From: Pseudomonas lini
GTDB taxonomy: Bacteria; Pseudomonadota; Gammaproteobacteria; Pseudomonadales; Pseudomonadaceae
Direction of reading: 5' to 3'
DNA length: 64,000 nucleotides
Assembly: GCF_964063345.1 (NCBI RefSeq)
Contig: NZ_OZ061318.1
Coordinates: 5,146,001 to 5,210,000 of the forward strand
Shown: piece after piece, positions 1 to 64,000 of the stretch
How positions within the stretch are numbered: position 1 is the first letter of the stretch
Layout of the letters: every line of letters starts with the position of its first letter
Position numbers and translations under genes: made by a program
The notes under the pieces: generated by a model
Seen by the model: the letters and a program-made list of their open reading frames with translations, nothing else
Told to the model about the DNA's origin: nothing
The model's database searches: none

Positions 1-67
1 GGCTGGCTCGACACCGGCCGTAGCGCCAGCCCCGGCACCGATGCCGCAGTTACGTTTTCGCTGGTAG
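1..67 (+). CDS. DUF2066-like protein, C-terminal end only
   Basis: Frame 2 is open from the window edge and stops with TAG at 65-67. The visible tail is rich in Ala and Pro and ends in QLRFRW. In Pseudomonas the gene before the AI-2E permease and hda is usually a DUF2066 protein with a tail like this. The assignment rests on position and the last residues only. It ends 30 bp before the permease start. Confidence 0.5.
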   Translation, partial: AGSTPAVAPAPAPMPQLRFRW

Positions 68-97
68 TTTTTCTTTATATAGAAGCAGGAGTGGTAC

Positions 98-1171
98 ATG
101 GCCGATACACGGCGTTGGTTCTGGCTCGGTGGGGTGGTCCTGCTTTGCGCGTTTGTTTACCTGTTGCACCCGATCCTGACGCCGTTCCTGGTGGCGCTGT
201 TGCTGGCCTATCTGTTCGACCCGCTGGTGGATCGACTGGAGAAGTACGGTCTGTCACGGACCTGGGGTGTGGTGGCGGTGTTCGCCTTGTTCACGTTGAT
301 CGTCACCGCGTTGCTGTTGGTGTTGGTGCCGATGCTCGCCAGGCAGCTGTTTCGCTTGTATGAACTGGCACCGCAAATGCTCGACTGGTTGCAGCACACC
401 GCCGTGCCGTGGGCGCAATCGAAGATCGGGTTGTCGGACGGCTTCTGGAAGTTCGACAAGCTCAAGGCGGCGTTCAGCGAGCACATGGGCCAGACCACCG
501 ATGTGGTGGGGGTGGTGCTGAGTCAGGCGACGGCTTCAGGTCTTGCGCTGATTGGCTGGCTGGCCAATCTGGTGCTGATTCCGGTGGTGAGTTTTTATCT
601 GCTGCGCGACTGGGACCTGATGATGGCCAAGATCCGCAGCCTGCTGCCGCGTGATCGTGAAGAGCGCGTCATGTCCCTGGCGGGTGAATGCCATGAAGTG
701 CTCGGCGCGTTCGTGCGTGGGCAGTTGCTGGTGATGCTGGCGCTGGGCGTGATCTACGCCGCAGGCTTGATGATCGTCGGGTTGGAGCTGGGGCTGTTGA
801 TCGGCCTGATTGCCGGTCTGGCGGCGATCGTGCCGTACATGGGGTTCGTCATCGGGATTGGGGCGGCATTGATTGCTGGTCTGTTCCAGTTCGGTGGCGA
901 TTTGTATCCCATGATCGGTATTGTCGCGGTGTTCATGGTCGGCCAGGCGCTGGAAGGCATGGTCCTGACGCCGTTGCTGGTGGGCGACCGGATCGGTCTG
1001 CACCCGGTGGCGGTGATTTTCGCGATCCTGGCCGGCGGCGAGTTGTTCGGTTTTACCGGAGTGCTGCTGGCATTGCCGGTGGCGGCGGTGATCATGGTCC
1101 TGGTGCGCCACGTGCATGATTTGTACAAGGATTCGGATATCTATGGCGGTGTCGACGAATCCGGGCTGTAA
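98..1171 (+). CDS. AI-2E family transporter (PerM-like permease)
   Basis: A 357-residue inner-membrane protein of the AI-2E exporter/PerM family, which are multi-spanning permeases whose substrates are mostly unknown. Two hydrophobic segments fill residues 8-42, a long hydrophilic loop spans about 85-150, and the C-terminal half (about 150-340) holds the remaining helices, including a Gly-rich stretch around 225-270. The start is ATG 98 with AGGAG at 87-91. It lies between a DUF2066-like gene and hda, a common Pseudomonas order. No residues allow a substrate to be named. Confidence 0.88.
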   Translation: MADTRRWFWLGGVVLLCAFVYLLHPILTPFLVALLLAYLFDPLVDRLEKYGLSRTWGVVAVFALFTLIVTALLLVLVPMLARQLFRLYELAPQMLDWLQHTAVPWAQSKIGLSDGFWKFDKLKAAFSEHMGQTTDVVGVVLSQATASGLALIGWLANLVLIPVVSFYLLRDWDLMMAKIRSLLPRDREERVMSLAGECHEVLGAFVRGQLLVMLALGVIYAAGLMIVGLELGLLIGLIAGLAAIVPYMGFVIGIGAALIAGLFQFGGDLYPMIGIVAVFMVGQALEGMVLTPLLVGDRIGLHPVAVIFAILAGGELFGFTGVLLALPVAAVIMVLVRHVHDLYKDSDIYGGVDESGL

Positions 1172-1400
1172 GTTTTTTTGATCGCTATAGCGGGCAGTCT
1201 GGTTTCGTGCCAGGTTTGCCCGTATCGCTCGCGTGGCTGTCACATGCGCTGTCAAAGAAACGGTCATAAAACCAGTGCGTTAACGCAAACCTTTGATTTT
1301 GCTTGTGGTCTGTCGCATTGTGCGGTCAGCCTCACGGGTATAAACTTCGCAAACTTTACACAGAGGCCACTAACGGTTCCTTTGGAACTGTTCAGTCAGC

Positions 1401-2105
1401 ATGAAACCGATTCAGCTGCCCCTAGGTGTGCGTCTGCGTGATGACGCTACCTTTATCAATTACTACCCAGGCGCCAATGCCGCTGCACTCGGCTATGTCG
1501 AGCGGCTCTGCGAAGCCGACGCCGGCTGGACGGAAAGCCTGATTTACCTCTGGGGCAAGGACGGAGTAGGGCGCACGCATTTGTTGCAGGCAGCGTGTCT
1601 GCGCTTCGAACAACTGGGGGAGCCGGCGGTGTACCTGCCATTGGCCGAGTTGTTGGACCGCGGCATCGAAATCCTCGACAACCTCGAACAATACGAACTG
1701 GTCTGCCTGGACGATCTGCAGGCGGTCGCCGGAAAGGCGGATTGGGAAGAGGCGCTGTTCCATCTGTTCAATCGTCTGCGTGACAGTGGCCGGCGTCTGC
1801 TGATCGCCGCCTCGACATCTCCGCGCGAACTGCCGGTGAAGCTGGCAGACCTCAAGTCGCGGCTGACACTGGCACTCATCTTCCAGATGCGCCCGCTCTC
1901 TGATGAAGACAAATTGCGTGCCTTGCAGTTGCGCGCATCGCGTCGCGGCCTGCACCTGACCGACGAGGTCGGGCATTTTATTTTGACTCGCGGTACCCGC
2001 AGCATGAGTGCGCTTTTCGAGCTGCTTGAACGCCTCGATCAGGCCTCCCTCCAAGCTCAGCGCAAGCTGACAATCCCGTTCCTGAAAGAAACCCTTGGTT
2101 GGTAA
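1401..2105 (+). CDS. hda: DnaA regulatory inactivator Hda
   Basis: A 234-residue AAA+ protein related to DnaA domain III. In other bacteria Hda binds the DNA-loaded beta clamp and stimulates hydrolysis of DnaA-ATP, which blocks re-initiation of replication. Residues 5-10 (QLPLGV) fit the N-terminal clamp-binding motif. A degenerate Walker A (GKDGVGRTH) lies near residue 52 and a Walker B (LVCLDD) near 100. The conserved Walker lysine is replaced by Arg, as in other Hda proteins. ATG 1401 fits the family N-terminus although no strong Shine-Dalgarno sequence is visible. The 229 bp upstream show nothing clear. Confidence 0.93.
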   Translation: MKPIQLPLGVRLRDDATFINYYPGANAAALGYVERLCEADAGWTESLIYLWGKDGVGRTHLLQAACLRFEQLGEPAVYLPLAELLDRGIEILDNLEQYELVCLDDLQAVAGKADWEEALFHLFNRLRDSGRRLLIAASTSPRELPVKLADLKSRLTLALIFQMRPLSDEDKLRALQLRASRRGLHLTDEVGHFILTRGTRSMSALFELLERLDQASLQAQRKLTIPFLKETLGW

Positions 2106-2332
2106 AAACCTGGATCAGGCTCAGGTTTTACAGGGGGGTCGGCATATTCCAGGCGTCAACAAATCCGCTTTCCTGCAAGAAGGCAGGCTGCGCAAAAGTT
2201 CAAAATGGGCTTAAGCGCTTAGATGTAAACGAGAAACCGATAAGTCACATAAAGATCGATTGAATTTGCAAATGAGGTTGATAGCGGGCATAGTCTCGGC
2301 TTCTTTAGAAACTATCAGCCACGGTCGTGCCC

Positions 2333-2983
2333 ATGCTAAATCGCTTCGCACCCCTCGTGCCTCTCGCACTCGTCACCCTGTTGTTCGGTTGCGCTGCTCA
2401 CTCTCCAGTGTCCCAGCAAGCGCCACAACAGCAGGTTTCAAATTCAGTTACCGCGCAGTCTTCCGTTCTTTTCCAGGAAACTCTTTACCAAGACGGCGTG
2501 GCCACCGATAAAGAACTGGCAGACTTCGCCGGCGGCAAGTCGTACCAGCTTCCGGTTCTGGCCGACAGCATCCTCGAACGTGGCATGTCCCTGATCGGTA
2601 CCCGTTACCGTTTCGGCGGCACCTCCGAGGCTGGCTTCGACTGCAGCGGCTTCATCGGTTATCTGTTTCGTGAAGAGGCCGGCATGAACCTGCCGCGCTC
2701 CACTCGCGAAATGATCAACGTTGACGCTCCTCTGGTTGCTCGCAGCGCTCTCAAGCCAGGTGACTTGCTGTTCTTCGCCACCAATGGCCGTCGCGGTCGT
2801 GTCAGTCACGCCGGGATCTACCTGGGTGACAACCAGTTCATCCACTCCAGCAGCCGCAAAAGCGGTGGTGTCCGGATCGATAGCCTGGGCGACAGCTACT
2901 GGAGCAAGACCTTCATCGAAGCCAAGCGCGCACTCGCGATGGCGCCGAATACGGCACCGGCTATCGTCACTGCACGCAAGTAA
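2333..2983 (+). CDS. NlpC/P60 family lipoprotein (cell-wall endopeptidase)
   Basis: A 216-residue predicted lipoprotein with a hydrophobic signal ending in the lipobox LFGC (Cys20), followed by a linker and an NlpC/P60 domain from about residue 85. The catalytic set is visible: Cys104 in FDCSG, His159 in SHAG and His171. Such enzymes cut peptidoglycan stem peptides in the periplasm. ATG 2333 is preferred; an in-frame GTG at 2327 would add two residues, and neither has a good ribosome binding site. A terminator follows at 3067, then a smaller paralogue. Confidence 0.9.
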   Translation: MLNRFAPLVPLALVTLLFGCAAHSPVSQQAPQQQVSNSVTAQSSVLFQETLYQDGVATDKELADFAGGKSYQLPVLADSILERGMSLIGTRYRFGGTSEAGFDCSGFIGYLFREEAGMNLPRSTREMINVDAPLVARSALKPGDLLFFATNGRRGRVSHAGIYLGDNQFIHSSSRKSGGVRIDSLGDSYWSKTFIEAKRALAMAPNTAPAIVTARK

Positions 2984-3066
2984 GCGGACAGTTTGTAAGG
3001 CGAACTTAAAGTCTTACTTGAAGTTTGCCGCGTAGCCGCTAGAATCCTGATCTATTATTGATGGCA

Positions 3067-3100
3067 AACCGCCTGCGTTCTGCGCAGGCGGTTTTCTTTT
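3067..3100 (+). terminator. Rho-independent terminator
   Basis: An 11-bp perfect stem (3067-3077 with 3083-3093, starting AACCGCC) with a 5-nt loop, followed by TTCTTTT. It lies between the two NlpC/P60 genes, so they are probably separate transcripts. Confidence 0.85.
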
Positions 3101-3148
3101 CTGTCTCTGTGGCAGAAAAAGCCGCAGCCAGATCAGGATGTTCTGCTT

Positions 3149-3685
3149 ATGACGATGTCGGCCCGCCTCGCACTCATGTTCTTCGCAGCGCTGCTCAGCG
3201 CCTGCGCCAGCCGCACACCGCCACCTGCGCCGGTGGTCCGCGCTCCAATTGTTTTCGGTCCTTCCCAAGCCTTTTCCCCTGCGGCAGAAGACGTGCTGTT
3301 TCGCGCGCTGGGTCTGGTGGGAACGCCTTATCGTTGGGGTGGCAACACGCCGGATTCCGGGTTCGATTGCAGCGGTCTGATCGGTTACGTGTATCGCGAT
3401 GTCGCAGGCATTTCCTTGCCGCGCTCCACCCGCGAGATGATCGGCATGCAGGCCCCCAATATCGGCAAGGAAGGCCTGCAAACCGGTGACCTGATTTTCT
3501 TCGCCACCAATGGAGGCTCCCAGGTCAGCCATGCCGGGATCTACGTCGGCGAAGGCCGCTTCGTCCACGCGCCAGCCACTGGCGGCACGGTCAAGCTGGA
3601 CAGCTTGTCCAAAGCTTACTGGCAGAGAGCCTATCTGAGCGCCAAGCGTGTCTTGCAACCCGAGCACTTGGCACATAATCCGTAG
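3149..3685 (+). CDS. NlpC/P60 family lipoprotein (second paralogue)
   Basis: A 178-residue paralogue of the preceding gene. Its signal ends in the lipobox LLSAC (Cys19), followed by a short Pro-rich linker and an NlpC/P60 domain. Catalytic residues are Cys74 (FDCSG), His128 (SHAG) and His140. The motifs LPRSTREMI and GDL-FFATNG are nearly identical in both copies, which argues for an old tandem duplication. The predicted role is a peptidoglycan hydrolase anchored to the outer membrane. ATG 3149 is preceded by AGGA at 3135-3138. Confidence 0.9.
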   Translation: MTMSARLALMFFAALLSACASRTPPPAPVVRAPIVFGPSQAFSPAAEDVLFRALGLVGTPYRWGGNTPDSGFDCSGLIGYVYRDVAGISLPRSTREMIGMQAPNIGKEGLQTGDLIFFATNGGSQVSHAGIYVGEGRFVHAPATGGTVKLDSLSKAYWQRAYLSAKRVLQPEHLAHNP

Positions 3686-3733
3686 TGCAGGTTGTCATGA
3701 CCAGGTCTCACCCTCTGTTGTAAACGCTGATCC

Positions 3734-3827
3734 CCTGTGGGAGCGGGCTTGCCCGCGAAGACGGCGGCACATTCAACATCGATGTAGTCTGGGCTGCCGC
3801 TATCGCGGGCAAGCCCGCTCCCACAGG
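3734..3827. repeat. REP pair
   Basis: Two inverted REP units (CCTGTGGGAGCGGGCTTGCC and its complement) about 45 bp apart. They separate the NlpC/P60 gene from a convergent gene. Confidence 0.92.
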
Positions 3828-3850
3828 GTTTTCGTCTTGCAGTAATAACA

Positions 3851-5164
3851 TTATTTAGCCGCGCTAACGCGCCACACCTTGTTCCCCACATCATCCGCCA
3901 CCAGCAAGCCTCCTTGCTGATCAATCACCACGCCCACCGGCCGGCCCATGGCTTTTTCCTCGTCATTGAGGAAACCAGTGAGCACATCCACTGGTTGCCC
4001 GGTCGGTTTGCCGGCGCTGAACGGCACGAAAATCACTTTGTAGCCACTGTGCGGTTTGCGGTTCCACGAGCCGTGCTGGCCGATGAAGGCACCTTGAGTG
4101 AACGGCGCGGGCAACTTGCTGCCTTCGGCGAAGGTCAGGCCCAGTGATGCGGTGTGTGGCCCCACCGCGTAATCTGGCGCAATGGCCTTGGCCACCAGCT
4201 CAGGGTTTTGCGGCTCGACGCGAATGTCGACGTGCTGGCCGTAATAGCTATAAGGCCAACCGTAGAACCCGCCGTCCTTCACGGATGTGATGTAGTCCGG
4301 CACCAGGTCGCTGCCGATTTCGTCACGCTCGTTGACGGCGGTCCACAGTGCGCCGCTCTGAGGCTCCCAGGCCAGACCGTTTGGATTACGAATCCCCGAG
4401 GCGAAGATCCGATGGTTGCCGGTGGCGCGATCCACTTCCCAGATCGCCGCGCGTCCTTCCTCCTGATCCATGCCGTTTTCACCGACGTTGCTGTTTGAGC
4501 CCACGGTGACGTACAGCTTGCTGCCATCCTTGCTGGCGATGACGTTTTTGGTCCAGTGGTGATTCAGCGTGCCGCCCGGCAGATCGACCACCTTGATCGG
4601 CTGCGACTTGATCGCCGTCTCGCCATCTTCGTAGTGGAAACGCAGCAGGCGATCAGTGTCGGCGACGTACAGGTCATTGCCGACCAGGGTCATGCCGAAC
4701 GGCGAGTTAAGGTTTTCCAGAAACACCGTGCGGGTTTCGGCGACGCCGTCGTGGTCCTTGTCCCGCAGCAGGGTGATGCGGTTCGGGCTGGGGACGCCGG
4801 CGCCGGCGCGACCCATGACTTTGCCCATGACCCAGCCGCGAATGCCTGTGCCGTCATCGGGTTTGGGCGGTGCGTTGGTTTCGGCCACCAGCACATCGCC
4901 GTTGGGCAGCACATAGAGCCAGCGCGGATGATCGAGGCCTTCGGCAAACGCCGCCACTTGAGTCCCGGCCGCGGTGACGGGTTTCTTGCCTTCAGGCCAG
5001 CCGATCGCCGGGGCGATGTTCACCGTCGGGATCAGGGTTTTATTCGGCTCTGGCAGCTTGGGCGACGGTCCGGTTCCGTCCGAGACTTGCAGGCTGGAGG
5101 TTTCACCACAGGCGGCGAGCCCTCCGGCGAGCGCGATGATGAAAACGAGCTGGGGTTTGTGCAT
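3851..5164 (-). CDS. PQQ-dependent sugar dehydrogenase / sorbosone dehydrogenase-like lipoprotein
   Basis: A 437-residue predicted lipoprotein (lipobox GLAAC, Cys19) with a six-bladed beta-propeller fold of the L-sorbosone/glucose dehydrogenase (GSDH) family. Recurrent blade motifs are visible, including [14 protein letters not shown] near residue 80, [12 protein letters not shown] near 260, [10 protein letters not shown] near 285 and QHGSWNRKP near 365. Family members oxidise sugars or aldoses with PQQ in the periplasm, but many homologues have no known substrate. It is a single gene, facing the second NlpC/P60 gene across a REP pair. Confidence 0.82.
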
Positions 5165-5232
5165 TACTGATCTTCCCTATGAATGCATTGACGTAATCAT
5201 AGAGAAGCGTAGACGTTCGATGGTTCAACCCG

Positions 5233-5817
5233 TCAGCCGCGAGCTTCCTTGAACAATACGGCGATCCCTGGATGATAGTTGCCGGCTTCATTACGCAACT
5301 TGCGGTAGGCGTAAGGGAAATACCAGGCCACGGCGCAGGTGTGTTCCTTTTGCAGGTCATCGACCATGTCCTGGAGTTCTTCCGGGGTGGCGCTGTGTTG
5401 GGCTTTTTGTGGCGCGACAAACAGACAACCGAGTTTCAGATCGCTGGCGTAGCTGATTCGCTTCGCGTCACTGGTGATGTCCGCCAGTGCCTGGGTCAGG
5501 TTCAGGCTATTGACTCGCGGCCAGCGCTGGGTGGCCTGGAGATATGCGCGTTCTTCGCTGCTGGCGATAAACAGATCGGCGCGGGCGTTGCGTTCGCCTT
5601 CTTCGGTCTGTTTGCGCGTCGACGTTTGTTGCAGCGTGACCATTTCTGCCATCCAGGCCGCAGCGGAGAGCAGGCCCAGGTTGGCGTTTTCGTCGTACCA
5701 GTAAGGTGTATCGTTATCGCCGCGCACGGCGTTGTAGCGGTCGATACAGTCAAACCAGCGTTCCAGCACCGGCCGCAGGAATTGCAGCTTCGGATTGCTG
5801 ATGATCATGCCTTGCAT
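5233..5817 (-). CDS. Conserved hypothetical protein
   Basis: A 194-residue soluble protein that I do not recognise. There is no signal peptide or membrane segment. The N-terminal half is rich in aromatic and acidic residues (LERWFDCIDRY, PYWYDENANLG) and the C-terminal part contains AWYFPYAYRKLRNEAGNYHP. The start ATG 5817 is chosen because AAGGGTGAG lies 6 nt upstream; a longer reading to 5886 has no such site. It precedes the sorbosone dehydrogenase-like gene on the same strand, 68 bp away, so they may share a transcript. Confidence 0.65.
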   Translation of the reverse strand: MQGMIISNPKLQFLRPVLERWFDCIDRYNAVRGDNDTPYWYDENANLGLLSAAAWMAEMVTLQQTSTRKQTEEGERNARADLFIASSEERAYLQATQRWPRVNSLNLTQALADITSDAKRISYASDLKLGCLFVAPQKAQHSATPEELQDMVDDLQKEHTCAVAWYFPYAYRKLRNEAGNYHPGIAVLFKEARG

Positions 5818-5984
5818 GTGGCTCACCCTTATTATTGTGTTGTCAGGTTGTGGCTCTTTGATATCACTGCTGGCAGTGTGGCACAAGATTGGCGTCAGTT
5901 AATTGATCGACGGCAGTTATTCGCTCAGCGGCGACCCGGCTTTAATTGACGCTCCATCCCCAACCCTCTAACCTTCGCGGCTTG

Positions 5985-6195
5985 TTTCAGGTGCTCTGTG
6001 ACCTTGGTCGACAGAGTGAAACAGGGAAACCGGTGAGTGAATTTCTTCCAGCGAAGAATGATCACGATCCCGGCGCTGCCCCCGCAACGGTAAATGAGTG
6101 AAGACTGCGCCTTGAGCCACTGTGTCTAGTGCTGACATGGGAAGGCGCGCAATCAGGCGCAAGCCGCTCATGAGCCCGGAGACCGGCCTGATTCA
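5985..6195 (+). promoter_or_regulatory. Cobalamin (adenosylcobalamin) riboswitch
   Basis: The conserved blocks of the cobalamin riboswitch occur in order: CAGGTGCTC near 5988, GTGAAACAGGGAAACCGGTG near 6016-6035, CTGCCCCCGCAACGGTAA near 6076-6093, and the B12 box AGCCCGGAGACCGGCC at 6173-6188. It lies 91 bp before cobO, the first gene of the B12 operon, so expression should fall when cobalamin is plentiful. Edges are approximate. Confidence 0.95.
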
Positions 6196-6286
6196 TCCAA
6201 CGGCATCACGGTGGGCGATGCCAGGCTTCTTGCCGTCTATTCTTGTGCCTGCCCGCCGTTATCCAGCCTCAACGGAGAGCTCCCCC

Positions 6287-6898
6287 ATGACTGATACCCC
6301 CGATCGTGACGAACGCCACCTGGCGCGCATGCTGCGCAAAAAAGCGGTGATCGACGAACGCATCGCCAACTCGCCGAATGAATGCGGTTTGCTGCTGGTG
6401 CTCTCCGGCAACGGCAAAGGCAAAAGCAGCTCGGCGTTCGGCATGCTTGCGCGGTCCATGGGCCACGGTATGCAGTGCGGCGTGGTGCAGTTCATCAAGG
6501 GGCGCACCAGCACCGGCGAGGAGTTGTTCTTCCGGCGCTTCCCGGAGCAGGTGCGTTTTCATGTGATGGGCGAGGGCTTCACCTGGGAAACCCAGGATCG
6601 CCAGCGCGACATTGCCGCCGCCGAAGCCGCTTGGGCGGTGTCCCGCGAATTGCTGCGTGATCCGGCCATTGGCCTGGTGGTGCTTGATGAATTGAACATC
6701 GCCCTCAAGCACGGCTACCTCGATCTCGATCAGGTGCTCAGCGACTTGCAGGCCCGTCCGCCGATGCAGCACGTGGTGGTCACCGGTCGTGGCGCCAAAC
6801 CGGAGATGATCGAACTGGCCGACACCGTCACTGAAATGGGCATGATCAAGCACGCCTTCCAGGCCGGAATCAAAGCGCAAAAAGGCGTCGAGTTGTGA
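6287..6898 (+). CDS. cobO: Cob(I)yrinic acid a,c-diamide adenosyltransferase
   Basis: A 203-residue CobO/CobA/BtuR-type corrinoid adenosyltransferase. It transfers the 5-deoxyadenosyl group of ATP to Co(I) of cobyrinic acid diamide or cobinamide. A P-loop (GNGKGKSSSA, residues 41-50) lies near the N-terminus and the acidic VVLDELNIAL motif is near residue 140. ATG 6287 follows CGGAGAG; upstream in-frame codons overlap the riboswitch region and are not used. It is the first gene of the cob operon, 10 bp before cobB. Confidence 0.95.
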   Translation: MTDTPDRDERHLARMLRKKAVIDERIANSPNECGLLLVLSGNGKGKSSSAFGMLARSMGHGMQCGVVQFIKGRTSTGEELFFRRFPEQVRFHVMGEGFTWETQDRQRDIAAAEAAWAVSRELLRDPAIGLVVLDELNIALKHGYLDLDQVLSDLQARPPMQHVVVTGRGAKPEMIELADTVTEMGMIKHAFQAGIKAQKGVEL

Positions 6899-6908
6899 AC
6901 AGCACTTT

Positions 6909-8291
6909 ATGAATAGCCATCGTCAATGCCCGGCGGTACTGATCGCCGCGCCGGCCTCCGGTCAGGGCAAGACCACCGTCACCGCCGCGCTCGCCCGTTT
7001 GCATCGCAATCAGGGGCGCAAGGTTCGCGTGTTCAAATGCGGCCCGGACTTTCTCGACCCGATGATTCTCGAGCGCGCCAGCGGTGCACCGGTTTATCAA
7101 CTCGACATGTGGATGGTCGGCGAGCAGGAAAGTCGGCGTCTATTGTGGGAGGCCGCTGGCGATGCCGACCTGATCCTCATCGAAGGCGTCATGGGGCTGT
7201 TCGACGGTACGCCGTCCAGCGCCGATCTGGCGCGGCACTTCGGTGTGCCGGTGCTCGGCGTGATCGACGGCACCGCCATGGCGCAGACGTTTGGCGCGCT
7301 AGCATTGGGCCTTGCGCGTTATCAGCCGGACTTGCCGTTTGCCGGTGTGCTGGCCAACCGGGTCGGCACCGTGCGGCATGCGCAGTTACTCGAAGGCAGC
7401 CTGACTGAAGGCTTGCGTTGGTACGGAGCGTTGTCCCGGGAGACCGGGATCGAATTGCCGAGTCGGCATCTCGGCCTGGTTCAGGCCAGTGAATTGAATG
7501 ATCTCGACCTGCGTCTCGATGCGGCGGCCGACTCCTTGGCCAGCAGTTGCGATGTGGCTCTACCGCCGGCCGTGGAATTCGCCGCGCCTGAAATGATTGC
7601 AGCCGAACCGTTGCTGGCCGGTGTGCGAATTGCCGTGGCCCGGGACGAAGCTTTCGCATTTACCTACGGCGCGAGTCTGGATCTGCTGCGGGCCATGGGC
7701 GCCGAATTGTCTTTCTTTTCGCCGATCCGCGACACCGAATTGCCGCAGGCAGACAGCCTTTATCTGCCCGGCGGTTACCCCGAACTGCACCATGTGGCGT
7801 TGTCACAAAACACGCCGATGCTGACCGCGATCCGCGCTCATCACGCGGCGGGCAAACCGTTGTTGGCCGAGTGTGGCGGCATGCTGTATCTGCTGGATTC
7901 CTTGACCGATGTCGAGGGCACTCGCGCTGAACTGGTTGGCCTGCTGGCCGGTGATGCGGTGATGCAGAAGCGTCTTGCCGCGTTGGCCTTGCAGGCGGTC
8001 GAATTGCCGGAAGGTTTGCTGCGTGGGCACACCTATCACCACTCGTTGACCAGCACTGAACTTGAGCCAATTGCTCGAGGTTTGAGCCCGAATGGCGGGC
8101 GAGGGGCGGAGGCGGTTTATCGTGAGGGGCGGATGACGGCCTCTTATGTGCATTTTTATTTTCCGTCCAATCCATCGGCGATTGCAGCGCTGTTTGTGCC
8201 TGATCGTGAGGCCGCCATCGCGAGCAGGCTCGCTCCCACATTGGATCACCTAAACCCTGTGGGAGCGGGCTTGCCCGCGAAGAGGCCATGA
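6909..8291 (+). CDS. cobB: Cobyrinate a,c-diamide synthase
   Basis: A 460-residue glutamine amidotransferase that converts cobyrinate (or hydrogenobyrinate) to the a,c-diamide with ATP and glutamine. The N-terminal part carries the P-loop-like APASGQGKTTV (from residue 14). The C-terminal type-I amidotransferase domain has the nucleophile Cys322 (AECGG) and His415 (HFYFPSNP). Residues from about 434 to 460 are encoded by a REP pair, an unusual tail beyond the normal family end. The stop overlaps the bluB start (ATGA). Confidence 0.94.
   Translation: MNSHRQCPAVLIAAPASGQGKTTVTAALARLHRNQGRKVRVFKCGPDFLDPMILERASGAPVYQLDMWMVGEQESRRLLWEAAGDADLILIEGVMGLFDGTPSSADLARHFGVPVLGVIDGTAMAQTFGALALGLARYQPDLPFAGVLANRVGTVRHAQLLEGSLTEGLRWYGALSRETGIELPSRHLGLVQASELNDLDLRLDAAADSLASSCDVALPPAVEFAAPEMIAAEPLLAGVRIAVARDEAFAFTYGASLDLLRAMGAELSFFSPIRDTELPQADSLYLPGGYPELHHVALSQNTPMLTAIRAHHAAGKPLLAECGGMLYLLDSLTDVEGTRAELVGLLAGDAVMQKRLAALALQAVELPEGLLRGHTYHHSLTSTELEPIARGLSPNGGRGAEAVYREGRMTASYVHFYFPSNPSAIAALFVPDREAAIASRLAPTLDHLNPVGAGLPAKRP
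8219..8281. repeat. REP pair inside the 3' end of cobB
   Basis: Two inverted REP units (GCGAGCAGGCTCGCTCCCAC and GTGGGAGCGGGCTTGCCCGC) lie within the open frame of cobB. The right unit runs into GAAGAGG, which serves as the bluB ribosome binding site. Confidence 0.9.
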
Positions 8292-8938
8292 CGGACAACG
8301 CATTCAGCCAGGCCGAACGCGACGCAGTTTACCGAGCCATCGCCGAACGCCGCGACATGCGGCATTTCAGCGGCGGCACCGTCGAACCCGAGCTACTACG
8401 TCGTCTGCTCGAAGCCGCGCACCAAGCGCCGAGTGTCGGCCTGATGCAGCCCTGGCGTTTCATCCGTATCAGCGACCGGGCACTGCGCGGCAAGATCCAG
8501 CAGCTGGTGGAAGAAGAACGCATCCGCACTGCCGAAGCCCTCGGCGAGCGTTCCGACGAATTCATGAAGCTCAAGGTCGAAGGCATCAACGACTGCGCCG
8601 AGGTGCTGGTCGCCGCGCTGATGGACGATCGCGAACGGCATATCTTCGGCCGTCGTACGCTGCCGGAAATGGACATGGCCTCATTGTCTTGCGCCATCCA
8701 GAACCTTTGGCTCGCGTCCCGCGCCGAAGGCCTGGGCATGGGCTGGGTGTCATTGTTCGAGCCGCAAGCGCTGGCGGACTTGCTAGGTTTACCGAGCGGG
8801 GCCAAGCCTTTGGCCATTCTTTGTCTGGGGCCGGTCGAGGCATTCTATCCGGCGCCGATGTTGGTACTCGAAGGCTGGGCGCAAGCGCGCCCACTCAGCG
8901 AGTTGCTGTATGAAAATTATTGGGGAGTGAGTCAATGA
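8288..8938 (+). CDS. bluB: 5,6-dimethylbenzimidazole synthase BluB
   Basis: A 216-residue flavin destructase of the nitroreductase fold. BluB cleaves reduced FMN with oxygen to make 5,6-dimethylbenzimidazole, the lower ligand of B12. Family motifs include [10 protein letters not shown] near residue 20, [12 protein letters not shown] near 45, and the [12 protein letters not shown] segment near 150. ATG 8288 overlaps the cobB stop; GAAGAGG just upstream belongs to a REP unit. Its stop overlaps the cobD start (ATGA), which suggests translational coupling. Its presence implies aerobic DMB synthesis. Confidence 0.95.
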
Positions 8939-9843
8939 GTGTGGCGTTGTTGAGTGTCGCCGCGGTCGCGCTGGATGCGCTGCTGGGTGAACCCAAGCGC
9001 TGGCATCCGCTGGTGGCGTTCGGTCGTTTTGCCGATCGCATCGAGCAACGTTTCAACTCCGGTGGCCGCGGCTGGCGCAGTCATGGCGTTACGGCCTGGG
9101 TGATGGCGGTCGTGCCGCTGACTTTGCTGGCCACCGCACTTTCCTGGGCGCCTTACGTGGGCTGGATCGTCGAGATTCTCGTGCTCTATTGTGCCCTCGG
9201 CATGCGCAGTCTCGGCGAGCATGTCGAGCCGGTGGCCAAGGCCCTGCGCAGTGATGATCTGATCGAGGCGCGCAACCGCGTCGGCTATCTGGTCAGCCGT
9301 CAGACCAGCGAGCTGGATGAAACCGAAGTCGCCCGCGCCGCCACCGAATCGGTGCTGGAGAACGGCAGCGATGCGGTATTCGCCGCGCTGTTCTGGTTTG
9401 CCGTGGCGGGTGCGCCCGGCGTGGTGCTCTATCGTCTGAGCAACACGCTCGATGCGATGTGGGGTTATCGCAACGAACGCTTTGAGCGTTTCGGTTGGGC
9501 GGCGGCGAAGATCGATGATGTTTTGAACTACATTCCCGCACGCCTGGTGGCGTTGACCTACGCGCTGCTGGGCAAAACCCGACTGGCGCTGAAGTGCTGG
9601 CGTACCCAGGGCCCGACCTGGGACAGCCCGAATGCCGGGCCGGTGATGGCGGCCGGTGCCGGTGCGCTGGGCGTCGAGTTAGGCGGTGCGGCGATCTATC
9701 ACGGTGAACTGCATCAGCGTCCGAAGTTGGGCGAAGGCGTGCCGGCGGATGCCGATTCTATCGACCGTGGCTGGCAATTGGTCCAGCGCGGGGTATGGTT
9801 ATGGCTGCTGATTCTTTGCGTGGGGGCTGAGTTCTATGCTTGA
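8935..9843 (+). CDS. cobD: Adenosylcobinamide-phosphate synthase (CobD/CbiB)
   Basis: A 302-residue multi-spanning membrane protein that joins (R)-1-amino-2-propanol O-2-phosphate to adenosylcobyric acid. The family signature [18 protein letters not shown] is at residues 13-30, with further helices around 45-90 and the [18 protein letters not shown] segment near 145. ATG 8935 overlaps the bluB stop. An in-frame upstream ATG at 8920 is inside bluB and is not preferred. Its end overlaps the cobC start by 8 bp. Confidence 0.93.
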
Positions 9844-10828
9844 GCACGGTGGTCGCTTGCGCAAGGCGGCGCTTGAATACGGCATTGCCGAAGCCGATTG
9901 GCTCGACCTGTCCAGTGGCCTGGCGCCTTGGCCATTCGCGGTCCCGGACATCCCGCTGCGGGCCTGGGCGCGGTTGCCGGAAACCGATGATGGCCTGGAG
10001 CAGGCCGCCTGCGACTATTACGGTGCGGCCCAAGTGTTGCCGGTGGCCGGGTCGCAAATGGCGATCCAGTTGCTGCCGCGTTTGCGCCGGGCCGGCAAGG
10101 TCGGCGTGCTGTCGCCGTGTTACGCCGAACACGCCGAAGCCTGGCGTCGCAACGGTTACATCGTGCGTGAAGTGTTGGAGTCGGAAGTCGATTTCTTTCT
10201 CGACAGCCTCGACGTGCTGGTGGTGGTCAACCCGAACAATCCCACGGGGTTGAGCCTGACCCCGGCTCGCCTGCTGGATTGGCATTCGCGGCTGGCTCAG
10301 CGCGGTGGCTGGCTGGTGGTGGATGAGGCATTCATGGACAACACCCCGCATTTGAGCCTGGCGCCGTTCACCCATCAGATCGGCTTGATCGTGCTGCGCT
10401 CCTTTGGCAAATTTTTCGGCCTGGCCGGGGTGCGGCTGGGGTTTGTATTGGCCGAACGCAAGTTGCTCAAGCTGCTGGCAGAACAGGTCGGACCTTGGGC
10501 GGTGAGCGGACCGACCCGCGTGCTCGGCCAGGCGTGCTTGACGGATACCGAGGGGCACACGCGACAGCGCGTTCGCACTGACGAAGCCGGCGAACGTCTG
10601 GCGTTGCTGCTTGAGCAGTATGGTTTCAAGCCTCAGGGCGGCTGCGCATTGTTCCAATGGCTGATCACCGAGCGCGCCGAAGCGCTGCATGAATTCATGG
10701 CCCGGCGCGGCATTCTGCTGCGGTTGTTCACCCACACCAGCAGCGTGCGGTTTGGCTTGCCCGCCGATGAAGCGGATTGGCTGCGTCTCGAGCAAGCGCT
10801 TGAAGCCTGTGTCAAGGAAGTGCAATGA
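9836..10828 (+). CDS. cobC: Threonine-phosphate decarboxylase
   Basis: A 330-residue fold-type I PLP enzyme of the class I/II aminotransferase family. It decarboxylates L-threonine O-3-phosphate to aminopropanol phosphate, the substrate of the neighbouring CobD. Visible motifs are [10 protein letters not shown] near residue 130, VVDEAFMD near 162 and the PLP lysine Lys192 in [14 protein letters not shown]. The name follows Pseudomonas usage; the Salmonella equivalent is CobD. It overlaps cobD upstream by 8 bp and cobQ downstream by ATGA. Confidence 0.93.
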
Positions 10829-12297
10829 CTACATTGAAGGTGCAGGGCGCCACTTTAATGGTGCAGGGCACCACGTCCGACGCCGGTAAAAGCACGCTGG
10901 TGACGGCGCTGTGTCGCTGGGTCACGCGTCAGGGTGTGAGTGTCGTGCCGTTCAAGCCGCAGAACATGGCCCTCAACAGCGCGGTGACTGCTGACGGTGG
11001 CGAGATTGGCCGTGCTCAAGCGGTGCAGGCCCAGGCCGCCAACCTCGAACCGCACACCGACATGAACCCGGTGCTGCTCAAGCCCAATAGCGATACCGGC
11101 GCTCAAGTGATCATTCATGGGCGAGCGGTCACCACCATGAATGCCGTCGCCTATCACGACTACAAGGCCATCGCGATGCAAGCGGTGCTGGCTTCTCATG
11201 AACGCTTGAGCGCGGCGTATCCAGTGGTGATGGTCGAAGGGGCGGGCTCGCCAGCCGAGATCAATCTGCGCGCCGGCGACATCGCCAACATGGGGTTTGC
11301 CGAGGCGGTGGACTGCCCGGTCGTGCTGATTGCCGACATCAATCGCGGTGGCGTTTTCGCGCATTTGGTCGGTACGCTGGAGCTGCTGTCGCCCAGCGAA
11401 CAGGCGCGGGTCAAAGGCTTCATCATCAACCGTTTTCGCGGCGACATCGCCTTGCTGCAACCGGGGCTGGACTGGCTTGAAGCACGCACCGGCAAACCGG
11501 TGATAGGCGTCTTGCCGTATGTAATGGACCTGCATCTTGAGGCCGAGGACGGTCTCGATCAGCGTCAGACCGACAAGGCCGATCAAGTACTCAACGTGGT
11601 GGTGCCAGTACTTCCGCGCATCAGCAACCACACCGATTTCGATCCGCTGCGCCTGCATCCGCAAGTGGATCTGCAATTCATCGGCCCCGGTCAGGCGATT
11701 CCGCCGGCCGACCTGATCATTCTTCCCGGCTCGAAAAGCGTGCGCAGCGACCTCACGTACCTGCGGGCCAACGGCTGGGACACGGCTATTTCGCGGCACT
11801 TGCGCTACGGTGGAAAAGTGCTGGGAATCTGCGGCGGTCTGCAAATGCTCGGCGAGCAGGTGCACGACCCGCTGGGCCTCGAAGGAGCACCGGGCTCCAG
11901 TGCCGGTTTGGGCTTGTTGGCGTTCGAAACGCAGCTCGAAGAAGAGAAGCAGTTGCGCAATGTACGTGGGCGTCTGGTGCTGGAAGATGCAGAGGTCAGT
12001 GGCTATGAAATTCATGCCGGGGTGACCACCGGGCCAGCCCTGGAAAATGCCGCGGTGCAGCTCGACGATGGTCGCTGCGATGGCGCGCAAAGTGTCGATG
12101 GGCAGATTTTCGGCACGTATCTGCATGGCTTGTTCGAGTCACCGGCAGCGTGCAGTGCGCTGTTGCGCTGGGCTGGTTTGCAGGATGTGCAGGCGGTGGA
12201 TTACCACGCCTTGCGTGAGCGCGATATCGAGCGGTTGGCGGATCTGGTGGAGAAGCATTTGGATACTTCGTTGCTGCGTGAGCTCTGTGGGATTTGA
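10825..12297 (+). CDS. cobQ: Cobyric acid synthase
   Basis: A 490-residue enzyme that amidates four carboxylates (b, d, e, g) of adenosylcobyrinic a,c-diamide using glutamine and ATP. The N-terminal synthetase domain has [10 protein letters not shown] near residue 13-22 and [10 protein letters not shown] near 46. The C-terminal amidotransferase domain has the nucleophile Cys336 (GICGG) and His434 (YLHGLF). It starts in an ATGA overlap with cobC. A REP pair lies between it and cobP, the only sizeable gap in the operon. Confidence 0.95.
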
Positions 12298-12310
12298 GGT
12301 GGCTGCACAG

Positions 12311-12410
12311 GCCTCATCGCGGGCAAGCCCGCTCCCACAGGTTCCGCGGGTGGACAGAAATCTGTGAACAGCCTCGATCCTTGTGGGAGCGGGCTTGCCC
12401 GCGATGAGGC
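12311..12410. repeat. REP pair within the cob operon
   Basis: Inverted units GCCTCATCGCGGGCAAGCCC and complement ending GATGAGGC, about 55 bp apart. It fills the 147-bp gap between cobQ and cobP and might shape mRNA processing or stability there. Confidence 0.93.
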
Positions 12411-12444
12411 CCGTCCCGACACCGAAGATTTTAAGGAATAAACC

Positions 12445-12966
12445 ATGCTGCAACTGATCCTCGGCGGCGCCCGCTCTGGCAAAAGTCGCCTGGCTGAAAA
12501 ACTGGCGACAGACAGTCAACTCCAAGTCACTTACATCGCCACCAGCCAACCCCTGGACGGTGAAATGAACGAACGGGTGGCCCATCATCGCGCCCGTCGT
12601 CCAGCCGAATGGGCGTTGATCGAAGAGCCGCTGGAACTGGCCCGCGTGCTGCGCGAAAACGCCAGTGCCGATCGTTGCTTGCTGGTGGACTGCCTGACGC
12701 TGTGGCTGACCAATCTACTGATGCTCGACAACGCCGAGCGTCTGTCGGCCGAACGCGAAGCCCTGCTGGACTGCCTGGCATCGTTGCCGGGTGAAATCAT
12801 TTTTGTCAGCAACGAGACCGGGATGGGTGTCGTACCGCTGGGCGAGTTGACTCGCCGTTATGTCGATGAAGCCGGTTGGCTGCATCAAGCCTTGGCCGAG
12901 CGCTGTCTGCGAGTTGTCCTGACCGTCGCCGGCCTGCCCCTGACTTTGAAAGGAACTGCGTTATGA
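12445..12966 (+). CDS. cobP: Adenosylcobinamide kinase / adenosylcobinamide-phosphate guanylyltransferase
   Basis: A 173-residue bifunctional enzyme (CobP, CobU in enterics). It phosphorylates adenosylcobinamide and then transfers GMP from GTP to give adenosylcobinamide-GDP. The P-loop GGARSGKS is at residues 7-14, and adjacent His47 and His48 in AHHRARRP include the probable guanylylated histidine. The [12 protein letters not shown] motif follows near residue 80. AAGGA precedes ATG 12445. The stop overlaps the cobU start. Confidence 0.94.
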
Positions 12967-14018
12967 CTCACTCCTGGTGGCTGAACCCGTGCAAGCCAAT
13001 CGACGCGCAAGCAGTCGAGCAGGCGCAGGCGCGTCAACAGCAACTGACCAAGCCTGCCGGCTCGCTCGGCCAGCTCGAATCGGTAGCGGTGCAATTGGCC
13101 GGGTTGCAGGGGCAGGTCAAGCCGACGCTCGATCAGCTGTGGATCACGATTTTTGCCGGTGACCATGGTGTGGTCGCCGAAGGCGTGTCGGCGTTTCCGC
13201 AGGAAGTCACCGGGCAGATGCTGCACAACTTTGTCAGCGGCGGCGCGGCGATCAGCGTGTTGGCGCGGCAGTTGGGCGCTTCCCTGGAAGTTGTCGACCT
13301 CGGCACCGTCACGCCGTCGTTGAATCTGCCGGGTGTGCGTCACCTGAATATCGGTCCGGGTACGGCGAATTTCGTCCAGGGGCCGGCGATGACCCAGGCC
13401 CAGGGCGAACTCGCCCTGCAGGCCGGCCGCGACAGTGCGCTGCGCGCTATCGCAGCCGGCGCACAGTTGTTCATCGGTGGCGAAATGGGCATCGGCAACA
13501 CCACCGCGGCCAGTGCGTTGGCCTGTGCGTTGCTCGATTGCCCGGTGGTGCATCTGGCCGGGCCAGGCACCGGTTTGAACGCGGCGGGTGTCATCCATAA
13601 AGCCCAAGTCATCGAGCGCGCCTTGGCGTTGCATGGCGTTCAGCGTAGCGATGCGCTGCAGACCTTGTTCAACCTCGGCGGATTCGAAATCGCTGCGCTG
13701 GTCGGCGCCTACCTGGCCTGTGCTCAGGAAGGTATCGCGGTGTTGGTCGACGGGTTTATTTGTAGCGTCGCTGCGTTAGTGGCGGTGCGTTTGAATCCGG
13801 CCTGCCGTGAGTGGTTGCTGTTCGGTCATCGCGGCGCCGAGCCGGGTCATCGCCATGTGCTAGAAACCCTGAACGCCGAACCGTTGCTGGACCTCGGTCT
13901 GCGACTGGGCGAGGGCAGTGGCGCGGCATTGGCCGTGCCATTGCTGCGTCTGGCCTGCGACCTGCACGGGCAGATGGCGACATTCGCCGAAGCCGCGGTG
14001 GCGGATCGCCCGGCATGA
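12963..14018 (+). CDS. cobU: Nicotinate-nucleotide--dimethylbenzimidazole phosphoribosyltransferase
   Basis: A 351-residue enzyme (CobU in Pseudomonas, CobT in enterics) that makes alpha-ribazole 5'-phosphate from nicotinate mononucleotide and DMB, the product of BluB. Motifs include [16 protein letters not shown] near 60, [14 protein letters not shown] near 175 and the Gly-rich GEGSGAAL, where Glu317 matches the catalytic base of the Salmonella enzyme. ATG 12963 overlaps the cobP stop. The end overlaps the phosphatase start. Confidence 0.95.
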
Positions 14019-14590
14019 CCTTGCGCCTGGACCTGTTGCGGCACGGCGAAACTGAACTCGGCGGCGGTTTGCGCGGCAGCCTCGACGATGCGCTGACCGA
14101 TAAAGGCTGGGAGCAAATGCGCACCGCGGTGATCGAGCAGGGACCCTGGGATCGACTGGTCAGTTCGCCGTTGCAGCGTTGTGCGCGTTTTGCTGAAGAG
14201 CTTGGGGCGCAACTGGGTTTGCCGGTGCAGCTGGATAAGGATCTGCAAGAGCTGCACTTTGGCGCCTGGGAAGGGCAGAGCGCGGCGGCGTTGATGGAAA
14301 CCAGTGCCGAGGCGTTGGGCTTGTTCTGGGCCGATCCCTATTCATTCACGCCGCCTGACGGTGAGCCGGTGGCGGATTTTTCTGCGCGAGTGTTGGCGGC
14401 CATCGAGCGGCTGCACACGGCCTATGCGGGGGAGCGAATCCTGCTGATCAGCCATGGTGGCGTCATGCGTTTGTTGCTGGCTCAAGCGCGCGGATTGCCG
14501 CGTGAGCAGTTGCTCAACGTTGAAGTCGGCCATGGCGCGCTGTTCTCGTTGTCGCTCCAATCCGGCGTCTTGTTGAGGGAAGCGATCTGA
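14015..14590 (+). CDS. Histidine phosphatase family protein, probable alpha-ribazole phosphatase
   Basis: A 191-residue phosphoglycerate-mutase-like phosphatase. The RHGE motif with the phospho-acceptor His10 is near the start, LVSSPLQRC is near residue 50, FGAWEGQ near 85 and the second histidine in LISHGGVM near 150. From its place between cobU and cobV it most likely removes the 5'-phosphate of alpha-ribazole phosphate or of adenosylcobalamin phosphate, like enteric CobC. The cob gene name is left blank to avoid confusion with the decarboxylase CobC. It starts in an ATGA overlap with cobU. Confidence 0.88.
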
Positions 14591-14592
14591 CC

Positions 14593-15327
14593 ATGTTGCC
14601 ATTCTGGATCGCCCTGCAATTTTTGAGCAGCCTGCCGATTCGTCTGCCGGGCATGCCGACACCCGAGGAGCTGGGCCGGTCGCTGCTGTTTTATCCGCTG
14701 GTCGGTTTGTTGTTCGGCGCGATTCTGTGGGGGCTGAACTGGCTATTGCTGGGCACGCCATTATTGCTTCACGCCGCATTGCTGCTGAGTGTTTGGGTTG
14801 TGCTCAGCGGCGCGTTGCATCTGGATGGCCTGGCCGATAGCGCCGATGCGTGGCTCGGTGGCTACGGCGACCGTGAACGCACCCTGACCATCATGAAAGA
14901 CCCGCGTAGCGGGCCGATCGCCGTGGTGACGCTGGTCCTGGTATTGCTGCTCAAGTTTGCCGCGTTGCTGGCGTTGATCGAACAGCAGCACAGCGTGGCC
15001 CTGATCATCGTTCCATTGATTAGCCGCAGCGCGTTACTGGGTTTATTCCTCACCACGTCTTACGTGCGTCCCGGTGGATTGGGGCAGGCACTGGCCGATC
15101 ATCTGCCGCGTTTGGCCGGCAAACAGGTGTTGGTGATCAGTGCGGTGGCCTGTGTGCTGATGGCTGGCCTCAGCGGTGTAGGAGCACTTGCGTTGGCGAC
15201 GGTGCTGTTTGTCTGGTTGCGGCAAGTGATGGTGCGGCGATTGGGCGGGACAACGGGCGATACGGCGGGGGCGTTGCTGGAATTGCTGGAGGTGGCGGTG
15301 CTGGTGGGATTGGCGTTGGTCTCATGA
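14593..15327 (+). CDS. cobV: Adenosylcobinamide-GDP ribazoletransferase (cobalamin synthase)
   Basis: A 244-residue membrane enzyme (CobV, CobS in enterics) that joins adenosylcobinamide-GDP and alpha-ribazole (phosphate) to finish the cobalamin nucleotide loop. The family motif LHLDGLADSADAWLGG is at about residues 75-90, followed by KDPRSGP near 102. The rest is strongly hydrophobic, with about six helices. It starts 2 bp after the phosphatase stop and closes the cob operon; a REP pair follows. Confidence 0.94.
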   Translation: MLPFWIALQFLSSLPIRLPGMPTPEELGRSLLFYPLVGLLFGAILWGLNWLLLGTPLLLHAALLLSVWVVLSGALHLDGLADSADAWLGGYGDRERTLTIMKDPRSGPIAVVTLVLVLLLKFAALLALIEQQHSVALIIVPLISRSALLGLFLTTSYVRPGGLGQALADHLPRLAGKQVLVISAVACVLMAGLSGVGALALATVLFVWLRQVMVRRLGGTTGDTAGALLELLEVAVLVGLALVS

Positions 15328-15349
15328 ATAATGTGGTGGATGTGCTGAC

Positions 15350-15448
15350 GCCTTCGCGGGCAAGCCCGCTCCCACAGGGTTATCGGGTTAATCACAAAAT
15401 AGCGCCACACCACTCATCCTGTGTGGGAGCGGGCTTGCCCGCGAAGGC
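15350..15448. repeat. REP pair
   Basis: Inverted units GCCTTCGCGGGCAAGCCCGC and complement ending GCGAAGGC, about 55 bp apart, between cobV and the marR gene. Confidence 0.93.
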
Positions 15449-15493
15449 GATCTATTCTACAAAGCAATTTTTGAAACTTGCTTTCATTTAACC

Positions 15494-15509
15494 GCGGGTA
15501 TATACACGC
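15494..15509. promoter_or_regulatory. Candidate MarR operator, imperfect palindrome
   Basis: GCGGGTATATACACGC, one change away from the perfect palindrome before the MFS gene at 15938. It ends 3 bp before the marR ATG, so the bound repressor would cover the start region, and there is no room for a normal ribosome binding site. Confidence 0.65.
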
Positions 15510-15512
15510 ACT

Positions 15513-15917
15513 ATGCTTCCTTCTCAATGTTTGTGTACCAACCTGCGTCGCGCCGCTCGTGGCGTCAGCAGGCATTACGACGGTGCCCTCGACGGCTTCG
15601 GGATTAACGTTGCCCAGTATTCTCTGCTGTGCAATCTGCAGCGTCTGGATCAGCCGAGTATCTCGTCTCTGGCCGAAGCCATGGGCCTGGATCGCAGCAC
15701 CCTCGGGCGCAATCTGCGGGTGTTGGAGGGCGAAGGCCTGGTGACGTTGGTCGAAGGCGAGGACATGCGCAATCGCATCGTCCTGCTCACCGAAACGGGT
15801 CGTGAACGTCTGGCAGCGGCCTTGCCGGCCTGGGAAGCGGCGCAGCAGCGGTTGATTGATCGTTTGGGTGCCGAGAAGCGTGAAACCTTGCTGAAATTGC
15901 TGGACGAACTGGCTTGA
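15513..15917 (+). CDS. MarR family transcriptional regulator
   Basis: A 134-residue winged-helix regulator. The recognition-helix region SSLAEAMGLDRSTLGRNLRVLEGEGLV is at about 50-76, followed by the wing (EDMRNRIVLLTETG) and a C-terminal dimerisation helix. Cys residues near the N-terminus (QCLCTNLRR) could be redox sensors, as in some MarR proteins, but this is inference. It lies directly before an MFS gene, with matching palindromes in front of both, so it probably represses itself and that pump. The mRNA may be leaderless. Confidence 0.88.
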   Translation: MLPSQCLCTNLRRAARGVSRHYDGALDGFGINVAQYSLLCNLQRLDQPSISSLAEAMGLDRSTLGRNLRVLEGEGLVTLVEGEDMRNRIVLLTETGRERLAAALPAWEAAQQRLIDRLGAEKRETLLKLLDELA

Positions 15918-15937
15918 GGCCAGTTTGTTCGATTTTA

Positions 15938-15955
15938 AGCGGGTATATACCCGCT
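15938..15955. promoter_or_regulatory. Candidate MarR operator, perfect 18-bp palindrome
   Basis: AGCGGGTATATACCCGCT reads identically on both strands and lies 14 bp before the MFS start, between marR and its likely target. A near copy precedes marR itself. Confidence 0.72.
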
Positions 15956-15969
15956 ACCGGAGAACAAGA

Positions 15970-17178
15970 ATGACATCAATGTGGCGTACATGCGGTTGGG
16001 TTCTGTTGGGGAGTGCGCTGATTCTGGCGTTGTCCCTGGGTGTGCGACATGGCTTCGGGCTGTTTCTGGCGCCCATGAGCGCCGAGTTTGGCTGGGGCCG
16101 CGAAGTGTTTGCCTTCGCCATTGCTTTGCAGAACCTGATCTGGGGCCTGGCGCAGCCGTTCACCGGTGCGCTGGCCGACCGCTTTGGCGCCGCGAAGGTG
16201 GTGTTGATCGGGGGTGTCTTGTACGCCTTGGGCCTGGTGTTCATGGGGCTGTCCGATTCGGCGGTGACCTTGTCCTTGAGCGCCGGCCTGTTGATCGGTA
16301 TCGGTCTGTCCGGCACCTCGTTCTCGGTGATCCTCGGCGTGGTCGGTCGTGCCGTGCCGCCGGAAAAACGCAGCATGGGCATGGGGATCGCCAGCGCTGC
16401 CGGTTCTTTCGGTCAATTCGCCATGTTACCCGGCACGCTGGGGTTGATCGGCTGGCTTGGCTGGTCTGCGGCATTGCTGGTGTTGGGCCTGGTGGTGGCG
16501 CTGATCGTGCCGCTGGTGAGCATGCTCAAAGACAAGCCGCTGCCGGTCCTCGGGCACGAGCAAACCCTCTCTGAAGCGCTACGCGAAGCCTGTTCTCATT
16601 CAGGATTCTGGTTGTTGGCGTTCGGCTTTTTTGTCTGCGGTTTTCAAGTGGTGTTCATCGGCGTGCACCTGCCGGCCTATCTGGTGGACCAACACTTGCC
16701 AGCCACTGTCGGCACCACAGTGCTGGCGCTGATCGGGCTGTTCAATATATTCGGTACCTACACAGCAGGCTGGCTCGGCGGGCGGATGTCCAAACCGCGC
16801 CTGCTCACCGGTCTGTATCTGTTGCGGGCGGTGGTGATTGTGCTGTTCCTCTGGGCGCCGGTCACGCAGGTCACGGCTTATTTGTTCGGTATGGCCATGG
16901 GGTTTCTCTGGTTGTCGACGGTGCCCTTGACCAACGGCACGGTGGCGACCTTGTTCGGTGTACGAAATTTGTCCATGCTCGGAGGGATCGTTTTCCTCTT
17001 CCACCAGCTCGGCTCGTTCCTCGGCGGCTGGTTGGGTGGGGTGGTGTATGACCGAACCGGGAGTTACGACTTGATCTGGCAGGTAGCGATTCTCTTGAGT
17101 CTGGTGGCCGCAGCCCTGAACTGGCCGGTGCGCGAGCAGCCGGTGGCGCGTCTGCAAACCCGGATGAGTGCAGCATGA
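15970..17178 (+). CDS. MFS transporter
   Basis: A 402-residue major facilitator protein with about twelve hydrophobic segments. The first is at residues 8-27 (WVLLGSALILALSLGVRHGFG), with an ALADRFGAAKV loop between helices 2 and 3 near 70. The fold resembles the oxalate/formate and monocarboxylate type, but the substrate is not visible. ATG 15970 has GGAGAA 8 nt upstream; an upstream in-frame ATG at 15925 would read through the palindrome and is rejected. Context suggests control by the MarR protein. Its stop overlaps a 40-residue ORF. Confidence 0.9.
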   Translation: MTSMWRTCGWVLLGSALILALSLGVRHGFGLFLAPMSAEFGWGREVFAFAIALQNLIWGLAQPFTGALADRFGAAKVVLIGGVLYALGLVFMGLSDSAVTLSLSAGLLIGIGLSGTSFSVILGVVGRAVPPEKRSMGMGIASAAGSFGQFAMLPGTLGLIGWLGWSAALLVLGLVVALIVPLVSMLKDKPLPVLGHEQTLSEALREACSHSGFWLLAFGFFVCGFQVVFIGVHLPAYLVDQHLPATVGTTVLALIGLFNIFGTYTAGWLGGRMSKPRLLTGLYLLRAVVIVLFLWAPVTQVTAYLFGMAMGFLWLSTVPLTNGTVATLFGVRNLSMLGGIVFLFHQLGSFLGGWLGGVVYDRTGSYDLIWQVAILLSLVAAALNWPVREQPVARLQTRMSAA

Positions 17179-17297
17179 ACAGTCTCTGGCCGCGGATGGC
17201 TGTAATCGCCATCGGTGTACTGCTGCTGGCCCTGGCATGGTGGGGCTGGCATCAGGGTGGCCTGGCATTGATGCAGTTGGGCATGGGAGCTTGCTAG
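17175..17297 (+). CDS. Small membrane protein, 40 residues
   Basis: ATG 17175 overlaps the MFS stop (ATGA) and the frame ends with TAG at 17295-17297. The product has one hydrophobic segment (AVIAIGVLLLALAWWGW, residues 9-25) and a short tail ending in GMGAC. The overlap suggests translational coupling and the single helix suggests a small partner of the pump. No homologue is recognised, and chance remains possible at this length. Confidence 0.5.
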   Translation: MNSLWPRMAVIAIGVLLLALAWWGWHQGGLALMQLGMGAC

Positions 17298-17353
17298 CGA
17301 GCGGCGAAGGCGAGTAATTTCGTTTTCTGACGATTGTTCAAGGATGCACCGAC

Positions 17354-17905
17354 ATGCTGATGCGCTGGCTTGCAGTCCCCGCGTTGCTGACGGCTTTTAC
17401 CGGGTTGGTCCAGGCGGCAGAATGCCCGGAGTTGTTACTAGGCTCATTGCCCAAGCTGCGTGCCAAGGAATCCATCGATCTGTGCCAGCGCTTCGCCGGC
17501 AAGCCACTGGTGGTGGTCAATACCGCGAGCTTCTGTGGCTTTGCCCCGCAGTTCAGAGGCCTTGAGGCGCTGTATCAGCGTTACAAGGATCAAGGGCTTG
17601 AGGTGATTGGTGTTCCATCCAATGATTTCAAACAAGAATCCAAAGATGGCGCAGAGACTGCCAAAGTCTGTTACGTGAACTACGGCGTCACTTTCACCAT
17701 GACCGAACCGCAGAAAGTCCGCGGTGATGACGCAACGCATTTGTTCAAGGTCCTTGCTGAACAAAGCAGTTCGCCGAAGTGGAATTTCTACAAGTACGTG
17801 GTCGATCGCCAAGGCAAAGTGGTTGCCAATTTTTCCAGCCTGACCAAACCGGATAATCCCGAGTTCATCGAGGCGGTGGAGAAAGCCCTCGCCTCGAAAC
17901 CTTGA
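17354..17905 (+). CDS. Periplasmic glutathione peroxidase-like protein
   Basis: A 183-residue thiol peroxidase with an N-terminal signal peptide (cleavage near residue 21, VQAAE). The active-site Cys61 is in NTASFCGF; the NDF motif near 105 and Trp/Asn in PKWNFYKY near 148 complete the family tetrad. It is a Cys, not selenocysteine, enzyme and probably detoxifies peroxides in the periplasm using thioredoxin-like donors. AAGGA lies upstream of ATG 17354. A bidirectional terminator separates it from fadL. Confidence 0.9.
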
Positions 17906-17917
17906 TCGCCAGCCACT

Positions 17918-17955
17918 AAAAAGCCCCGCCTCTGTACAAGAGTGCGGGGCTTTTT
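17918..17955. terminator. Bidirectional terminator
   Basis: A 12-bp perfect stem (AAAAAGCCCCGC at 17918-17929 with 17944-17955), with A and T runs at both edges. It serves both the glutathione peroxidase gene and the convergent fadL gene. Confidence 0.9.
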
Positions 17956-17994
17956 CAATTCAGGCGGCGAGCGAGTCAAGCTCGCCGTGAATCA

Positions 17995-19266
17995 TCAGAA
18001 ACGGTAGGTCGCGCCTACACCGAAACCGTTCGCCGAGTTTTCATACGTGGCGTTGTAGGTCTGGCCACGATTGTTGCTGTTGTTGACCTTGACCGACTCT
18101 TCGCGCAGGTACGAGTACGCCACGTCGATGGTCAGGTCGTCGGTCGGGCTCCAGCCGGCGCCCAGGCTGAAAATCTTGCGATCGCCAGTCGGAATGCGTG
18201 GGGAGCGGTTTTCGTTGTTGGTCGGTGCCTGGTCGACGGACAGACCGGTACGCAGTACCCATTGCTTGTTCAACTGGTAGGACGCGCCGATGGCGTGAGC
18301 CCAGGTGTCGTGCCAGTTCTGTTCTTCGGTGATGGTGCCGAACTGGCCATTCAGGATGCCCGGAACGCCTTTGTTTTCGACGGTGATTTCTTTCAGGCGG
18401 CTCCAGCGAGTCCAGGTGCTACCTGCATAGAGGGTCCACTTGTCATCCAGTTGATGGGTGAGCGAGAAGTCGACCGACTCAGGCGTCGTCAGGTCCAGCG
18501 AAGCATCGTATTTCTGGCTTGGGTTCTGACCCACGGCCGCGAGGACGTTGTAGTTGACCTTGGTATCACCTTCGAGCTTGTACTTCACTTTCGAGTGGTA
18601 GGTCAGGCCGACGCGCGTGCTGTCGGTGGCTTGAACCAGTACGCCGATGTTGTAGCCCAGCGCGGTGTCGTCGCCCTTGATCTTGACCTTGCCGTCCGGC
18701 GCGGCTTGGGTGATCGACAGGTTCGATTCCAGGGTGCCCTCGATGCGGTTGATGGTCGGACCGAAACCGATCGACACCTTGTCGTTGAAGGCGTAGCTGA
18801 CGGTCGGTTGCAAGGTCATGACTTTCACGTCGCTCTTGCTGCCGAAGTAACGGCCGGCAAAGCCGTTTTCGTAGTCGGTCACCAGACCGAACGGGGCGTA
18901 CATGCCAATGCCGAATGCCCAGTGGTCATCGATTGGCTTGACGTAGTAGCCCATTGGTACGGCAACGAGGGGAACCATGTCGCCATCGTTGCTGCCGCTG
19001 TTGGGGCTGGAGCTGGCGTGGCTGATGTCAGTGTGTGCGTCGAGCAGTGCAGCGCCGCCGGTCACTTGTTCGCGCTTGAGGCGAGACATGCCGGCAGGGT
19101 TGCCAAAAATGGTGCTTGCGTCGTCGGCAGCAGAAGATCGCCCGGCAAAACCTGTACCCATCCCGCTGATGCTTTGTTCGTTGATGGCAAAGCCAGCTGC
19201 AAAGATCTGGGTGGATGCCAAGGCAACGGCGAGGCTAAGGGTGGTTTTGAGCATTACTTTTTTCAT
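17995..19266 (-). CDS. OmpP1/FadL family outer-membrane transporter
   Basis: A 423-residue outer-membrane beta-barrel of the FadL family, which take up long-chain fatty acids or other hydrophobic compounds. A signal peptide of about 23 residues ends at FAAGFA. The conserved N-terminal hatch sequence NEQSISGMGTGFAGRSS follows, with NPAGMSRL near 58. The protein ends in a C-terminal aromatic (ATYRF), typical of Bam-inserted barrels. AGGAG precedes ATG 19266. The substrate cannot be read from sequence. Confidence 0.92.
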   Translation of the reverse strand: MKKVMLKTTLSLAVALASTQIFAAGFAINEQSISGMGTGFAGRSSAADDASTIFGNPAGMSRLKREQVTGGAALLDAHTDISHASSSPNSGSNDGDMVPLVAVPMGYYVKPIDDHWAFGIGMYAPFGLVTDYENGFAGRYFGSKSDVKVMTLQPTVSYAFNDKVSIGFGPTINRIEGTLESNLSITQAAPDGKVKIKGDDTALGYNIGVLVQATDSTRVGLTYHSKVKYKLEGDTKVNYNVLAAVGQNPSQKYDASLDLTTPESVDFSLTHQLDDKWTLYAGSTWTRWSRLKEITVENKGVPGILNGQFGTITEEQNWHDTWAHAIGASYQLNKQWVLRTGLSVDQAPTNNENRSPRIPTGDRKIFSLGAGWSPTDDLTIDVAYSYLREESVKVNNSNNRGQTYNATYENSANGFGVGATYRF

Positions 19267-19411
19267 TATTAGAACTCCTGGTGATCACCGGGGCGAAAAT
19301 TACCAACATTTTCGTCCGGGCGCTATAGCCTGTTTCGCTTGAGTTAGAGCGGTTTTGTAGGACAATCCGACCAGAATCGCGACAAGTTGTGCGATTTTCG
19401 GAAATGGTGGG

Positions 19412-19894
19412 TCAGCAGGCGACCTGATTCAGCGATGAAACACAGGTGTGCCAGGCGTAGGTGAAATCGCGCAGACGACCTTGGGGCTGGAAAGTCTGGC
19501 GCCAGATTCGGGCCATTCCCAGGAGATCATCGGAAGCGGGGAGGGGAGTGTTCTGTTCTTCTACCAGCAGCCAGGCGATGGCGGTGGCGTAACGCAGGTT
19601 GACGGTCAATTCCAGATGCGGCCCGCTAAGAAAGGCATGCTGGCTGGCGAGGCCGCGAACCAGGCTCGCCCGATCCGGGTCCAGGGCCAGGTAGTGATCC
19701 CAAAGGGCCTGGTGGCGGGGCTCGGCGATTCGATACAAGCCGTGTCCACGGCGGTCATGCAGGGCTGAACCAAGGGCTGACTGACTGGCGGCGATGCCCA
19801 GCAGCAGGGATTCGGCAGTTGCGCTATGGCGTCCGAGGTAGATCAGCGTCGGACGGATCACATAACGACACAGTTCGCTGGCAGCGATACCCAT
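19412..19894 (-). CDS. Hypothetical protein
   Basis: A 160-residue protein that I do not assign. It begins with SELCRYVIRPTLIYLGRHSATAESLLLGIAASQS, reads as mainly helical and has no signal peptide. Motifs such as DRRGHGLYRIAEPRHQALWDHYLAL recall small Pseudomonas proteins that I have seen annotated as phage-related, but no phage genes surround it. ATG 19894 is preceded by GAGGG. It lies upstream of fadL on the same strand, 145 bp away. Confidence 0.65.
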   Translation of the reverse strand: MGIAASELCRYVIRPTLIYLGRHSATAESLLLGIAASQSALGSALHDRRGHGLYRIAEPRHQALWDHYLALDPDRASLVRGLASQHAFLSGPHLELTVNLRYATAIAWLLVEEQNTPLPASDDLLGMARIWRQTFQPQGRLRDFTYAWHTCVSSLNQVAC

Positions 19895-20116
19895 AAAGCC
19901 CTCGAAACCTGAAGTGGTCGGCGAGACCTGAAGGGGGCCTTGGCAGCAATGGATCGATTCAGTCTCGCCGGAAGCGGATCAAGCCGCTTGAGTTGAAGTG
20001 TAGTGTCATTATTTCGCTGTAAAGGACTGTTTTTAAAATATTTCCGGCTTCGAGTTATAACCGTTATATCGGTTGGTGCTTAGCCGTAGGCCGCGAAATG
20101 AGAAATATCGGGCATT

Positions 20117-20145
20117 AAAAAGCCCCGCTTTTTAGCAGGGCTTTT
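20117..20145 (-). terminator. Terminator of the small gene at 20170
   Basis: Arms AAAAAGCCCCGCT (20117-20129) and AGCAGGGCTTTT (20134-20145) pair with one mismatch and a 4-nt loop. On the minus strand a T run follows the stem. Confidence 0.8.
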
Positions 20146-20169
20146 GAGGTTTTCAGCCTTTCTGGCGTC

Positions 20170-20394
20170 TCAGGCAACCAGTGCCTGGCGAGTACGTTCG
20201 ATCACAGCCTGCAGCGGTTCTGCGCTGGAGTATTGATCGGGGTACAGGCGTTCGCTGTGACGAGCGATGCCGTGTTCGTTGACCAGAGTGAAGCTGAAAC
20301 AGCCTTTGCGAGCGGCCATGATCAGGCAGTTCATTGGAGCAAAAGCGTTGGTTAGGGTGCGAATGGCATCCTGAGTGTGGATTTGAGTGGACAT
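20170..20394 (-). CDS. Small hypothetical protein
   Basis: A 74-residue protein with no signal peptide. It contains FAPMNCLIMAARKGCFSFTLVNEHG and a C-terminal helix with AVIERTRQAL. I do not recognise a domain. ATG 20394 is chosen because TAGGAA lies about 9 nt upstream and the reading beyond it is low complexity. It has its own terminator. Confidence 0.7.
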   Translation of the reverse strand: MSTQIHTQDAIRTLTNAFAPMNCLIMAARKGCFSFTLVNEHGIARHSERLYPDQYSSAEPLQAVIERTRQALVA

Positions 20395-21386
20395 AATTGG
20401 TGTTCCTACAAGCGACACGGATAAGAACCGTGCAAAGTTAAAACGTTCCAGTGACGACGACCACCATTGGTCGAACGAAGAACCCGACTGGAACAAAGCA
20501 GCCAGTTTGAAGCGCTGATAAATTGGCGCGCTTGGGCTGGCAGGTAGGTACTTAGGAGGGCAGGCAACACATCAAGGGCAAAGGTTCTGGGCCCGGGGTG
20601 AAGATCCTGATCAATTTGCAGGCTGGTTCGGTCAGAGTAAGTGAGCTTGGCAACACCCTTTGCTTTCGATTCAAAGGCTGTGTTGGTGCAAGATTTACCT
20701 GGAAACCATCGAGGTGGTCGATCCCGCTTTGTCGGTAGAGGCTTCTCTTGGAGAAGGCGGACCGGGGGGATTTGTTCGACCAGAATTGACTTTCAGCTTG
20801 GTACTAACGCCGCGGATACTAACGGATTGAAATGCCAAAGGGAAGTCTGTTCGCAAAAAAGATCGCTGGAGTGCCTGCCGACAAATCCCGGCTGAGCGAT
20901 GGGAAGAGCCACCGGCATACCCTGCGCCCCGTAATAGCCCAGAACCCGACCGTTGATCCGAGAGGACGATCGAGCCAGGATCAATCGTTGCGCGGGTTGC
21001 CCAGGTTTATCCCCAGACTTTACGGAAAAACGCGCCGAAAAAGCGCATCGATATAACCGGCTCTAAGGTACTTGTGCACATTAGTTGCGCGCACTGTCAT
21101 CCCACTGTCATCCTTCCTTCAACGGGAGTGGGTGCCTGTAACGAAAATTTAAGTCAATGAAAAACATCGCTTTTTTTTACTGGTGAAAAAATCGTCAGTT
21201 TGACTGCGAGCCCCATTCCACAGGGCTTTGCGCGAGTTCAAAGGCGGTTGTCCACTGAGTTATCCACAGCTTCTGTGGATTGTCCCAAGCGCTTGCTCTA
21301 GGACGGGCGTGCAGGCTTTTTTCGACTTTACCTGTACGAAAAAAAGAGTAGAGTGGCGCGCCTTCCGATCTGCCCCACAGTGCTTT
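20395..21386. other. Intergenic region of about 990 bp without a supported gene
   Basis: Several short readings exist on both strands, but none has a credible ribosome binding site, start and codon bias together. The GC content is lower than in neighbouring genes, with T and A tracts at 21168-21190. A consensus DnaA box lies at 21260. An unannotated small RNA is possible, but I see no promoter-terminator pair. Confidence 0.5.
21260..21268. promoter_or_regulatory. Consensus DnaA box
   Basis: TTATCCACA, the strict DnaA box, is followed by a degenerate inverted TGTGGATTG at 21274. It lies about 120 bp before the small gene at 21387. A single box may be chance. Confidence 0.4.
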
Positions 21387-21710
21387 ATGAAGTTTCGCTC
21401 AGTATCAATCTCTGCTGCCTCAACACCCCCCAGTGTTACCCCACCCAAGCGCTTTTCGATGCGCGTGGCCGAGTGGCTGCTGGACAGTCCGCGCCTGGGC
21501 GAAAACCCCAACGTCAAACACTTCGCCGGACGCTTGCTCAAGCAACCTGCCCGTGAAGGCGTGGTGGCCGCGCAAAGCCGTCTCGGCCAGCTGATGTGCC
21601 GCGAATGCGGTAATGCCCGTGATCGTCGCATTGGCCAGGAGCTGTTGCGTCTGGCCGCGCGTGCGGGCGACCGACGCGCACAACAGGAACTGGGCCTGAC
21701 CGAAGACTGA
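21387..21710 (+). CDS. Small Sel1-like repeat protein
   Basis: A 107-residue protein. The C-terminal half (GVVAAQSRLGQLMCRECGNARDRRIG, then ELLRLAARAGDRRAQQELG) reads as one to two Sel1-like helical repeats, which usually mediate protein contacts. ATG 21387 is the preferred start because upstream codons are untypical. It lies 61 bp before rmuC and may share its transcript. No specific role can be assigned. Confidence 0.7.
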   Translation: MKFRSVSISAASTPPSVTPPKRFSMRVAEWLLDSPRLGENPNVKHFAGRLLKQPAREGVVAAQSRLGQLMCRECGNARDRRIGQELLRLAARAGDRRAQQELGLTED

Positions 21711-21771
21711 GCTGTCCAAGACCTGACGCCTTGGTTAACCTTCACGCTTTAACTAATCGGCAGGAGTGGCT

Positions 21772-23250
21772 ATGGCGATGGACTTGACCAGCGCATTGCT
21801 GGGTCTGGCGGGCGCTGCACTGCCGTTACTGGTACTGGCCTGGCAACTTCAGCGTCGGGCAAGTTCGGGACAGGCCGAGCTGGCGCTGCTGGAAGAGCGC
21901 CTTGCCATCGCCCAACTGACGCAGGACGGCTTGAATGCGCAGCTTGACACCAGCCGTGATGAAATCGCTGACCTGAGCCAGGCCAACTCCGCCAAACAGG
22001 CTGATCTGGCCGCCGTGCGGCGTGAAGTCGAACTGCTGCAGATCGAACGCGACGACGCCCGCGACGCGGCCCACGCCTGGAACATCGAACGCGCCGGTAA
22101 AGAGGCTGAGTTGCGTCGTCTCGACGCTCAGGCCGCTTCCCTTAACGCCGAGCTGCGTGAGCAGCAGGAAAGCCACCAGCAGCGCCTCAACGATCTGCAA
22201 GGCTCGCGAGACGAGCTGCGCGCACAATTCGCCGAGCTGGCGGGCAAGATCTTCGACGAGCGTGAGCAGCGGTTTGCCGAAACCAGCCAGCAACGTTTGG
22301 GGCAGTTGCTCGATCCGTTGAAAGAGCGCATCCAGTCGTTCGAAAAACGCGTCGAGGAAAGCTATCAGGCTGAAGCTCGTGAGCGTTTTTCCCTGGCCAA
22401 GGAGCTGGAACGGCTGCAACAACTGAACCTGCGCCTGAGCGACGAAGCCACTAATCTGACGCGGGCCTTGAAAGGGCAGAAAACCCAGGGCAACTGGGGC
22501 GAGCTGATTCTCGAGCGAGTGCTCGAGCATGCGGGCCTGGAGAAGGGGCGTGAGTACCAGACCCAGGTCAATCTCAAGGGGCCGGACGGTGAGCGTTTCC
22601 AGCCAGATGTGATTATTTATCTGCCCGGCGACAAGCAGGTCGTGGTCGATTCCAAGGTCAGCCTCACGGCTTATCAGCAATATGTGGCGGCCGAGGACGA
22701 TGCCATCGGCCAGATTGCTATCAAGCAGCATGTGCTGTCCCTGCGCAGTCACGTCAAAGGCTTGGCCGGCAAGGACTACAAGCGGCTCGACGGCTTGCAC
22801 AGCCTGGATTTCGTTCTGCTTTTCGTCCCGATCGAAGCGGCGTTTTCTGCGGCGTTGCAGGCTGAGCCGACGCTGTTTCAGGAGGCATTCGACCGCAACA
22901 TCGTGATCGTCAGCCCGACCACGTTGCTGGCCACTTTGCGGGTCATTGATAGCTTGTGGAAGCAGGAGCGCCAGAGCCAGAACGCCCGGGAAATCGCCGA
23001 GCGCGCCGGTTGGCTGTACGACAAGTTCGTGTTGTTCATTCAGGATCTGGACGAGGTCGGCAATCGCCTGCAGCAACTGGACAAGGCCTACAGCTCTGCA
23101 CGCAATAAGCTGACAGAAGGCCGCGGCAACCTGGTCAGTCGCAGCGAGCAGCTCAAGTTGCTCGGGGCGCGGGCCAGCAAAAGCTTGCCGGCGGACCTGC
23201 TGGAGCGGGCGATGACGGATGTCGATGGCTTGGCCGAACTGCCGGAGTAG
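21772..23250 (+). CDS. rmuC: DNA recombination protein RmuC
   Basis: A 492-residue protein with an N-terminal membrane anchor (residues 5-22), a long coiled coil (about 28-170, rich in Glu, Gln and Leu) and the RmuC nuclease-like domain. The domain is marked by GNWGELILERVLEHAGLEKGREY near 240, DVIIYLPGDKQVVVDSKVSL near 280, and FVPIEAAF near 350. E. coli RmuC limits inversions at short inverted repeats, which is notable in a genome full of REPs. AGGAG at 21762-21766 favours ATG 21772. Confidence 0.93.
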   Translation: MAMDLTSALLGLAGAALPLLVLAWQLQRRASSGQAELALLEERLAIAQLTQDGLNAQLDTSRDEIADLSQANSAKQADLAAVRREVELLQIERDDARDAAHAWNIERAGKEAELRRLDAQAASLNAELREQQESHQQRLNDLQGSRDELRAQFAELAGKIFDEREQRFAETSQQRLGQLLDPLKERIQSFEKRVEESYQAEARERFSLAKELERLQQLNLRLSDEATNLTRALKGQKTQGNWGELILERVLEHAGLEKGREYQTQVNLKGPDGERFQPDVIIYLPGDKQVVVDSKVSLTAYQQYVAAEDDAIGQIAIKQHVLSLRSHVKGLAGKDYKRLDGLHSLDFVLLFVPIEAAFSAALQAEPTLFQEAFDRNIVIVSPTTLLATLRVIDSLWKQERQSQNAREIAERAGWLYDKFVLFIQDLDEVGNRLQQLDKAYSSARNKLTEGRGNLVSRSEQLKLLGARASKSLPADLLERAMTDVDGLAELPE

Positions 23251-23257
23251 CCGAAAA

Positions 23258-23355
23258 GCTTCGCGAGCAAGCCCGCTCCCACAGTGGATTGGTGTTTTTG
23301 CACAAATAGAGTGAACACCACAAACCCCTGTGGGAGCGGGCTTGCCCGCGAAGGC
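23258..23355. repeat. REP pair
   Basis: Inverted units GCTTCGCGAGCAAGCCCGCT and complement GGGCTTGCCCGCGAAGG, about 50 bp apart, between the convergent rmuC and the kinase gene. Confidence 0.92.
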
Positions 23356-23391
23356 GTCAATCGCCCCACTGCAGGGTTCAGACCTGCCGCA

Positions 23392-26300
23392 CTACAACGG
23401 CAAATGCCGACTCAACAACGCCCGCAACGCCGCCGGTTTCACCGGTTTGGCCAGGTAATCCAGGCCCGCGGCATGCACTTGGGCAACCGTCTCCGGCCGT
23501 CCATCGGCACTGATCACTACCCCCGGCACCGGTTCGCCCAGTTGCGTGCGCAACCACGCCATCAACTCGGTTCCGGTCTCGCCATCGTCCAGGTGGTAAT
23601 CCACCAGTGCCAATTGCGGACGCATTCCATCACCGAGCAGCGTCGCGCACTCAGCACGGTTGCGCGCGGTCCAGACCTGGCAACCCCAGCGTGTCAGCAA
23701 ACTGTTCATGCCAATCAAAATGCTGTCTTCGTTATCGATACACAGCACCTGCGCGCCGCTGAGCAAATGGCCATTGAGTTCGGCAGCCTTGGCCGGCGCC
23801 GCGGTTTGTGCCCGAGCCAGCGGTACGCTGACACTGAACACGCTGCCGCGACCCGGCCAGGAGCGCACGCGCAAGGTATGACCCAGCACACGACACAGCC
23901 CATCGGCAATCGCCAGGCCCAGGCCCAAACCTTTCTCGGCCCGGGTCTGGTGGCTGTCGAGGCGTTTGAACTCTTCGAAAATCACCTGCAGTTTGTCTTC
24001 CGGAATGCCCGGTCCACGGTCCCAGACCTCCAGGCACAACTCGCCGTTGCGCCGCCGAACGCCGAGCAGCACCGGGCCTTTTGCATAGCGGAAGGCATTG
24101 GTCAGGAAGTTCTGCAAAATCCGTCGCAGCAGTTTGATGTCGCTGTCGATCCGTAACGCGCTGCCCCGGACACGGAATTTCAGCCCCTGTTCCTGCGCCA
24201 GGGCCTTGAACTCGGCGCCCAGTGTATGGAACAACTCATTGAGCACGAACGGCTTGCGATCAGGGTTGATCTTGCCGTTTTCCAGGCGGGAAATGTCCAG
24301 CAGGTCGCTGATCAGGTCTTCGGCCGAGCGCAGTGAACTGTCCAGGTGATGAACCAGTTTCCGGGCTTCACTGGATAAGTTTTCTTCCTGGTGGGAGAGG
24401 GCGGCAGAGAACAATCGCGCAGCATTCAGTGGTTGCATCAAGTCATGGCTGACGGCGGCGAGGAAGCGGGTTTTCGACTGGTTGGCCGATTCGGCGGTGC
24501 CCTTGGCTTCGGTCAGGGCAACGTTGAGCTGCGACAGCTCGTGGGTGCGTTCGATGACCCGTTGTTCGAGGCCTTCATTGGCTTCGGTCAGCGCTTGCTC
24601 GGCCTCGCGGAACGCGGTGATGTCGGTGAAACTCATGACGAAACCGCCGCCGGGCATCGGGTTGCCGATCAGTTCGATCACTCGACCATTGGGGAACAGC
24701 CGCTCGGAGGTATGGGCCCGGCCCTGACGCATCCAGTGCAAGCGACGGGCGACGTGCACTTCCGCTTCGCCGGGGCCGCACAGGCCGCGCTCGGCGTTGT
24801 AGCGAATGATGTCGGCAATCGGCCGGCCAACGCTGATCAAGCCGTCGGGGTAGTTGAATAACTCAAGGTAGCGCCGGTTCCAGGCCACCAGTTTCAACGA
24901 CTGGTCGACCACGCTGATGCCCTGGGTAATGTTCTCGATGGCGCCTTGCAGCAGGGCGCGATTGAACTGCAGCACTTCCGAGGTTTCGTCGGCGATCCGC
25001 ACGACATCCTCAAGTTGCATTTCCCGACCTTCGATGGCGGCTTTTACCACCGCCCGGGTCGAGGATGCGCCGAGTACACCGGCCAGCAAGCGTTCGGTAT
25101 GGGCGATCCATTCACCGTCGGCGTTCTGGTTCGGATTGAAGCCTTTGCCCTGACGGTAGGCGAAACGGATGAAACTCTGACGAGCCCGCTCTTCGCCGAC
25201 AAAACGGGCGGCCAGTTGCAGCAAGTCGTTGATCTGTACCGCCAGCATCGAACGGGCGCTCGGGCGGGCGCTGATTTCCTGGCCGATGAAGCGGCCGGCC
25301 TGCCAATGCTCCGAAACCCGCGTGCGTGACAGTAGCGAGACCCAGGCGAACAAGGTGAAGTTGCCCGCCAGGGACAGCACCACGCCTTGAGTCAACGGCG
25401 TGATCGGCAGGTTCAACGGGTTGCCTTGCAGCCAGGCCAGGCCCGGAAAACTGCTCAGGGGCAAGCCGAGACTGTTGGCGGCGATCGGCAGCACCAGGGT
25501 GTAGAGCCAGAGGAACGTCCCGGCGGCCAGCCCCGCGAACACCCCGCGGCGGTTAGCCTGTTTCCAGTACAGCGCGCCGAGCATGGCCGGGGCCAGTTGG
25601 GTCACGGCGGCGAAGGCGATCTGGCCGATGGTTGCCAGGCTTGCGGTCGAACCCAGTAGTCGATAACTGACATAGGCCAACAGCAGAATGACCACAATGC
25701 TCACCCGGCGCACCGAAAGCATCCACTGGCGGAACACTTCGAACGGCCGCTCGGCGTTGTTACGCCGCAGCAACCACGGCAGCAGCAGGTCGTTGGAAAG
25801 CATCGTCGACAGCGCCACGCTGGCCACGATCACCATACCGGTCGCCGCCGAAGCGCCGCCGATAAACGCCAGCATCGCCAGGGCAGGGTGAGATTGGGCC
25901 AGAGGCAGGCTGATGACGAATGAGTCCGGCAGCACCGAGCTGGGCAGCATCATCTGACCGGCCAGTGCGATTGGCACGACAAACAATGCCGCCAGCGCCA
26001 GATAGGCCGGGAACACCCACTTGGCCAAGCGCAGATCCTGGGGATCGATGTTTTCCACCACGGTCACATGGAACTGCCGGGGCAGGCAGATGATCGCCAT
26101 CATCGCCACGCCGGTTTGCACCACCATGGACGGCCAGTTGATGGTTTCTTTCCAGTACGCCTCGAGGCGCGGGGCGAGCATGGCCTGGTCGAACAGGTCG
26201 TCGAAACCGTCGTACAGGCCGTAGGTCACGAACCCGCCGACCGCGAGAAAAGCGAACAGCTTGACTAGCGACTCAAAGGCAATCGCCAGCACCATGCCGC

Positions 26301-26862
26301 GGTGGTGTTCCGTGGCGTCGAGGTTGCGGGTACCGAAAACGATGGTGAACAGTGCCAGCACCAACGACACGATCAGCGCCGTGTCCTGCGCGCGCGTGCC
26401 CATGGCGTCGGCACCGGCGCCGATCAGCAGGTTCACGCCCAGCACGATACCCTTGAGCTGCAAGGCGATGTACGGCAGCACGCCGACCAGACAAATCAGC
26501 GCCACCACCACCGCCAGCGACTGGGATTTGCCGTAGCGGGCGGCGATGAAGTCGGCGATGGAGGTGATGTTCTCCTGTTTGCTGATCATCACCATTTTTT
26601 GCAGGACCCACGGCGCGCACACCAGCAGCAGGATCGGCCCGAGGTAGATCGGCAGGAATGACCAGAGCTGTTCGGCCGCCTGGCCCACGGCGCCAAAGAA
26701 TGTCCAACTGGTGCAGTAAACGGCCAGCGACAGGCTGTACACCCAGGCACGCACCCGTGGCGGCAGCGGTGTGCTGCGACGGTCGCCGTAAAAGGCGATA
26801 GCGAACAGGATGGCCATATAGGCCAGGGCGACGGTGGCAATCAGCCCGATGGACAGCGACAT
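23392..26862 (-). CDS. crbS: SSF-domain hybrid sensor histidine kinase (CrbS/MxtR type)
   Basis: A 1156-residue hybrid kinase. Residues 1 to about 490 form a sodium/solute symporter (SSF) unit with some twelve helices. A linker leads to a PAS domain (about 640-750), a coiled coil, a HisKA domain with SHDLMQPLNAARLF, an HATPase domain with DRGPGIPEDKL and GLGLGLAIADGL, and a C-terminal receiver domain with Asp in LALVDYHLDD. This architecture and length match CrbS/MxtR, which with CrbR/ErdR controls acetate and redox metabolism. CbrA has no receiver domain and fits less well. Start ATG 26862 has GGAG. No partner response regulator is adjacent. Confidence 0.85.
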   Translation of the reverse strand: MSLSIGLIATVALAYMAILFAIAFYGDRRSTPLPPRVRAWVYSLSLAVYCTSWTFFGAVGQAAEQLWSFLPIYLGPILLLVCAPWVLQKMVMISKQENITSIADFIAARYGKSQSLAVVVALICLVGVLPYIALQLKGIVLGVNLLIGAGADAMGTRAQDTALIVSLVLALFTIVFGTRNLDATEHHRGMVLAIAFESLVKLFAFLAVGGFVTYGLYDGFDDLFDQAMLAPRLEAYWKETINWPSMVVQTGVAMMAIICLPRQFHVTVVENIDPQDLRLAKWVFPAYLALAALFVVPIALAGQMMLPSSVLPDSFVISLPLAQSHPALAMLAFIGGASAATGMVIVASVALSTMLSNDLLLPWLLRRNNAERPFEVFRQWMLSVRRVSIVVILLLAYVSYRLLGSTASLATIGQIAFAAVTQLAPAMLGALYWKQANRRGVFAGLAAGTFLWLYTLVLPIAANSLGLPLSSFPGLAWLQGNPLNLPITPLTQGVVLSLAGNFTLFAWVSLLSRTRVSEHWQAGRFIGQEISARPSARSMLAVQINDLLQLAARFVGEERARQSFIRFAYRQGKGFNPNQNADGEWIAHTERLLAGVLGASSTRAVVKAAIEGREMQLEDVVRIADETSEVLQFNRALLQGAIENITQGISVVDQSLKLVAWNRRYLELFNYPDGLISVGRPIADIIRYNAERGLCGPGEAEVHVARRLHWMRQGRAHTSERLFPNGRVIELIGNPMPGGGFVMSFTDITAFREAEQALTEANEGLEQRVIERTHELSQLNVALTEAKGTAESANQSKTRFLAAVSHDLMQPLNAARLFSAALSHQEENLSSEARKLVHHLDSSLRSAEDLISDLLDISRLENGKINPDRKPFVLNELFHTLGAEFKALAQEQGLKFRVRGSALRIDSDIKLLRRILQNFLTNAFRYAKGPVLLGVRRRNGELCLEVWDRGPGIPEDKLQVIFEEFKRLDSHQTRAEKGLGLGLAIADGLCRVLGHTLRVRSWPGRGSVFSVSVPLARAQTAAPAKAAELNGHLLSGAQVLCIDNEDSILIGMNSLLTRWGCQVWTARNRAECATLLGDGMRPQLALVDYHLDDGETGTELMAWLRTQLGEPVPGVVISADGRPETVAQVHAAGLDYLAKPVKPAALRALLSRHLPL

Positions 26863-27002
26863 GGGAACTCCAGACAAAAGACCTCCGGGACGCCCGCCCG
26901 GTCAGGACAGTCTCGCATGACCGCTTGAGTTAGTCAGTGTCGACCAAGGTCGGGTGTCGCAGGTTGGGATACCGTCAGATCTTTGGTGTCTGTACGGGCT
27001 TC

Positions 27003-27097
27003 ATCGCGAGCGGGCTCGCTCCCACAGGGGATTTGTCCTGGCAACAAATCTTCAGCTCACTGAAAGATCAAATGTGGGAGCGAGCCTGCTCGCGATA
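27003..27097. repeat. REP pair
   Basis: Inverted units ATCGCGAGCGGGCTCGCTCC and complement GGAGCGAGCCTGCTCGCGAT, between the kinase gene and tetR. Confidence 0.9.
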
Positions 27098-27103
27098 GCG
27101 GCC

Positions 27104-27643
27104 TCACTGACTCAACGCAATATCGATCAACCGATGCAACTCTCCAACCTCCAGCGCCTGAGCTGCAAACAGGATGCGAAACACCGTCGGCGCCACCACC
27201 ATATTGATCAGCCGGTCGACACTCGGCTTCGGCTGCTCGGGATAGCGATCCAGAATCGTCTGCAACTGCCCGCCAATGATCGTCACGCAATAGCCCGGCG
27301 TGGCGCTGGATTGCACGTCGCGCATCATGTTGCGCCCGGGTTCGGAACTCATCTCGTCCAGATACTGCTCCGCCCAGGCACGCACGTCACCGCGCAGGCT
27401 GCCGGTGTTGGCCGGTTCGCTGTCGGGGCGCATGCGGGCGAGGGCGACGTCGGCCAGTAGCGCCGACAGATCCCCCCAGCGCCGGTAAATGGTCGACGGC
27501 GTCACCCCGGCCCGGGCAGCGATTTGCGGCACGGTCACGCTCGCACGATCCTGTTCTTCGAGGAGCGCGCGGACTGCCGAATGAATCGACTCTTGCACCC
27601 TGGCGCTGCGGCCACCAGGACGTAAACCTTCTTTAATAGCCAT
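27104..27643 (-). CDS. TetR family transcriptional regulator
   Basis: A 179-residue TetR repressor. The helix-turn-helix is at about residues 38-60 (VTVPQIAARAGVTPSTIYRRWG), followed by a helical ligand-binding domain with MMRDVQSSA and DRYPEQPKPSVDRLI segments. It is divergent from an MFS exporter gene 91 bp away, the usual layout for a repressor and its pump. A striking inverted repeat lies in the shared region. Confidence 0.9.
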   Translation of the reverse strand: MAIKEGLRPGGRSARVQESIHSAVRALLEEQDRASVTVPQIAARAGVTPSTIYRRWGDLSALLADVALARMRPDSEPANTGSLRGDVRAWAEQYLDEMSSEPGRNMMRDVQSSATPGYCVTIIGGQLQTILDRYPEQPKPSVDRLINMVVAPTVFRILFAAQALEVGELHRLIDIALSQ

Positions 27644-27688
27644 ACGGCGGACCTTAACACAAAGAATTTGCTTTAAGCGTTTGCCAGT

Positions 27689-27733
27689 AGCACACTCCGC
27701 AAAAGCAAAAAGTTAGCTTTTGCGGAGTGTGCT
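27689..27733. promoter_or_regulatory. 18-bp perfect inverted repeat in the tetR/MFS intergenic region
   Basis: Arms AGCACACTCCGCAAAAGC (27689-27706) and its exact complement (27716-27733) flank a 9-bp spacer. The right arm contains GGAG at 27724-27727 and ends one base before the MFS ATG. It may be a double TetR operator, an mRNA hairpin hiding the ribosome binding site, or both. Confidence 0.8.
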
Positions 27734-27734
27734 T

Positions 27735-28928
27735 ATGTCCCGTTCAACGTCAAACCGTTCCAGCCTGTGGTTTCTGGCGATCACCTTACTCAGTTTTCTC
27801 GCCGCTTCCACCGCGCCAACGCCGTTGTATCACTTGTATCAAGAACACCTGCAGTTCTCGGCAGTGACCCTGACCCTGATTTTCGGCGTCTACGCCCTCA
27901 GCTTGCTGGCGGCGTTGCTCACGGTCGGTTCGCTTTCGGATTATCTGGGGCGCAAACCGGTGATTTTCACCGCCGTGTTGCTGAACATGCTGGCGATGTT
28001 GCTGTTCATCAACGCCGACAGCGTCGCCTGGCTGATCAGTGCACGGGTCCTGCAGGGTTTTGCCACGGGCATGGCCACCGCCGTTTTAAGTGCGGCGCTG
28101 CTGGATACCGACCGTCAGCAAGGGCCGATGGTCAACAGCGTCGCGCCGTTGCTGGGCATGGCGCTGGGTGCCATGGGCTGTGGCGTGTTGGCCGAGTTTG
28201 CGCCGCTGCCGCTGCAACTGACCTATTGGGTGCTGTTCGCGCTGTTTGTGATGCAAGCCCTGTACGTCTGGCGCCTGCCGGAAAGCGTCACCCGACAACC
28301 GGGCGCCTGGGTCTCGTTGCGCCCGACCTTGCATGTGCCGATTCAGGCGCGGCGTATGCTGTGGCGGGTGCTGCCGATAGATCTGGCGGTGTGGGCGCTC
28401 GGTGGTTTTTTCGCCTCCCTGGCGCCGTCTCTGGTGCGGACCGCCACCGGGTCCACCTCCAACCTGATTGGCGGGGCGACGGTGGCCGTATTGACGGTGA
28501 CCGGCGCCTTGATGATCTACTCCTTGCGTAATCGCCCGGCCGACAAAGTCTTGCTGTTGGGCGCGAGCCTGCTGCCTGCGGGCGTTGCGCTGATTCTGCT
28601 GGCGGTACACAGCGCCAGCCTGCCGTTGTTTTTCTTCGGCACCCTGGTGGCGGGCGGTGGATTCGGCGCGGGCTTCCTGGGTGCGCTGCGAAGCATCGTG
28701 CCGCTGGCCTTGCCTCATGAGCGGGCAGGGCTGATGTCGGCGTTTTATGTGCTCAGCTATCTGGCGTTCTGTTTGCCGTCGTTGTTGGCGGGCAGTCTGA
28801 CGCGGACCTTTGGCCTGGTGGCAACCACCGATGGTTATGGCGCGGTGCTGATCATCCTGTCGCTGGGTGCGCTGGTCGGGTTGATGCGTGAGCAGACTGT
28901 CAAAGCCTGTGGCGTCAATGTTCGATGA
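27735..28928 (+). CDS. MFS transporter, probable drug or metabolite exporter
   Basis: A 397-residue twelve-helix major facilitator protein. The signature loop SDYLGRKPVIF between helices 2 and 3 is near residue 78, and an ARVLQGFATGMATAV segment near 108 fits the exporter-type motif C region. ATG 27735 is used; the GTG-like codons upstream lie inside the inverted repeat. It is divergent from tetR and likely repressed by it. The substrate is unknown. Confidence 0.9.
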   Translation: MSRSTSNRSSLWFLAITLLSFLAASTAPTPLYHLYQEHLQFSAVTLTLIFGVYALSLLAALLTVGSLSDYLGRKPVIFTAVLLNMLAMLLFINADSVAWLISARVLQGFATGMATAVLSAALLDTDRQQGPMVNSVAPLLGMALGAMGCGVLAEFAPLPLQLTYWVLFALFVMQALYVWRLPESVTRQPGAWVSLRPTLHVPIQARRMLWRVLPIDLAVWALGGFFASLAPSLVRTATGSTSNLIGGATVAVLTVTGALMIYSLRNRPADKVLLLGASLLPAGVALILLAVHSASLPLFFFGTLVAGGGFGAGFLGALRSIVPLALPHERAGLMSAFYVLSYLAFCLPSLLAGSLTRTFGLVATTDGYGAVLIILSLGALVGLMREQTVKACGVNVR

Positions 28929-28970
28929 CCGTTAGCCTTGGCACTGCCATTCATTTCGACGGACCGACCC

Positions 28971-29282
28971 ATGAAGATCATCCACAGCAAATCCTTCACC
29001 GGTGACCGCGCCTGGGCGGCGCTGGATATCGCCAACATGAACGGCATCACCACCCGTTTACACTGGACCGATCAGCCCTATAAATGGCACATCAATGATG
29101 GTCAGGAAGTGTTCGTGGTGCTCGATGGGCAGGTGCAGATGCGTTATCGCGAAGAAGGCCTGGAAAAGGAAACGCTACTTGAAGTCGGCGATATTTTTTA
29201 TGCATCGGTGGGCACCGAGCATGTGGCTCATCCACTCGGTGTAGCTCGGATATTGGTGATCGAGGCTGAAGGCAGCGTTTGA
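28971..29282 (+). CDS. Cupin domain protein
   Basis: A 103-residue single-domain cupin. Metal-binding motif remnants are visible: WHINDGQEVFVVLDGQV near residue 36 to 52 and EVGDIFYASVGTEHVAHPLG near 76 to 95. The His and Glu positions could hold a metal ion. Small cupins of this kind have varied enzymatic or sensing roles, and nothing here narrows it. It follows the MFS gene by 42 bp on the same strand and may be cotranscribed. Confidence 0.85.
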   Translation: MKIIHSKSFTGDRAWAALDIANMNGITTRLHWTDQPYKWHINDGQEVFVVLDGQVQMRYREEGLEKETLLEVGDIFYASVGTEHVAHPLGVARILVIEAEGSV

Positions 29283-29387
29283 TGTAATATCGGTAAAACA
29301 GATAACAGTTAGAGATATTACCCGTTATATAGATATTCGATTCGGATCTACCATGAGCTCCACCTCACGAGAGGACAGGAGTTCACC

Positions 29388-30539
29388 ATGACCTGCACCC
29401 ATAGCGTTAAACCCGGTATCAAACCGCTCAGTCATCTGCAGCACCCACGAGAGGCCATCCGCCAATTCACCCCCAACTGGTTCGCGGCGACCATGGGCAC
29501 GGGTGTATTGGCGCTGGCGATTGCGCAATTGCCGGTGTCGAATCCCGGTCTGCATGCGTTTGCCGAAGGTCTTTGGCTATTCAACATCGCTTTGTTTGTG
29601 GTGTTCACGGCCATGTATGCCGCCCGTTGGGTCATGTTTTTCGACGAGGCGCGACGGATTTTCGGCCATTCCACGGTTTCGATGTTTTTCGGCACCATTC
29701 CCATGGGCCTTGCGACCATCATCAATGGCTTTCTGTTGTTCGGTTTGCCGCGCTGGGGTGACGGTGTGATTCATCTCGCCGAAGTGCTCTGGTGGCTGGA
29801 CGTGGCGATGTCGCTGGCTTGCGGCGTATTGATTCCCTACATGATGTTCACCCGTCAGGAGCACAGCATCGACCAGATGACTGCCGTCTGGCTGTTGCCG
29901 GTGGTGGCGGCGGAAGTGGCGGCTGCCAGCGGTGGCTTGCTGGCGCCGCACCTGGCCGATGCTCATTCACAACTGGTGGTGTTGGTGACCAGCTACGTGC
30001 TCTGGGCCTTTTCCCTACCGGTTGCGTTCAGCATTCTGACCATCCTGTTGCTGCGCATGGCGTTGCATAAATTGCCCCATGAAAACATGGCTGCCTCGAG
30101 CTGGCTGGCCCTCGGTCCCATCGGTACCGGCGCATTGGGCATGTTGCTGTTGGGCGCCGACGCGCCAGCGATCTTTGCTGCCAACGGTCTGCCGGGTATT
30201 GGTGAGATTGCCGCGGGGCTTGGCTTGGTGGCCGGCATCACGCTGTGGGGCTTCGGGCTCTGGTGGATGCTGATAGCGCTGTTGATCACCGTGCGTTACT
30301 TGCGCGCCGGTATCCCGTTCAACCTCGGCTGGTGGGGCTTCACTTTTCCGCTGGGTGTTTATTCCCTGGCTACGCTGAAACTGGCCAGCACCTTGAACCT
30401 GACGTTTTTCAGTGTCTTTGGTTGCGTGTTGGTGGCAATGCTGGCGGTGATGTGGCTGCTTGTCGCCAAACGGACAGTGCAGGGTGCGTGGCGAGGTGAG
30501 CTATTTGTCTCGCCGTGCATTGCAGGATTACAGAAATAA
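29388..30539 (+). CDS. TDT family transporter (SLAC1/TehA-like anion channel)
   Basis: A 383-residue membrane protein of the tellurite-resistance/dicarboxylate transporter family, the fold of TehA and plant SLAC1. It begins with a short cytoplasmic tail, then FTPNWFAATMGTGVLALAIAQL and nine further hydrophobic segments. Related Pseudomonas genes are often annotated as C4-dicarboxylate or sulfite exporters. ATG 29388 follows CAGGAG. The 105 bp upstream hold an inverted repeat (29284-29321). No neighbour points to a substrate. Confidence 0.87.
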   Translation: MTCTHSVKPGIKPLSHLQHPREAIRQFTPNWFAATMGTGVLALAIAQLPVSNPGLHAFAEGLWLFNIALFVVFTAMYAARWVMFFDEARRIFGHSTVSMFFGTIPMGLATIINGFLLFGLPRWGDGVIHLAEVLWWLDVAMSLACGVLIPYMMFTRQEHSIDQMTAVWLLPVVAAEVAAASGGLLAPHLADAHSQLVVLVTSYVLWAFSLPVAFSILTILLLRMALHKLPHENMAASSWLALGPIGTGALGMLLLGADAPAIFAANGLPGIGEIAAGLGLVAGITLWGFGLWWMLIALLITVRYLRAGIPFNLGWWGFTFPLGVYSLATLKLASTLNLTFFSVFGCVLVAMLAVMWLLVAKRTVQGAWRGELFVSPCIAGLQK

Positions 30540-30635
30540 CCTGCAAAGATTAGGTAATCTGTGGCCTGGATCGACGTTCGACTTCCAATAACAGTATCCA
30601 AGCCACTCTCTACCTAAATCAGGGACACATGGAAG

Positions 30636-32510
30636 ATGAGTCACCCCTCACAGTTCACCTTGCTTCGCACTCGGCGCTTCCTGCCGTTTTTTGTTACGCA
30701 GTCCCTCGGGGCCTTCAACGACAACATCTTCAAGCAGTCGCTGATCCTCGCCATTTTGTACAGGCTGACTATCGAGGGTGACCGTTCGATCTGGGTCAAC
30801 TTGTGTGCGTTGCTGTTTATCTTGCCGTTCTTCCTGTTCTCGGCGCTGGCCGGGCAATTCGGGGAAAAGTTCGCCAAGGACGCACTGATCCGTCTGATCA
30901 AGCTCGGGGAAATCGTCATCATGACGGTGGGCGCGGTCGGTTTCATGTTCGATCACCTGTCGCTGATGCTGCTGGCGCTGTTTGCCATGGGCACCCACTC
31001 GGCGCTGTTCGGGCCGGTGAAGTACTCGATCCTGCCGCAGGCCTTGCGCGAAGAAGAGCTGGTGGGCGGTAACGGTCTGGTGGAAATGGGCACCTTCCTG
31101 GCGATTCTTGCCGGGACGATTGGTGCCGGGATCATGATGTCCACCAGCAACTACGCGCCGGTCGTTTCCACGGCAATCATCGGGATCGCGGTACTCGGTT
31201 ACCTCGCCAGCCGCAGCATTCCCCGGGCCGCGGCGGCATCGCCGGAAATGCGTTTGAACTGGAACATTTTCAGCCAGTCCTGGGCCACCTTGAAACTGGG
31301 CCTCGGGCAAACCCCCGCGGTATCGCGTTCGATCGTCGGCAACTCATGGTTCTGGTTTGTCGGGGCGATTTATCTGACGCAAATCCCGGCGTATGCCAAG
31401 GAATGGATGCACGGCGATGAGACCGTGGTGACGCTGATTCTTACGGTGTTCTCGGTCGGGATCGCACTGGGTTCGATGCTCTGCGAGAAACTCTCCGGGC
31501 GCAAAGTCGAGATCGGTCTGGTGCCGTTCGGCTCATTCGGTTTGACGGTGTTTGGCTTGCTGTTGTGGTGGCATTCCGGCGCAATTCCCGACAGTGTTGC
31601 CGGCCACGGCTGGATCGAAGTCCTTGGGTTCGGTCACACCTGGTTGGTGTTGATCGACATTCTTGGGCTTGGGATCTTCGGCGGTTTCTACATCGTGCCG
31701 CTGTATGCGCTGATCCAGTCGCGTACCGTCGAGAACGAACGGGCGCGGGTGATCGCCGCCAACAACATTCTGAATGCCCTGTTCATGGTGGTGTCGGCGA
31801 TTGTATCGATCGTCTTGCTGAGCCTCGCCAAGCTGTCGATCCCGCAGCTGTTTTTGGTGGTGTCGCTGCTGAACATCGGCGTCAACGCCTACATCTTCAA
31901 AATCGTCCCCGAGTTCAGCATGCGCTTCATGATCTGGCTGCTCGGCCATTCCATGTACCGCGTCGAGCATCGCAATCTGGAGCTGATTCCTGATGAAGGC
32001 GCAGCACTGCTGGTTTGCAACCATGTGTCGTTCGTCGATGCGTTGCTGATTGGCGGCGCAGTGCGTCGGCCGATTCGCTTTGTGATGTATTACAAAATCT
32101 ACAACTTGCCGGTGCTGAACTTCATCTTCCGCACGGCGGGGACGATTCCTATCGCCGGGCGTCAGGAAGACATTCAGATTTACGAAAAAGCCTTCACCCG
32201 CATCGCCCAATACCTGAAGGACGGTGAGTTGGTGTGCATTTTCCCTGAAGGCAAGTTGACCGCCGATGGCGAGATCAACGAGTTCAAGGGTGGGCTGACG
32301 CGGATTCTCGAAGAAACACCGGTGCCGGTGATTCCGCTGGCGCTGCAGGGGTTGTGGGGGAGTTTCTTCAGCCGCGATCCAGACAAGGGCGTGTTTCGCA
32401 GGCTGTGGTCGCGGGTGACCCTGGTGGCGGGGCCGGCGGTGGCCGTTGAAGTGGCTGAGCCGGCGACATTGCAAGGGTTGGTGGGGGAATTGCGTGGGGC
32501 CGTTAGATAG
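30636..32510 (+). CDS. MFS transporter-acyltransferase fusion (LplT/PlsC-like)
   Basis: A 624-residue two-part protein. Residues 1 to about 420 form an MFS unit like LplT, starting FFVTQSLGAFNDNIFKQSL. Residues 430-624 form a PlsC-type acyltransferase with the catalytic motif NHVSFVDA (the HX4D box) and the FPEGKLTADGEINEFKGG box. In E. coli LplT and Aas are separate and remodel lysophospholipids in the inner membrane; here flippase and acyltransferase are fused, but the acyl-ACP synthetase part of Aas is absent. It has its own start with GGAAG upstream. Confidence 0.88.
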   Translation: MSHPSQFTLLRTRRFLPFFVTQSLGAFNDNIFKQSLILAILYRLTIEGDRSIWVNLCALLFILPFFLFSALAGQFGEKFAKDALIRLIKLGEIVIMTVGAVGFMFDHLSLMLLALFAMGTHSALFGPVKYSILPQALREEELVGGNGLVEMGTFLAILAGTIGAGIMMSTSNYAPVVSTAIIGIAVLGYLASRSIPRAAAASPEMRLNWNIFSQSWATLKLGLGQTPAVSRSIVGNSWFWFVGAIYLTQIPAYAKEWMHGDETVVTLILTVFSVGIALGSMLCEKLSGRKVEIGLVPFGSFGLTVFGLLLWWHSGAIPDSVAGHGWIEVLGFGHTWLVLIDILGLGIFGGFYIVPLYALIQSRTVENERARVIAANNILNALFMVVSAIVSIVLLSLAKLSIPQLFLVVSLLNIGVNAYIFKIVPEFSMRFMIWLLGHSMYRVEHRNLELIPDEGAALLVCNHVSFVDALLIGGAVRRPIRFVMYYKIYNLPVLNFIFRTAGTIPIAGRQEDIQIYEKAFTRIAQYLKDGELVCIFPEGKLTADGEINEFKGGLTRILEETPVPVIPLALQGLWGSFFSRDPDKGVFRRLWSRVTLVAGPAVAVEVAEPATLQGLVGELRGAVR

Positions 32511-32525
32511 TCGGTGATCGGGCGG

Positions 32526-32626
32526 GCCTCATCGCGGGCAAGCCCGGCTCCCACAGGTTCTGTGTTGTGCCACATAGTGTGGACACTCCATCAATCCCTG
32601 TGGGAGCCGGGCTTGCCCGCGATGGC
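32526..32626. repeat. REP pair
   Basis: Inverted units GCCTCATCGCGGGCAAGCCC and complement, here with an extra base (GGAGCCGGGCTTGCCCGCGA), between the convergent fusion gene and sugE. Confidence 0.92.
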
Positions 32627-32635
32627 TTCAGAGGC

Positions 32636-32950
32636 CTAAGCGCTAACCTTGAGCCCAACCAACCCGGCAATGATCAACGCCACACTGACCAGCCGAAACA
32701 GCGCCATGGATTCACCAAACAAAATGATCCCGGCGATCACCGTGCCCACTGCACCCACGCCAGTCCAGATCGCATAGGCTGTGCCCAGCGGCAATTCCTT
32801 CATGGCAAGGCCCAGCAGGCCAAGGCTGATCGCCATGGCGGCAATGGTCAGTGCGGTAGGGAGAGGGCGGCTGAAACCGTCGGTGTATTTCAGGCCGACG
32901 GCCCAGCCGACTTCGAACAGGCCAGCGAAAAACAGAATGATCCAGGACAT
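32636..32950 (-). CDS. sugE: Small multidrug resistance protein, guanidinium exporter (SugE/Gdx)
   Basis: A 104-residue four-helix SMR protein. Glu13 in the first helix ([12 protein letters not shown]) is the conserved proton and substrate site; the sequence follows the Gdx/SugE type rather than EmrE. Gdx proteins export guanidinium as dual-topology dimers. The start is ATG 32950 with GGAGGT; an upstream TTG is not needed. A guanidine-II riboswitch directly upstream supports the assignment. Confidence 0.93.
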
Positions 32951-32971
32951 CAAAGACCTCCATCAATGGAT

Positions 32972-33021
32972 GGGGTCGTCCCCGGATTAATCACTCGATC
33001 GAGCCGCGAGGTCGTCCCCGC
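32972..33021 (-). promoter_or_regulatory. Guanidine-II (mini-ykkC) riboswitch
   Basis: On the minus strand two hairpins have ACGA loops: GCGGGG-ACGA-CCTCGC (33021-33006) and GGGG-ACGA-CCCC (32983-32972). Twin ACGR hairpins are the hallmark of mini-ykkC. A TCCAT/ATGGA hairpin (32970-32959) next to them overlaps the sugE ribosome binding site. Guanidine should turn on translation. Confidence 0.92.
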
Positions 33022-33069
33022 ATTGCGCCATAGAGTGCCCATCATTAATCCGAGGATCAAGTTTGCGGC

Positions 33070-34035
33070 TTAATCCGCCGCCTGCTGAGCAGCGATTTGC
33101 CGGTCTTCTTTCTCGCTCATGCGACGGAAATACGTCGAGAGCAGCGCCCCGGAAATGTTGTGCCAGACGCTGAACAACGCGCTTGGCACCGCCGCCAGCG
33201 GCGAGAAGTGCGCACTGGCCAGCGCCGCGCCCAAACCGGAGTTCTGCATGCCGACTTCCAGTGCCAGGGATTTGCGCTGGGCCAGTGGCAGGTTGAACAG
33301 GCGTCCGGTGAAGTAACCCAGCAAGTAGCCGAAGCTGTTGTGCAACATCACCACGGCCATGATCAGCAGGCCGGATTCGGCAATCTTCGCCTGACTGGCG
33401 GCCACCACGGCAGTGACGATGATCACGATGCTCACCACCGACACCAGTGGCAACACATCTACCGCATGACGTACCCGATCACCGAGTACGCGCTGGGCAA
33501 CCACGCCGAGTACGATCGGCAGCAGCACGACTTGCAGGATCGACCAGAACAGCTCCATGAACGACACCGGCAACCAGGCCGAAGCCAGCAGCCAGATCAG
33601 CGCCGGCGTCAGCAGCGGAGCGAGGAGGGTGGTGACAGCGGCAATGGCCACCGACAACGCCAGATCGCCGCGCGCCAGCCAGGTCATCACGTTCGACGAG
33701 GTACCGCTTGGGCAGCAGCCGACCAGAATCACGCCGACGGCGATTTCCGGCGGCAGGTGGAAAACCTGGCAGAGCAACCACGCCACACCGGGCATGATCA
33801 CGAAATGGGCAACCACGCCCAAGGCCACACGCCACGGATGACGAGCGACTTCGGCGAAGTCTTCGAGCTTGAGGGTCAGGCCCATGCCGAACATCACCAG
33901 CCCCAGCAGCGGCACAATGGCGCCTTTCAAGCCGATGAACCAGGCCGGTTGCAGAAACGCCACGACGGCGAAAATCAGTACCCAGTAAGCGAATGTGTTG
34001 CCGACAAAACGACTCAATGCAGCCAGTGCGCGCAT
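33070..34035 (-). CDS. Bile acid:sodium symporter (BASS) family transporter
   Basis: A 321-residue membrane protein with about ten helices. Family motifs include PLLGLVMFGMGLTLK near residue 45, GVILVGCCPSGTSSNVMTWLARGD near 102-125 and LEVGMQNSGLGAALA near 265. BASS proteins import organic anions with sodium; bacterial substrates include pantoate and taurocholate. ATG 34035 with AAGGAT upstream is preferred over a TTG at 34086. It ends 48 bp before the sugE riboswitch, which probably marks a new transcript. Confidence 0.88.
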   Translation of the reverse strand: MRALAALSRFVGNTFAYWVLIFAVVAFLQPAWFIGLKGAIVPLLGLVMFGMGLTLKLEDFAEVARHPWRVALGVVAHFVIMPGVAWLLCQVFHLPPEIAVGVILVGCCPSGTSSNVMTWLARGDLALSVAIAAVTTLLAPLLTPALIWLLASAWLPVSFMELFWSILQVVLLPIVLGVVAQRVLGDRVRHAVDVLPLVSVVSIVIIVTAVVAASQAKIAESGLLIMAVVMLHNSFGYLLGYFTGRLFNLPLAQRKSLALEVGMQNSGLGAALASAHFSPLAAVPSALFSVWHNISGALLSTYFRRMSEKEDRQIAAQQAAD

Positions 34036-34086
34036 GGCCTGATCCTTGTTGAGTAAGTGAGATTCCCAGTTTGGAAATCTAATCAA

Positions 34087-34190
34087 TGTGGGAGCTGGCT
34101 TGCCTGCGATGGCGGAGTGTCAGATTACATTTAAGCCGTCTGACACACCGCCATCGCAGCGGTGCGGCGATCCGACAAGCCAGCTCCCAC
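34087..34190. repeat. REP-like pair, variant family
   Basis: Left unit TGTGGGAGCTGGCTTGCCTG and right unit ending GCCAGCTCCCAC are inverted. The right half contains an extra hairpin, GCAGCGGTGCGGCGATCCGA, also found at 48190-48212. This is a second REP subtype. Confidence 0.85.
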
Positions 34191-34197
34191 CTTTGAT

Positions 34198-34227
34198 CCG
34201 GTTCCTTCAAGAGGAACCGGTTTTTTT
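34198..34227 (+). terminator. Terminator-like hairpin at the end of rdgC
   Basis: CCGGTTCCT (34198-34206) pairs with 34212-34220 around a 5-nt loop, followed by seven T. The T run is on the plus strand and reaches into the rdgC stop codon (complement of 34226-34228). In rdgC RNA the hairpin follows the stop without a U tract. Confidence 0.65.
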
Positions 34228-35146
34228 AGATACCCTGCGGGGTCTCTTCACCACCCAACGCTTCAACCATCGACGGCAGGAAGTCGCCGAAGGTCAGCAT
34301 CATCAGGGTGAAGCTGGCGTCTAGTTGACCCAGGGCTTCGTCGCCACCGTCCTGTTCCGCCTGATCTTGCAGCAGGTCTTCGAACTTCAGGCGCTTGACC
34401 ACCATTTTGTCGTCGAGCACGAACGACAGTTTGTCCTGCCAGGCCAACGACAGTTGAGTGACCACTTTGCCGGTGCTCAGGTGCAGCTGGATTTCTTCGC
34501 TGGTCAGGTCCTGACGCTTGCAGCGAACGATGCCGCCGTCTTCGTGGGTGTCGCGCAGCTCGCACTCATCCAGCACGAAGAAATCATTCGCGGCTTTCTG
34601 GGTGGTGACCCATTCGGTCATGGTGGCGGTCGGCGACATCTTCACCGTCAGCGGACGCACTGGCAGCGAGCCGATCACTTCGCGCAGAGTGGACAGCAGG
34701 TCTTCGGCACGTTTCGGGCTAGCCGAGTTAACCAGGATCAGGCCCTGTTTCGGCGCGATGGCGGCGAAGGTCGACGAGCGGCGGATAAAGGCGCGGGGCA
34801 GGAAGGCCTGGATGATTTCATCCTTGATCTGGTCACGTTCCTTTTTGTAGACCTTGCGCATTTGTTCGGCTTCGATCTCTTCGACCTTTTCCTTCACCGC
34901 GTCGCGTACGACGCTGCCCGGCAGAATGCGCTCTTCCTTACGGGCGGCGATCAGCAGGAAGTCGCCGCTGATGTGCACCAGCGGCGCGTCTTCGCCCTTA
35001 CCGAATGGCGCGACGAAACCGTAGGTGGTCAACTCCTGGCTTGCACATGGACGCGCCAGTTTGGTGGCCAGTGCAGTTTCCAACGCCTCGGCATCAAAAG
35101 GCAGATCTTGGGTCAGGCGATAGATAAGCAGGTTTTTGAACCACAT
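34226..35146 (-). CDS. rdgC: Recombination-associated protein RdgC
   Basis: A 306-residue RdgC protein. RdgC dimers form a ring on double-stranded DNA and restrain RecA. Motifs visible are [12 protein letters not shown] at the start, [25 protein letters not shown] near 35-58 and [16 protein letters not shown] near 200. The length equals that of E. coli RdgC. GGAGAG precedes ATG 35146. It is a single gene next to the tRNA cluster. Confidence 0.95.
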
Positions 35147-35257
35147 GGGGATGAGTCTCTCCTTTATACAAAGGGGGGCATTATTGTCCTCCGTGTGCCA
35201 TAGGCCAACCCTTCTCTAAGCCTTTGGAAGGCCTGAGAAAATTAATTAAAAAAGTGC

Positions 35258-35286
35258 TTGCCAGAGGTTGGGTCGCTCCGTAGAAT
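35258..35286 (+). promoter_or_regulatory. Sigma-70 promoter of the tRNA cluster
   Basis: TTGCCA (35258-35263) and TAGAAT (35281-35286) are spaced by exactly 17 bp and followed by GC-rich sequence typical of stringently controlled promoters, 21 bp before tRNA-Val. Confidence 0.75.
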
Positions 35287-35307
35287 GCGCGCCACACCGA
35301 AAGTGAA

Positions 35308-35383
35308 GGGTGATTAGCTCAGCTGGGAGAGCGTCTGCCTTACAAGCAGAATGTCGGCGGTTCGATCCCGTCATCACCCACCA
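35308..35383 (+). tRNA. tRNA-Val (anticodon UAC), copy 1
   Basis: A 76-nt cloverleaf with acceptor stem GGGTGAT/ATCACCC, anticodon loop CTTACAA giving TAC, T loop GTTCGATCC and an encoded CCA end. Confidence 0.97.
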
Positions 35384-35401
35384 TTCGCTTTAGTGTTACG
35401 C

Positions 35402-35478
35402 GCAGCGGTAGTTCAGTCGGTTAGAATACCGGCCTGTCACGCCGGGGGTCGCGGGTTCGAGTCCCGTCCGCTGCGCCA
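35402..35478 (+). tRNA. tRNA-Asp (anticodon GUC), copy 1
   Basis: A 77-nt cloverleaf with acceptor GCAGCGG/CCGCTGC, anticodon GTC in CCTGTCACG, T loop GTTCGAGTC and encoded CCA. It follows tRNA-Val by 18 bp and is probably on the same transcript. Confidence 0.97.
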
Positions 35479-35518
35479 TATTCGGTAACCTGGAACGCTG
35501 AACGCCAGGTCACCACGG

Positions 35519-35544
35519 AAAAGCCCGCTAACGCGGGTTTTTTT
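35519..35544 (+). terminator. Terminator after the first tRNA pair
   Basis: AAAAGCCCGC pairs with GCGGGTTTTT (one G-T pair) around TAAC, followed by a T run. Confidence 0.88.
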
Positions 35545-35665
35545 CTGTCTGAAGTTCCTGCAGGGTGTGTCGTTTTACCGGTTTTCAGATTTTTTTGATT
35601 TTTTATCAATTAAATCAACACTTTATGAAAATCTGTGGCACAATGCGCCCCGCAACGAAGGTAAA

Positions 35666-35741
35666 GGGTGATTAGCTCAGCTGGGAGAGCGTCTGCCTTA
35701 CAAGCAGAATGTCGGCGGTTCGATCCCGTCATCACCCACCA
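35666..35741 (+). tRNA. tRNA-Val (anticodon UAC), copy 2
   Basis: Identical in sequence to the copy at 35308, with TAC anticodon and encoded CCA. It is the first gene of the duplicated unit. Confidence 0.97.
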
Positions 35742-35760
35742 CTTACTTTCAACGCTACGC

Positions 35761-35837
35761 GCAGCGGTAGTTCAGTCGGTTAGAATACCGGCCTGTCACG
35801 CCGGGGGTCGCGGGTTCGAGTCCCGTCCGCTGCGCCA
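35761..35837 (+). tRNA. tRNA-Asp (anticodon GUC), copy 2
   Basis: Identical in sequence to the copy at 35402, with GTC anticodon and encoded CCA, 19 bp after tRNA-Val copy 2. Confidence 0.97.
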
Positions 35838-35876
35838 TATTCGGTATCTGGAACGCTGAACGCCAGATCACCACAG

Positions 35877-35901
35877 AAAGCCCGCTTAATGCGGGCTTTT
35901 T
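35877..35901 (+). terminator. Terminator after the second tRNA pair
   Basis: AAAGCCCGC (35877-35885) pairs perfectly with GCGGGCTTT (35891-35899) around TTAAT, then T. It differs slightly from the first copy's terminator. Confidence 0.9.
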
Positions 35902-35977
35902 GCTGTCTGGGATTTGGCTTTGTAGCGGATCCAGTGAAAAAGTGACCTGTTCGGGTAATGCCGGTTAAGCGCAATCC

Positions 35978-36065
35978 AATGTGGGCTTGCTCGCGAAGAC
36001 GGCGGCACAGTCAACATTGATGTTGCCTGACACACCGCTTTCGCGAGCAAGCCCGCTCCCACAGG
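35978..36065. repeat. REP pair with a deleted left unit
   Basis: The right unit is complete (TCGCGAGCAAGCCCGCTCCC). The left reads AATGTGGGCTTGCTCGCGAA and lacks about six bases (AGCGGG) of the GTGGGAGCGGGCTTGC core. Confidence 0.85.
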
Positions 36066-36125
36066 TTCCGCGCGTAACTGACCAGCATTGCCCTGTCCGG
36101 GTCGCTTTTTTCGTTTCTGCCTTGC

Positions 36126-37262
36126 CTATTGTTCAGCGTTACGACTGTGCCGGTAGTCGCTCACAGCCTCGTACACCGCTTTGCGCAACCGGTTGATCCC
36201 GCCAATCGGCCTATGGGCTTCAAGGCCGAACCATGGGTTGAACGACTGGTTGTCGCATTGCAGGTTCAGCGCCGGGGTATCGAAATCCTGGGCGGGCAGT
36301 TTGATCCTGGCCACGGTTTCGAAGGGCGCGTCGCTTTCGCTCCACTCGATACTGGTATCTTCGATCGGCATGTACTTGCCCGCATCCTGGCGCTGGATCT
36401 GCAAGACGAAACACGCCGGTACCCGATCGGTCGACAGCTGCTGGTTCAGCGCACTGCGCAGAAAGTTCGGCAGGTTTTGATTTTGCGTGGGCAGCGCGTA
36501 GACCGGACAGCTATCAGGATCCGGCATCACCCGGAATTTTGCGTTGGCTTCACCAAACTTGTACGGCGAAACCGAAAAGTAAGTGGTCTGCGTCGGGCTT
36601 GTCGGGGCAGGGGAGAGCGTCGCCAGGGCGATAAACAGATGGCGAACCTGCCAGGTGCGTGGGTCCCAACCCGGGAAGAACGCCATGACCTTTTTGCCAT
36701 CAGACTGAGCGGCTACATTCTGACGATACTCGGCGACATCGCTGACAAAGAAGTTCGGATGGTTGAACATCACGAAATCCTGTTCACTGCGTCCTTGTCG
36801 GTCACTCAGCAGCTGTTTACCAGGCACATCGAACAGTTTGATCGCCATACCCCGAGCATCGCGGATGCTGTCGAACTGCGGATACGCATTGCCATTGGAC
36901 AGCCGCATCGTCGCTTGCCAGGTTTTGCCGGGTTCGCTGAACACGCCTCGACGTAACTCCGTCGCCAGATCCGGCAGCACCTGAACCTCGGCCTTCACGC
37001 AGCCATGGGCCTTGGCATGGGCATCGCGCAGGTAGCGGGTACTTTCGCGGTGTTGATCGACGATACGCACGGCCGTCTGGATGATGTCCTGGGTCATTGC
37101 CGCTTCGCCATCCGGAATCAGTTCTTCAGCCGATACCGGGCCACGATGCTGCCAGGCGGACCAGGCCATGAGCAGCGCCCAGCCGAGCAAACCCAGGCCC
37201 AGCAACCACAACAGGGTTTTGCCGAGGAAAACGCCAAGGCGCAACCAGAGAGTGATCAGCAT
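36126..37262 (-). CDS. Membrane-anchored catalase-like haem protein
   Basis: A 378-residue protein of the SrpA-like branch of the catalase superfamily. An N-terminal hydrophobic segment (residues 9-37) anchors it. Family motifs are DAHAKAHGCVKAEVQV near 80-95 with the probable distal His, TMRLSNGNAYPQFDS near 120, and FNPWF followed by HRPIGGINRLRKAVY near 340-365, whose Tyr is the likely haem ligand. It starts 3 bp after the stop of the dihaem gene, so both form one operon. The reaction may be a peroxidase or lipid hydroperoxide reaction rather than true catalase. Confidence 0.82.
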   Translation of the reverse strand: MLITLWLRLGVFLGKTLLWLLGLGLLGWALLMAWSAWQHRGPVSAEELIPDGEAAMTQDIIQTAVRIVDQHRESTRYLRDAHAKAHGCVKAEVQVLPDLATELRRGVFSEPGKTWQATMRLSNGNAYPQFDSIRDARGMAIKLFDVPGKQLLSDRQGRSEQDFVMFNHPNFFVSDVAEYRQNVAAQSDGKKVMAFFPGWDPRTWQVRHLFIALATLSPAPTSPTQTTYFSVSPYKFGEANAKFRVMPDPDSCPVYALPTQNQNLPNFLRSALNQQLSTDRVPACFVLQIQRQDAGKYMPIEDTSIEWSESDAPFETVARIKLPAQDFDTPALNLQCDNQSFNPWFGLEAHRPIGGINRLRKAVYEAVSDYRHSRNAEQ

Positions 37263-37265
37263 GGG

Positions 37266-39116
37266 TCAATCCTTTTGACTGAGGCGGCGGTCTGTCAATT
37301 GCGACTCCATCGGGCCGCCCAATACTTTCAGGTATTCCAGCAGCGCCCAGCGTTCCTCCGGCTGCAGCAGGCGACCAATGACGCCGTTGCCGCGCTCGCC
37401 TGCGCGGAACTCGTGGCCGCTGTTGTGGTTGCCGGTGATACGCGTGTCGAACACAAAACCGTTGGTGAAGGCTTCGGTGCGATAACCCAAATGTTTGGGG
37501 TCGTATTCGAAGGTGCCCTTGTAGAACGTGGTCGCGCGTTCACTTTGTGGCGAGAGCAGTTGATAAATGCTCGGTACCGAACCGTTATGCAAAAACGGCG
37601 GAGTGGCCCAGACACCTGCCAATGGTCGAGCTTTATAGCTACGCAACTCTTGAACGCCGATCGGCAGGCCGAATCCGTCCAGGTTCGGGCGCTCCGCGGC
37701 TGTCACATTGGCTTCGCGGTAGGCCTGGTTGCTCACGAAAGCAGTGACGTAAGCCAGTCCCTTGGCCACGGATAACTGGCTCATATCCAATGGTTCTGTG
37801 GGTTTGGGATGCAGTTGTACGTCCAGTTGCGCAAGCTCTGCCGGATCCCACTGCAAGGCCGTCAGATCGAAGCGGTGATCAGCAATATTGTTGGCGGCGC
37901 CGGCGTCTGTGCCAATCACCTCCACAGGCAGTAATTTCAGATGATGCACCGGTCTGCCGTCGCTTTGGGTGACGCGGGGTACATGGCACCCGGCGCAGTT
38001 TTCAGCGAATAGTTCGCGGCCTTTTGCGGCCAGGGGCTTGTCGATGTTGCCCAACAGGGCTTCCGGCCAGGCGGGCGGTTTGAGTCGTTGCAGGGTTTGC
38101 TCGATCTGGTGCAGATCGCGCACCCGGACGCTGGACGGGTAGCGGTCGTCGCCCTTGAGCGGCTGCCCGCTGCTGTCGAAGAAATTCAGCGTGGCACCCA
38201 CGCCCAAGGCCTCACCGATATTACGGGCCATCGGTTGCTGCGCCGAACCGTTCCACTGCACCCAGTCGAAGGTCCACATGTCCCACAGTTGCGGGTAGTC
38301 CACCGGTGCGTTGGCCACGCGGTAGTTGGCGGGTGAAATCGCGTCGCCGAAGCTGGCATTGGCAATGCGCCCGAATGCATCGGTGCGGCCAGGTCCCTCT
38401 TCGGTGGGGTAGAGGCCGCGGTGGGTGTCGTTCCAGGCCACTTTCAAGAAGGTATCGAGTGAGACTTTAAAATCCTGGCGTAGTTGTTGATGCCGTGCGT
38501 CGTAGTCCTGACCCAGAACGTTGCGGGCGAAACGTTCGAATTTCCAGGGGTTGTAGTAAGTCGAGGTCAGACTCGCGACCAGTGCTTGTCCGAAACTGCC
38601 ACCTCGCAGCGTAGGAACGCTGGATGGCAACACATGCTGGGCCGAGCCGCCGTCGATACGCACAGCCTGACCATTGAAGCGCAATTCGCCCGTGTGACAG
38701 GCGGCGCAGGTGATGTCCAGAAACTCGTCCTGGCTGCCGGGGTTTTGATGACGGGCAAAACCGACGGGCAGGTTACCGGGATTGTTTGGCGTGGCTTTCT
38801 GGCTCGGGTCGATCAGAAAACCAAAGCGTGCGAGGTATTCAGGAGCGGCGAATCGTTTTTGCGAAAAGGGCAGTTCCAGGGCGTTGAACCAGTCATAGCG
38901 CAAGCCTTTGACCTGGGTACCTTGAGGTGTGAAGTAGTAAGCCTGTCGGTCGGCGGCACTCCATTGCTCCAGGTAATTCACCTGTTGCGCCGGTGACCAA
39001 ACCGGTAGTTTCGGGTTGGCGACGTAATACAGCACTATGGCGAGGCCTAGCCCCAGTAATACTGCGATCAGAATCAGCAAGCGGAATATGAGGCGCAAGA
39101 TAAACGTCCTTGTCAA
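37266..39116 (-). CDS. Dihaem cytochrome c, peroxidase/RoxA-like
   Basis: A 616-residue protein with one N-terminal membrane segment (residues 7-32) and two haem c sites, CAACH near 137 and CAGCH near 381. It belongs broadly to the large dihaem cytochrome c peroxidase group that includes the rubber oxygenase RoxA. The start is TTG at 39116; another TTG at 39098 with AAGGA upstream is a good alternative. It is the first gene of an operon with the catalase-like gene. The substrate is unknown. Confidence 0.8.
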   Translation of the reverse strand: MTRTFILRLIFRLLILIAVLLGLGLAIVLYYVANPKLPVWSPAQQVNYLEQWSAADRQAYYFTPQGTQVKGLRYDWFNALELPFSQKRFAAPEYLARFGFLIDPSQKATPNNPGNLPVGFARHQNPGSQDEFLDITCAACHTGELRFNGQAVRIDGGSAQHVLPSSVPTLRGGSFGQALVASLTSTYYNPWKFERFARNVLGQDYDARHQQLRQDFKVSLDTFLKVAWNDTHRGLYPTEEGPGRTDAFGRIANASFGDAISPANYRVANAPVDYPQLWDMWTFDWVQWNGSAQQPMARNIGEALGVGATLNFFDSSGQPLKGDDRYPSSVRVRDLHQIEQTLQRLKPPAWPEALLGNIDKPLAAKGRELFAENCAGCHVPRVTQSDGRPVHHLKLLPVEVIGTDAGAANNIADHRFDLTALQWDPAELAQLDVQLHPKPTEPLDMSQLSVAKGLAYVTAFVSNQAYREANVTAAERPNLDGFGLPIGVQELRSYKARPLAGVWATPPFLHNGSVPSIYQLLSPQSERATTFYKGTFEYDPKHLGYRTEAFTNGFVFDTRITGNHNSGHEFRAGERGNGVIGRLLQPEERWALLEYLKVLGGPMESQLTDRRLSQKD

Positions 39117-39365
39117 TTTGTAGCTCTCTTATGCCTCACCGGACGAGGTGCGGCAAGAGGCCATTACGCCAGAGGCTGTGGGAACCCCCCTAAGTCTGTA
39201 AGAGCCAAATGACAGAAGCTTCATCCTTCTATGGCCGAAATGCGTTTAAACACCTGAACTTATCAGACGTTTCCTGCTCTCATGCCGGTAGCCATTGGTC
39301 GTGGCGGCCTGATAAGCTCGCGGCTTTACTCGATTGCCCTTTAGGCGCATGAACAAGGAAATAGC

Positions 39366-40079
39366 ATGAAACAGCATCGGTTGGCGGCGGCGGTGGCCCT
39401 GGTTGGCCTGGTACTTGCGGGTTGTGATTCGCAGACCAGCGTAGAGCTGAAAACCCCGGCGCAAAAAGCTTCCTACGGTATCGGCCTGAACATGGGCAAA
39501 AGCCTTGCTCAGGAAGGCATGGATGACCTGGATTCCAAAGCGGTAGCCCAGGGCATCGAAGATGCCGTCGGCAAGAAAGAACAGAAGCTGAAAGATGAAG
39601 AGCTGGTTGAAGCCTTCGCCGCACTGCAAAAGCGTGCTGAAGAGCGTTTGGCCAAGATGAGCGAAGAGTCGGCAGCCGCCGGCAAGAAGTTCCTTGAAGA
39701 AAACGGCAAGAAAGCAGGTGTCGTCACCACGGCTTCCGGCCTGCAATACGAAGTGGTCAAGAAAGCCGACGGCGCTCAGCCTAAGCCAACCGACGTAGTG
39801 ACTGTTCACTACACCGGTAAATTGACCAATGGCACCGTTTTCGACAGTTCCGTCGAGCGCGGCAGCCCGATCGATCTGCCGGTCAGCGGTGTGATTCCGG
39901 GTTGGGTCGAAGGCCTGCAACTGATGCACGTTGGCGAGAAGTACAAACTGTACATCCCTAGCGAGCTGGCTTACGGCGCCCAAAGCCCAAGCCCGGCGAT
40001 TCCAGCCAACTCGGTGCTGGTATTCGACCTGGAGCTGCTGGCCATCAAGGATCCAGCAAAACAAGACGCCACCAAGTAA
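39366..40079 (+). CDS. FKBP-type peptidyl-prolyl cis-trans isomerase, lipoprotein
   Basis: A 237-residue Mip/FkpA-like isomerase. The signal ends in the lipobox VLAGC (Cys20). An N-terminal dimerisation domain (about 28-115, helical and rich in Lys and Glu) leads to the FKBP domain (130-228), with VTVHYTGKLTNGTVFDSS and IPGWVEGLQLMHVGEKYKLYIP. Such proteins fold outer-membrane and periplasmic proteins. A terminator follows at 40097. Confidence 0.93.
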   Translation: MKQHRLAAAVALVGLVLAGCDSQTSVELKTPAQKASYGIGLNMGKSLAQEGMDDLDSKAVAQGIEDAVGKKEQKLKDEELVEAFAALQKRAEERLAKMSEESAAAGKKFLEENGKKAGVVTTASGLQYEVVKKADGAQPKPTDVVTVHYTGKLTNGTVFDSSVERGSPIDLPVSGVIPGWVEGLQLMHVGEKYKLYIPSELAYGAQSPSPAIPANSVLVFDLELLAIKDPAKQDATK

Positions 40080-40096
40080 TTCGCGTCTGCTCGAAA

Positions 40097-40126
40097 AACA
40101 ACGCCTCGCTTATGCGGGGCGTTGTT
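40097..40126 (+). terminator. Terminator of the FKBP gene
   Basis: A 13-bp stem (40097-40109 with 40114-40126, one G-T pair) and TTAT loop. The T tract is short and interrupted. Confidence 0.7.
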
Positions 40127-40328
40127 GCATCTGGCGTTCAGGGAAGGTAAACAAAGCGAACGGATGCGGTACGCTGGAGTCATAGCCAGTGAGAGCGTTT
40201 GGCTAGACGGACCGAGGCGCCAAGTCAATGAATTCTTGGGTTTTTTTATGTGAGTAAAAAACGCCCGATCTGAGTCAGGCCCTTATGAAACGGGGCTTTC
40301 AGCGATGAAATGCAGCTCTGTTCACAAG

Positions 40329-40353
40329 GTTATCCACAATTTGTGTGGATAAC
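40329..40353. promoter_or_regulatory. Inverted pair of consensus DnaA boxes
   Basis: GTTATCCACA (40329-40338) and TGTGGATAAC (40344-40353) face each other across 5 bp. Both match the strict TTATCCACA consensus. They lie 20 bp before the DUF1232 start codon. Confidence 0.75.
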
Positions 40354-40372
40354 ATTTCAGCGGGAGGAACAA

Positions 40373-40828
40373 ATGAAAACGCCCTGGAATTTCGCTCGTT
40401 TCCTGCCTCTGGCCGGACGCCTGCTCGCCCGTGGTCGTTTGCCGACCCTGCTGTTCGCTGTTGCCAGCAAAGGCGCGAGCCAGGGCAGTCGCCTGGGCAA
40501 ACTCAAAGATGATCTGCGTTTGTTGCAGGCACTCTGCCTGGCCTACTGGCGTGGCGAGTACCGGGCCATCAGCCCAAAAGCACTGGTCTCGGTGGTGGCT
40601 GGCCTGATGTATTTCCTGAGCCCGGTGGATGCCATCCCGGATTTCATCCCGGTATTCGGCATGCTCGACGACATTGCCGTGCTGGCCTGGTTGATGAAAG
40701 TCCTCGATGACGAACTCAACGCCTTCCGTGCCTGGCGCAAGCGTCAGTTGCCGGAAAAGCTCGCGGTGGTCGAACGCCTGCCTGATACCCCGGAACAACT
40801 GCAGCTTCAGGGCCCAAAAAAAACCTGA
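40373..40828 (+). CDS. DUF1232 (YkvA-like) protein
   Basis: A 151-residue protein of the YkvA/DUF1232 family, of unknown function. The family core SPKALVSVVAGLMYFLSPVDAIPDFIPVFGMLDDIAVLAWLM is at about residues 63-105, a membrane-associated hairpin with the invariant Pro-Val-Asp-Ile/Ala-Pro-Asp signature. ATG 40373 has GGGAGGA upstream. The paired DnaA boxes just before it suggest a link to DnaA or to replication timing. Confidence 0.88.
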   Translation: MKTPWNFARFLPLAGRLLARGRLPTLLFAVASKGASQGSRLGKLKDDLRLLQALCLAYWRGEYRAISPKALVSVVAGLMYFLSPVDAIPDFIPVFGMLDDIAVLAWLMKVLDDELNAFRAWRKRQLPEKLAVVERLPDTPEQLQLQGPKKT

Positions 40829-40939
40829 ACCGATTCAGGATCATCCATATTCATACCCCCGCGACCTTGGCCGCTGTTAGGATTACACTTCTAGGGAAAA
40901 GCGCCGACTCGCTAAGTGTCGTTGTCCTACGGGGTAGTC

Positions 40940-41281
40940 ATGGATATTCAGATAATTACACGCGAAGGCGAACCCGAATATGCGGTTCTGCCATGGGCTC
41001 AGTATCAGGCTCTACTGAAAGCAGCAGGCATCAAGCAACAACCACCGCGCGACGCCACAGTGCCTCCCGCGGCAGCACCAGACCAGATTCTTCCGGGTCT
41101 GGATCAACTACGCAATTTGCGCGAAGGGAAGGGCATCGCCATTGAGGCGCTGGCCCGCACGGTAGGCATCAGCCCGTCATATCTCGCCTTGATCGAAAGC
41201 GGTGAGCGTCAACCCGACGCTGCTATTCGCCGCAGCCTCGCCTGGGAATTGACGGTGCCAGGATGGAGGGATGAATCGTGA
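40940..41281 (+). CDS. XRE family helix-turn-helix regulator
   Basis: A 113-residue protein. An N-terminal part of about 30 residues (EPEYAVLPWAQYQALLKAAG) precedes a Pro/Ala linker and an XRE domain from about 58 to 110. The recognition region reads EALARTVGISPSYLALIESGERQPD. The layout resembles antitoxin-like regulators, but no toxin is adjacent. ATG 40940 is preferred to GTG 40916 because a GGGG motif precedes it. The end overlaps the next gene (GTGA). Confidence 0.83.
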   Translation: MDIQIITREGEPEYAVLPWAQYQALLKAAGIKQQPPRDATVPPAAAPDQILPGLDQLRNLREGKGIAIEALARTVGISPSYLALIESGERQPDAAIRRSLAWELTVPGWRDES

Positions 41282-41649
41282 GCGTACGCATCAGTCGTCA
41301 ACATTGGGATGGATTGCTGGGGGAGCTGGATCAGGCGCGTCGTCAGCGCCATCTTTTGACTTATCGGGCGTTGCTGGAGCGTTTGCAGCTACCCACGCCG
41401 GCCATGCAAACCTTGACCGCAGCGCTTGAGCACCTGGCCGCGCTGGATGCCAGAGCCGAGCAGCCGTTGCGCAGCTCGCTGGTGATCAGTCAGGGCGCCA
41501 GCCGCTTACCGCGCACCGGTTTTTTCGAATGTGTCGAGCGCCTCGGGCGCTTCTCCGGACCGTCCGATGGCGTGGCTGCCGCGTCCTGGCATGCCTCGGA
41601 AGTAGTGCGGGTGTTCGAATACGAGTACCCCGAGTCGGCGGAAGCCTGA
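41278..41649 (+). CDS. Hypothetical protein coupled to the XRE regulator
   Basis: A 123-residue protein starting at GTG 41278 within the stop of the XRE gene. It contains ARRQRHLLTYRALLERLQLPTPAMQTLTAALEHLAALDARAEQPLRSSLVIS, which looks like a helical DNA- or protein-binding unit, and ends with a Glu-rich VFEYEYPESAEA. I do not recognise a named domain. The overlap implies translational coupling. The next gene follows immediately. Confidence 0.75.
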   Translation: MSVRISRQHWDGLLGELDQARRQRHLLTYRALLERLQLPTPAMQTLTAALEHLAALDARAEQPLRSSLVISQGASRLPRTGFFECVERLGRFSGPSDGVAAASWHASEVVRVFEYEYPESAEA

Positions 41650-42057
41650 GTGTTTTTAAGACTCAAGGCGCGGGCCAGTTACTGGCTGGCCCGCCGGTTG
41701 TTCCACTGGTCGTGGTTTGTGCATCAGCCGCGAGGCTGGAGTTGGCTCGAGGGCCAGTTCGCGCGTATGGCGAACCTGGGTGATGTCGGCGCCCAGAGCT
41801 TCTACGGCCACATTCTGACCTTTCGCGGCGTCGGTCTTGGGGCTCGCGAGGAAGGTGTGCGATTACTGCGCCTGGCCGCGTTGGCGGGGGATGGCAAGGC
41901 AGCGTATCAGGTTGGTGTGATCAGCCTGGCCGGAACGCCGAGCAAGGCGCCGGATCCGGCTGAAGCGGCTCGCTGGTGGGAAATGGCAGCGAAAGCAGGG
42001 CATCCGTTGGCCGAACTCAAATTGAAAGAATTGGCGTCTCGTGGTTCTGCGGATTAA
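41650..42057 (+). CDS. Sel1-like repeat protein
   Basis: A 135-residue protein read from GTG 41650, which directly follows the previous stop. Two to three Sel1-like repeats are visible, for example EGVRLLRLAALAGDGKAAYQVGVISL and EAARWWEMAAKAGHPLAELKLKEL. An aromatic N-terminus (ASYWLARRLFHWSWFVHQ) may touch the membrane. Sel1 proteins scaffold complexes. It ends the three-gene cluster before a strong terminator. Confidence 0.82.
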   Translation: MFLRLKARASYWLARRLFHWSWFVHQPRGWSWLEGQFARMANLGDVGAQSFYGHILTFRGVGLGAREEGVRLLRLAALAGDGKAAYQVGVISLAGTPSKAPDPAEAARWWEMAAKAGHPLAELKLKELASRGSAD

Positions 42058-42080
42058 ATAATTGTGTGTCTGACAAATTA

Positions 42081-42120
42081 ACGTGGTGAGAGGGAAACCT
42101 CTCGCCACGTTTGCGTTTTT
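42081..42120 (+). terminator. Strong terminator after the Sel1-like gene
   Basis: ACGTGGTGAGAGG (42081-42093) pairs with 42098-42110 through a GAAA tetraloop (one wobble), followed by TTGCGTTTTT. Confidence 0.92.
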
Positions 42121-42312
42121 GCCTGCTTGTTGATTAATGGAGTGGCTATTAAGAGAATCGGCCTACATCCACATCATCCTTTCCTGACTTCTTTCCTGAT
42201 CGATCCCCCGCAAAGTCTCGCGCGTTTATTACCGGGCAGATCCATCGGAGATTTCCTTCAAGTTGTAGCGGTTTTCATGAACTGGTGCGAAATGCGCTCC
42301 ATCGATAGTCTT

Positions 42313-42546
42313 GGGGTTGTCACTGCAAATTCAGTGACAGGGCGTGGAAGCCCTTCTATCGTTAGGCGCATCAAGCGCCACCAGTTCGGCGTTTTTTATC
42401 GTCTGTGTTTTATGGTGGCTGTGCGCGGGGCGCTTTCGAGTGCGCCAGGTGCCTAACGTCCTGGTCTTCCACACCTGCGTACAGCCACCACCTATTGCGT
42501 GGAAGTGATTTCTGGCGGCTCCAATCCATACGTTAGGAGTCAAACA
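42313..42546 (+). promoter_or_regulatory. Structured leader RNA with a three-way junction and exchangeable pseudoknots
   Basis: By eye: hairpins at 42318-42339 (TGTCACTG), 42340-42353 (GGGC-GTGGAA-GCCC) and 42365-42379 (GGCGC), then AGCGCC/GGCGTT plus a T run at 42374-42397. A junction follows: P1 14 bp (42413-42426 with 42477-42490), P2 (42429-42433 with 42442-42446) and P3 (42447-42451 with 42472-42476). The P3 loop holds CCTAACG and CTTCCA, complementary to upstream GTGGAAG/CGTTAGG (42344, 42360) and to downstream GTGGAAG/CGTTAGG (42499, 42531). The last site overlaps AGGAG at 42535-42539 before the gene at 42547. I recall similar leaders before other small Pseudomonas genes but cannot verify it. 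Bases 42121-42312 show nothing else. Confidence 0.75.
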
Positions 42547-42879
42547 ATGACGGCTATTACCCCTGATCCACCCTACGAAAAACCAATTCCTCACCCCAAA
42601 AACCGCTTCATGGCGCTCACCAGCAACTGCAACGACATGCCCACGCTGTTCGTCCATACCCACGCGCCGCTCGATATTTTGACCGACGCTGCCAGCTATC
42701 GAATTCGTGCCGTCACCCAGGTGCTCGAAAACCTGTCCATGCGCGGCTCTGTCGAGTGCGACTCGATGATACTTAGCGACTTTGCCTTGCTCTGCGCCAT
42801 TCCACTGCGCGATGGGTGTGATGTGCTGGATGTGATTGGGCGACGGTTGCGGGCTCGGCCTTCGGGCGATGTCTCGTGA
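42547..42879 (+). CDS. Small DUF3077/DUF6124-like protein
   Basis: A 110-residue acidic protein without signal peptide. An N-terminal Pro-rich stretch (ITPDPPYEKPIPHPKNRF) precedes a helical segment with APLDILTDAASYRIRAVTQVLENLSM and DFALLCAIPLRDGCDVLDVIGRRL. This resembles the small Pseudomonas proteins labelled DUF3077 or DUF6124, of unknown function; I am only fairly sure. ATG 42547 has AGGAG 7 nt upstream, inside the structured leader. A REP pair and an IS follow. Confidence 0.72.
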   Translation: MTAITPDPPYEKPIPHPKNRFMALTSNCNDMPTLFVHTHAPLDILTDAASYRIRAVTQVLENLSMRGSVECDSMILSDFALLCAIPLRDGCDVLDVIGRRLRARPSGDVS

Positions 42880-42913
42880 CGGATTAGTCCTGGAAATTTG
42901 CGGCGACTGAGCG

Positions 42914-42998
42914 GGCCTCTTCGCGGGCAAGCCTCGCTCCCACAGGTTTGTGTCGTTTGTGAATATTGCGTACGACACAAAACCTGTGGGAGCGAGGC
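42914..42998. repeat. REP pair cut by an IS element
   Basis: The left unit GCCTCTTCGCGGGCAAGCCT is complete. The right unit stops after GTGGGAGCGAGGC where the IS terminal repeat TGATCTGG begins. Confidence 0.88.
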
Positions 42999-43063
42999 TG
43001 ATCTGGCCTAATAATTCCGGACACCTCTTAAGGGCGATATGATTTCGCCAATTTGGAGGTTCC

Positions 43064-44202
<1,139 letters not shown>

Positions 44203-44240
44203 ACACCGTAACTGGTGTCCGGGATTACTTGACCAGATCA

Positions 44241-44322
44241 AGCCCGCTCCCACAGGTTTTCTATTGTTTGCAAATTTTGCATTCAACACAGATCTCTGTG
44301 GGAGCGGGCTTGCGAAGAGGCC
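44241..44322. repeat. REP pair on the right flank of the IS
   Basis: The left unit starts abruptly at the IS end (AGCCCGCTCCCAC). The right unit GTGGGAGCGGGCTTGCGAAG lacks the CCGC of the usual TTGCCCGCGAAG. Confidence 0.85.
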
Positions 44323-44339
44323 CGCCAGTCAGCGAAAAC

Positions 44340-45584
44340 TCAGAGCTGATCCACCCATTCCACCACCGGCATCTGCCGCTTCATCAACACCTTGCCCCCG
44401 CGAACCGAGTACAGCGGCAAACCCTGACTACGAATCACCTCATAATCACTGTCCGCCGACAGAATCAACAGATTCGCCGGTCGCCCTTGTTCCAGCCCAT
44501 AACGATCGCCCAGGTTCATGGCCTTGGCGCTGTTGTCGGTCACCAGATCCAGCGCACTTTGCAGATTGCGATAACCGAGCATGTGGCAGATGTGCAACCC
44601 AGCCTCGAGTACCCGCAAAATGTTGCCGTTGCCCAACGGATACCACGGGTCGACGATCGAGTCCTGACCGAAACACACGTTCATCCCCGCTTCGAGCAAC
44701 TCATTCACTCGGGTCACGCCACGGCGTTTAGGGAAGCTGTCGAAGCGTCCTTGCAAGTGAATGCTTTCGGTGGGGCAGGAGACAAAGCTGATCCCCGAAT
44801 GCCCGAGCAGCCGAAAGAGCTTGGCGCAGTAGGCGTTGTCGTATGAACCCATGGCCGTGGTGTGGCTGGCGGTGACGCGCGAACCGATGTCGCGGCTGCG
44901 GGCCTCTTCGGCCAGCACTTCAAGGAAGCGTGAGTGCGGGTCGTCGGTTTCGTCGCAATGCACGTCCACCAGACAACCGGTGCGCTCGGCCAGGTCCATG
45001 AGGAACTTCACCGAACTGACGCCCTGATCTCGGGTGTACTCGAAATGCGGAATGCCCCCGACCACATCGGCTCCCAGGCGGATCGCTTCTTCCATCAGCT
45101 CTCGGCCGTTGCGGTACGACTCGATGCCTTCCTGTGGGAACGCGACGATTTGCAGGTCGATCAGATGACGGCTTTCCTCGCGGACTTCGAGCATTGCCTT
45201 GAGCGCGGTCAGTTCCGGGTCAGTGACGTCGACGTGGGTGCGCACATGCTGAATGCCATGGGCGGCGAGGGTCTGGATGGTCTTCTTGGCGCGGGTCTTG
45301 GTGTCTTCCTGGGTGATGGTCGCCTTGCGCTCGCCCCAGCACTCGATGCCTTCGAACAGTGTGCCGCTCATGTTCCAGCGCGGTTCGCCGGCGGTCAGGG
45401 TGGCGTCGAGGTGAATGTGCGGCTCGACAAAGGGCGGCACCACCAGATTGCCGCCGGCGTCCAGGTCATCCGGCCCCAGGGATGGGGCTTCAGTTTGCCG
45501 GGCGATGCTGTGAATCAGGCCGTTTTCCAGGTGCAACTCATGCAGGCCTTCTTGGTTGCGCAGGCGGGCGTTGATGATGTGCAT
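44340..45584 (-). CDS. codA: Cytosine deaminase
   Basis: A 414-residue amidohydrolase converting cytosine to uracil and ammonia. Metal ligands fit the family: His in FVEPHIHLDATL near residue 60, His in VDVHCDETDD near 210, and Asp in CFGQDSIVDPW near 310. QVVAFPQEGI-type and HTTAMGSYDNAY motifs match CodA. ATG 45584 with AAGGAT is preferred to an upstream reading. It follows codB by 13 bp, giving a codBA salvage operon. Confidence 0.94.
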   Translation of the reverse strand: MHIINARLRNQEGLHELHLENGLIHSIARQTEAPSLGPDDLDAGGNLVVPPFVEPHIHLDATLTAGEPRWNMSGTLFEGIECWGERKATITQEDTKTRAKKTIQTLAAHGIQHVRTHVDVTDPELTALKAMLEVREESRHLIDLQIVAFPQEGIESYRNGRELMEEAIRLGADVVGGIPHFEYTRDQGVSSVKFLMDLAERTGCLVDVHCDETDDPHSRFLEVLAEEARSRDIGSRVTASHTTAMGSYDNAYCAKLFRLLGHSGISFVSCPTESIHLQGRFDSFPKRRGVTRVNELLEAGMNVCFGQDSIVDPWYPLGNGNILRVLEAGLHICHMLGYRNLQSALDLVTDNSAKAMNLGDRYGLEQGRPANLLILSADSDYEVIRSQGLPLYSVRGGKVLMKRQMPVVEWVDQL

Positions 45585-45597
45585 CGGGCGAATCCTT

Positions 45598-46869
45598 CTA
45601 GAGATCTTGGAGTGGTGCGTCGGCGGTACGGGCACCCAGTACCCCGGTCAATAGCACATACGTTAGCGCGGCGGCGGCAATCCCTACCAGCGGCGCGACC
45701 CACGGTGAACTGAATGCCGCGACTGTGCCGACGGCATAAGCGCTCAGTCCCGGCCAGTTGAACGCGGGCAACCGTGTGTCGGCCAGGCGCGGGTAGCGGC
45801 GCCGATAGCGGAAGAAAAAGTCCGCCATGATCACTCCGCCAATCGGCGGAATGACCGTGCCCAGCAGAATCAGGTAAGGCACTAGCATGTCGTACATGCC
45901 CAGCAGTGCCAGCAGCGTGCCGATCACCGCGCCGGCCAGGGTCACGGTTTTGCGCCGGCCGGTTCGCAGCAGGTTGCAACCGGCAACGGCGAAGTTGTAG
46001 ATGGTGTTGTCCTGGGTGCTCCAGATGTTGAGCAGCAACATCGCCATCGCGGCCATGGCGAAGCCTTGCAACAGCAGCACTTCGACCACGTCCGGTTGCT
46101 GATAGACGATGGCGCCGTAGGCACCAATCAACACCATTAGACCGTTGCCAACGAAGAAGCCGATCAGGCTCGCCAACACCGCTACCCGCGCCGAACGGGA
46201 GAAGCGTGTCCAGTTGGTTGCTTGCGTCGCACCGCTGACGAACGTGCCGAACACCAAGGTAATCGCGGTCGACCAATCCAGCGTTCCTGTCGGAACCACC
46301 GCGAGCAAGCCCTCGAGCCCGCCGACCTTCACCGTGGCGACCCACATCGACAGCATCAGCAGCAACATCATGGCCGGCACGGCGATATACGACAGAATCT
46401 CCAACCCGCGATAGCCGATGTACGCCGTGGCACAGAAGCCCAGGCCGAACAGCACCATCAGCCCCAGAACGGTGCCCTCACTCAGTTCGAAATACTTGCC
46501 CAGCACCACAGCCGCGGTCGCCGTGCCCCAGGCGTACCAGCCGATCTGGGTGAAACCGAGGATCAGGTCGCTGAGTTTGCTGCCGACTTCACCGAAGCAG
46601 AAACGTCCCATCAATACCGAGTTGAGGCCGCTCTTGAAGGCGATGTAGCCCAGTCCCGCGGCGTAGATCCCCAGCAGCAGATTGCCGACGATAATCACCG
46701 CCATCATCTCGCCGAAACTGAACGCCACGCCAAGCTTGCCACCGGCAAACATGGTCGCGGTGAAGAAGGTAAAACCCAGTAGCACCATGGCGGTGGAGGC
46801 AAGTCCCTTGCGGGCATGCATCGGCACTTCGCTGAGGGGGTAATCGTTGCCCGAATCGTTCTGCGTCAT
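45598..46869 (-). CDS. codB: Cytosine permease
   Basis: A 423-residue NCS1-family permease with about twelve helices, importing cytosine for CodA. Motifs include DYPLSEVPMHARKGLASTAMVLLGF at 10-34, GRFCFGEVGSKLSDLILGFTQIGWYAWG near 88-115 and the late PPIGGVIMADFFFRYRRRY near 340. ATG 46869 has AAGGAA upstream; the longer frame to 47088 runs into repeat DNA and is rejected. It is first in the codBA operon. Confidence 0.94.
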   Translation of the reverse strand: MTQNDSGNDYPLSEVPMHARKGLASTAMVLLGFTFFTATMFAGGKLGVAFSFGEMMAVIIVGNLLLGIYAAGLGYIAFKSGLNSVLMGRFCFGEVGSKLSDLILGFTQIGWYAWGTATAAVVLGKYFELSEGTVLGLMVLFGLGFCATAYIGYRGLEILSYIAVPAMMLLLMLSMWVATVKVGGLEGLLAVVPTGTLDWSTAITLVFGTFVSGATQATNWTRFSRSARVAVLASLIGFFVGNGLMVLIGAYGAIVYQQPDVVEVLLLQGFAMAAMAMLLLNIWSTQDNTIYNFAVAGCNLLRTGRRKTVTLAGAVIGTLLALLGMYDMLVPYLILLGTVIPPIGGVIMADFFFRYRRRYPRLADTRLPAFNWPGLSAYAVGTVAAFSSPWVAPLVGIAAAALTYVLLTGVLGARTADAPLQDL

Positions 46870-47014
46870 ATGGCGTTCCTTGCTGGATGGAGGACGCGGG
46901 GGGTGTTGCAGTGCTCGTGCCAATGGCGCGAAGGTGTTGTTATTTATAGACGAGCAGGCGGATTTGGCCCGAAGAGGGCTCGAAAGCGGTGCAGTTGACG
47001 GAACACAAGACTCA

Positions 47015-47168
47015 TGTGGGAGCGGGCTTGTGGCGAGGGGGCTTGCCCCCGTTGGGTCGCGAAGCGGCCCCGGCATCTCACAGTTCAACCGCAGGGTTTA
47101 CGACTGCTTCGCAGCCGAACGGGGCGATGCGGCGTTCCGACAAGCCCCCTCGCCACATCGCTCCCACA
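47015..47168. repeat. Nested repeat: two REP families in one palindrome
   Basis: An outer pair (TGTGGGAGCGGGCTTG and its counterpart CGCTCCCACA) encloses an inner pair of another family (GTGGCGAGGGGGCTTGCCCC and CAAGCCCCCTCGCCAC), with a further Gly/Cys-coding-like stem between. It occupies most of the 314 bp between codB and the hydrolase gene, where no gene is seen. Confidence 0.82.
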
Positions 47169-47183
47169 TTTGATTCGGTTTTT

Positions 47184-48014
47184 TCAGGGGGATTTGTGCA
47201 GGGGCAAAAACCGCAATATCGCCGCCACAATCGCCTCCGGCGCATCCTCCTGGACCAGATGCCCGGCATTGGTAATGGCGTGAAATTGCGACCCCGCAAT
47301 CATCTGATGCAGCGCCTGGCCGCGCTCAATGGGAATCCACTGATCGTCTTCACCCCAAAGGATCTGCACCGGGCAGCGAACCGTCGGATACAGCCCTTCG
47401 ACTTCGCGGGTATAACGTTCATCCATCTGCGCGATCTGCCGGTAGAACGCCGCTTGCCCCGGATCTCCGAGCCAGGGCCGCACGTAGGGCGCCAGCTCAT
47501 GATCGGGAATCTCGCGCTTGATCGCGCCACGAATATAGGTCGGCACAATCGCCTGCTGAATGTAGTCGGGCAGTCCACTGAACGCCGCTTCATGCTGACG
47601 CACATGCTGTACGAACGGCGAACCCCAGGGTGTCAGCGCCACCGGGTCGATCAGCGTCAGGCTGCGGTAATCCTTGCCATTGAGCAGATGCGCGCGCAAC
47701 GCGGTGGCTCCGCCGAAATCGTGGGCCACCACGTCTGGCCGTTCCAGGCCCCAGTGCTCCAGCAATTGCGCCAACAGTTGGTTTTGTACGCCCAGCGACA
47801 CATCGCCGTCCGGCTGAGTGGATTGCCCGTAACCCAGCAGATCGAAGTAGTGCACCCGGTGCGTGGTGATGAAGTGCGGCGCAATCCGGTGCCACACATA
47901 AGACGAGAAGGGCGTGCCATGCACGAACACCAGCGGCGGACCGTCGCCACGCACGGCGTAGCGCACGGAGTGCCCGTTGAAGCGATAGGTCTGAGCCAGC
48001 GGCCAGTCAGCCAT
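47184..48014 (-). CDS. Alpha/beta hydrolase with an Asp nucleophile
   Basis: A 276-residue alpha/beta hydrolase. The nucleophile elbow reads VVAHDFGGATAL with Asp99 where esterases have Ser. The oxyanion motif HGTPFSSYVW is at about 32-41, the acid is in WGEDDQWIP near 220 and the His in NAGHLVQEDAP near 250. Asp at the elbow is typical of haloalkane dehalogenases, haloacetate dehalogenases and epoxide hydrolases. ATG 48014 has GAGGA upstream. Confidence 0.88.
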   Translation of the reverse strand: MADWPLAQTYRFNGHSVRYAVRGDGPPLVFVHGTPFSSYVWHRIAPHFITTHRVHYFDLLGYGQSTQPDGDVSLGVQNQLLAQLLEHWGLERPDVVAHDFGGATALRAHLLNGKDYRSLTLIDPVALTPWGSPFVQHVRQHEAAFSGLPDYIQQAIVPTYIRGAIKREIPDHELAPYVRPWLGDPGQAAFYRQIAQMDERYTREVEGLYPTVRCPVQILWGEDDQWIPIERGQALHQMIAGSQFHAITNAGHLVQEDAPEAIVAAILRFLPLHKSP

Positions 48015-48059
48015 GGGAGCGTCCTCTTGGCATGTGCGAGCCAAGAAGCATAGGCATAA

Positions 48060-48085
48060 AAAAACAGCCATTGAAGGCTGTTTTT
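48060..48085 (-). terminator. Terminator after queD
   Basis: AAAAACAGCC (48060-48069) pairs with GGCTGTTTTT (48076-48085) around a 6-nt loop. It has A/T runs on both sides and sits between the ends of queD and the start of the hydrolase gene on the minus strand. Confidence 0.85.
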
Positions 48086-48124
48086 ATATTCACTGACGAA
48101 ACGCAGTTCTTGTGTGGTCGGGCT

Positions 48125-48230
48125 TGTGTGGGAGTCGGGCTTGCCCGCGATGCAGGCGGCTCGGTTTAACGTCGAACCGGGTTGATGCCATCGCAGCGGT
48201 GCGGCGATCCGACAAGCCAGCTCCCACAGG
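48125..48230. repeat. REP pair, mixed subtype
   Basis: The left unit TGTGGGAGTCGGGCTTGCCC carries an extra T. The right half is of the ATCGCAGCGGTGCGGCGATC ... CCAGCTCCCACAGG subtype seen at 34141-34190. Confidence 0.85.
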
Positions 48231-48255
48231 GATTTATGTTGTGCTTGGGGTCAGT

Positions 48256-48618
48256 TTACTCACCGCGATAGATGCAACCGCTGGTGCAGGTCTCATGAAT
48301 GCGAATCGCGCTGAGTTCCGGCAGCAGGGGTTTCAATTCATTCCAGATCCACTTGGCCAGCACTTCGCTGGTCGGGTTTTCCAGGCCAGGAATGTCGTTC
48401 AGATAGTTGTGGTCCAGACGCTCGTAGAGCGGCTTGAAGATCGCCTTGATTTCCGAGAAGTCGCGGATCCAGCCGGTGTGCGGATCGAGGTCGCCGCTCA
48501 GGTGAATTGCCACTTTGAACGAGTGACCGTGCAAACGACCGCACTTGTGGCCGTCCGGCACGTGGGGCAGGCGGTGGGCGGATTCGAAGGTAAATTCTTT
48601 GAAGATTTCCACAGTCAT
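48256..48618 (-). CDS. queD: 6-carboxytetrahydropterin synthase
   Basis: A 120-residue PTPS-fold enzyme making 6-carboxy-5,6,7,8-tetrahydropterin from dihydroneopterin triphosphate for queuosine (7-deazapurine) synthesis. Zinc ligands His15 (ESAHRL), His30 and His32 (LHGHSF) and catalytic Cys26 (HKCGR) are present, with LDHNYLND near 68 and the late [12 protein letters not shown]. It is a single gene with its own terminator. Confidence 0.94.
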
Positions 48619-48708
48619 GTTCAGCTCTGTTCAGATGGCGTTCGCCGCAGCGATTCGGGCAGGTGGCGAGTTTACCAGCTTGCGTTTGGCGATGCGGGAA
48701 AACACTGA

Positions 48709-48872
48709 CCAGTGTCCTGTCTCACCAATACGTTCCTCTTTTGGCGGGTGGCTTTTGTCGTCAGGCAAGGCGCCGCGACGAGTCATAGCCCGCTATGGCG
48801 AGGAGCGGCAACGCAGCATGGCGACAACAGCCGCCGTCAAAAAGGAACAGTATTGGCGAGACAGGGCACTAG
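48709..48872. mobile_element. MITE-like inverted repeat element
   Basis: A 164-bp element with long terminal inverted repeats. The left end begins CCAGTGTCCTGTCTCACCAA; the complement of the right end begins CTAGTGCCCTGTCTCGCCAA. Similarity continues inwards (GTTCC, TTGGCGG/TGACGGCGG, TTGTCG), with a central GCCCGCTATGG stem. It has no ORF. The right tip CACTAG contributes the stop codon of the patatin gene. Multi-copy status cannot be checked here. Confidence 0.8.
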
Positions 48873-49948
48873 AGGGTCAGCAAGCGCTCGCCGAGGCGAC
48901 CGTTGGCGGCCAGTTCAAGGAACTCATCGCCCAGACGACGGCTTTCATCCATCGTCGTGCGCCAGTATTTCTGCCGGCTCGGGGCGTCGCCCATGAAACG
49001 CTTGAAATCGTTACGGTCCGGCAGTTTGCCGTAGGGCAGGCGCGACAGATATTCCTTCGACGGCGCCAGCAACAGAACATCCTGCAAACGCGCCGGGCAG
49101 GCGCGGCGCCACGGTAGGGTCTTGTCGAACCAGCCGGGAATCACTCGATCAGTGAAGTGCGGATAGAGCACGATGTCGTTGCCGCTGTAGGGCAGGTCGA
49201 GGTGATAGTCCAGCAGACCGCCATCGCGGAACGTCCCGGCGCCGGCACCCGGCAGGTCGCGCACGCCTTGCATGACCATCGGGATCGAGCCCGAGGCGAG
49301 CAAGGCCTGGTGCAGGTTGCCGGCATCCAGCGCAACGAAGCGCGACGGGAAGTCATTCAATGCGTTGACCGGTGGCGCCAAGCGCGGGTCGTGGATGATC
49401 AGCCGCTCGAAATGCCGCGACAGCCGCGCTCGTCCGCGCAGGTTGTCGGCGATCACCGACGACAGCCCCAGCCCCAGCCGACCACGATGATCGTCCGCCA
49501 GCAGGCCGTGACTTTTGACCAGCATGATGTTCAGTCGGTAGTGGGCGTTATCCAGAATCGATGCATCGCGGCCGTCGAGCAAGTCATCGAGCATGCGCCG
49601 GGAGCTCTGGCTGATCTGCGCCATGGTCACGCCCTTGGCGAAATTCTGCTCGGTGTACAGATGACCGAGGCGGCGGATGCCGTCGGCGGCATCCGGAAGG
49701 CAGGCGCTGGCGAACCGCCAGGAACCCACCGACGCGCCGATCAGCGAACGCTCCCGGGGCGCCGCCGGCAGCCATTCGCCGAACAGCGCCAGATCCAGCC
49801 CCTGAATCCCCAACGCTTTCGGGCCACCAGCGGCGCCCGGCAGCGTGCCCACATCGGCGGCGCTCAAGCCATTTGCCCGGATGCGCGCCAGGGCACGCGG
49901 GCCGGCCTTGATAGTCAGGGAAGGGAACTTGATGTGGATCGCGGTCAT
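48869..49948 (-). CDS. Patatin-like phospholipase family protein
   Basis: A 359-residue patatin-type hydrolase. The nucleophile elbow is GASVGSW (Ser73), and the Asp of the dyad is in FRDGGLLDYH near residue 240. The usual oxyanion GGGxR motif is replaced by a short GGPKALG near 41-47, so the oxyanion site departs from the classical one. The stop codon TAG lies in the tip of a MITE-like element, and the C-terminus (GERLLTL) may therefore be trimmed or altered. Substrate unknown. Confidence 0.87.
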   Translation of the reverse strand: MTAIHIKFPSLTIKAGPRALARIRANGLSAADVGTLPGAAGGPKALGIQGLDLALFGEWLPAAPRERSLIGASVGSWRFASACLPDAADGIRRLGHLYTEQNFAKGVTMAQISQSSRRMLDDLLDGRDASILDNAHYRLNIMLVKSHGLLADDHRGRLGLGLSSVIADNLRGRARLSRHFERLIIHDPRLAPPVNALNDFPSRFVALDAGNLHQALLASGSIPMVMQGVRDLPGAGAGTFRDGGLLDYHLDLPYSGNDIVLYPHFTDRVIPGWFDKTLPWRRACPARLQDVLLLAPSKEYLSRLPYGKLPDRNDFKRFMGDAPSRQKYWRTTMDESRRLGDEFLELAANGRLGERLLTL

Positions 49949-49980
49949 ACCGGTCTCGATGTCTGGCAGGCGGGGGATTA

Positions 49981-50007
49981 TGTGGGAGCGGGCTTGCTCG
50001 CGAAAGC
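49981..50007. repeat. Single REP unit
   Basis: TGTGGGAGCGGGCTTGCTCG followed by CGAAAGC, with no partner unit nearby. Confidence 0.85.
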
Positions 50008-50057
50008 GGTGTAACAGTCGACATTTTTGTTGAATGTTAACTGCCCTCGATCAATGC

Positions 50058-50149
50058 AGGAGCTGCCGAAGGCTGCGATCTTTTGATTTTGATTTTTGGC
50101 GTTCATGAGGCAGCCAAAGATCAAAAGATCGCAGCCTTCGGCAGCTCCT
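50058..50149. repeat. Second-family inverted repeat, 30-bp perfect arms
   Basis: Arms 50058-50087 (beginning AGGAGCTGCCGAAGGCTGCG) and 50120-50149 are perfect complements across 32 bp. Degenerate copies lie at 53097 and 63351. This family differs from the GTGGGAGC REPs. Confidence 0.92.
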
Positions 50150-50200
50150 ACAGGGACTTGTGTGTCAGTGATGTCGCGTTGCAATCATCAATGATGGCAA

Positions 50201-50216
50201 TTCAGTTTCAGTTAAG
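50201..50216 (+). promoter_or_regulatory. Candidate BqsR-type direct repeat
   Basis: TTCAG-N6-TTAAG, one base from the TTAAG-N6-TTAAG box I recall for BqsR, located 56 bp before the first PepSY gene of an operon that contains a BqsR-like regulator. This suggests autoregulation. Confidence 0.5.
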
Positions 50217-50272
50217 TTCGAATCACTAAGGTAGCGCCCGTAGGCAACACATAAAAAAATACGGAGACACCC

Positions 50273-50584
50273 ATGAAAATCCTGACTGCCCTGTTCACCG
50301 CCCCCATCATCATCGCCATGACCGCCAGCATCGCCCACGCGCGCGACCTCGGCCCCGACGAAGCCCTGAGACTGCGCGACGCTGGTACCATTGTGTCCTT
50401 CGAGAAGCTCAACGCCACGGCATTGGCCAAACACCCCGGCGCCAAAATCACCGAAACCGAGCTTGAAGAAGAGTACGGCAAGTACATCTACCAGGTGGAA
50501 CTGCGCGACCCGCAGGGTCTTGAGTGGGACCTGGAATTGGACGCTGTCAGCGGGCAGGTTCTCAAGGATCATCAGGAAACGTAA
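50273..50584 (+). CDS. PepSY-domain periplasmic protein (BqsP-like)
   Basis: A 103-residue secreted protein with a signal peptide ending near residue 23 (AHARD). The PepSY-like domain contains DEALRLRDAG, HPGAKITETELEEEYGKYIYQVEL and DLELDAVSGQVLKD. It is the first gene of a four-gene unit with a second PepSY gene, a response regulator and a kinase, as in bqsPQRS of P. aeruginosa. It may modulate the sensor. CGGAG precedes ATG 50273. Confidence 0.85.
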   Translation: MKILTALFTAPIIIAMTASIAHARDLGPDEALRLRDAGTIVSFEKLNATALAKHPGAKITETELEEEYGKYIYQVELRDPQGLEWDLELDAVSGQVLKDHQET

Positions 50585-50904
50585 TGAAGGTGTTTTCGTT
50601 AAATCGACGCGCCAGCAGTCGAATGGCGCTGGCGCTCCTGGCTTTTTGCTCGGTGGTCATGGCCCGCGACCTGGATCAGGACGAGGCCCTGCGCCTGCGC
50701 CAACAAGGGGTGATCCTGCCTCTGGAGCAACTCTTGCGGCAAGCGCTGGACCACTATCCCGGAGCCAAATTGCTGGAAGCCGAGCTTGAGGAAAAACACG
50801 ACGTCTACATTTATGAAGTCGAGCTGCTGACTGCTGAAGGCGTGGTGCGCGAGCTGGACCTTGACGCCACCACCGGCCATTTACTGAAAGACAAGGAAGA
50901 CTGA
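50584..50904 (+). CDS. PepSY-domain periplasmic protein (BqsQ-like)
   Basis: A 106-residue paralogue of the preceding protein with a signal peptide (residues 1-27, ending VVMARD). DEALRLRQQG, HYPGAKLLEAELEEKHDVYIYEVELL and LDLDATTGHLLKDKED align with the first copy. ATG 50584 overlaps the previous stop by one base (TAATG). It ends 3 bp before the response regulator, so all four genes are coupled. Confidence 0.85.
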   Translation: MKVFSLNRRASSRMALALLAFCSVVMARDLDQDEALRLRQQGVILPLEQLLRQALDHYPGAKLLEAELEEKHDVYIYEVELLTAEGVVRELDLDATTGHLLKDKED

Positions 50905-50907
50905 TCG

Positions 50908-51576
50908 ATGCGTTTGCTTCTGGTGGAAGACCACGTGCCGCTGGCCGACGAATTGATGGCTGGCCTCAACCGGCAGGGTTACGCCGTGGACTGGCTGGCC
51001 GACGGCCGTGATGCGGTGTACCAGGGCAGCAGCGAGCCCTATGACCTGATCATCCTCGACCTCGGCCTGCCGGGTTTGCCAGGGCTCGACGTGCTGGCGC
51101 AATGGCGAGCCGGGGGCTTGGCCACGCCAGTGCTGATCCTCACCGCGCGCGGTTCCTGGGCCGAGCGGATCGAAGGCCTCAAGGCCGGCGCCGACGATTA
51201 CCTGACCAAACCGTTTCACCCCGAAGAGCTGCACCTGCGAGTCCAGGCATTGTTGCGCCGCTCCCATGGTCACGCCAATCAGCCGACGCTCAAGGCCGCC
51301 GGTTTGCATCTGGATGAAGGTCGCCAATGCGTGACCCGCGACGGCGCCGACATCCAGCTCACCGCCGCCGAGTTTCGCCTGCTGCGCTACTTCATGCTGC
51401 ACCCCGAACAGATCCTTTCCAAAAGCCACCTCGCCGAACACCTCTACGACGGTGAAACCGAGCGCGATTCCAACGTGCTGGAAGTCCACGTCAATCACCT
51501 GCGACGCAAGCTCGGCCGCAGCGTGATCGAAACCCGTCGCGGTCAGGGTTACCTGTTCGGCGGGCAAGCCCAGTGA
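50908..51576 (+). CDS. bqsR: OmpR-family response regulator (BqsR/CarR-like)
   Basis: A 222-residue regulator. The receiver domain has the phospho-acceptor Asp51 (IILDLGLPG), VEDH at 6-9, and Lys101 in DDYLTKPF. The C-terminal winged helix contains [22 protein letters not shown] and [14 protein letters not shown]. The neighbours match the P. aeruginosa bqs/car operon, which responds to ferrous iron and calcium. The symbol rests on gene order and similarity by eye. Its stop overlaps the kinase start (GTGA). Confidence 0.85.
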
Positions 51577-52886
51577 GGTCGATCCAGCGCCGCTTGAGCC
51601 TGGGCCTGATCAGCGTGATGGTGATCGTCGGCCTGGTGCTGGCGCAAACCAGCCTGTGGCTGTTCGAAATGGGTTTGCAGCGCTACCTCGAAGCCGGGCT
51701 GCGCAACGACAGCGAAAACCTGTTGGTGGCGCTGGTGCGTGGGCCGCAGGGATTGCAACTGGATGAGCGGCACTTGTCGCCGGCCTATCAGCGACCATTC
51801 TCCGGACATTATTTTCGTATCGATTTCGCCGACAGCCATTGGCGTTCCCGCTCGTTATGGGATCAGGAGCTGCCGCAGCTAGGACACCCCGGCCTGCATA
51901 GCAATCTGCAATTGGGGCCGGAAGGGCAGCAGCTGCTGGTATTGCGTTCGGACTATCGTCGGTTGGGCCAGGCGATTTCCATTAGCGTCGCCCAGGACTA
52001 TACCCCGGTGCGTGAGAGCTTTCGGCGCATGCAACAGGTCGGCCTCGGGTTAGGGCTGGCGGGGTTGTTGTTGATTTTGCTGTTGCAACGGATCACCGTG
52101 CGCCGCGCCTTGCGCCCGCTGGAAAAGGCCCGCGAGCAAATCGCCCAGTTGCAGCAGGGCCAGCGTTCGCAACTCGATGAAGAAGTGCCACTGGAGCTGG
52201 AACCGCTGGTGGCGCAGATCAACCATTTGCTGGCCCATACCGAAGACAGTCTCAAGCGCTCGCGTAATGCGTTGGGCAATCTTGGCCATGCCTTGAAAAC
52301 GCCACTGGCGGTGTTGTTGAGCCTGGCTTCCAGCGAAAAACTCGATGCTCACCCGCAGCTGCGCAAAGTCATGCAGGCGCAGCTGGAACAGGTTCAGCAA
52401 CGGCTTAATCGAGAACTCAACCGCGCCCGACTGTCCGGCGATGCACTGCCCGGGGCGCTGTTTGATTGCGATGCCGAACTGCCTGGGTTGCTGGCCACGT
52501 TGAACATGATCCACGGCGAACACCTCGAACTGAGCTACCGCGCGCCGGCCGGTTTGCAACTGCCGTGGGATCGCGAAGATCTGCTGGAGTTGCTCGGCAA
52601 CCTGCTGGACAACGCCTGCAAATGGGCGGATGCCGAGGTGCGGTTGAGCATCGTCGAAACGGCAGAAAGGTTTGAGTTGAGCGTGGAAGACGATGGCCCG
52701 GGAATTCCCGAAGACCAGCGCGCTCAGGTGTTCAGCCGCGGTACCCGGCTTGATGAACAGACGGATGGGCATGGGCTGGGGTTGGGCATCGTGCGCGACA
52801 TCGTCGACACGTGGGGCGGGGTGTTGAAGTTGCAGGAAAGCGAGTGGGAAGGGTTGAAGGTCACGATCGAACTGCCCAAACGCTGA
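51573..52886 (+). CDS. bqsS: Sensor histidine kinase (BqsS/CarS-like)
   Basis: A 437-residue membrane kinase starting at GTG 51573. Two membrane helices (about 10-30 and 155-172) enclose a periplasmic sensor domain of about 125 residues. A HAMP-like linker precedes the dimerisation helix with His in [12 protein letters not shown] near 240 and an ATPase domain with [20 protein letters not shown] and [12 protein letters not shown]. It is the partner of the upstream regulator. The bqs operon of P. aeruginosa has a fifth gene that is absent here. Confidence 0.85.
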
Positions 52887-52912
52887 CCCCAATCTGAAGA
52901 ACGCCGATTAAC

Positions 52913-53003
52913 CTGTGGGAGCGGGCTTGCCCGCGAAGGCGATGTAACAGCCAACATAGATGTTGGATGTTATGACCTCATCGCGGGCAAGCCCGCTCCC
53001 ACA
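52913..53003. repeat. REP pair
   Basis: Inverted units CTGTGGGAGCGGGCTTGCCC and TCGCGGGCAAGCCCGCTCCC after the kinase gene. Confidence 0.92.
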
Positions 53004-53045
53004 CTGGATCTGTGTTGCCTGCAAATTTTGCGGACAACCACTAAT

Positions 53046-53074
53046 CCTGTGGGAGCAAGCCTGCTCGCGCTTGG
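53046..53074. repeat. Single REP unit
   Basis: CCTGTGGGAGCAAGCCTGCT followed by CGCGC, a solitary degenerate unit between two repeat pairs. Confidence 0.75.
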
Positions 53075-53096
53075 CTTGCAGAGCCGACTTGACCCG

Positions 53097-53175
53097 AAGG
53101 CTGCGATCTTTTGATCTTCTGGTGTCATCAAGGTCGTTGAAAATCAAAGGATTGCAGCCTTCGACAGCGCCTACG
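53097..53175. repeat. Second-family inverted repeat, degenerate copy
   Basis: CGAAGGCTGCGATCTTTTGA and the partly matching AAAGGATTGCAGCCTTCGAC, a decayed copy of the repeat at 50058. With the two REP entries above it fills the 459-bp gap before the antiporter gene; no gene is seen there. Confidence 0.8.
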
Positions 53176-53345
53176 AGGGTTGGCGTTGGTGTTGGCTTTG
53201 ACAAGGCGGCAATGCTCCGGCACAGTGCGCGCCCTCTAATAAAACCCTTTTTTCTTTAATCCGCTGGCGGCCTATGCAGACTGCCGGCCGGACTCATTCC
53301 GTTTGGCGGTGATTGCCTCACCGCGCTGCTTTTGAGGTAACAACA

Positions 53346-54662
53346 ATGAATGCAGTAATTGCCGCGGTCGGCATCATGCTGATACTCAGCCTGTCCCGCG
53401 TGCATGTGGTAATCGCGCTGATTGTCGGCGCGCTGGTGGGCGGCCTGACCGGTGGCCTGGGCATCGACGCGACGCTGAAAGCTTTCAACAGCGGCCTCGG
53501 CGGTGGCGCGACGGTTGCGTTGTCCTACGCCTTGCTCGGCGCGTTCGCGGTGGCCATCGCCAAGTCCGGCCTGGCCCATGCGCTGGCTGACAAAGCCTTG
53601 GCCATGGTCGATCGTCAGCACGCCAACGGGGGCGGCAATGTCAAATGGCTGCTGATCGGCCTGCTGTGGGTGGTGGCAATCGCCTCCCAGAACATCTTGC
53701 CGATCCATATCGCCTTTATCCCGTTGCTGGTGCCGCCACTGTTATATGTGCTGACCAAACTGCAACTGGATCGTCGATTGATTGCCTGCGTCATTACGTT
53801 CGGTCTGATCACGCCGTATATGTTCTTGCCCGTGGGCTTCGGCAACATCTTCCTCAATGAAATTCTGTTGGCCAACGTCGCCCGCAGTGGCGTGGACATC
53901 AGCGGTATCAACGTCACCCATGCCATGGGTATTCCGGCGCTGGGCATGGTGTTTGGCTTGGCGGCAGCGCTCATCAGCTACCGCAAGAAGCGCGTTTACG
54001 ACCTCGAGAAAATCGAGAAAGTCGAACAGGTCGCGGTGCAGTACAACCCAATGAGCCTGATGATCGCCGGTCTGGCCATTGCCGCCGCGTTCATTGTTCA
54101 GTTGCTGCTGGACTCGATGATTATCGGGGCGCTGGTGGGCTTCCTGATCTTTTCGGTGTCGGGCATCGTCAAATGGCGCGACACCGATGATTTGTTCACC
54201 GAAGGCATGAAGATGATGGCGATGATCGGCTTCATCATGATCGCCGCGTCCGGGTTTGCCGAAGTGATGAAGGCTACCGGTCATGTGCAGACCCTGGTGG
54301 AATCTTCGGCTTCGTGGATCAACCACAGCAAAGGCATCGGCGCGTTGTTGATGTTGCTGGTCGGATTGTTGGTGACCATGGGCATCGGCTCGTCGTTTTC
54401 CACCGTGCCGATTCTGGCGGCGATTTTCGTGCCGTTGTGCGTGCAACTGGGCTTCAGCCCGATCGCCATCGTATGCATCGTCGGCACTGCCGGGGCATTG
54501 GGCGATGCCGGGTCACCCGCGTCGGATTCGACCCTGGGCCCGACCTCCGGCCTGAACATCGACGGCCAGCATCACCACATCTGGGACACCGTGGTCCCGA
54601 CCTTCCTGCACTACAACCTGCCGTTGCTGGTGTTCGGCTGGGTGGCAGCGATGGTGTTGTAA
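53346..54662 (+). CDS. Na+/H+ antiporter family protein
   Basis: A 438-residue membrane protein with about eleven helices and a Gly-rich N-terminal half. Motifs include [44 protein letters not shown] near 35-80 and the acidic [22 protein letters not shown] near 390-411, typical of the ion-transporter superfamily group with YuiF and NhaC-like proteins. The transported ion or metabolite is uncertain. GAGGT precedes ATG 53346; a reading from 53313 is rejected. Confidence 0.87.
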
Positions 54663-54673
54663 CACCTCTAACC

Positions 54674-54764
54674 CTGTGGGAGCGTGGCTTGCCCGCGATG
54701 AACGATTACGCGGTATGCCTGATAAACCGCGGCGCCTGAATCGCGGGCAAGCCACGCTCCCACC
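54674..54764. repeat. REP pair, GTGG-GCGTGGCTT subtype
   Basis: Inverted units CTGTGGGAGCGTGGCTTGCC and ATCGCGGGCAAGCCACGCTC. The same GCGTGGCTT variant recurs at 56594. Confidence 0.9.
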
Positions 54765-54841
54765 ATGACTGCGTTCAACTTTTGAATTGGCCTGCCGTTA
54801 TAGCCTTTAACCACGCCAAAAAAATCAAAAGAGTGAACGTC

Positions 54842-56524
54842 ATGCGCATGAGCCTGAAGGCTAAAGTCCTGTCCCTTGCCGTCCTCCCGGTGCTGCTCTT
54901 TGCGCTGGTCATCAGCCTGACCACGCTGTTCATTCTGCAAGAGCAGGCCCGCAAGGAAGTCGAGGAAACCCGTCAGCGCCTGCTCAGCGATGCCAAGGCG
55001 ACCCTGCAAAGTTATGTTGCCGTGGCCATGACCACGATCAAACCGCTGTACGACGCGGCAGCTCCCGGCGATGACGCGGCGCGGGCGCAGGTGATCAAGT
55101 TGCTGTCGAGCATCACCTACGGCAAGGACGGCTACTTCTTCGGCTACGACTCCAATACCGTGCGCCTGTTCAAGGCCAACAGCCCCGAAGGCGTGGGCCA
55201 GAGCTTCAAGGACAACCGCGACCCGAACGGCGTCTACGTCAACCGTGAGCTGGTGAAAGTTGCCAAGGACGGTACTCACTACCTGCAATACAGTTCGCCG
55301 CTGCCCGGTAACACGCAAGTGTTGGTGCCCAAGCTCGGCTACACCGAATACCTGTCGAAGTGGGACATGGCGGTCGGCACCTCGGTCAACCTCGACGGCA
55401 TCGAAGCGCAAGTGGCGGTGGTTGAGACCAAGGTCCAGGAACGCATGCAAGGCGTGGTGCTGAGCATTGTCGGGATTGCCGTGGTAGTGCTGTTGGTGAT
55501 CGCTGCCGCCGGGATGCTGCTGGCCAACACCATCCTGCGTCCGCTGAACCTGATGAAAGCCAACCTCGATGACATCGCGGCGGGCGAGGGCGACCTGACT
55601 CGGCGCCTGACCATCACCAGCCAGGATGAACTTGGCGAACTGGCCGGTTCGTTCAACCGTTTCGTCGACAAGATTCACGGTTTGGTGCGGCAGATCACTG
55701 AAATGACCTCGCAACTGACCGGATTGGTGAATCAGGTATCTGATCAGGCACAACGCTCGGATCAGGCCATGGAGCGCCAGCGTCACGAAACCGATCAGGT
55801 GGCCACGGCGATCAACGAAATGTCGGCGGCGGCCCAGGAAGTGGCCAAAAGTGCGCAAAACGCAGCGGTCGCTGCCCAGCAGACCGATGAAGAAGGCCAG
55901 GCCGCCAAGCGCGTGGTGGCCGGCAGCATCGTGAAGATTCATGCGCTGGTGAACGATATTCGCAGCAGCGGCGTGTCTCTCGACAGTTTGCAGAAAGACG
56001 TGTCGTCGATTGTCAGCGTACTCGGGGTGATCCGTTCGATTGCCGAACAGACCAACCTTCTGGCGCTCAACGCCGCCATTGAGGCGGCCCGCGCCGGTGA
56101 GGCCGGGCGTGGTTTTGCGGTGGTCGCCGACGAAGTGCGTGCATTGGCCAGCCGTACGCAAATCAGCACCCAGGAAATCCAGAGCATGATCGACCGCTTG
56201 CAGGCCGGCACCCAATCGGCAGTCGAAGCCATGCGCCGCTCCAGCGAGGCTGGCGACGGCACGTCGGCCCAGGCCAACGAGGCGGGGGCATCTCTGGATG
56301 CCATGGCTCAGCTGATCGGCACCATCAACTCGATGAACGCCCAGATTGCCAGCGCCGCCGAAGAGCAAACCGCCGTGGCCGAAGAAATCAACCGCAGCGT
56401 GCATCAAATTGCCGTGGCGGTAGACAGCGTCGCCGACGAAACCCAACTCGGCGCCCAGACCTCACGCAGCCTGGCCGACCTCGGTCAACGCCTGGGGCAA
56501 CTGGTCGGGCAGTTCCGTATCTGA
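54842..56524 (+). CDS. Methyl-accepting chemotaxis protein
   Basis: A 560-residue chemoreceptor. TM1 is at about 12-34; the periplasmic single-Cache domain (about 35-200) contains [13 protein letters not shown] and [20 protein letters not shown]2 is at about 213-235, followed by a HAMP domain with [11 protein letters not shown]. The signalling tip is [35 protein letters not shown] near 400-435. sCache_2 receptors often bind small carboxylates. ATG 54842 is used; ATG 54848 is nearly as good. No pentapeptide CheR tether is seen at the C-terminus. Confidence 0.93.
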
Positions 56525-56593
56525 TTGATAGTGCTCGTGTGGCAAGGGGCTTGCCCCCATGCCAGTAAATCAAGAAATTTGAGCGACGAAAAT

Positions 56594-56689
56594 CCTGTGG
56601 GAGCGTGGCTTGCCCGCGAAGGCGTAGTGTCAGTCGATATCAATGTTGAATGACACGACGCCTTCGCGGGCAAGCCACGCTCCCACAGG
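56594..56689. repeat. REP pair, GCGTGGCTT subtype
   Basis: Inverted units CCTGTGGGAGCGTGGCTTGC and GCAAGCCACGCTCCCACAGG. A short unit GTGGCAAGGGGCTTGCCCCC also lies at 56539. Between 56690 and 56890 there is only a small ORF (see findings). Confidence 0.92.
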
Positions 56690-56890
56690 TTTCTGCGCCT
56701 TGACTTGCATTCGGGTCTCCGCCCTCACCGCAGGGCAGTGTTCATCCATGAGTAGCCGCATCGCGACTACCCTCATTAGTAAGCAAGCACCGTCCCGTTT
56801 GTTTGAACCCGTTTGCGGAATGGGCGGTCATTTGCTTCAGGTGTCGCGCACCGGCGGCACCTTGACGACCACAACAATGGAGTCAGACTC

Positions 56891-57055
56891 ATGATCGACA
56901 GTGAAAGTATCTGCGACTGCCCCAAATGTTCCTGCAAACTGGGCGAACATCCAATCGCGCGTCACGGCAAGCACTATTGTTGTGAAGGCTGCGCCAAGCA
57001 CCACGAACACGGCGAAGCATGCACCACCAAAGGCTGCAAGTGTGCTCAACACTGA
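56891..57055 (+). CDS. Bacterial metallothionein
   Basis: A 54-residue Cys-rich protein with 10 Cys and 7 His. CPKCSC at 10-15, HYCCEGCAKHHEHGEAC at 28-44 and KGCKC near the end match the Pseudomonas metallothionein fold (PmtA/BmtA), which binds about four zinc or cadmium ions in the cytoplasm. GGAG at 56879-56882 precedes ATG 56891. The start overlaps the stop of a small upstream ORF. Heavy-metal or stress control is likely but no operator is seen. Confidence 0.95.
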   Translation: MIDSESICDCPKCSCKLGEHPIARHGKHYCCEGCAKHHEHGEACTTKGCKCAQH

Positions 57056-57069
57056 CTGTTCAGGCAAAA

Positions 57070-57094
57070 AAGTGGAGCCTTCCAGGCTCCACTT
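57070..57094. terminator. Bidirectional terminator
   Basis: AAGTGGAGCC (57070-57079) pairs perfectly with 57085-57094 around TTCCA. On the minus strand a run of six T follows, ending the gene at 57126; on the plus strand it follows the metallothionein gene. Confidence 0.87.
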
Positions 57095-57125
57095 CGGTTT
57101 GAATCTTTCCCCTCCTTTTTGACGC

Positions 57126-57353
57126 TCAACTGGCCGGTCGCCAGGTCACATTCTCGATGCCGAATTTTTCCGCCAGCGGTTTGCTGGTCTTTTGCACCCG
57201 TTCACGGCCAAAGCGCGGGATCCGCCCGACTCCGGCGTCGCAACTGGCCCAGTGCCAAGCCTCTGCATTGTCCATTTTGTCCAGGCGGATAATGAAAGAC
57301 TTGGGCTGGCCATGAAGGGTGTATTCAATAACGAAAAGTTTTGCATTGTTCAT
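57126..57353 (-). CDS. Small hypothetical protein (DUF6555-like)
   Basis: A 75-residue cytoplasmic protein. It reads LFVIEYTLHGQPKSFIIRLDKMDNAEAWHWASCDAGVGRIPRFG and resembles a Pseudomonas family that I recall as DUF6555, of unknown function. GGGAGG precedes ATG 57353. It converges on the metallothionein gene and shares its terminator. Confidence 0.78.
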   Translation of the reverse strand: MNNAKLFVIEYTLHGQPKSFIIRLDKMDNAEAWHWASCDAGVGRIPRFGRERVQKTSKPLAEKFGIENVTWRPAS

Positions 57354-57553
57354 AAAGCCTGTATTCCTCCCTGTAGTTATAGAGGGATCGCGAGGCGCGG
57401 GGAAAATTCAGTCGAATTGTCGGACGGTGACAGTGACTGGCGACAGCCGGACGCCTCGTGATCATGGAGCCTTCCTGACCCCCAATTATCCTAGCCTATG
57501 GCTGCGCCGCCTGATTTGAACATGCCAGGGGTTGTTGCCGTAATCCGATTAAA

Positions 57554-57579
57554 GTGGGAGCGAGCAAGCCCGCTCCCAC
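57554..57579. repeat. Tight REP-derived palindrome
   Basis: GTGGGAGCG AGCAAGC CCGCTCCCAC: a short hairpin made of two fused half units, not a spaced pair. Confidence 0.8.
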
Positions 57580-57598
57580 ATGGGGAGGTGTTGTCAGA

Positions 57599-58633
57599 TC
57601 AGGCTTCGGGAACACCTATCTCCCAAGCCGACCAATTCTGCAGAATCTCCTGCACCAACGGATTCCCCGTGCGGTACAAGTTCTCTAGTGCCGGCACAAA
57701 ACCGCCTTGATCGGCGTATTTGAGCAGGTTATCCACCTCGCTCTGGCCCGGCGCCGGCCGGTCGAAGTCGGAACCGGCGCGCACCACCGCCAGGCGCCGG
57801 ACGTCCACCAGCCCCTCGCGGCTGGCGCGCAGCAGCGCTTCATAGGTGGAATTGTCTTCCTGCTGAGTCGTGCAATAAATCCCTTCGTTATTGGTCAGCA
57901 ACTTGGTCCAGGCTTCCGCCCGCTCACTCAACCGCGTTCCGGAAAACCAGGTATTGCCCGCCAGCGTGTCGCACTGGGTCACCACCGGTGGCTGATTGGC
58001 TGGCGCAGACGGATACTTCAAGCGCCACGCCGCCGATTCCTTACTCTCGCTCAGCTGGACCTTGCGGCTCACGGCGAATGCCTTGGCCTGCAACTTCGGA
58101 TTGAGTTCAAACACTTCAGTCTTGTAGTCCAGCGGCGGCTTTTCGTTCGGGCCTTTGGTGTTGATGCCCAGGTAGCCGGTGGGCCAGTCTTTCGGCGCGT
58201 CGCGGGAATCCAGTTCCCACTGGGTGCCGAACTCCACCAGATAGTGCGCCCACGCGGTGGTGCCGATGGTGCCGTGGTGCGGGCTGATGCCGGCAATCCC
58301 GGCGATCAGGAAGTAACTTTTGCGCAGGTCGAATTTCGGTGACAGCGCCAGGGCCAGGGTCGAGGCTGCGGCATTGGTCTGGCCCATGCCGGTGACCATC
58401 AGGCACACCTGTTGGGTGTTGCAGCGAATATTCGGGTACTCGGCGGACAGGCCCGGTACGCGCACTTCTTGCTTGAGTTCCAGGCGATCGATCCAGTTCT
58501 GCGCCTCGGGGGCGAACATGGTAATCAGCATCACTTTCGGCTGGATCGGCGCGTCGCCAGCCCAGGCAGCAGAAGAGAGCAGAGTGCCGCAGGCCAGGCC
58601 CACGCACAGGGAAAGACGGGTTATTGCATTCAT
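57599..58633 (-). CDS. Purine nucleoside permease (NUP)
   Basis: A 344-residue secreted protein with a signal peptide (residues 1-25, ending AAWAGD) and a nucleoside phosphorylase-like NUP domain. Motifs include PKVMLITMFAPEAQNWIDRLEL near 32-53, VCLMVTGMGQTNAAAS near 76-91 and FLIAGIAGISPHHGTIGT near 108-125. NUP family proteins were described as fungal purine nucleoside permeases, but the fold suggests nucleoside binding or cleavage. It follows a Tsx-like porin by 24 bp in one operon. Confidence 0.87.
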   Translation of the reverse strand: MNAITRLSLCVGLACGTLLSSAAWAGDAPIQPKVMLITMFAPEAQNWIDRLELKQEVRVPGLSAEYPNIRCNTQQVCLMVTGMGQTNAAASTLALALSPKFDLRKSYFLIAGIAGISPHHGTIGTTAWAHYLVEFGTQWELDSRDAPKDWPTGYLGINTKGPNEKPPLDYKTEVFELNPKLQAKAFAVSRKVQLSESKESAAWRLKYPSAPANQPPVVTQCDTLAGNTWFSGTRLSERAEAWTKLLTNNEGIYCTTQQEDNSTYEALLRASREGLVDVRRLAVVRAGSDFDRPAPGQSEVDNLLKYADQGGFVPALENLYRTGNPLVQEILQNWSAWEIGVPEA

Positions 58634-58657
58634 AAAACCTCCTGATTCAAATGAGCC

Positions 58658-59614
58658 TTAAAACTGATAACCGACACCGGCGTAGTAGCCCCAGCCGTTG
58701 GAACGGGCGCGGAAGTCACCGTCGCCGAAATTCAGCTCGCTGCCATCCTCCCAGTTGCCGCCGTTGTGGAAGTAACGGCCGACCAGAGTGAAACGCAAGT
58801 GGGTGAAGGCGTAGAGCAACACGTTGGTGGCCACGGTGGCATTGGCGGTGCGGGCCGGGTTGTCCTTGTGCAGGTCGGAGCCGAAGTCGAAGTTGGTGAA
58901 ACCGATGTAGGTCAACGAAGCGCCGTTGTTGAAACTGCTGATGGGCACGATGTACTTGAGCTGGGCGCGGTAGCCGTCCCACGAATACTCGTTGCTGGCA
59001 CCGTAGTTTTCCCACTGGTAGCGGCCGTAGAAGTTGGCCGACAGGTTGACCCGCGAATGGGTGTCGATGTCGGTGCCGAGGCCGCTGTACAGCGTGTTGG
59101 CGCGGTTGGCGCTGTTGCTGCCGTGGTCGTAGATCCAGTCGAACGCCACGTACCATTCCTTGAACGGTCCGACGGCCAGGCTGCGGCCGGCCAGGTAGTC
59201 GATGGAAATCCGCGGTTCGTGCTCCATGAACACCGGCGAACCGTGGTCCCAGACGCCTTTGTCATGGCTGTTGCCGATGTCGAAGATCTTCGGAATGTCG
59301 ATGTAGCCGTACAACTCGAACGGCCCTTTGCGGCCGAAGTATTCATATTCCAGGTAGATATCGTCGGCCGGTTGCGGGCCGAAGCTGATGTCTTTGCTGC
59401 CAATGACGGTCAGGTCCTGGTTGAACCAGTCCGACAAGTAGGCGCCTTTTTTCGACGGGCTGGCTTCAGGGCTGAGGGCTTCGCCCTGGGCGGATTCTTC
59501 GGCGGTGGCCGGTTGGGCCAAAACGTGGCTGCTGAGTAGTCCTGTAACGCTGGCCAGCAGCAAGGAAACAGCAAAGGTGCGTGAGCAAGTCACGCGGCTG
59601 GAGGTGCAGTGCAT
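58658..59614 (-). CDS. Tsx-like nucleoside outer-membrane channel
   Basis: A 318-residue outer-membrane protein with a signal peptide (cleavage near LAQPA, about residue 34). The barrel region has the Tsx features YLEYEYFGRKGPFELYGYIDIPKIFD near 86-112, FMEHEPRISIDYLAG near 128 and a C-terminal Phe (GVGYQF). ATG 59614 with AAGGGA upstream is preferred. With the downstream NUP gene it forms a nucleoside uptake unit. Confidence 0.88.
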   Translation of the reverse strand: MHCTSSRVTCSRTFAVSLLLASVTGLLSSHVLAQPATAEESAQGEALSPEASPSKKGAYLSDWFNQDLTVIGSKDISFGPQPADDIYLEYEYFGRKGPFELYGYIDIPKIFDIGNSHDKGVWDHGSPVFMEHEPRISIDYLAGRSLAVGPFKEWYVAFDWIYDHGSNSANRANTLYSGLGTDIDTHSRVNLSANFYGRYQWENYGASNEYSWDGYRAQLKYIVPISSFNNGASLTYIGFTNFDFGSDLHKDNPARTANATVATNVLLYAFTHLRFTLVGRYFHNGGNWEDGSELNFGDGDFRARSNGWGYYAGVGYQF

Positions 59615-59926
59615 TAAAAGTCCCTTTTCGTGCGGATCGAAAGCCCGGTGATGCGGGTTTGCGCGGTTAGGTGGCGAACAGGCCGGTATCGGCGACTCGC
59701 AAACGTTTGCACAAGGCATACCAGTTTATTCAAGACGCGGAAAAATCTAAGGAATTGACGGTTTAACTGTCCTTTCGGTCAAGGAATTCGAGGTGAGGGG
59801 GAAAAGGAGTGGAATTCGGGGGCGAAGGGATCTGGATGAGATATGCACCAAAGTGGTATCGACGATCAGCTGAGTAACCCGATCTGTGGCAATAGAGATT
59901 TCGTGACAAAGGTGGAAAAGGAGCTT

Positions 59927-60038
59927 TTGTGGCGAGGGAGCTTGCTCCCGCTGGGCTGCGCAGCAGCCCTAAAACCTTGCACGCCGCCAATTTTGCGGAT
60001 GCTTCGCACCCGAGCGGGAGCAAGCTCCCTCGCCACAA
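59927..60038. repeat. Third-family inverted repeat
   Basis: TTGTGGCGAGGGAGCTTGCT and its exact complement 70 bp apart, with a CTGCGCAGCAG stem within. It is the GTGGCGAGG family, also present inside 47015-47168. The rest of the 514-bp gap (59615-60128) shows no gene. Confidence 0.9.
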
Positions 60039-60128
60039 TGGATCGCTTATTCCTGCGGGTTGTGAAGACCCTGTAGGAATGGGGTTGCTGTAGAATCCTC
60101 GGCACTGACTTCACAAGGTGCACCCCCG

Positions 60129-61163
60129 ATGAGCGAGCCGATTCGTCTGACCCAGTACAGCCACGGCGCAGGCTGTGGCTGCAAGATTTCGCCCCAGGTG
60201 CTGGAGGTGATTCTGGCCGGCAGCGGCGCGCAGAACCTGGACCCGAAACTCTGGGTCGGCAACGCCTCGCGCGATGACGCGGCGGTGTATGCCATCGACG
60301 AAGAGCGTGGCGTAGTATCGACCACCGACTTTTTCATGCCGATCGTCGACGATCCGTTCGACTTCGGTCGCATTGCCGCCACCAACGCCATCAGCGATAT
60401 CTACGCCATGGGCGGCGATCCGTTGATGGCGATTGCGATCCTCGGCTGGCCGGTCAATGTGCTGGCGCCGGAGATAGCCCGGGAAGTGATTCGCGGCGGG
60501 CGTTCGGTCTGCGATGAGGCGGGGATTCCACTGGCCGGCGGCCATTCCATCGACGCGCCAGAGCCGATCTTCGGCCTGGCCGTGACCGGGCTGGTGGAAA
60601 AGCGCCACATGAAGCGCAACGACACCGCCACCGCCGGTTGCTTGCTGTACCTCACCAAACCTTTGGGCATCGGCATCCTTACCACGGCCGAGAAGAAGGG
60701 CAAGTTGCGCCATGCCGACATCGGCCTGGCCCGCGACTGGATGTGCACCCTGAACAAACCCGGCAGCCGTTTCGGCAAACTCGACGGCGTGACCGCAATG
60801 ACCGACGTCACCGGTTTTGGCCTGCTCGGGCACTTGGTGGAAATGGCCGACGGCAGCAACGTGACGGCCCGCATCGAATATGACCGGGTGCCGCGCCTGC
60901 CGGGTGTCGAGTATTACCTCGATCAGGGCTGCGTGCCGGGCGGCACGCTGCGCAATTTTGACAGTTACGCCAACAAGGTTGGCCGGCTCCAGGAGTTGCA
61001 CAAACGCGTGCTCTGCGACCCGCAGACCAGCGGCGGCCTGCTGATTGCAGTCACCCCTGAAGGTAACGAACAATTCCTCAAAATAGCCGCCGAACTCGGT
61101 CTGACCCTTGAGCCGATCGGCGAACTGGTTGAGCGACAGACTAACGCGGTAGAGGTGTTTTGA
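60129..61163 (+). CDS. selD: Selenide, water dikinase (selenophosphate synthetase)
   Basis: A 344-residue SelD making selenophosphate from selenide and ATP. The N-terminal glycine-rich loop GAGCGCK has catalytic Cys16 (with Cys18 and Lys19). [21 protein letters not shown] and [16 protein letters not shown] follow the family. The enzyme is cysteine based. AAGGTG precedes ATG 60129. The stop overlaps the selU start (TGATG), which couples the two. Confidence 0.96.
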
Positions 61164-62266
61164 TGTCCATCGACTTCACCGATTACCGCGACATCTTTCT
61201 CAACGACCGGCCGATGATGGATACCCGCGCGCCAGTCGAATTCCTCAAGGGCTCATTCCCCGGCGTGGTCAATCTGCCGCTGATGAATGACCTTGAGCGG
61301 CAACGGATCGGCACTTGCTACAAGCAGCAAGGTCAGCAAGCGGCCATCACGCTGGGACATCAATTGGTGTCTGGCGAGATCAAGGCCGAGCGCATCCAGG
61401 CCTGGGCCGATTTTGCCCGGGCTCATCCGGATGGTTATTTGTATTGTTTTCGTGGCGGCTTGCGTTCGCAAATCGTTCAGCAATGGCTCAAGGACGAAGC
61501 GGGTATCGACTATCCGCGGGTCGGTGGCGGCTACAAGGCCATGCGCACCTTTTTGCTCGACACGCTCGATCAGGCCATTGCCCAGTGCGATTTCGTTTTG
61601 CTCGGTGGTATGACCGGCACCGGCAAGACCGAGGTGCTCACGCAATTGAGCAACGGGCTGGACCTTGAAGGCCACGCCCATCATCGCGGCTCCAGCTTCG
61701 GCAAGCGCGCCACCGGCCAACCCTCCAACATCGACTTTGAAAACCGCCTGGCCGTGGACGTGCTGAAGAAACGTGCTGGGGGTATCGAACAGTTCGTGCT
61801 GGAAGACGAGAGCCGCGCGATTGGCAGTTGTGCCTTGCCGCTGCCGCTGTATCAGGGCATGCAGCAGTTTCCGTTGGTCTGGCTGGAAGACAGCCTGGAA
61901 GGGCGGGTCGAACGGATCCTTCGCGATTACGTGGTGGACTTGTGTGCCGAGTTCATCGAGGTGCATGGCGATGAAGGCTTTGCGCTGTTTTCCGAGCGGA
62001 TGCTGGCGAGCCTGAATAATGTCCAGAAACGTCTGGGTGGCGAACGCCATCGGCGGATGTTGACCTTGATGGAAGACGCGCTGATGGAGCAGGCGAACAG
62101 CGGTGCGGTGGATTTGCACCGGGGCTGGATCGAGGGGTTGTTGCGCGAGTATTACGACCCGATGTATGCGTTTCAGCGGGAGAAGAAGGGGACGCGGATC
62201 GAGTTTGTCGGGGAGCGGGGGGCTGTCATTGAGTATCTGCGGGAGCGTGGCAAACAGCTGCTTTGA
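61163..62266 (+). CDS. selU: tRNA 2-selenouridine synthase
   Basis: A 367-residue SelU (MnmH/YbbB). The N-terminal rhodanese domain has Cys95 in YCFRGG, and the C-terminal P-loop domain has [10 protein letters not shown] near 150. It replaces the 2-thio group of wobble uridine in tRNA-Lys, tRNA-Glu and tRNA-Gln with selenium from selenophosphate. ATG 61163 overlaps the selD stop by one base. A TTG at 61160 is not needed. A REP pair follows. Confidence 0.95.
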
Positions 62267-62279
62267 TGTTGTTTTTGCC

Positions 62280-62382
62280 GGCCCCATCGCGGGCAAGCCC
62301 GCTCCCACAGTGATCTGTGGTGAAACACAGATGTGTGATCGACGCTGCCCCTTGTGGGAGCGGGCTTGCCCGCGATGGGGCC
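62280..62382. repeat. REP pair
   Basis: Inverted units GGCCCCATCGCGGGCAAGCC and complement ending GATGGGGCC, between selU and the convergent phosphatase gene. Confidence 0.93.
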
Positions 62383-62425
62383 GTGACAGGCACTATAAAA
62401 CTCGAAGCGCCACCACGATCACTGC

Positions 62426-63112
62426 TTACGTCGGACAGCTCTCCTGACCGTTATCCAGCCCTTGCTTGTAACTGTGGCTCTGCAGGCTGGCCTTGCCGTT
62501 GTGCCAGGTCAGCGTGAGTACGTACAGCGAATCGTAGTCGCTGGATGCCCAGTCATCGGCGATGTTCTGTTTCTTGCCGACGGCTTCCTCTGCGACTTTA
62601 TTGATCAGTTCGGGCAGGTAGCCATGGGACCAGGCCGTATAAATGACCGAGTTGTGATACTTGTCGTGCAGCAGTTCATCCGCCAGGTCGCTGGTGTCGT
62701 TGGCCGAGAAGTTGATGTTCACCGGCAAGCCGAGCTTGATTGCGCTGGGGCTGATGGTCATCAGGGGGCGGATGTAACTGTAGGAATTATCAAATTCGCC
62801 TTCCTCGACATTGCGCGTCGGGTTGGCGGCGAACACGTAGTTGGCCTTGCCGAATTTTTCCGGCAACAAGGTGGCCAGGTCTATGGCGCGATTCAGCCCC
62901 TGACAATTGAGCTGACCCAGGCCGCCGGCGGGTTTCTCCGCGTGACGCAGAAATACCAGCGTCTGGGTGCCATCCGCCGGTTGGGCGCGGCTTTCACTGG
63001 ATTCCAGCGACAAAAACAACGCGCTGACCGCCAGCAGGGCAGGCAGGAAGATATAGGCGCGATGTTTGAAGCGTTGAGTGAATTTCAATGGATTCCTCAT
63101 CGAATAGGTCAT
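62426..63112 (-). CDS. Histidine phosphatase family protein, secreted or anchored
   Basis: A 228-residue protein with an N-terminal hydrophobic segment (about 20-37) and RHAEK (catalytic His near 56) of the histidine phosphatase superfamily. SHGYLPELI near 165 holds a second His. The proline- and charge-free core resembles small periplasmic members with unknown substrates. The start is uncertain: ATG 63112 or ATG 63100, neither with a clear ribosome binding site. It converges on selU. Confidence 0.78.
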   Translation of the reverse strand: MTYSMRNPLKFTQRFKHRAYIFLPALLAVSALFLSLESSESRAQPADGTQTLVFLRHAEKPAGGLGQLNCQGLNRAIDLATLLPEKFGKANYVFAANPTRNVEEGEFDNSYSYIRPLMTISPSAIKLGLPVNINFSANDTSDLADELLHDKYHNSVIYTAWSHGYLPELINKVAEEAVGKKQNIADDWASSDYDSLYVLTLTWHNGKASLQSHSYKQGLDNGQESCPT

Positions 63113-63350
63113 CTTCAGCGTATTCGGTCAGGGCTGACAAACCTTCATACCGCCAGCTCCCAGCATCCGGGTGTTTTCCATGTGGTTGACCCGGTCCGTT
63201 TCCTACGGGGCAATGCTCAGAGTCCTTTGAAGCCTTTTGGTTCGATCTGAGTGAGGTGACCGGCACTTTAGCGGCAACCTTGAACGGATTGGGGGAAAGC
63301 TTATCGACAGGATGTTGCGGATTTATGGACACGGCATACACCTTACCCTT

Positions 63351-63444
63351 TGTAGGCGCTGCCGAAGGCTGCGATTTGTTGATCTTTCTCTTCGGCCCCC
63401 CCCTGAGGGCGCCAAAAGATCGCAGCCTTCGGCAGCCTCCTACA
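63351..63444. repeat. Second-family inverted repeat, third copy
   Basis: TGTAGGCGCTGCCGAAGGCT and ATCGCAGCCTTCGGCAGCCT, related to the perfect copy at 50058. The rest of the 370-bp gap between 63113 and 63482 shows no gene. Confidence 0.85.
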
Positions 63445-63482
63445 TTATGATCTTCAGTCCGATTTTCTCGTGGATGCCCCTT

Positions 63483-64000
63483 ATGACCGATTTGTCTGCA
63501 TTCCCCATCACTCAAAAATGGCCGGCCCAGTACCCGGAGTGGATCCAGCTCTATTCCTTGCCAACGCCCAATGGCGTCAAGGTTTCCATCATGCTCGAGG
63601 AGATCGGGCTGCCCTACGAGCCGCATCGTGTGGGCTTCGAGACCAACGATCAGCTGTCTCCCGAGTTTCTGTCGCTGAACCCCAATAACAAGATCCCGGC
63701 GATCCTCGACCCCCACGGTCCGGGGGACCAACCGCTGGCATTGTTCGAGTCCGGGGCGATTCTGATTTACCTCGCGGACAAGAGCGGGCAACTGCTGGCG
63801 AAGGAATCGGCGGCGCGTTACGAGACCATTCAGTGGCTGATGTTTCAGATGGGCGGTATCGGGCCGATGTTCGGCCAACTCGGTTTTTTCAACAAATTCG
63901 CCGGCAAGGACTACGAAGACAAGCGTCCCCGTGATCGCTACGTCGACGAAAGCAAGCGCTTGCTCCAGGTCCTTGATGGCCGTCTGCAAGGACGCGACTG
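63483..64000 (+). CDS. Glutathione S-transferase (YghU/YfcG-like), cut by the window end
   Basis: ATG 63483 opens 172 codons that run off the window. The N-terminal thioredoxin-like domain has LYSLPTPNGVKVSIMLEEIGLPY near 23-45 and NKIPAILDPHGPG near 70 with the cis-Pro, followed by LFESGAILIYLADKSG. The start of the helical domain (QWLMFQMGGIGPMFGQLGFF) is typical of the YfcG/YghU disulfide-reductase class. The C-terminal part is beyond the window. Confidence 0.88.
   Translation, partial: MTDLSAFPITQKWPAQYPEWIQLYSLPTPNGVKVSIMLEEIGLPYEPHRVGFETNDQLSPEFLSLNPNNKIPAILDPHGPGDQPLALFESGAILIYLADKSGQLLAKESAARYETIQWLMFQMGGIGPMFGQLGFFNKFAGKDYEDKRPRDRYVDESKRLLQVLDGRLQGRD

Follow-up and report, generated by a model that had tools for sequence, protein, structure and literature searches.

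A chromosomal C4 antisense RNA with paired address sites in Pseudomonas lini and its many differently addressed relatives

A C4 RNA flanked by complementary sites ahead of a small gene

We analysed a 64,000-nucleotide stretch of the Pseudomonas lini chromosome (the window), in which a gene at 42547-42879 (+), with its start codon at 42547, encodes a 110-amino-acid protein. This gene and its leader lie in a unit spanning 42247-42946 (+), with bounds set by blastn homology to a copy in another genome of the genus (L276) that stands behind the same neighbour gene and is 80% identical. Two further loci behind that neighbour gene, L273 and L274, match the upstream flank of the unit only as far as 42223 by blastn, and no C4 RNA was found within the 3.4 kb examined there; another, L275, holds a gutted relic. 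Behind the gene, 42925-43000 contains a palindromic GCCTCGCTCCCACAGG...CCTGTGGGAGCGAGGC repeat, for which Rfam gives microRNA-family matches that are all below the cutoffs of those families, and similar repeats also follow the L276 unit and the L275 relic. An IS3-type transposase pair (HTH_Tnp_1 and rve; 43064-44202) adjoins the unit. Elsewhere the window carries a cobalamin riboswitch (5972-6205, +; 99.8 bits), a guanidine-II riboswitch (mini-ykkC; 32971-33023, -; 37.6 bits against a cutoff of 32) and two tRNA pairs of equal scores about 358 bases apart (35308-35475 and 35666-35834), which suggest that a block of two tRNAs was duplicated in tandem.

At the centre of the leader is a C4 antisense RNA (RF01695) at 42408-42495 (+), which scored 73.8 bits (E 1.6e-12) against a family cutoff of 45 and is also identified by its fold and by covariation. 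It folds into stems P1 (42413-42429 with 42474-42490), P2 (42430-42443) and P3 (42444-42465), all on the + strand. A 14-bp P1 stem at 42413-42426/42477-42490 had been proposed in an earlier note made from the letters of this DNA; it is present, and one fold extends it to 17 bp. The same note drew P3 as AGGTG/CACCT closing a 20-nt loop, a drawing that gives way to the family P3, CCGG/CCGG: over 45 copies from this genome the former pairs in 77.8% of cells versus 89.4% for the latter. With the family P3, the b' segment, CCTAACGT (42452-42459, +), sits in the loop and the a' segment, CTTCCAC (42466-42472, +), in the linker to P1, and the two loop motifs of the earlier note, CCTAACG and CTTCCA, are indeed found inside C4 at these positions, as CCTAACG(T) and CTTCCAC.

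The sites complementary to these segments are named after phage P1, with site a shortly 3' of C4 and site b over the Shine-Dalgarno sequence. Upstream of C4, a1 (GTGGAAG, 42344-42350) lies in the loop of a second hairpin (42340-42353, +), and b1 (CGTTAGGC; 42360-42367, +) follows, identified by its complementarity to C4. Downstream, a2 (GTGGAAG; 42499-42505, +) begins 9 nt behind the CCACC foot of the P1 stem, compared with 3 nt in phage P1, and b2 (ACGTTAGG; 42530-42537, +) overlaps the Shine-Dalgarno AGGAG (42535-42539). The earlier note had read these elements correctly: GTGGAAG at 42344 and 42499, CGTTAGG at 42360 and 42531, the upstream GTGGAA in a hairpin loop (stem GGGC/GCCC) and the overlap of the downstream CGTTAGG with AGGAG. 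Calculated site energies are -11.5 kcal/mol for b1, -9.8 for b2 and -8.9 for both a1 and a2. Three 7-mers of the loop are complementary to upstream and three to downstream sequence; two or more in both directions arose in 0 of 2000 dinucleotide shuffles of 42313-42546, and one or more in both directions in 6 of 2000. The fold of 42300-42560 was more stable than 200 of 200 shuffles (z -4.96).

Further upstream, a candidate promoter of the sigma-70 type (TGGTGC, 17 nt, TAGTCT; 42283-42311, +) was read from the sequence; a consensus promoter scan did not report it. Hairpin 1 (GTCACTG and CAGTGAC around CAAATT; 42319-42338, +) follows, recognized by its fold and within a stretch, 42319-42399, that resembles isrK (RF01394; 47.4 bits, cutoff 50). 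Positions 42305-42358 match c4-a1b1 (RF03163) at 39.9 bits, with a cutoff of 46.7. A terminator-like hairpin with a T-run (42373-42397, +) would mark the end of a short isrK-like RNA. The earlier note had called this terminator, which is present but weak by itself, one being found against a shuffle mean of 1.2.

A new kind of leader is ruled out, since Rfam places the leader in C4; the element is a variant in setting of the known C4 family and not new in kind. Indeed, it has the three-stem fold, a P3 loop that carries b', a linker between P3 and P1 that carries a', a'/b' complementary to a1/b1 upstream and to a2/b2 downstream, and b2 over the Shine-Dalgarno sequence. The earlier note, which described a switch of translation, rebuilt by eye almost the entire C4 layout. 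Its idea of competing pairings that expose or hide the Shine-Dalgarno region fits that layout, but its picture of a single, unclassified leader does not hold, and action in cis only is unlikely: the leader belongs to the C4 antisense family, of which 45 of 46 chromosomal matches pass the family cutoff, and has an IsrK-like stretch in front.

Known systems resemble the window to different degrees. Phage P1 (AF234172) has the same annotated order as the window (a1, b1, C4, a2, b2, icd), and the C4 of phages P1 and P7 (c4-icd-ant, immI) likewise has b2 over the Shine-Dalgarno sequence and the same fold. Spacings, measured between starts, are close for a1 and b1 (14 in P1, 16 in the window), for a2 and b2 (29 and 31) and for b2 and the start codon (18 and 17); the first GG of C4 lies 74 nt after b1 in P1 and 54 nt after it in the window. 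In P1 the annotated a1, a2 and b2 are complementary to its C4, and the 8-nt b1 only by its first 7 nt. Unlike P1 and P7, the present genome has 46 dispersed chromosomal C4 matches, and the usual target is a single small DUF6124 or unclassified gene rather than icd plus an antirepressor, except that 2 of the 46 copies precede a Bro-N gene. Behind the window C4 itself, an icd-like leader peptide and an antirepressor are absent; the 110-aa gene is followed by the transposase pair.

In Gifsy-1, the IsrK-orf45-anrP region is described as a promoter, a short terminated RNA and read-through into a stable RNA (STnc1160) and a translationally silent mRNA (PMC4825925), and putative counterparts of these parts can be read in the window sequence. 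STnc1160 may be the counterpart of C4, a link that we draw here and that is not taken from that description. Unlike Gifsy-1, the window has an isrK match just under the cutoff and neither antQ nor an antirepressor among the ten neighbours scanned. The Group 1 sRNAs of Acinetobacter baumannii, compared by their published description, likewise comprise many C4-type RNAs (21) in one genome, with a variable a' loop, and were reported in 2016 as abundant and apparently processed (PMC5320573). Their targets are left open in that description, whereas here C4s have a cognate adjacent gene. The CI RNA of phage P4, with seqA and seqC, is also described as an antisense RNA between upstream and downstream complementary sites (PMC4825925); unlike C4 it acts by transcription termination, and on this description we set it apart.

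Individually addressed C4 units across the chromosome

The 6.58-Mb genome contains at least 46 C4 matches, 45 of them above the family cutoff; 150 of 1724 first-look candidates were scored, and more copies may exist. In 44 of the 46 an ATG follows C4 after 44-56 nt (about 50), and in L030 and L065 a gene at the standard spacing is absent. Matched by position, DUF6124 genes stand behind 33 of the 46 C4s. The window's own family stands behind five, namely the window unit (L041) and L022, L034, L063 and L064, whose proteins are 56-92% identical to the window protein. The remaining genes are Bro-N in two cases (L024, L061), DUF3077 in one (L025) and unclassified in a pair (L028, L039) and a single (L062). 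Some DUF6124 genes can do without C4: of the 39 in this genome, six lack a C4 match, and three of these six keep a c4-a1b1-like stretch below the family cutoff. The rest of the leader also recurs: of the 46 loci, 43 have GTCRC, the start of hairpin 1, 45 show a1 in the loop of a hairpin, and 21 have a T-run before C4, versus 8 of 46 for a control stretch. At the promoter place, TTG-N16-19-TA...T (or GTAACT) occurs in 36 of 46 loci and in 6% of mononucleotide shuffles, a pattern picked after inspection that leaves the window copy, with its TGG, outside the 36. Damaged copies comprise L030, lacking its gene, L065, at 40 bits, and L055, whose frame is broken. About 45 RNA switches, separate from one another, thus seem to be present in a single genome.

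Covariation was assessed on 45 of the 46 copies, with L065 left out. The C4 structure pairs in 96.8% of cells, 15 of 25 stem pairs are changed on both sides, and the observed covariation score was reached by 0 of 500 shuffles. The contacts between loops and targets also co-vary, across 44 paralogues and 68 distinct leaders of related loci. The earlier note had set covariation beforehand as one of the tests that could refute it, and stems and contacts alike bear it out.

We then asked how well each C4 fits its own gene, taking the longest exact complement between the C4 loop and each site in its own unit and in the other 43; this and the other address tests within the genome used the 44 loci with an ATG at the standard spacing. 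Summed over these loci, own complementarity exceeded all 10,000 reassignments at each of the four sites (own sum against reassignment maximum: b2, 315 vs 202; a2, 314 vs 201; b1, 285 vs 211; a1, 312 vs 224). The own gene was strictly best in 39 of 44 cases with both mRNA sites together and in 43 of 44 with all four sites. No b loop occurs twice among the 44 units, and neither does any combination of b loop and a segment; the a segments come in 26 forms. In the 68 distinct leaders of related loci own pairing exceeded 5000 shuffles.

Judged by RNAduplex, single sites are not clean codes: a C4 paired best with the target of its own unit in no more than 20 of 44 cases for b2, 15 of 44 for a2 and 19 of 44 for b1; these duplexes allowed G-U pairs and bulges and included bases of the P3 stem. 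What tells the targets apart is strict runs of complementarity and the combination of the two sites. The match of b' to the Shine-Dalgarno site was no better than that of shuffled loops at p 0.05 in 12 of 44 loci, with 3 nt in L034, and all four sites reach at least 6 nt in only 24 of 44 units, although a1 and a2 do so in 44 of 44. Therefore, the address code is real in aggregate and as a two-part code and is weak in some units.

The window protein itself has no Pfam match at E 0.001 or E 0.1 and no NCBIfam match at E 0.1, so the earlier label "DUF3077-like" (PF11275) was dropped; the true DUF3077 match is the gene of L025. DUF6124 (PF19619) was likewise rejected, with no Pfam match and a profile-comparison probability of 0.7% against our own DUF6124 alignment. 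Among the best 79 of 135 loci with relatives of the window gene, all in Pseudomonas records, C4 stands in front in 76; it was not seen in L134, L168 and L171, of which L168 ends at a contig end. Structure models gave mainly a two-helix hairpin for the window family (pLDDT 81.8) and three helices for DUF6124 (pLDDT 76.9), and fold comparison returned no PDB match with E <= 0.001 for either. PHROGs and PADLOC gave nothing for the window protein or for the DUF6124 protein tried. The window protein had no match in 50,697 phage records; the DUF6124 protein had one there, at the edge of EU982300, and none among 72,556 records of plasmids. On these searches we rejected the idea that phages or plasmids carry the units, although stretches in IMG/VR encode DUF6124. 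Open-licence literature yielded no paper on DUF6124.

Occurrence in related bacteria and in viral contigs

C4 has been reported from Proteobacteria and phages, and c4-a1b1 from gamma-Proteobacteria and phages (Weinberg et al. 2010; PMC2864571); the C4 fold has been modelled (PMC4666395), and for Burkholderia cenocepacia a published table puts isrK and C4 into a single transcriptional unit (PMC4603805). In open-licence literature no title dealt with a family of self-addressed C4 RNAs in Pseudomonas, which is not proof of absence.

Of 119 genomes from the window's genus, 110 contain C4; copy numbers range from 1 to at least 33, and 17 genomes, the present one included, have at least 33. C4 was also found in at least 29 of 194 genomes of the order, with 1 to at least 14 copies outside the genus, and in at least 12 of 229 genomes of the class. 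A search of 59 genomes of the family found DUF6124 in three, each of which is one of the five from the window's genus. Both a2 and the Shine-Dalgarno-side b2 reach at least 6 nt in 25 of 32 further loci of the order, 31 of which lie outside the genus. Behind C4 in these 31, 14 genes are of types that, by eye, we take to be antirepressor-like (Bro-N, KilA-N, Rha or AntA). For example, one genome of another genus of the family (G391) has at least 14 C4 matches and no DUF6124 (loci L299 and L316-L321); five of the seven genes looked at there resemble Bro-N by eye, so C4 multiplication seems to have occurred with another target gene as well. By the run test, a cognate b2 is lacking in four of those seven loci.

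Viral contigs contain 51 stretches that match the C4 pattern. In IMG/VR, 38 stretches encode DUF6124, with C4 in front in 38 of 38, which places some units in or beside prophages. L214 has the near-classical order of C4, a peptide of ~52-56 aa and a Bro-N gene, and L205 is similar, with a 68-aa frame in between and a peptide that belongs to no Pfam family. A Bro-N query of viral contigs gave no match, its patterns probably being too strict. The simplest history would be that of a phage immunity module in which the antirepressor was replaced and the unit later spread in the chromosome. On two viral contigs (L242 and L240), two C4s stand in tandem about 350 bases apart before one DUF6124 gene, and by the run test the first of them lacks a cognate site downstream. 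In L234, L235, L243, L244 and L246-L251 the DUF6124 C4 is preceded by another C4-like fold, which is weaker (42-57 bits) and has no complementary sites nearby. A genome with a C4 unit also has a type II hammerhead ribozyme match (L308:2834-2896, -; 64.6 bits).

Proposed mechanism, alternatives and divergence of the codes

We consider it probable that the window holds a stand-alone chromosomal C4 antisense unit, one of many with a code of their own, in which a short RNA competes for C4. One transcript would start at the promoter just upstream of the isrK-like stretch, and most transcription would end at the 42373-42397 terminator, giving a short IsrK-like RNA that carries a1 and b1. Read-through would produce C4 plus the mRNA. 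C4 would then be cut out as in phage P1, to a length of about 77 nt, and its a'/b' would pair with a2/b2, hiding the Shine-Dalgarno sequence of the gene behind. The short RNA, with sites equal or stronger, would titrate C4 so that the gene is translated; the near-equal site strengths on both sides suit such competition. With about 45 units, each with its own a/b code, each C4 would mainly find its own gene. Transcription is predicted here from the DNA, and RNase P processing, repression and titration are modelled on P1 and Gifsy-1. In phage P1, RNase P is reported to release C4 from a longer precursor (PMC5320573), and C4 is reported to repress Ant protein synthesis in trans (PMC8546580). In Gifsy-1, the short IsrK RNA is reported to switch on translation of its own read-through mRNA, with a 114- to 171-fold effect for the wild-type translation fusion (PMC4825925). 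That effect is ascribed to IsrK pairing with the orf45 mRNA, and co-expression of STnc1160 gave more, not less, growth arrest (PMC4825925), so titration of a C4 is not established in Gifsy-1 either.

Could the leader instead stay unprocessed, with C4 forming mutually exclusive pseudoknots with one or the other set of sites on its own molecule, as the earlier note pictured it? All five segments do lie on one stretch, and the two sets of sites are of similar strength. Such a purely cis-acting switch seems unlikely, however: C4 of phage P1 acts in trans after RNase P cleavage (PMC5320573; PMC8546580), the GG at the 5' foot of the P1 stem, where processing starts in phage P1, is invariant in 45 of 45 copies, a terminator-like hairpin parts a1/b1 from C4, and a cis switch would need no per-locus codes, yet 44 of 44 differ. 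We regard it as very improbable that the units are decaying prophage remnants without function. L030, L065, L055 and the L275 relic are what decay would leave, but compensated addresses and covarying stems argue against it, as do the presence of C4 throughout most of the genus, often in many copies, and the fact that, besides the transposase pair, none of the ten neighbours scanned looks phage-derived.

A role as immune memory, in which chromosomal C4s mainly silence incoming phages with C4-type addresses and the adjacent genes are secondary, is one of two options proposed for the 21 Acinetobacter copies (PMC5320573). The b address of the window, ACGTTAGG, does occur in six distinct viral-contig targets, all with an a that differs from that of the window's unit. 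Moreover, 14 pairs of own C4s and viral targets match in both a and b, against 5.6 +/- 3.2 after re-pairing, with 41 of 2000 re-pairings as high; this is a weak test on 46 C4s and 74 distinct targets. The viral addresses come from 109 of 114 C4 matches (the five weakest, at 34-36 bits, left out), and three pairs of loci overlap on one contig (L190/L242, L198/L240 and L222/L257). We nevertheless find this reading improbable, because 12 of the 14 pairs involve targets of the DUF6124 type, which are probably homologous to these units, no viral target matches the window C4 over 7 nt at both sites, and 44 of 46 C4s have their own gene at the standard spacing.

Codes differ even between close relatives in this genome. 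We compared 43 loci (dropping the short frame of L055), among which 33 pairs, not independent of one another, have at least 80% gene identity. In these pairs likeness is 0.89 for the genes; for the promoter/hairpin-1 stretch it is 0.77, against 0.55 in 604 unrelated pairs. The b loop, at 0.55 vs 0.51, is hardly more alike than in unrelated pairs; the a1b1-terminator stretch (0.61 vs 0.55), the a2b2 stretch (0.64 vs 0.56) and C4 (0.74 vs 0.70) behave similarly, and the a segment is somewhat kept (0.74 vs 0.64). In 32 of 33 pairs the address stretches have diverged more than promoter and gene have; for C4 itself this is so in 22 of 33. For example, L023 and L037, about 4 kb apart, share 0.97 of the gene, 0.93-0.96 downstream and 0.88 of the promoter, and only 0.66 of C4 and 0.60 of a1b1. 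Since the nearest neighbour by gene is the nearest by C4 frame in only 8 of 43 loci, cores seem to be exchanged between units.

These patterns suggest a wider reading, for which we see even chances: a phage immunity RNA may have given rise to a genome-wide set of riboregulators insulated from one another, about 45 units with one code each, in which after duplication the a1b1-C4-a2b2 core is exchanged or changes fast, promoter and gene stay alike, and cross-silencing is avoided. If true, nature would have its own version of the orthogonal RNA switches that have been engineered, selection would act on the codes as a set, and about 45 natural codes per cell would let the coexistence of antisense switches without cross-talk be measured directly. 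The adjacent gene offers a testable target for 44 of 46 C4 copies, where the Acinetobacter targets were left open, and DUF6124 and the window's own family would both come under the same kind of control.

A rival to selection for insulation, though not to the C4 mechanism, is mere drift: the paralogues would have diverged long ago, with gene conversion keeping their coding parts alike. We hold this to be possible but somewhat doubtful. It draws on the same shuffling of segments by recombination, which alone could part gene from leader. Against it, address loops are identical in 102 of 1611 different-genome pairs at 70-85% gene identity, yet among 76 window-family loci of 46 assemblies the same b loop is found in 0 of 38 same-genome pairs versus 328 of 2812 different-genome pairs (Fisher p 0.009, pairs not independent). 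Addresses are held within a lineage and differ between copies in one cell, a pattern that we read as avoidance of cross-silencing, with selection against cross-talk as its presumed cause. Indeed, the L276 unit has the same address as the window with unit DNA only about 80% identical.
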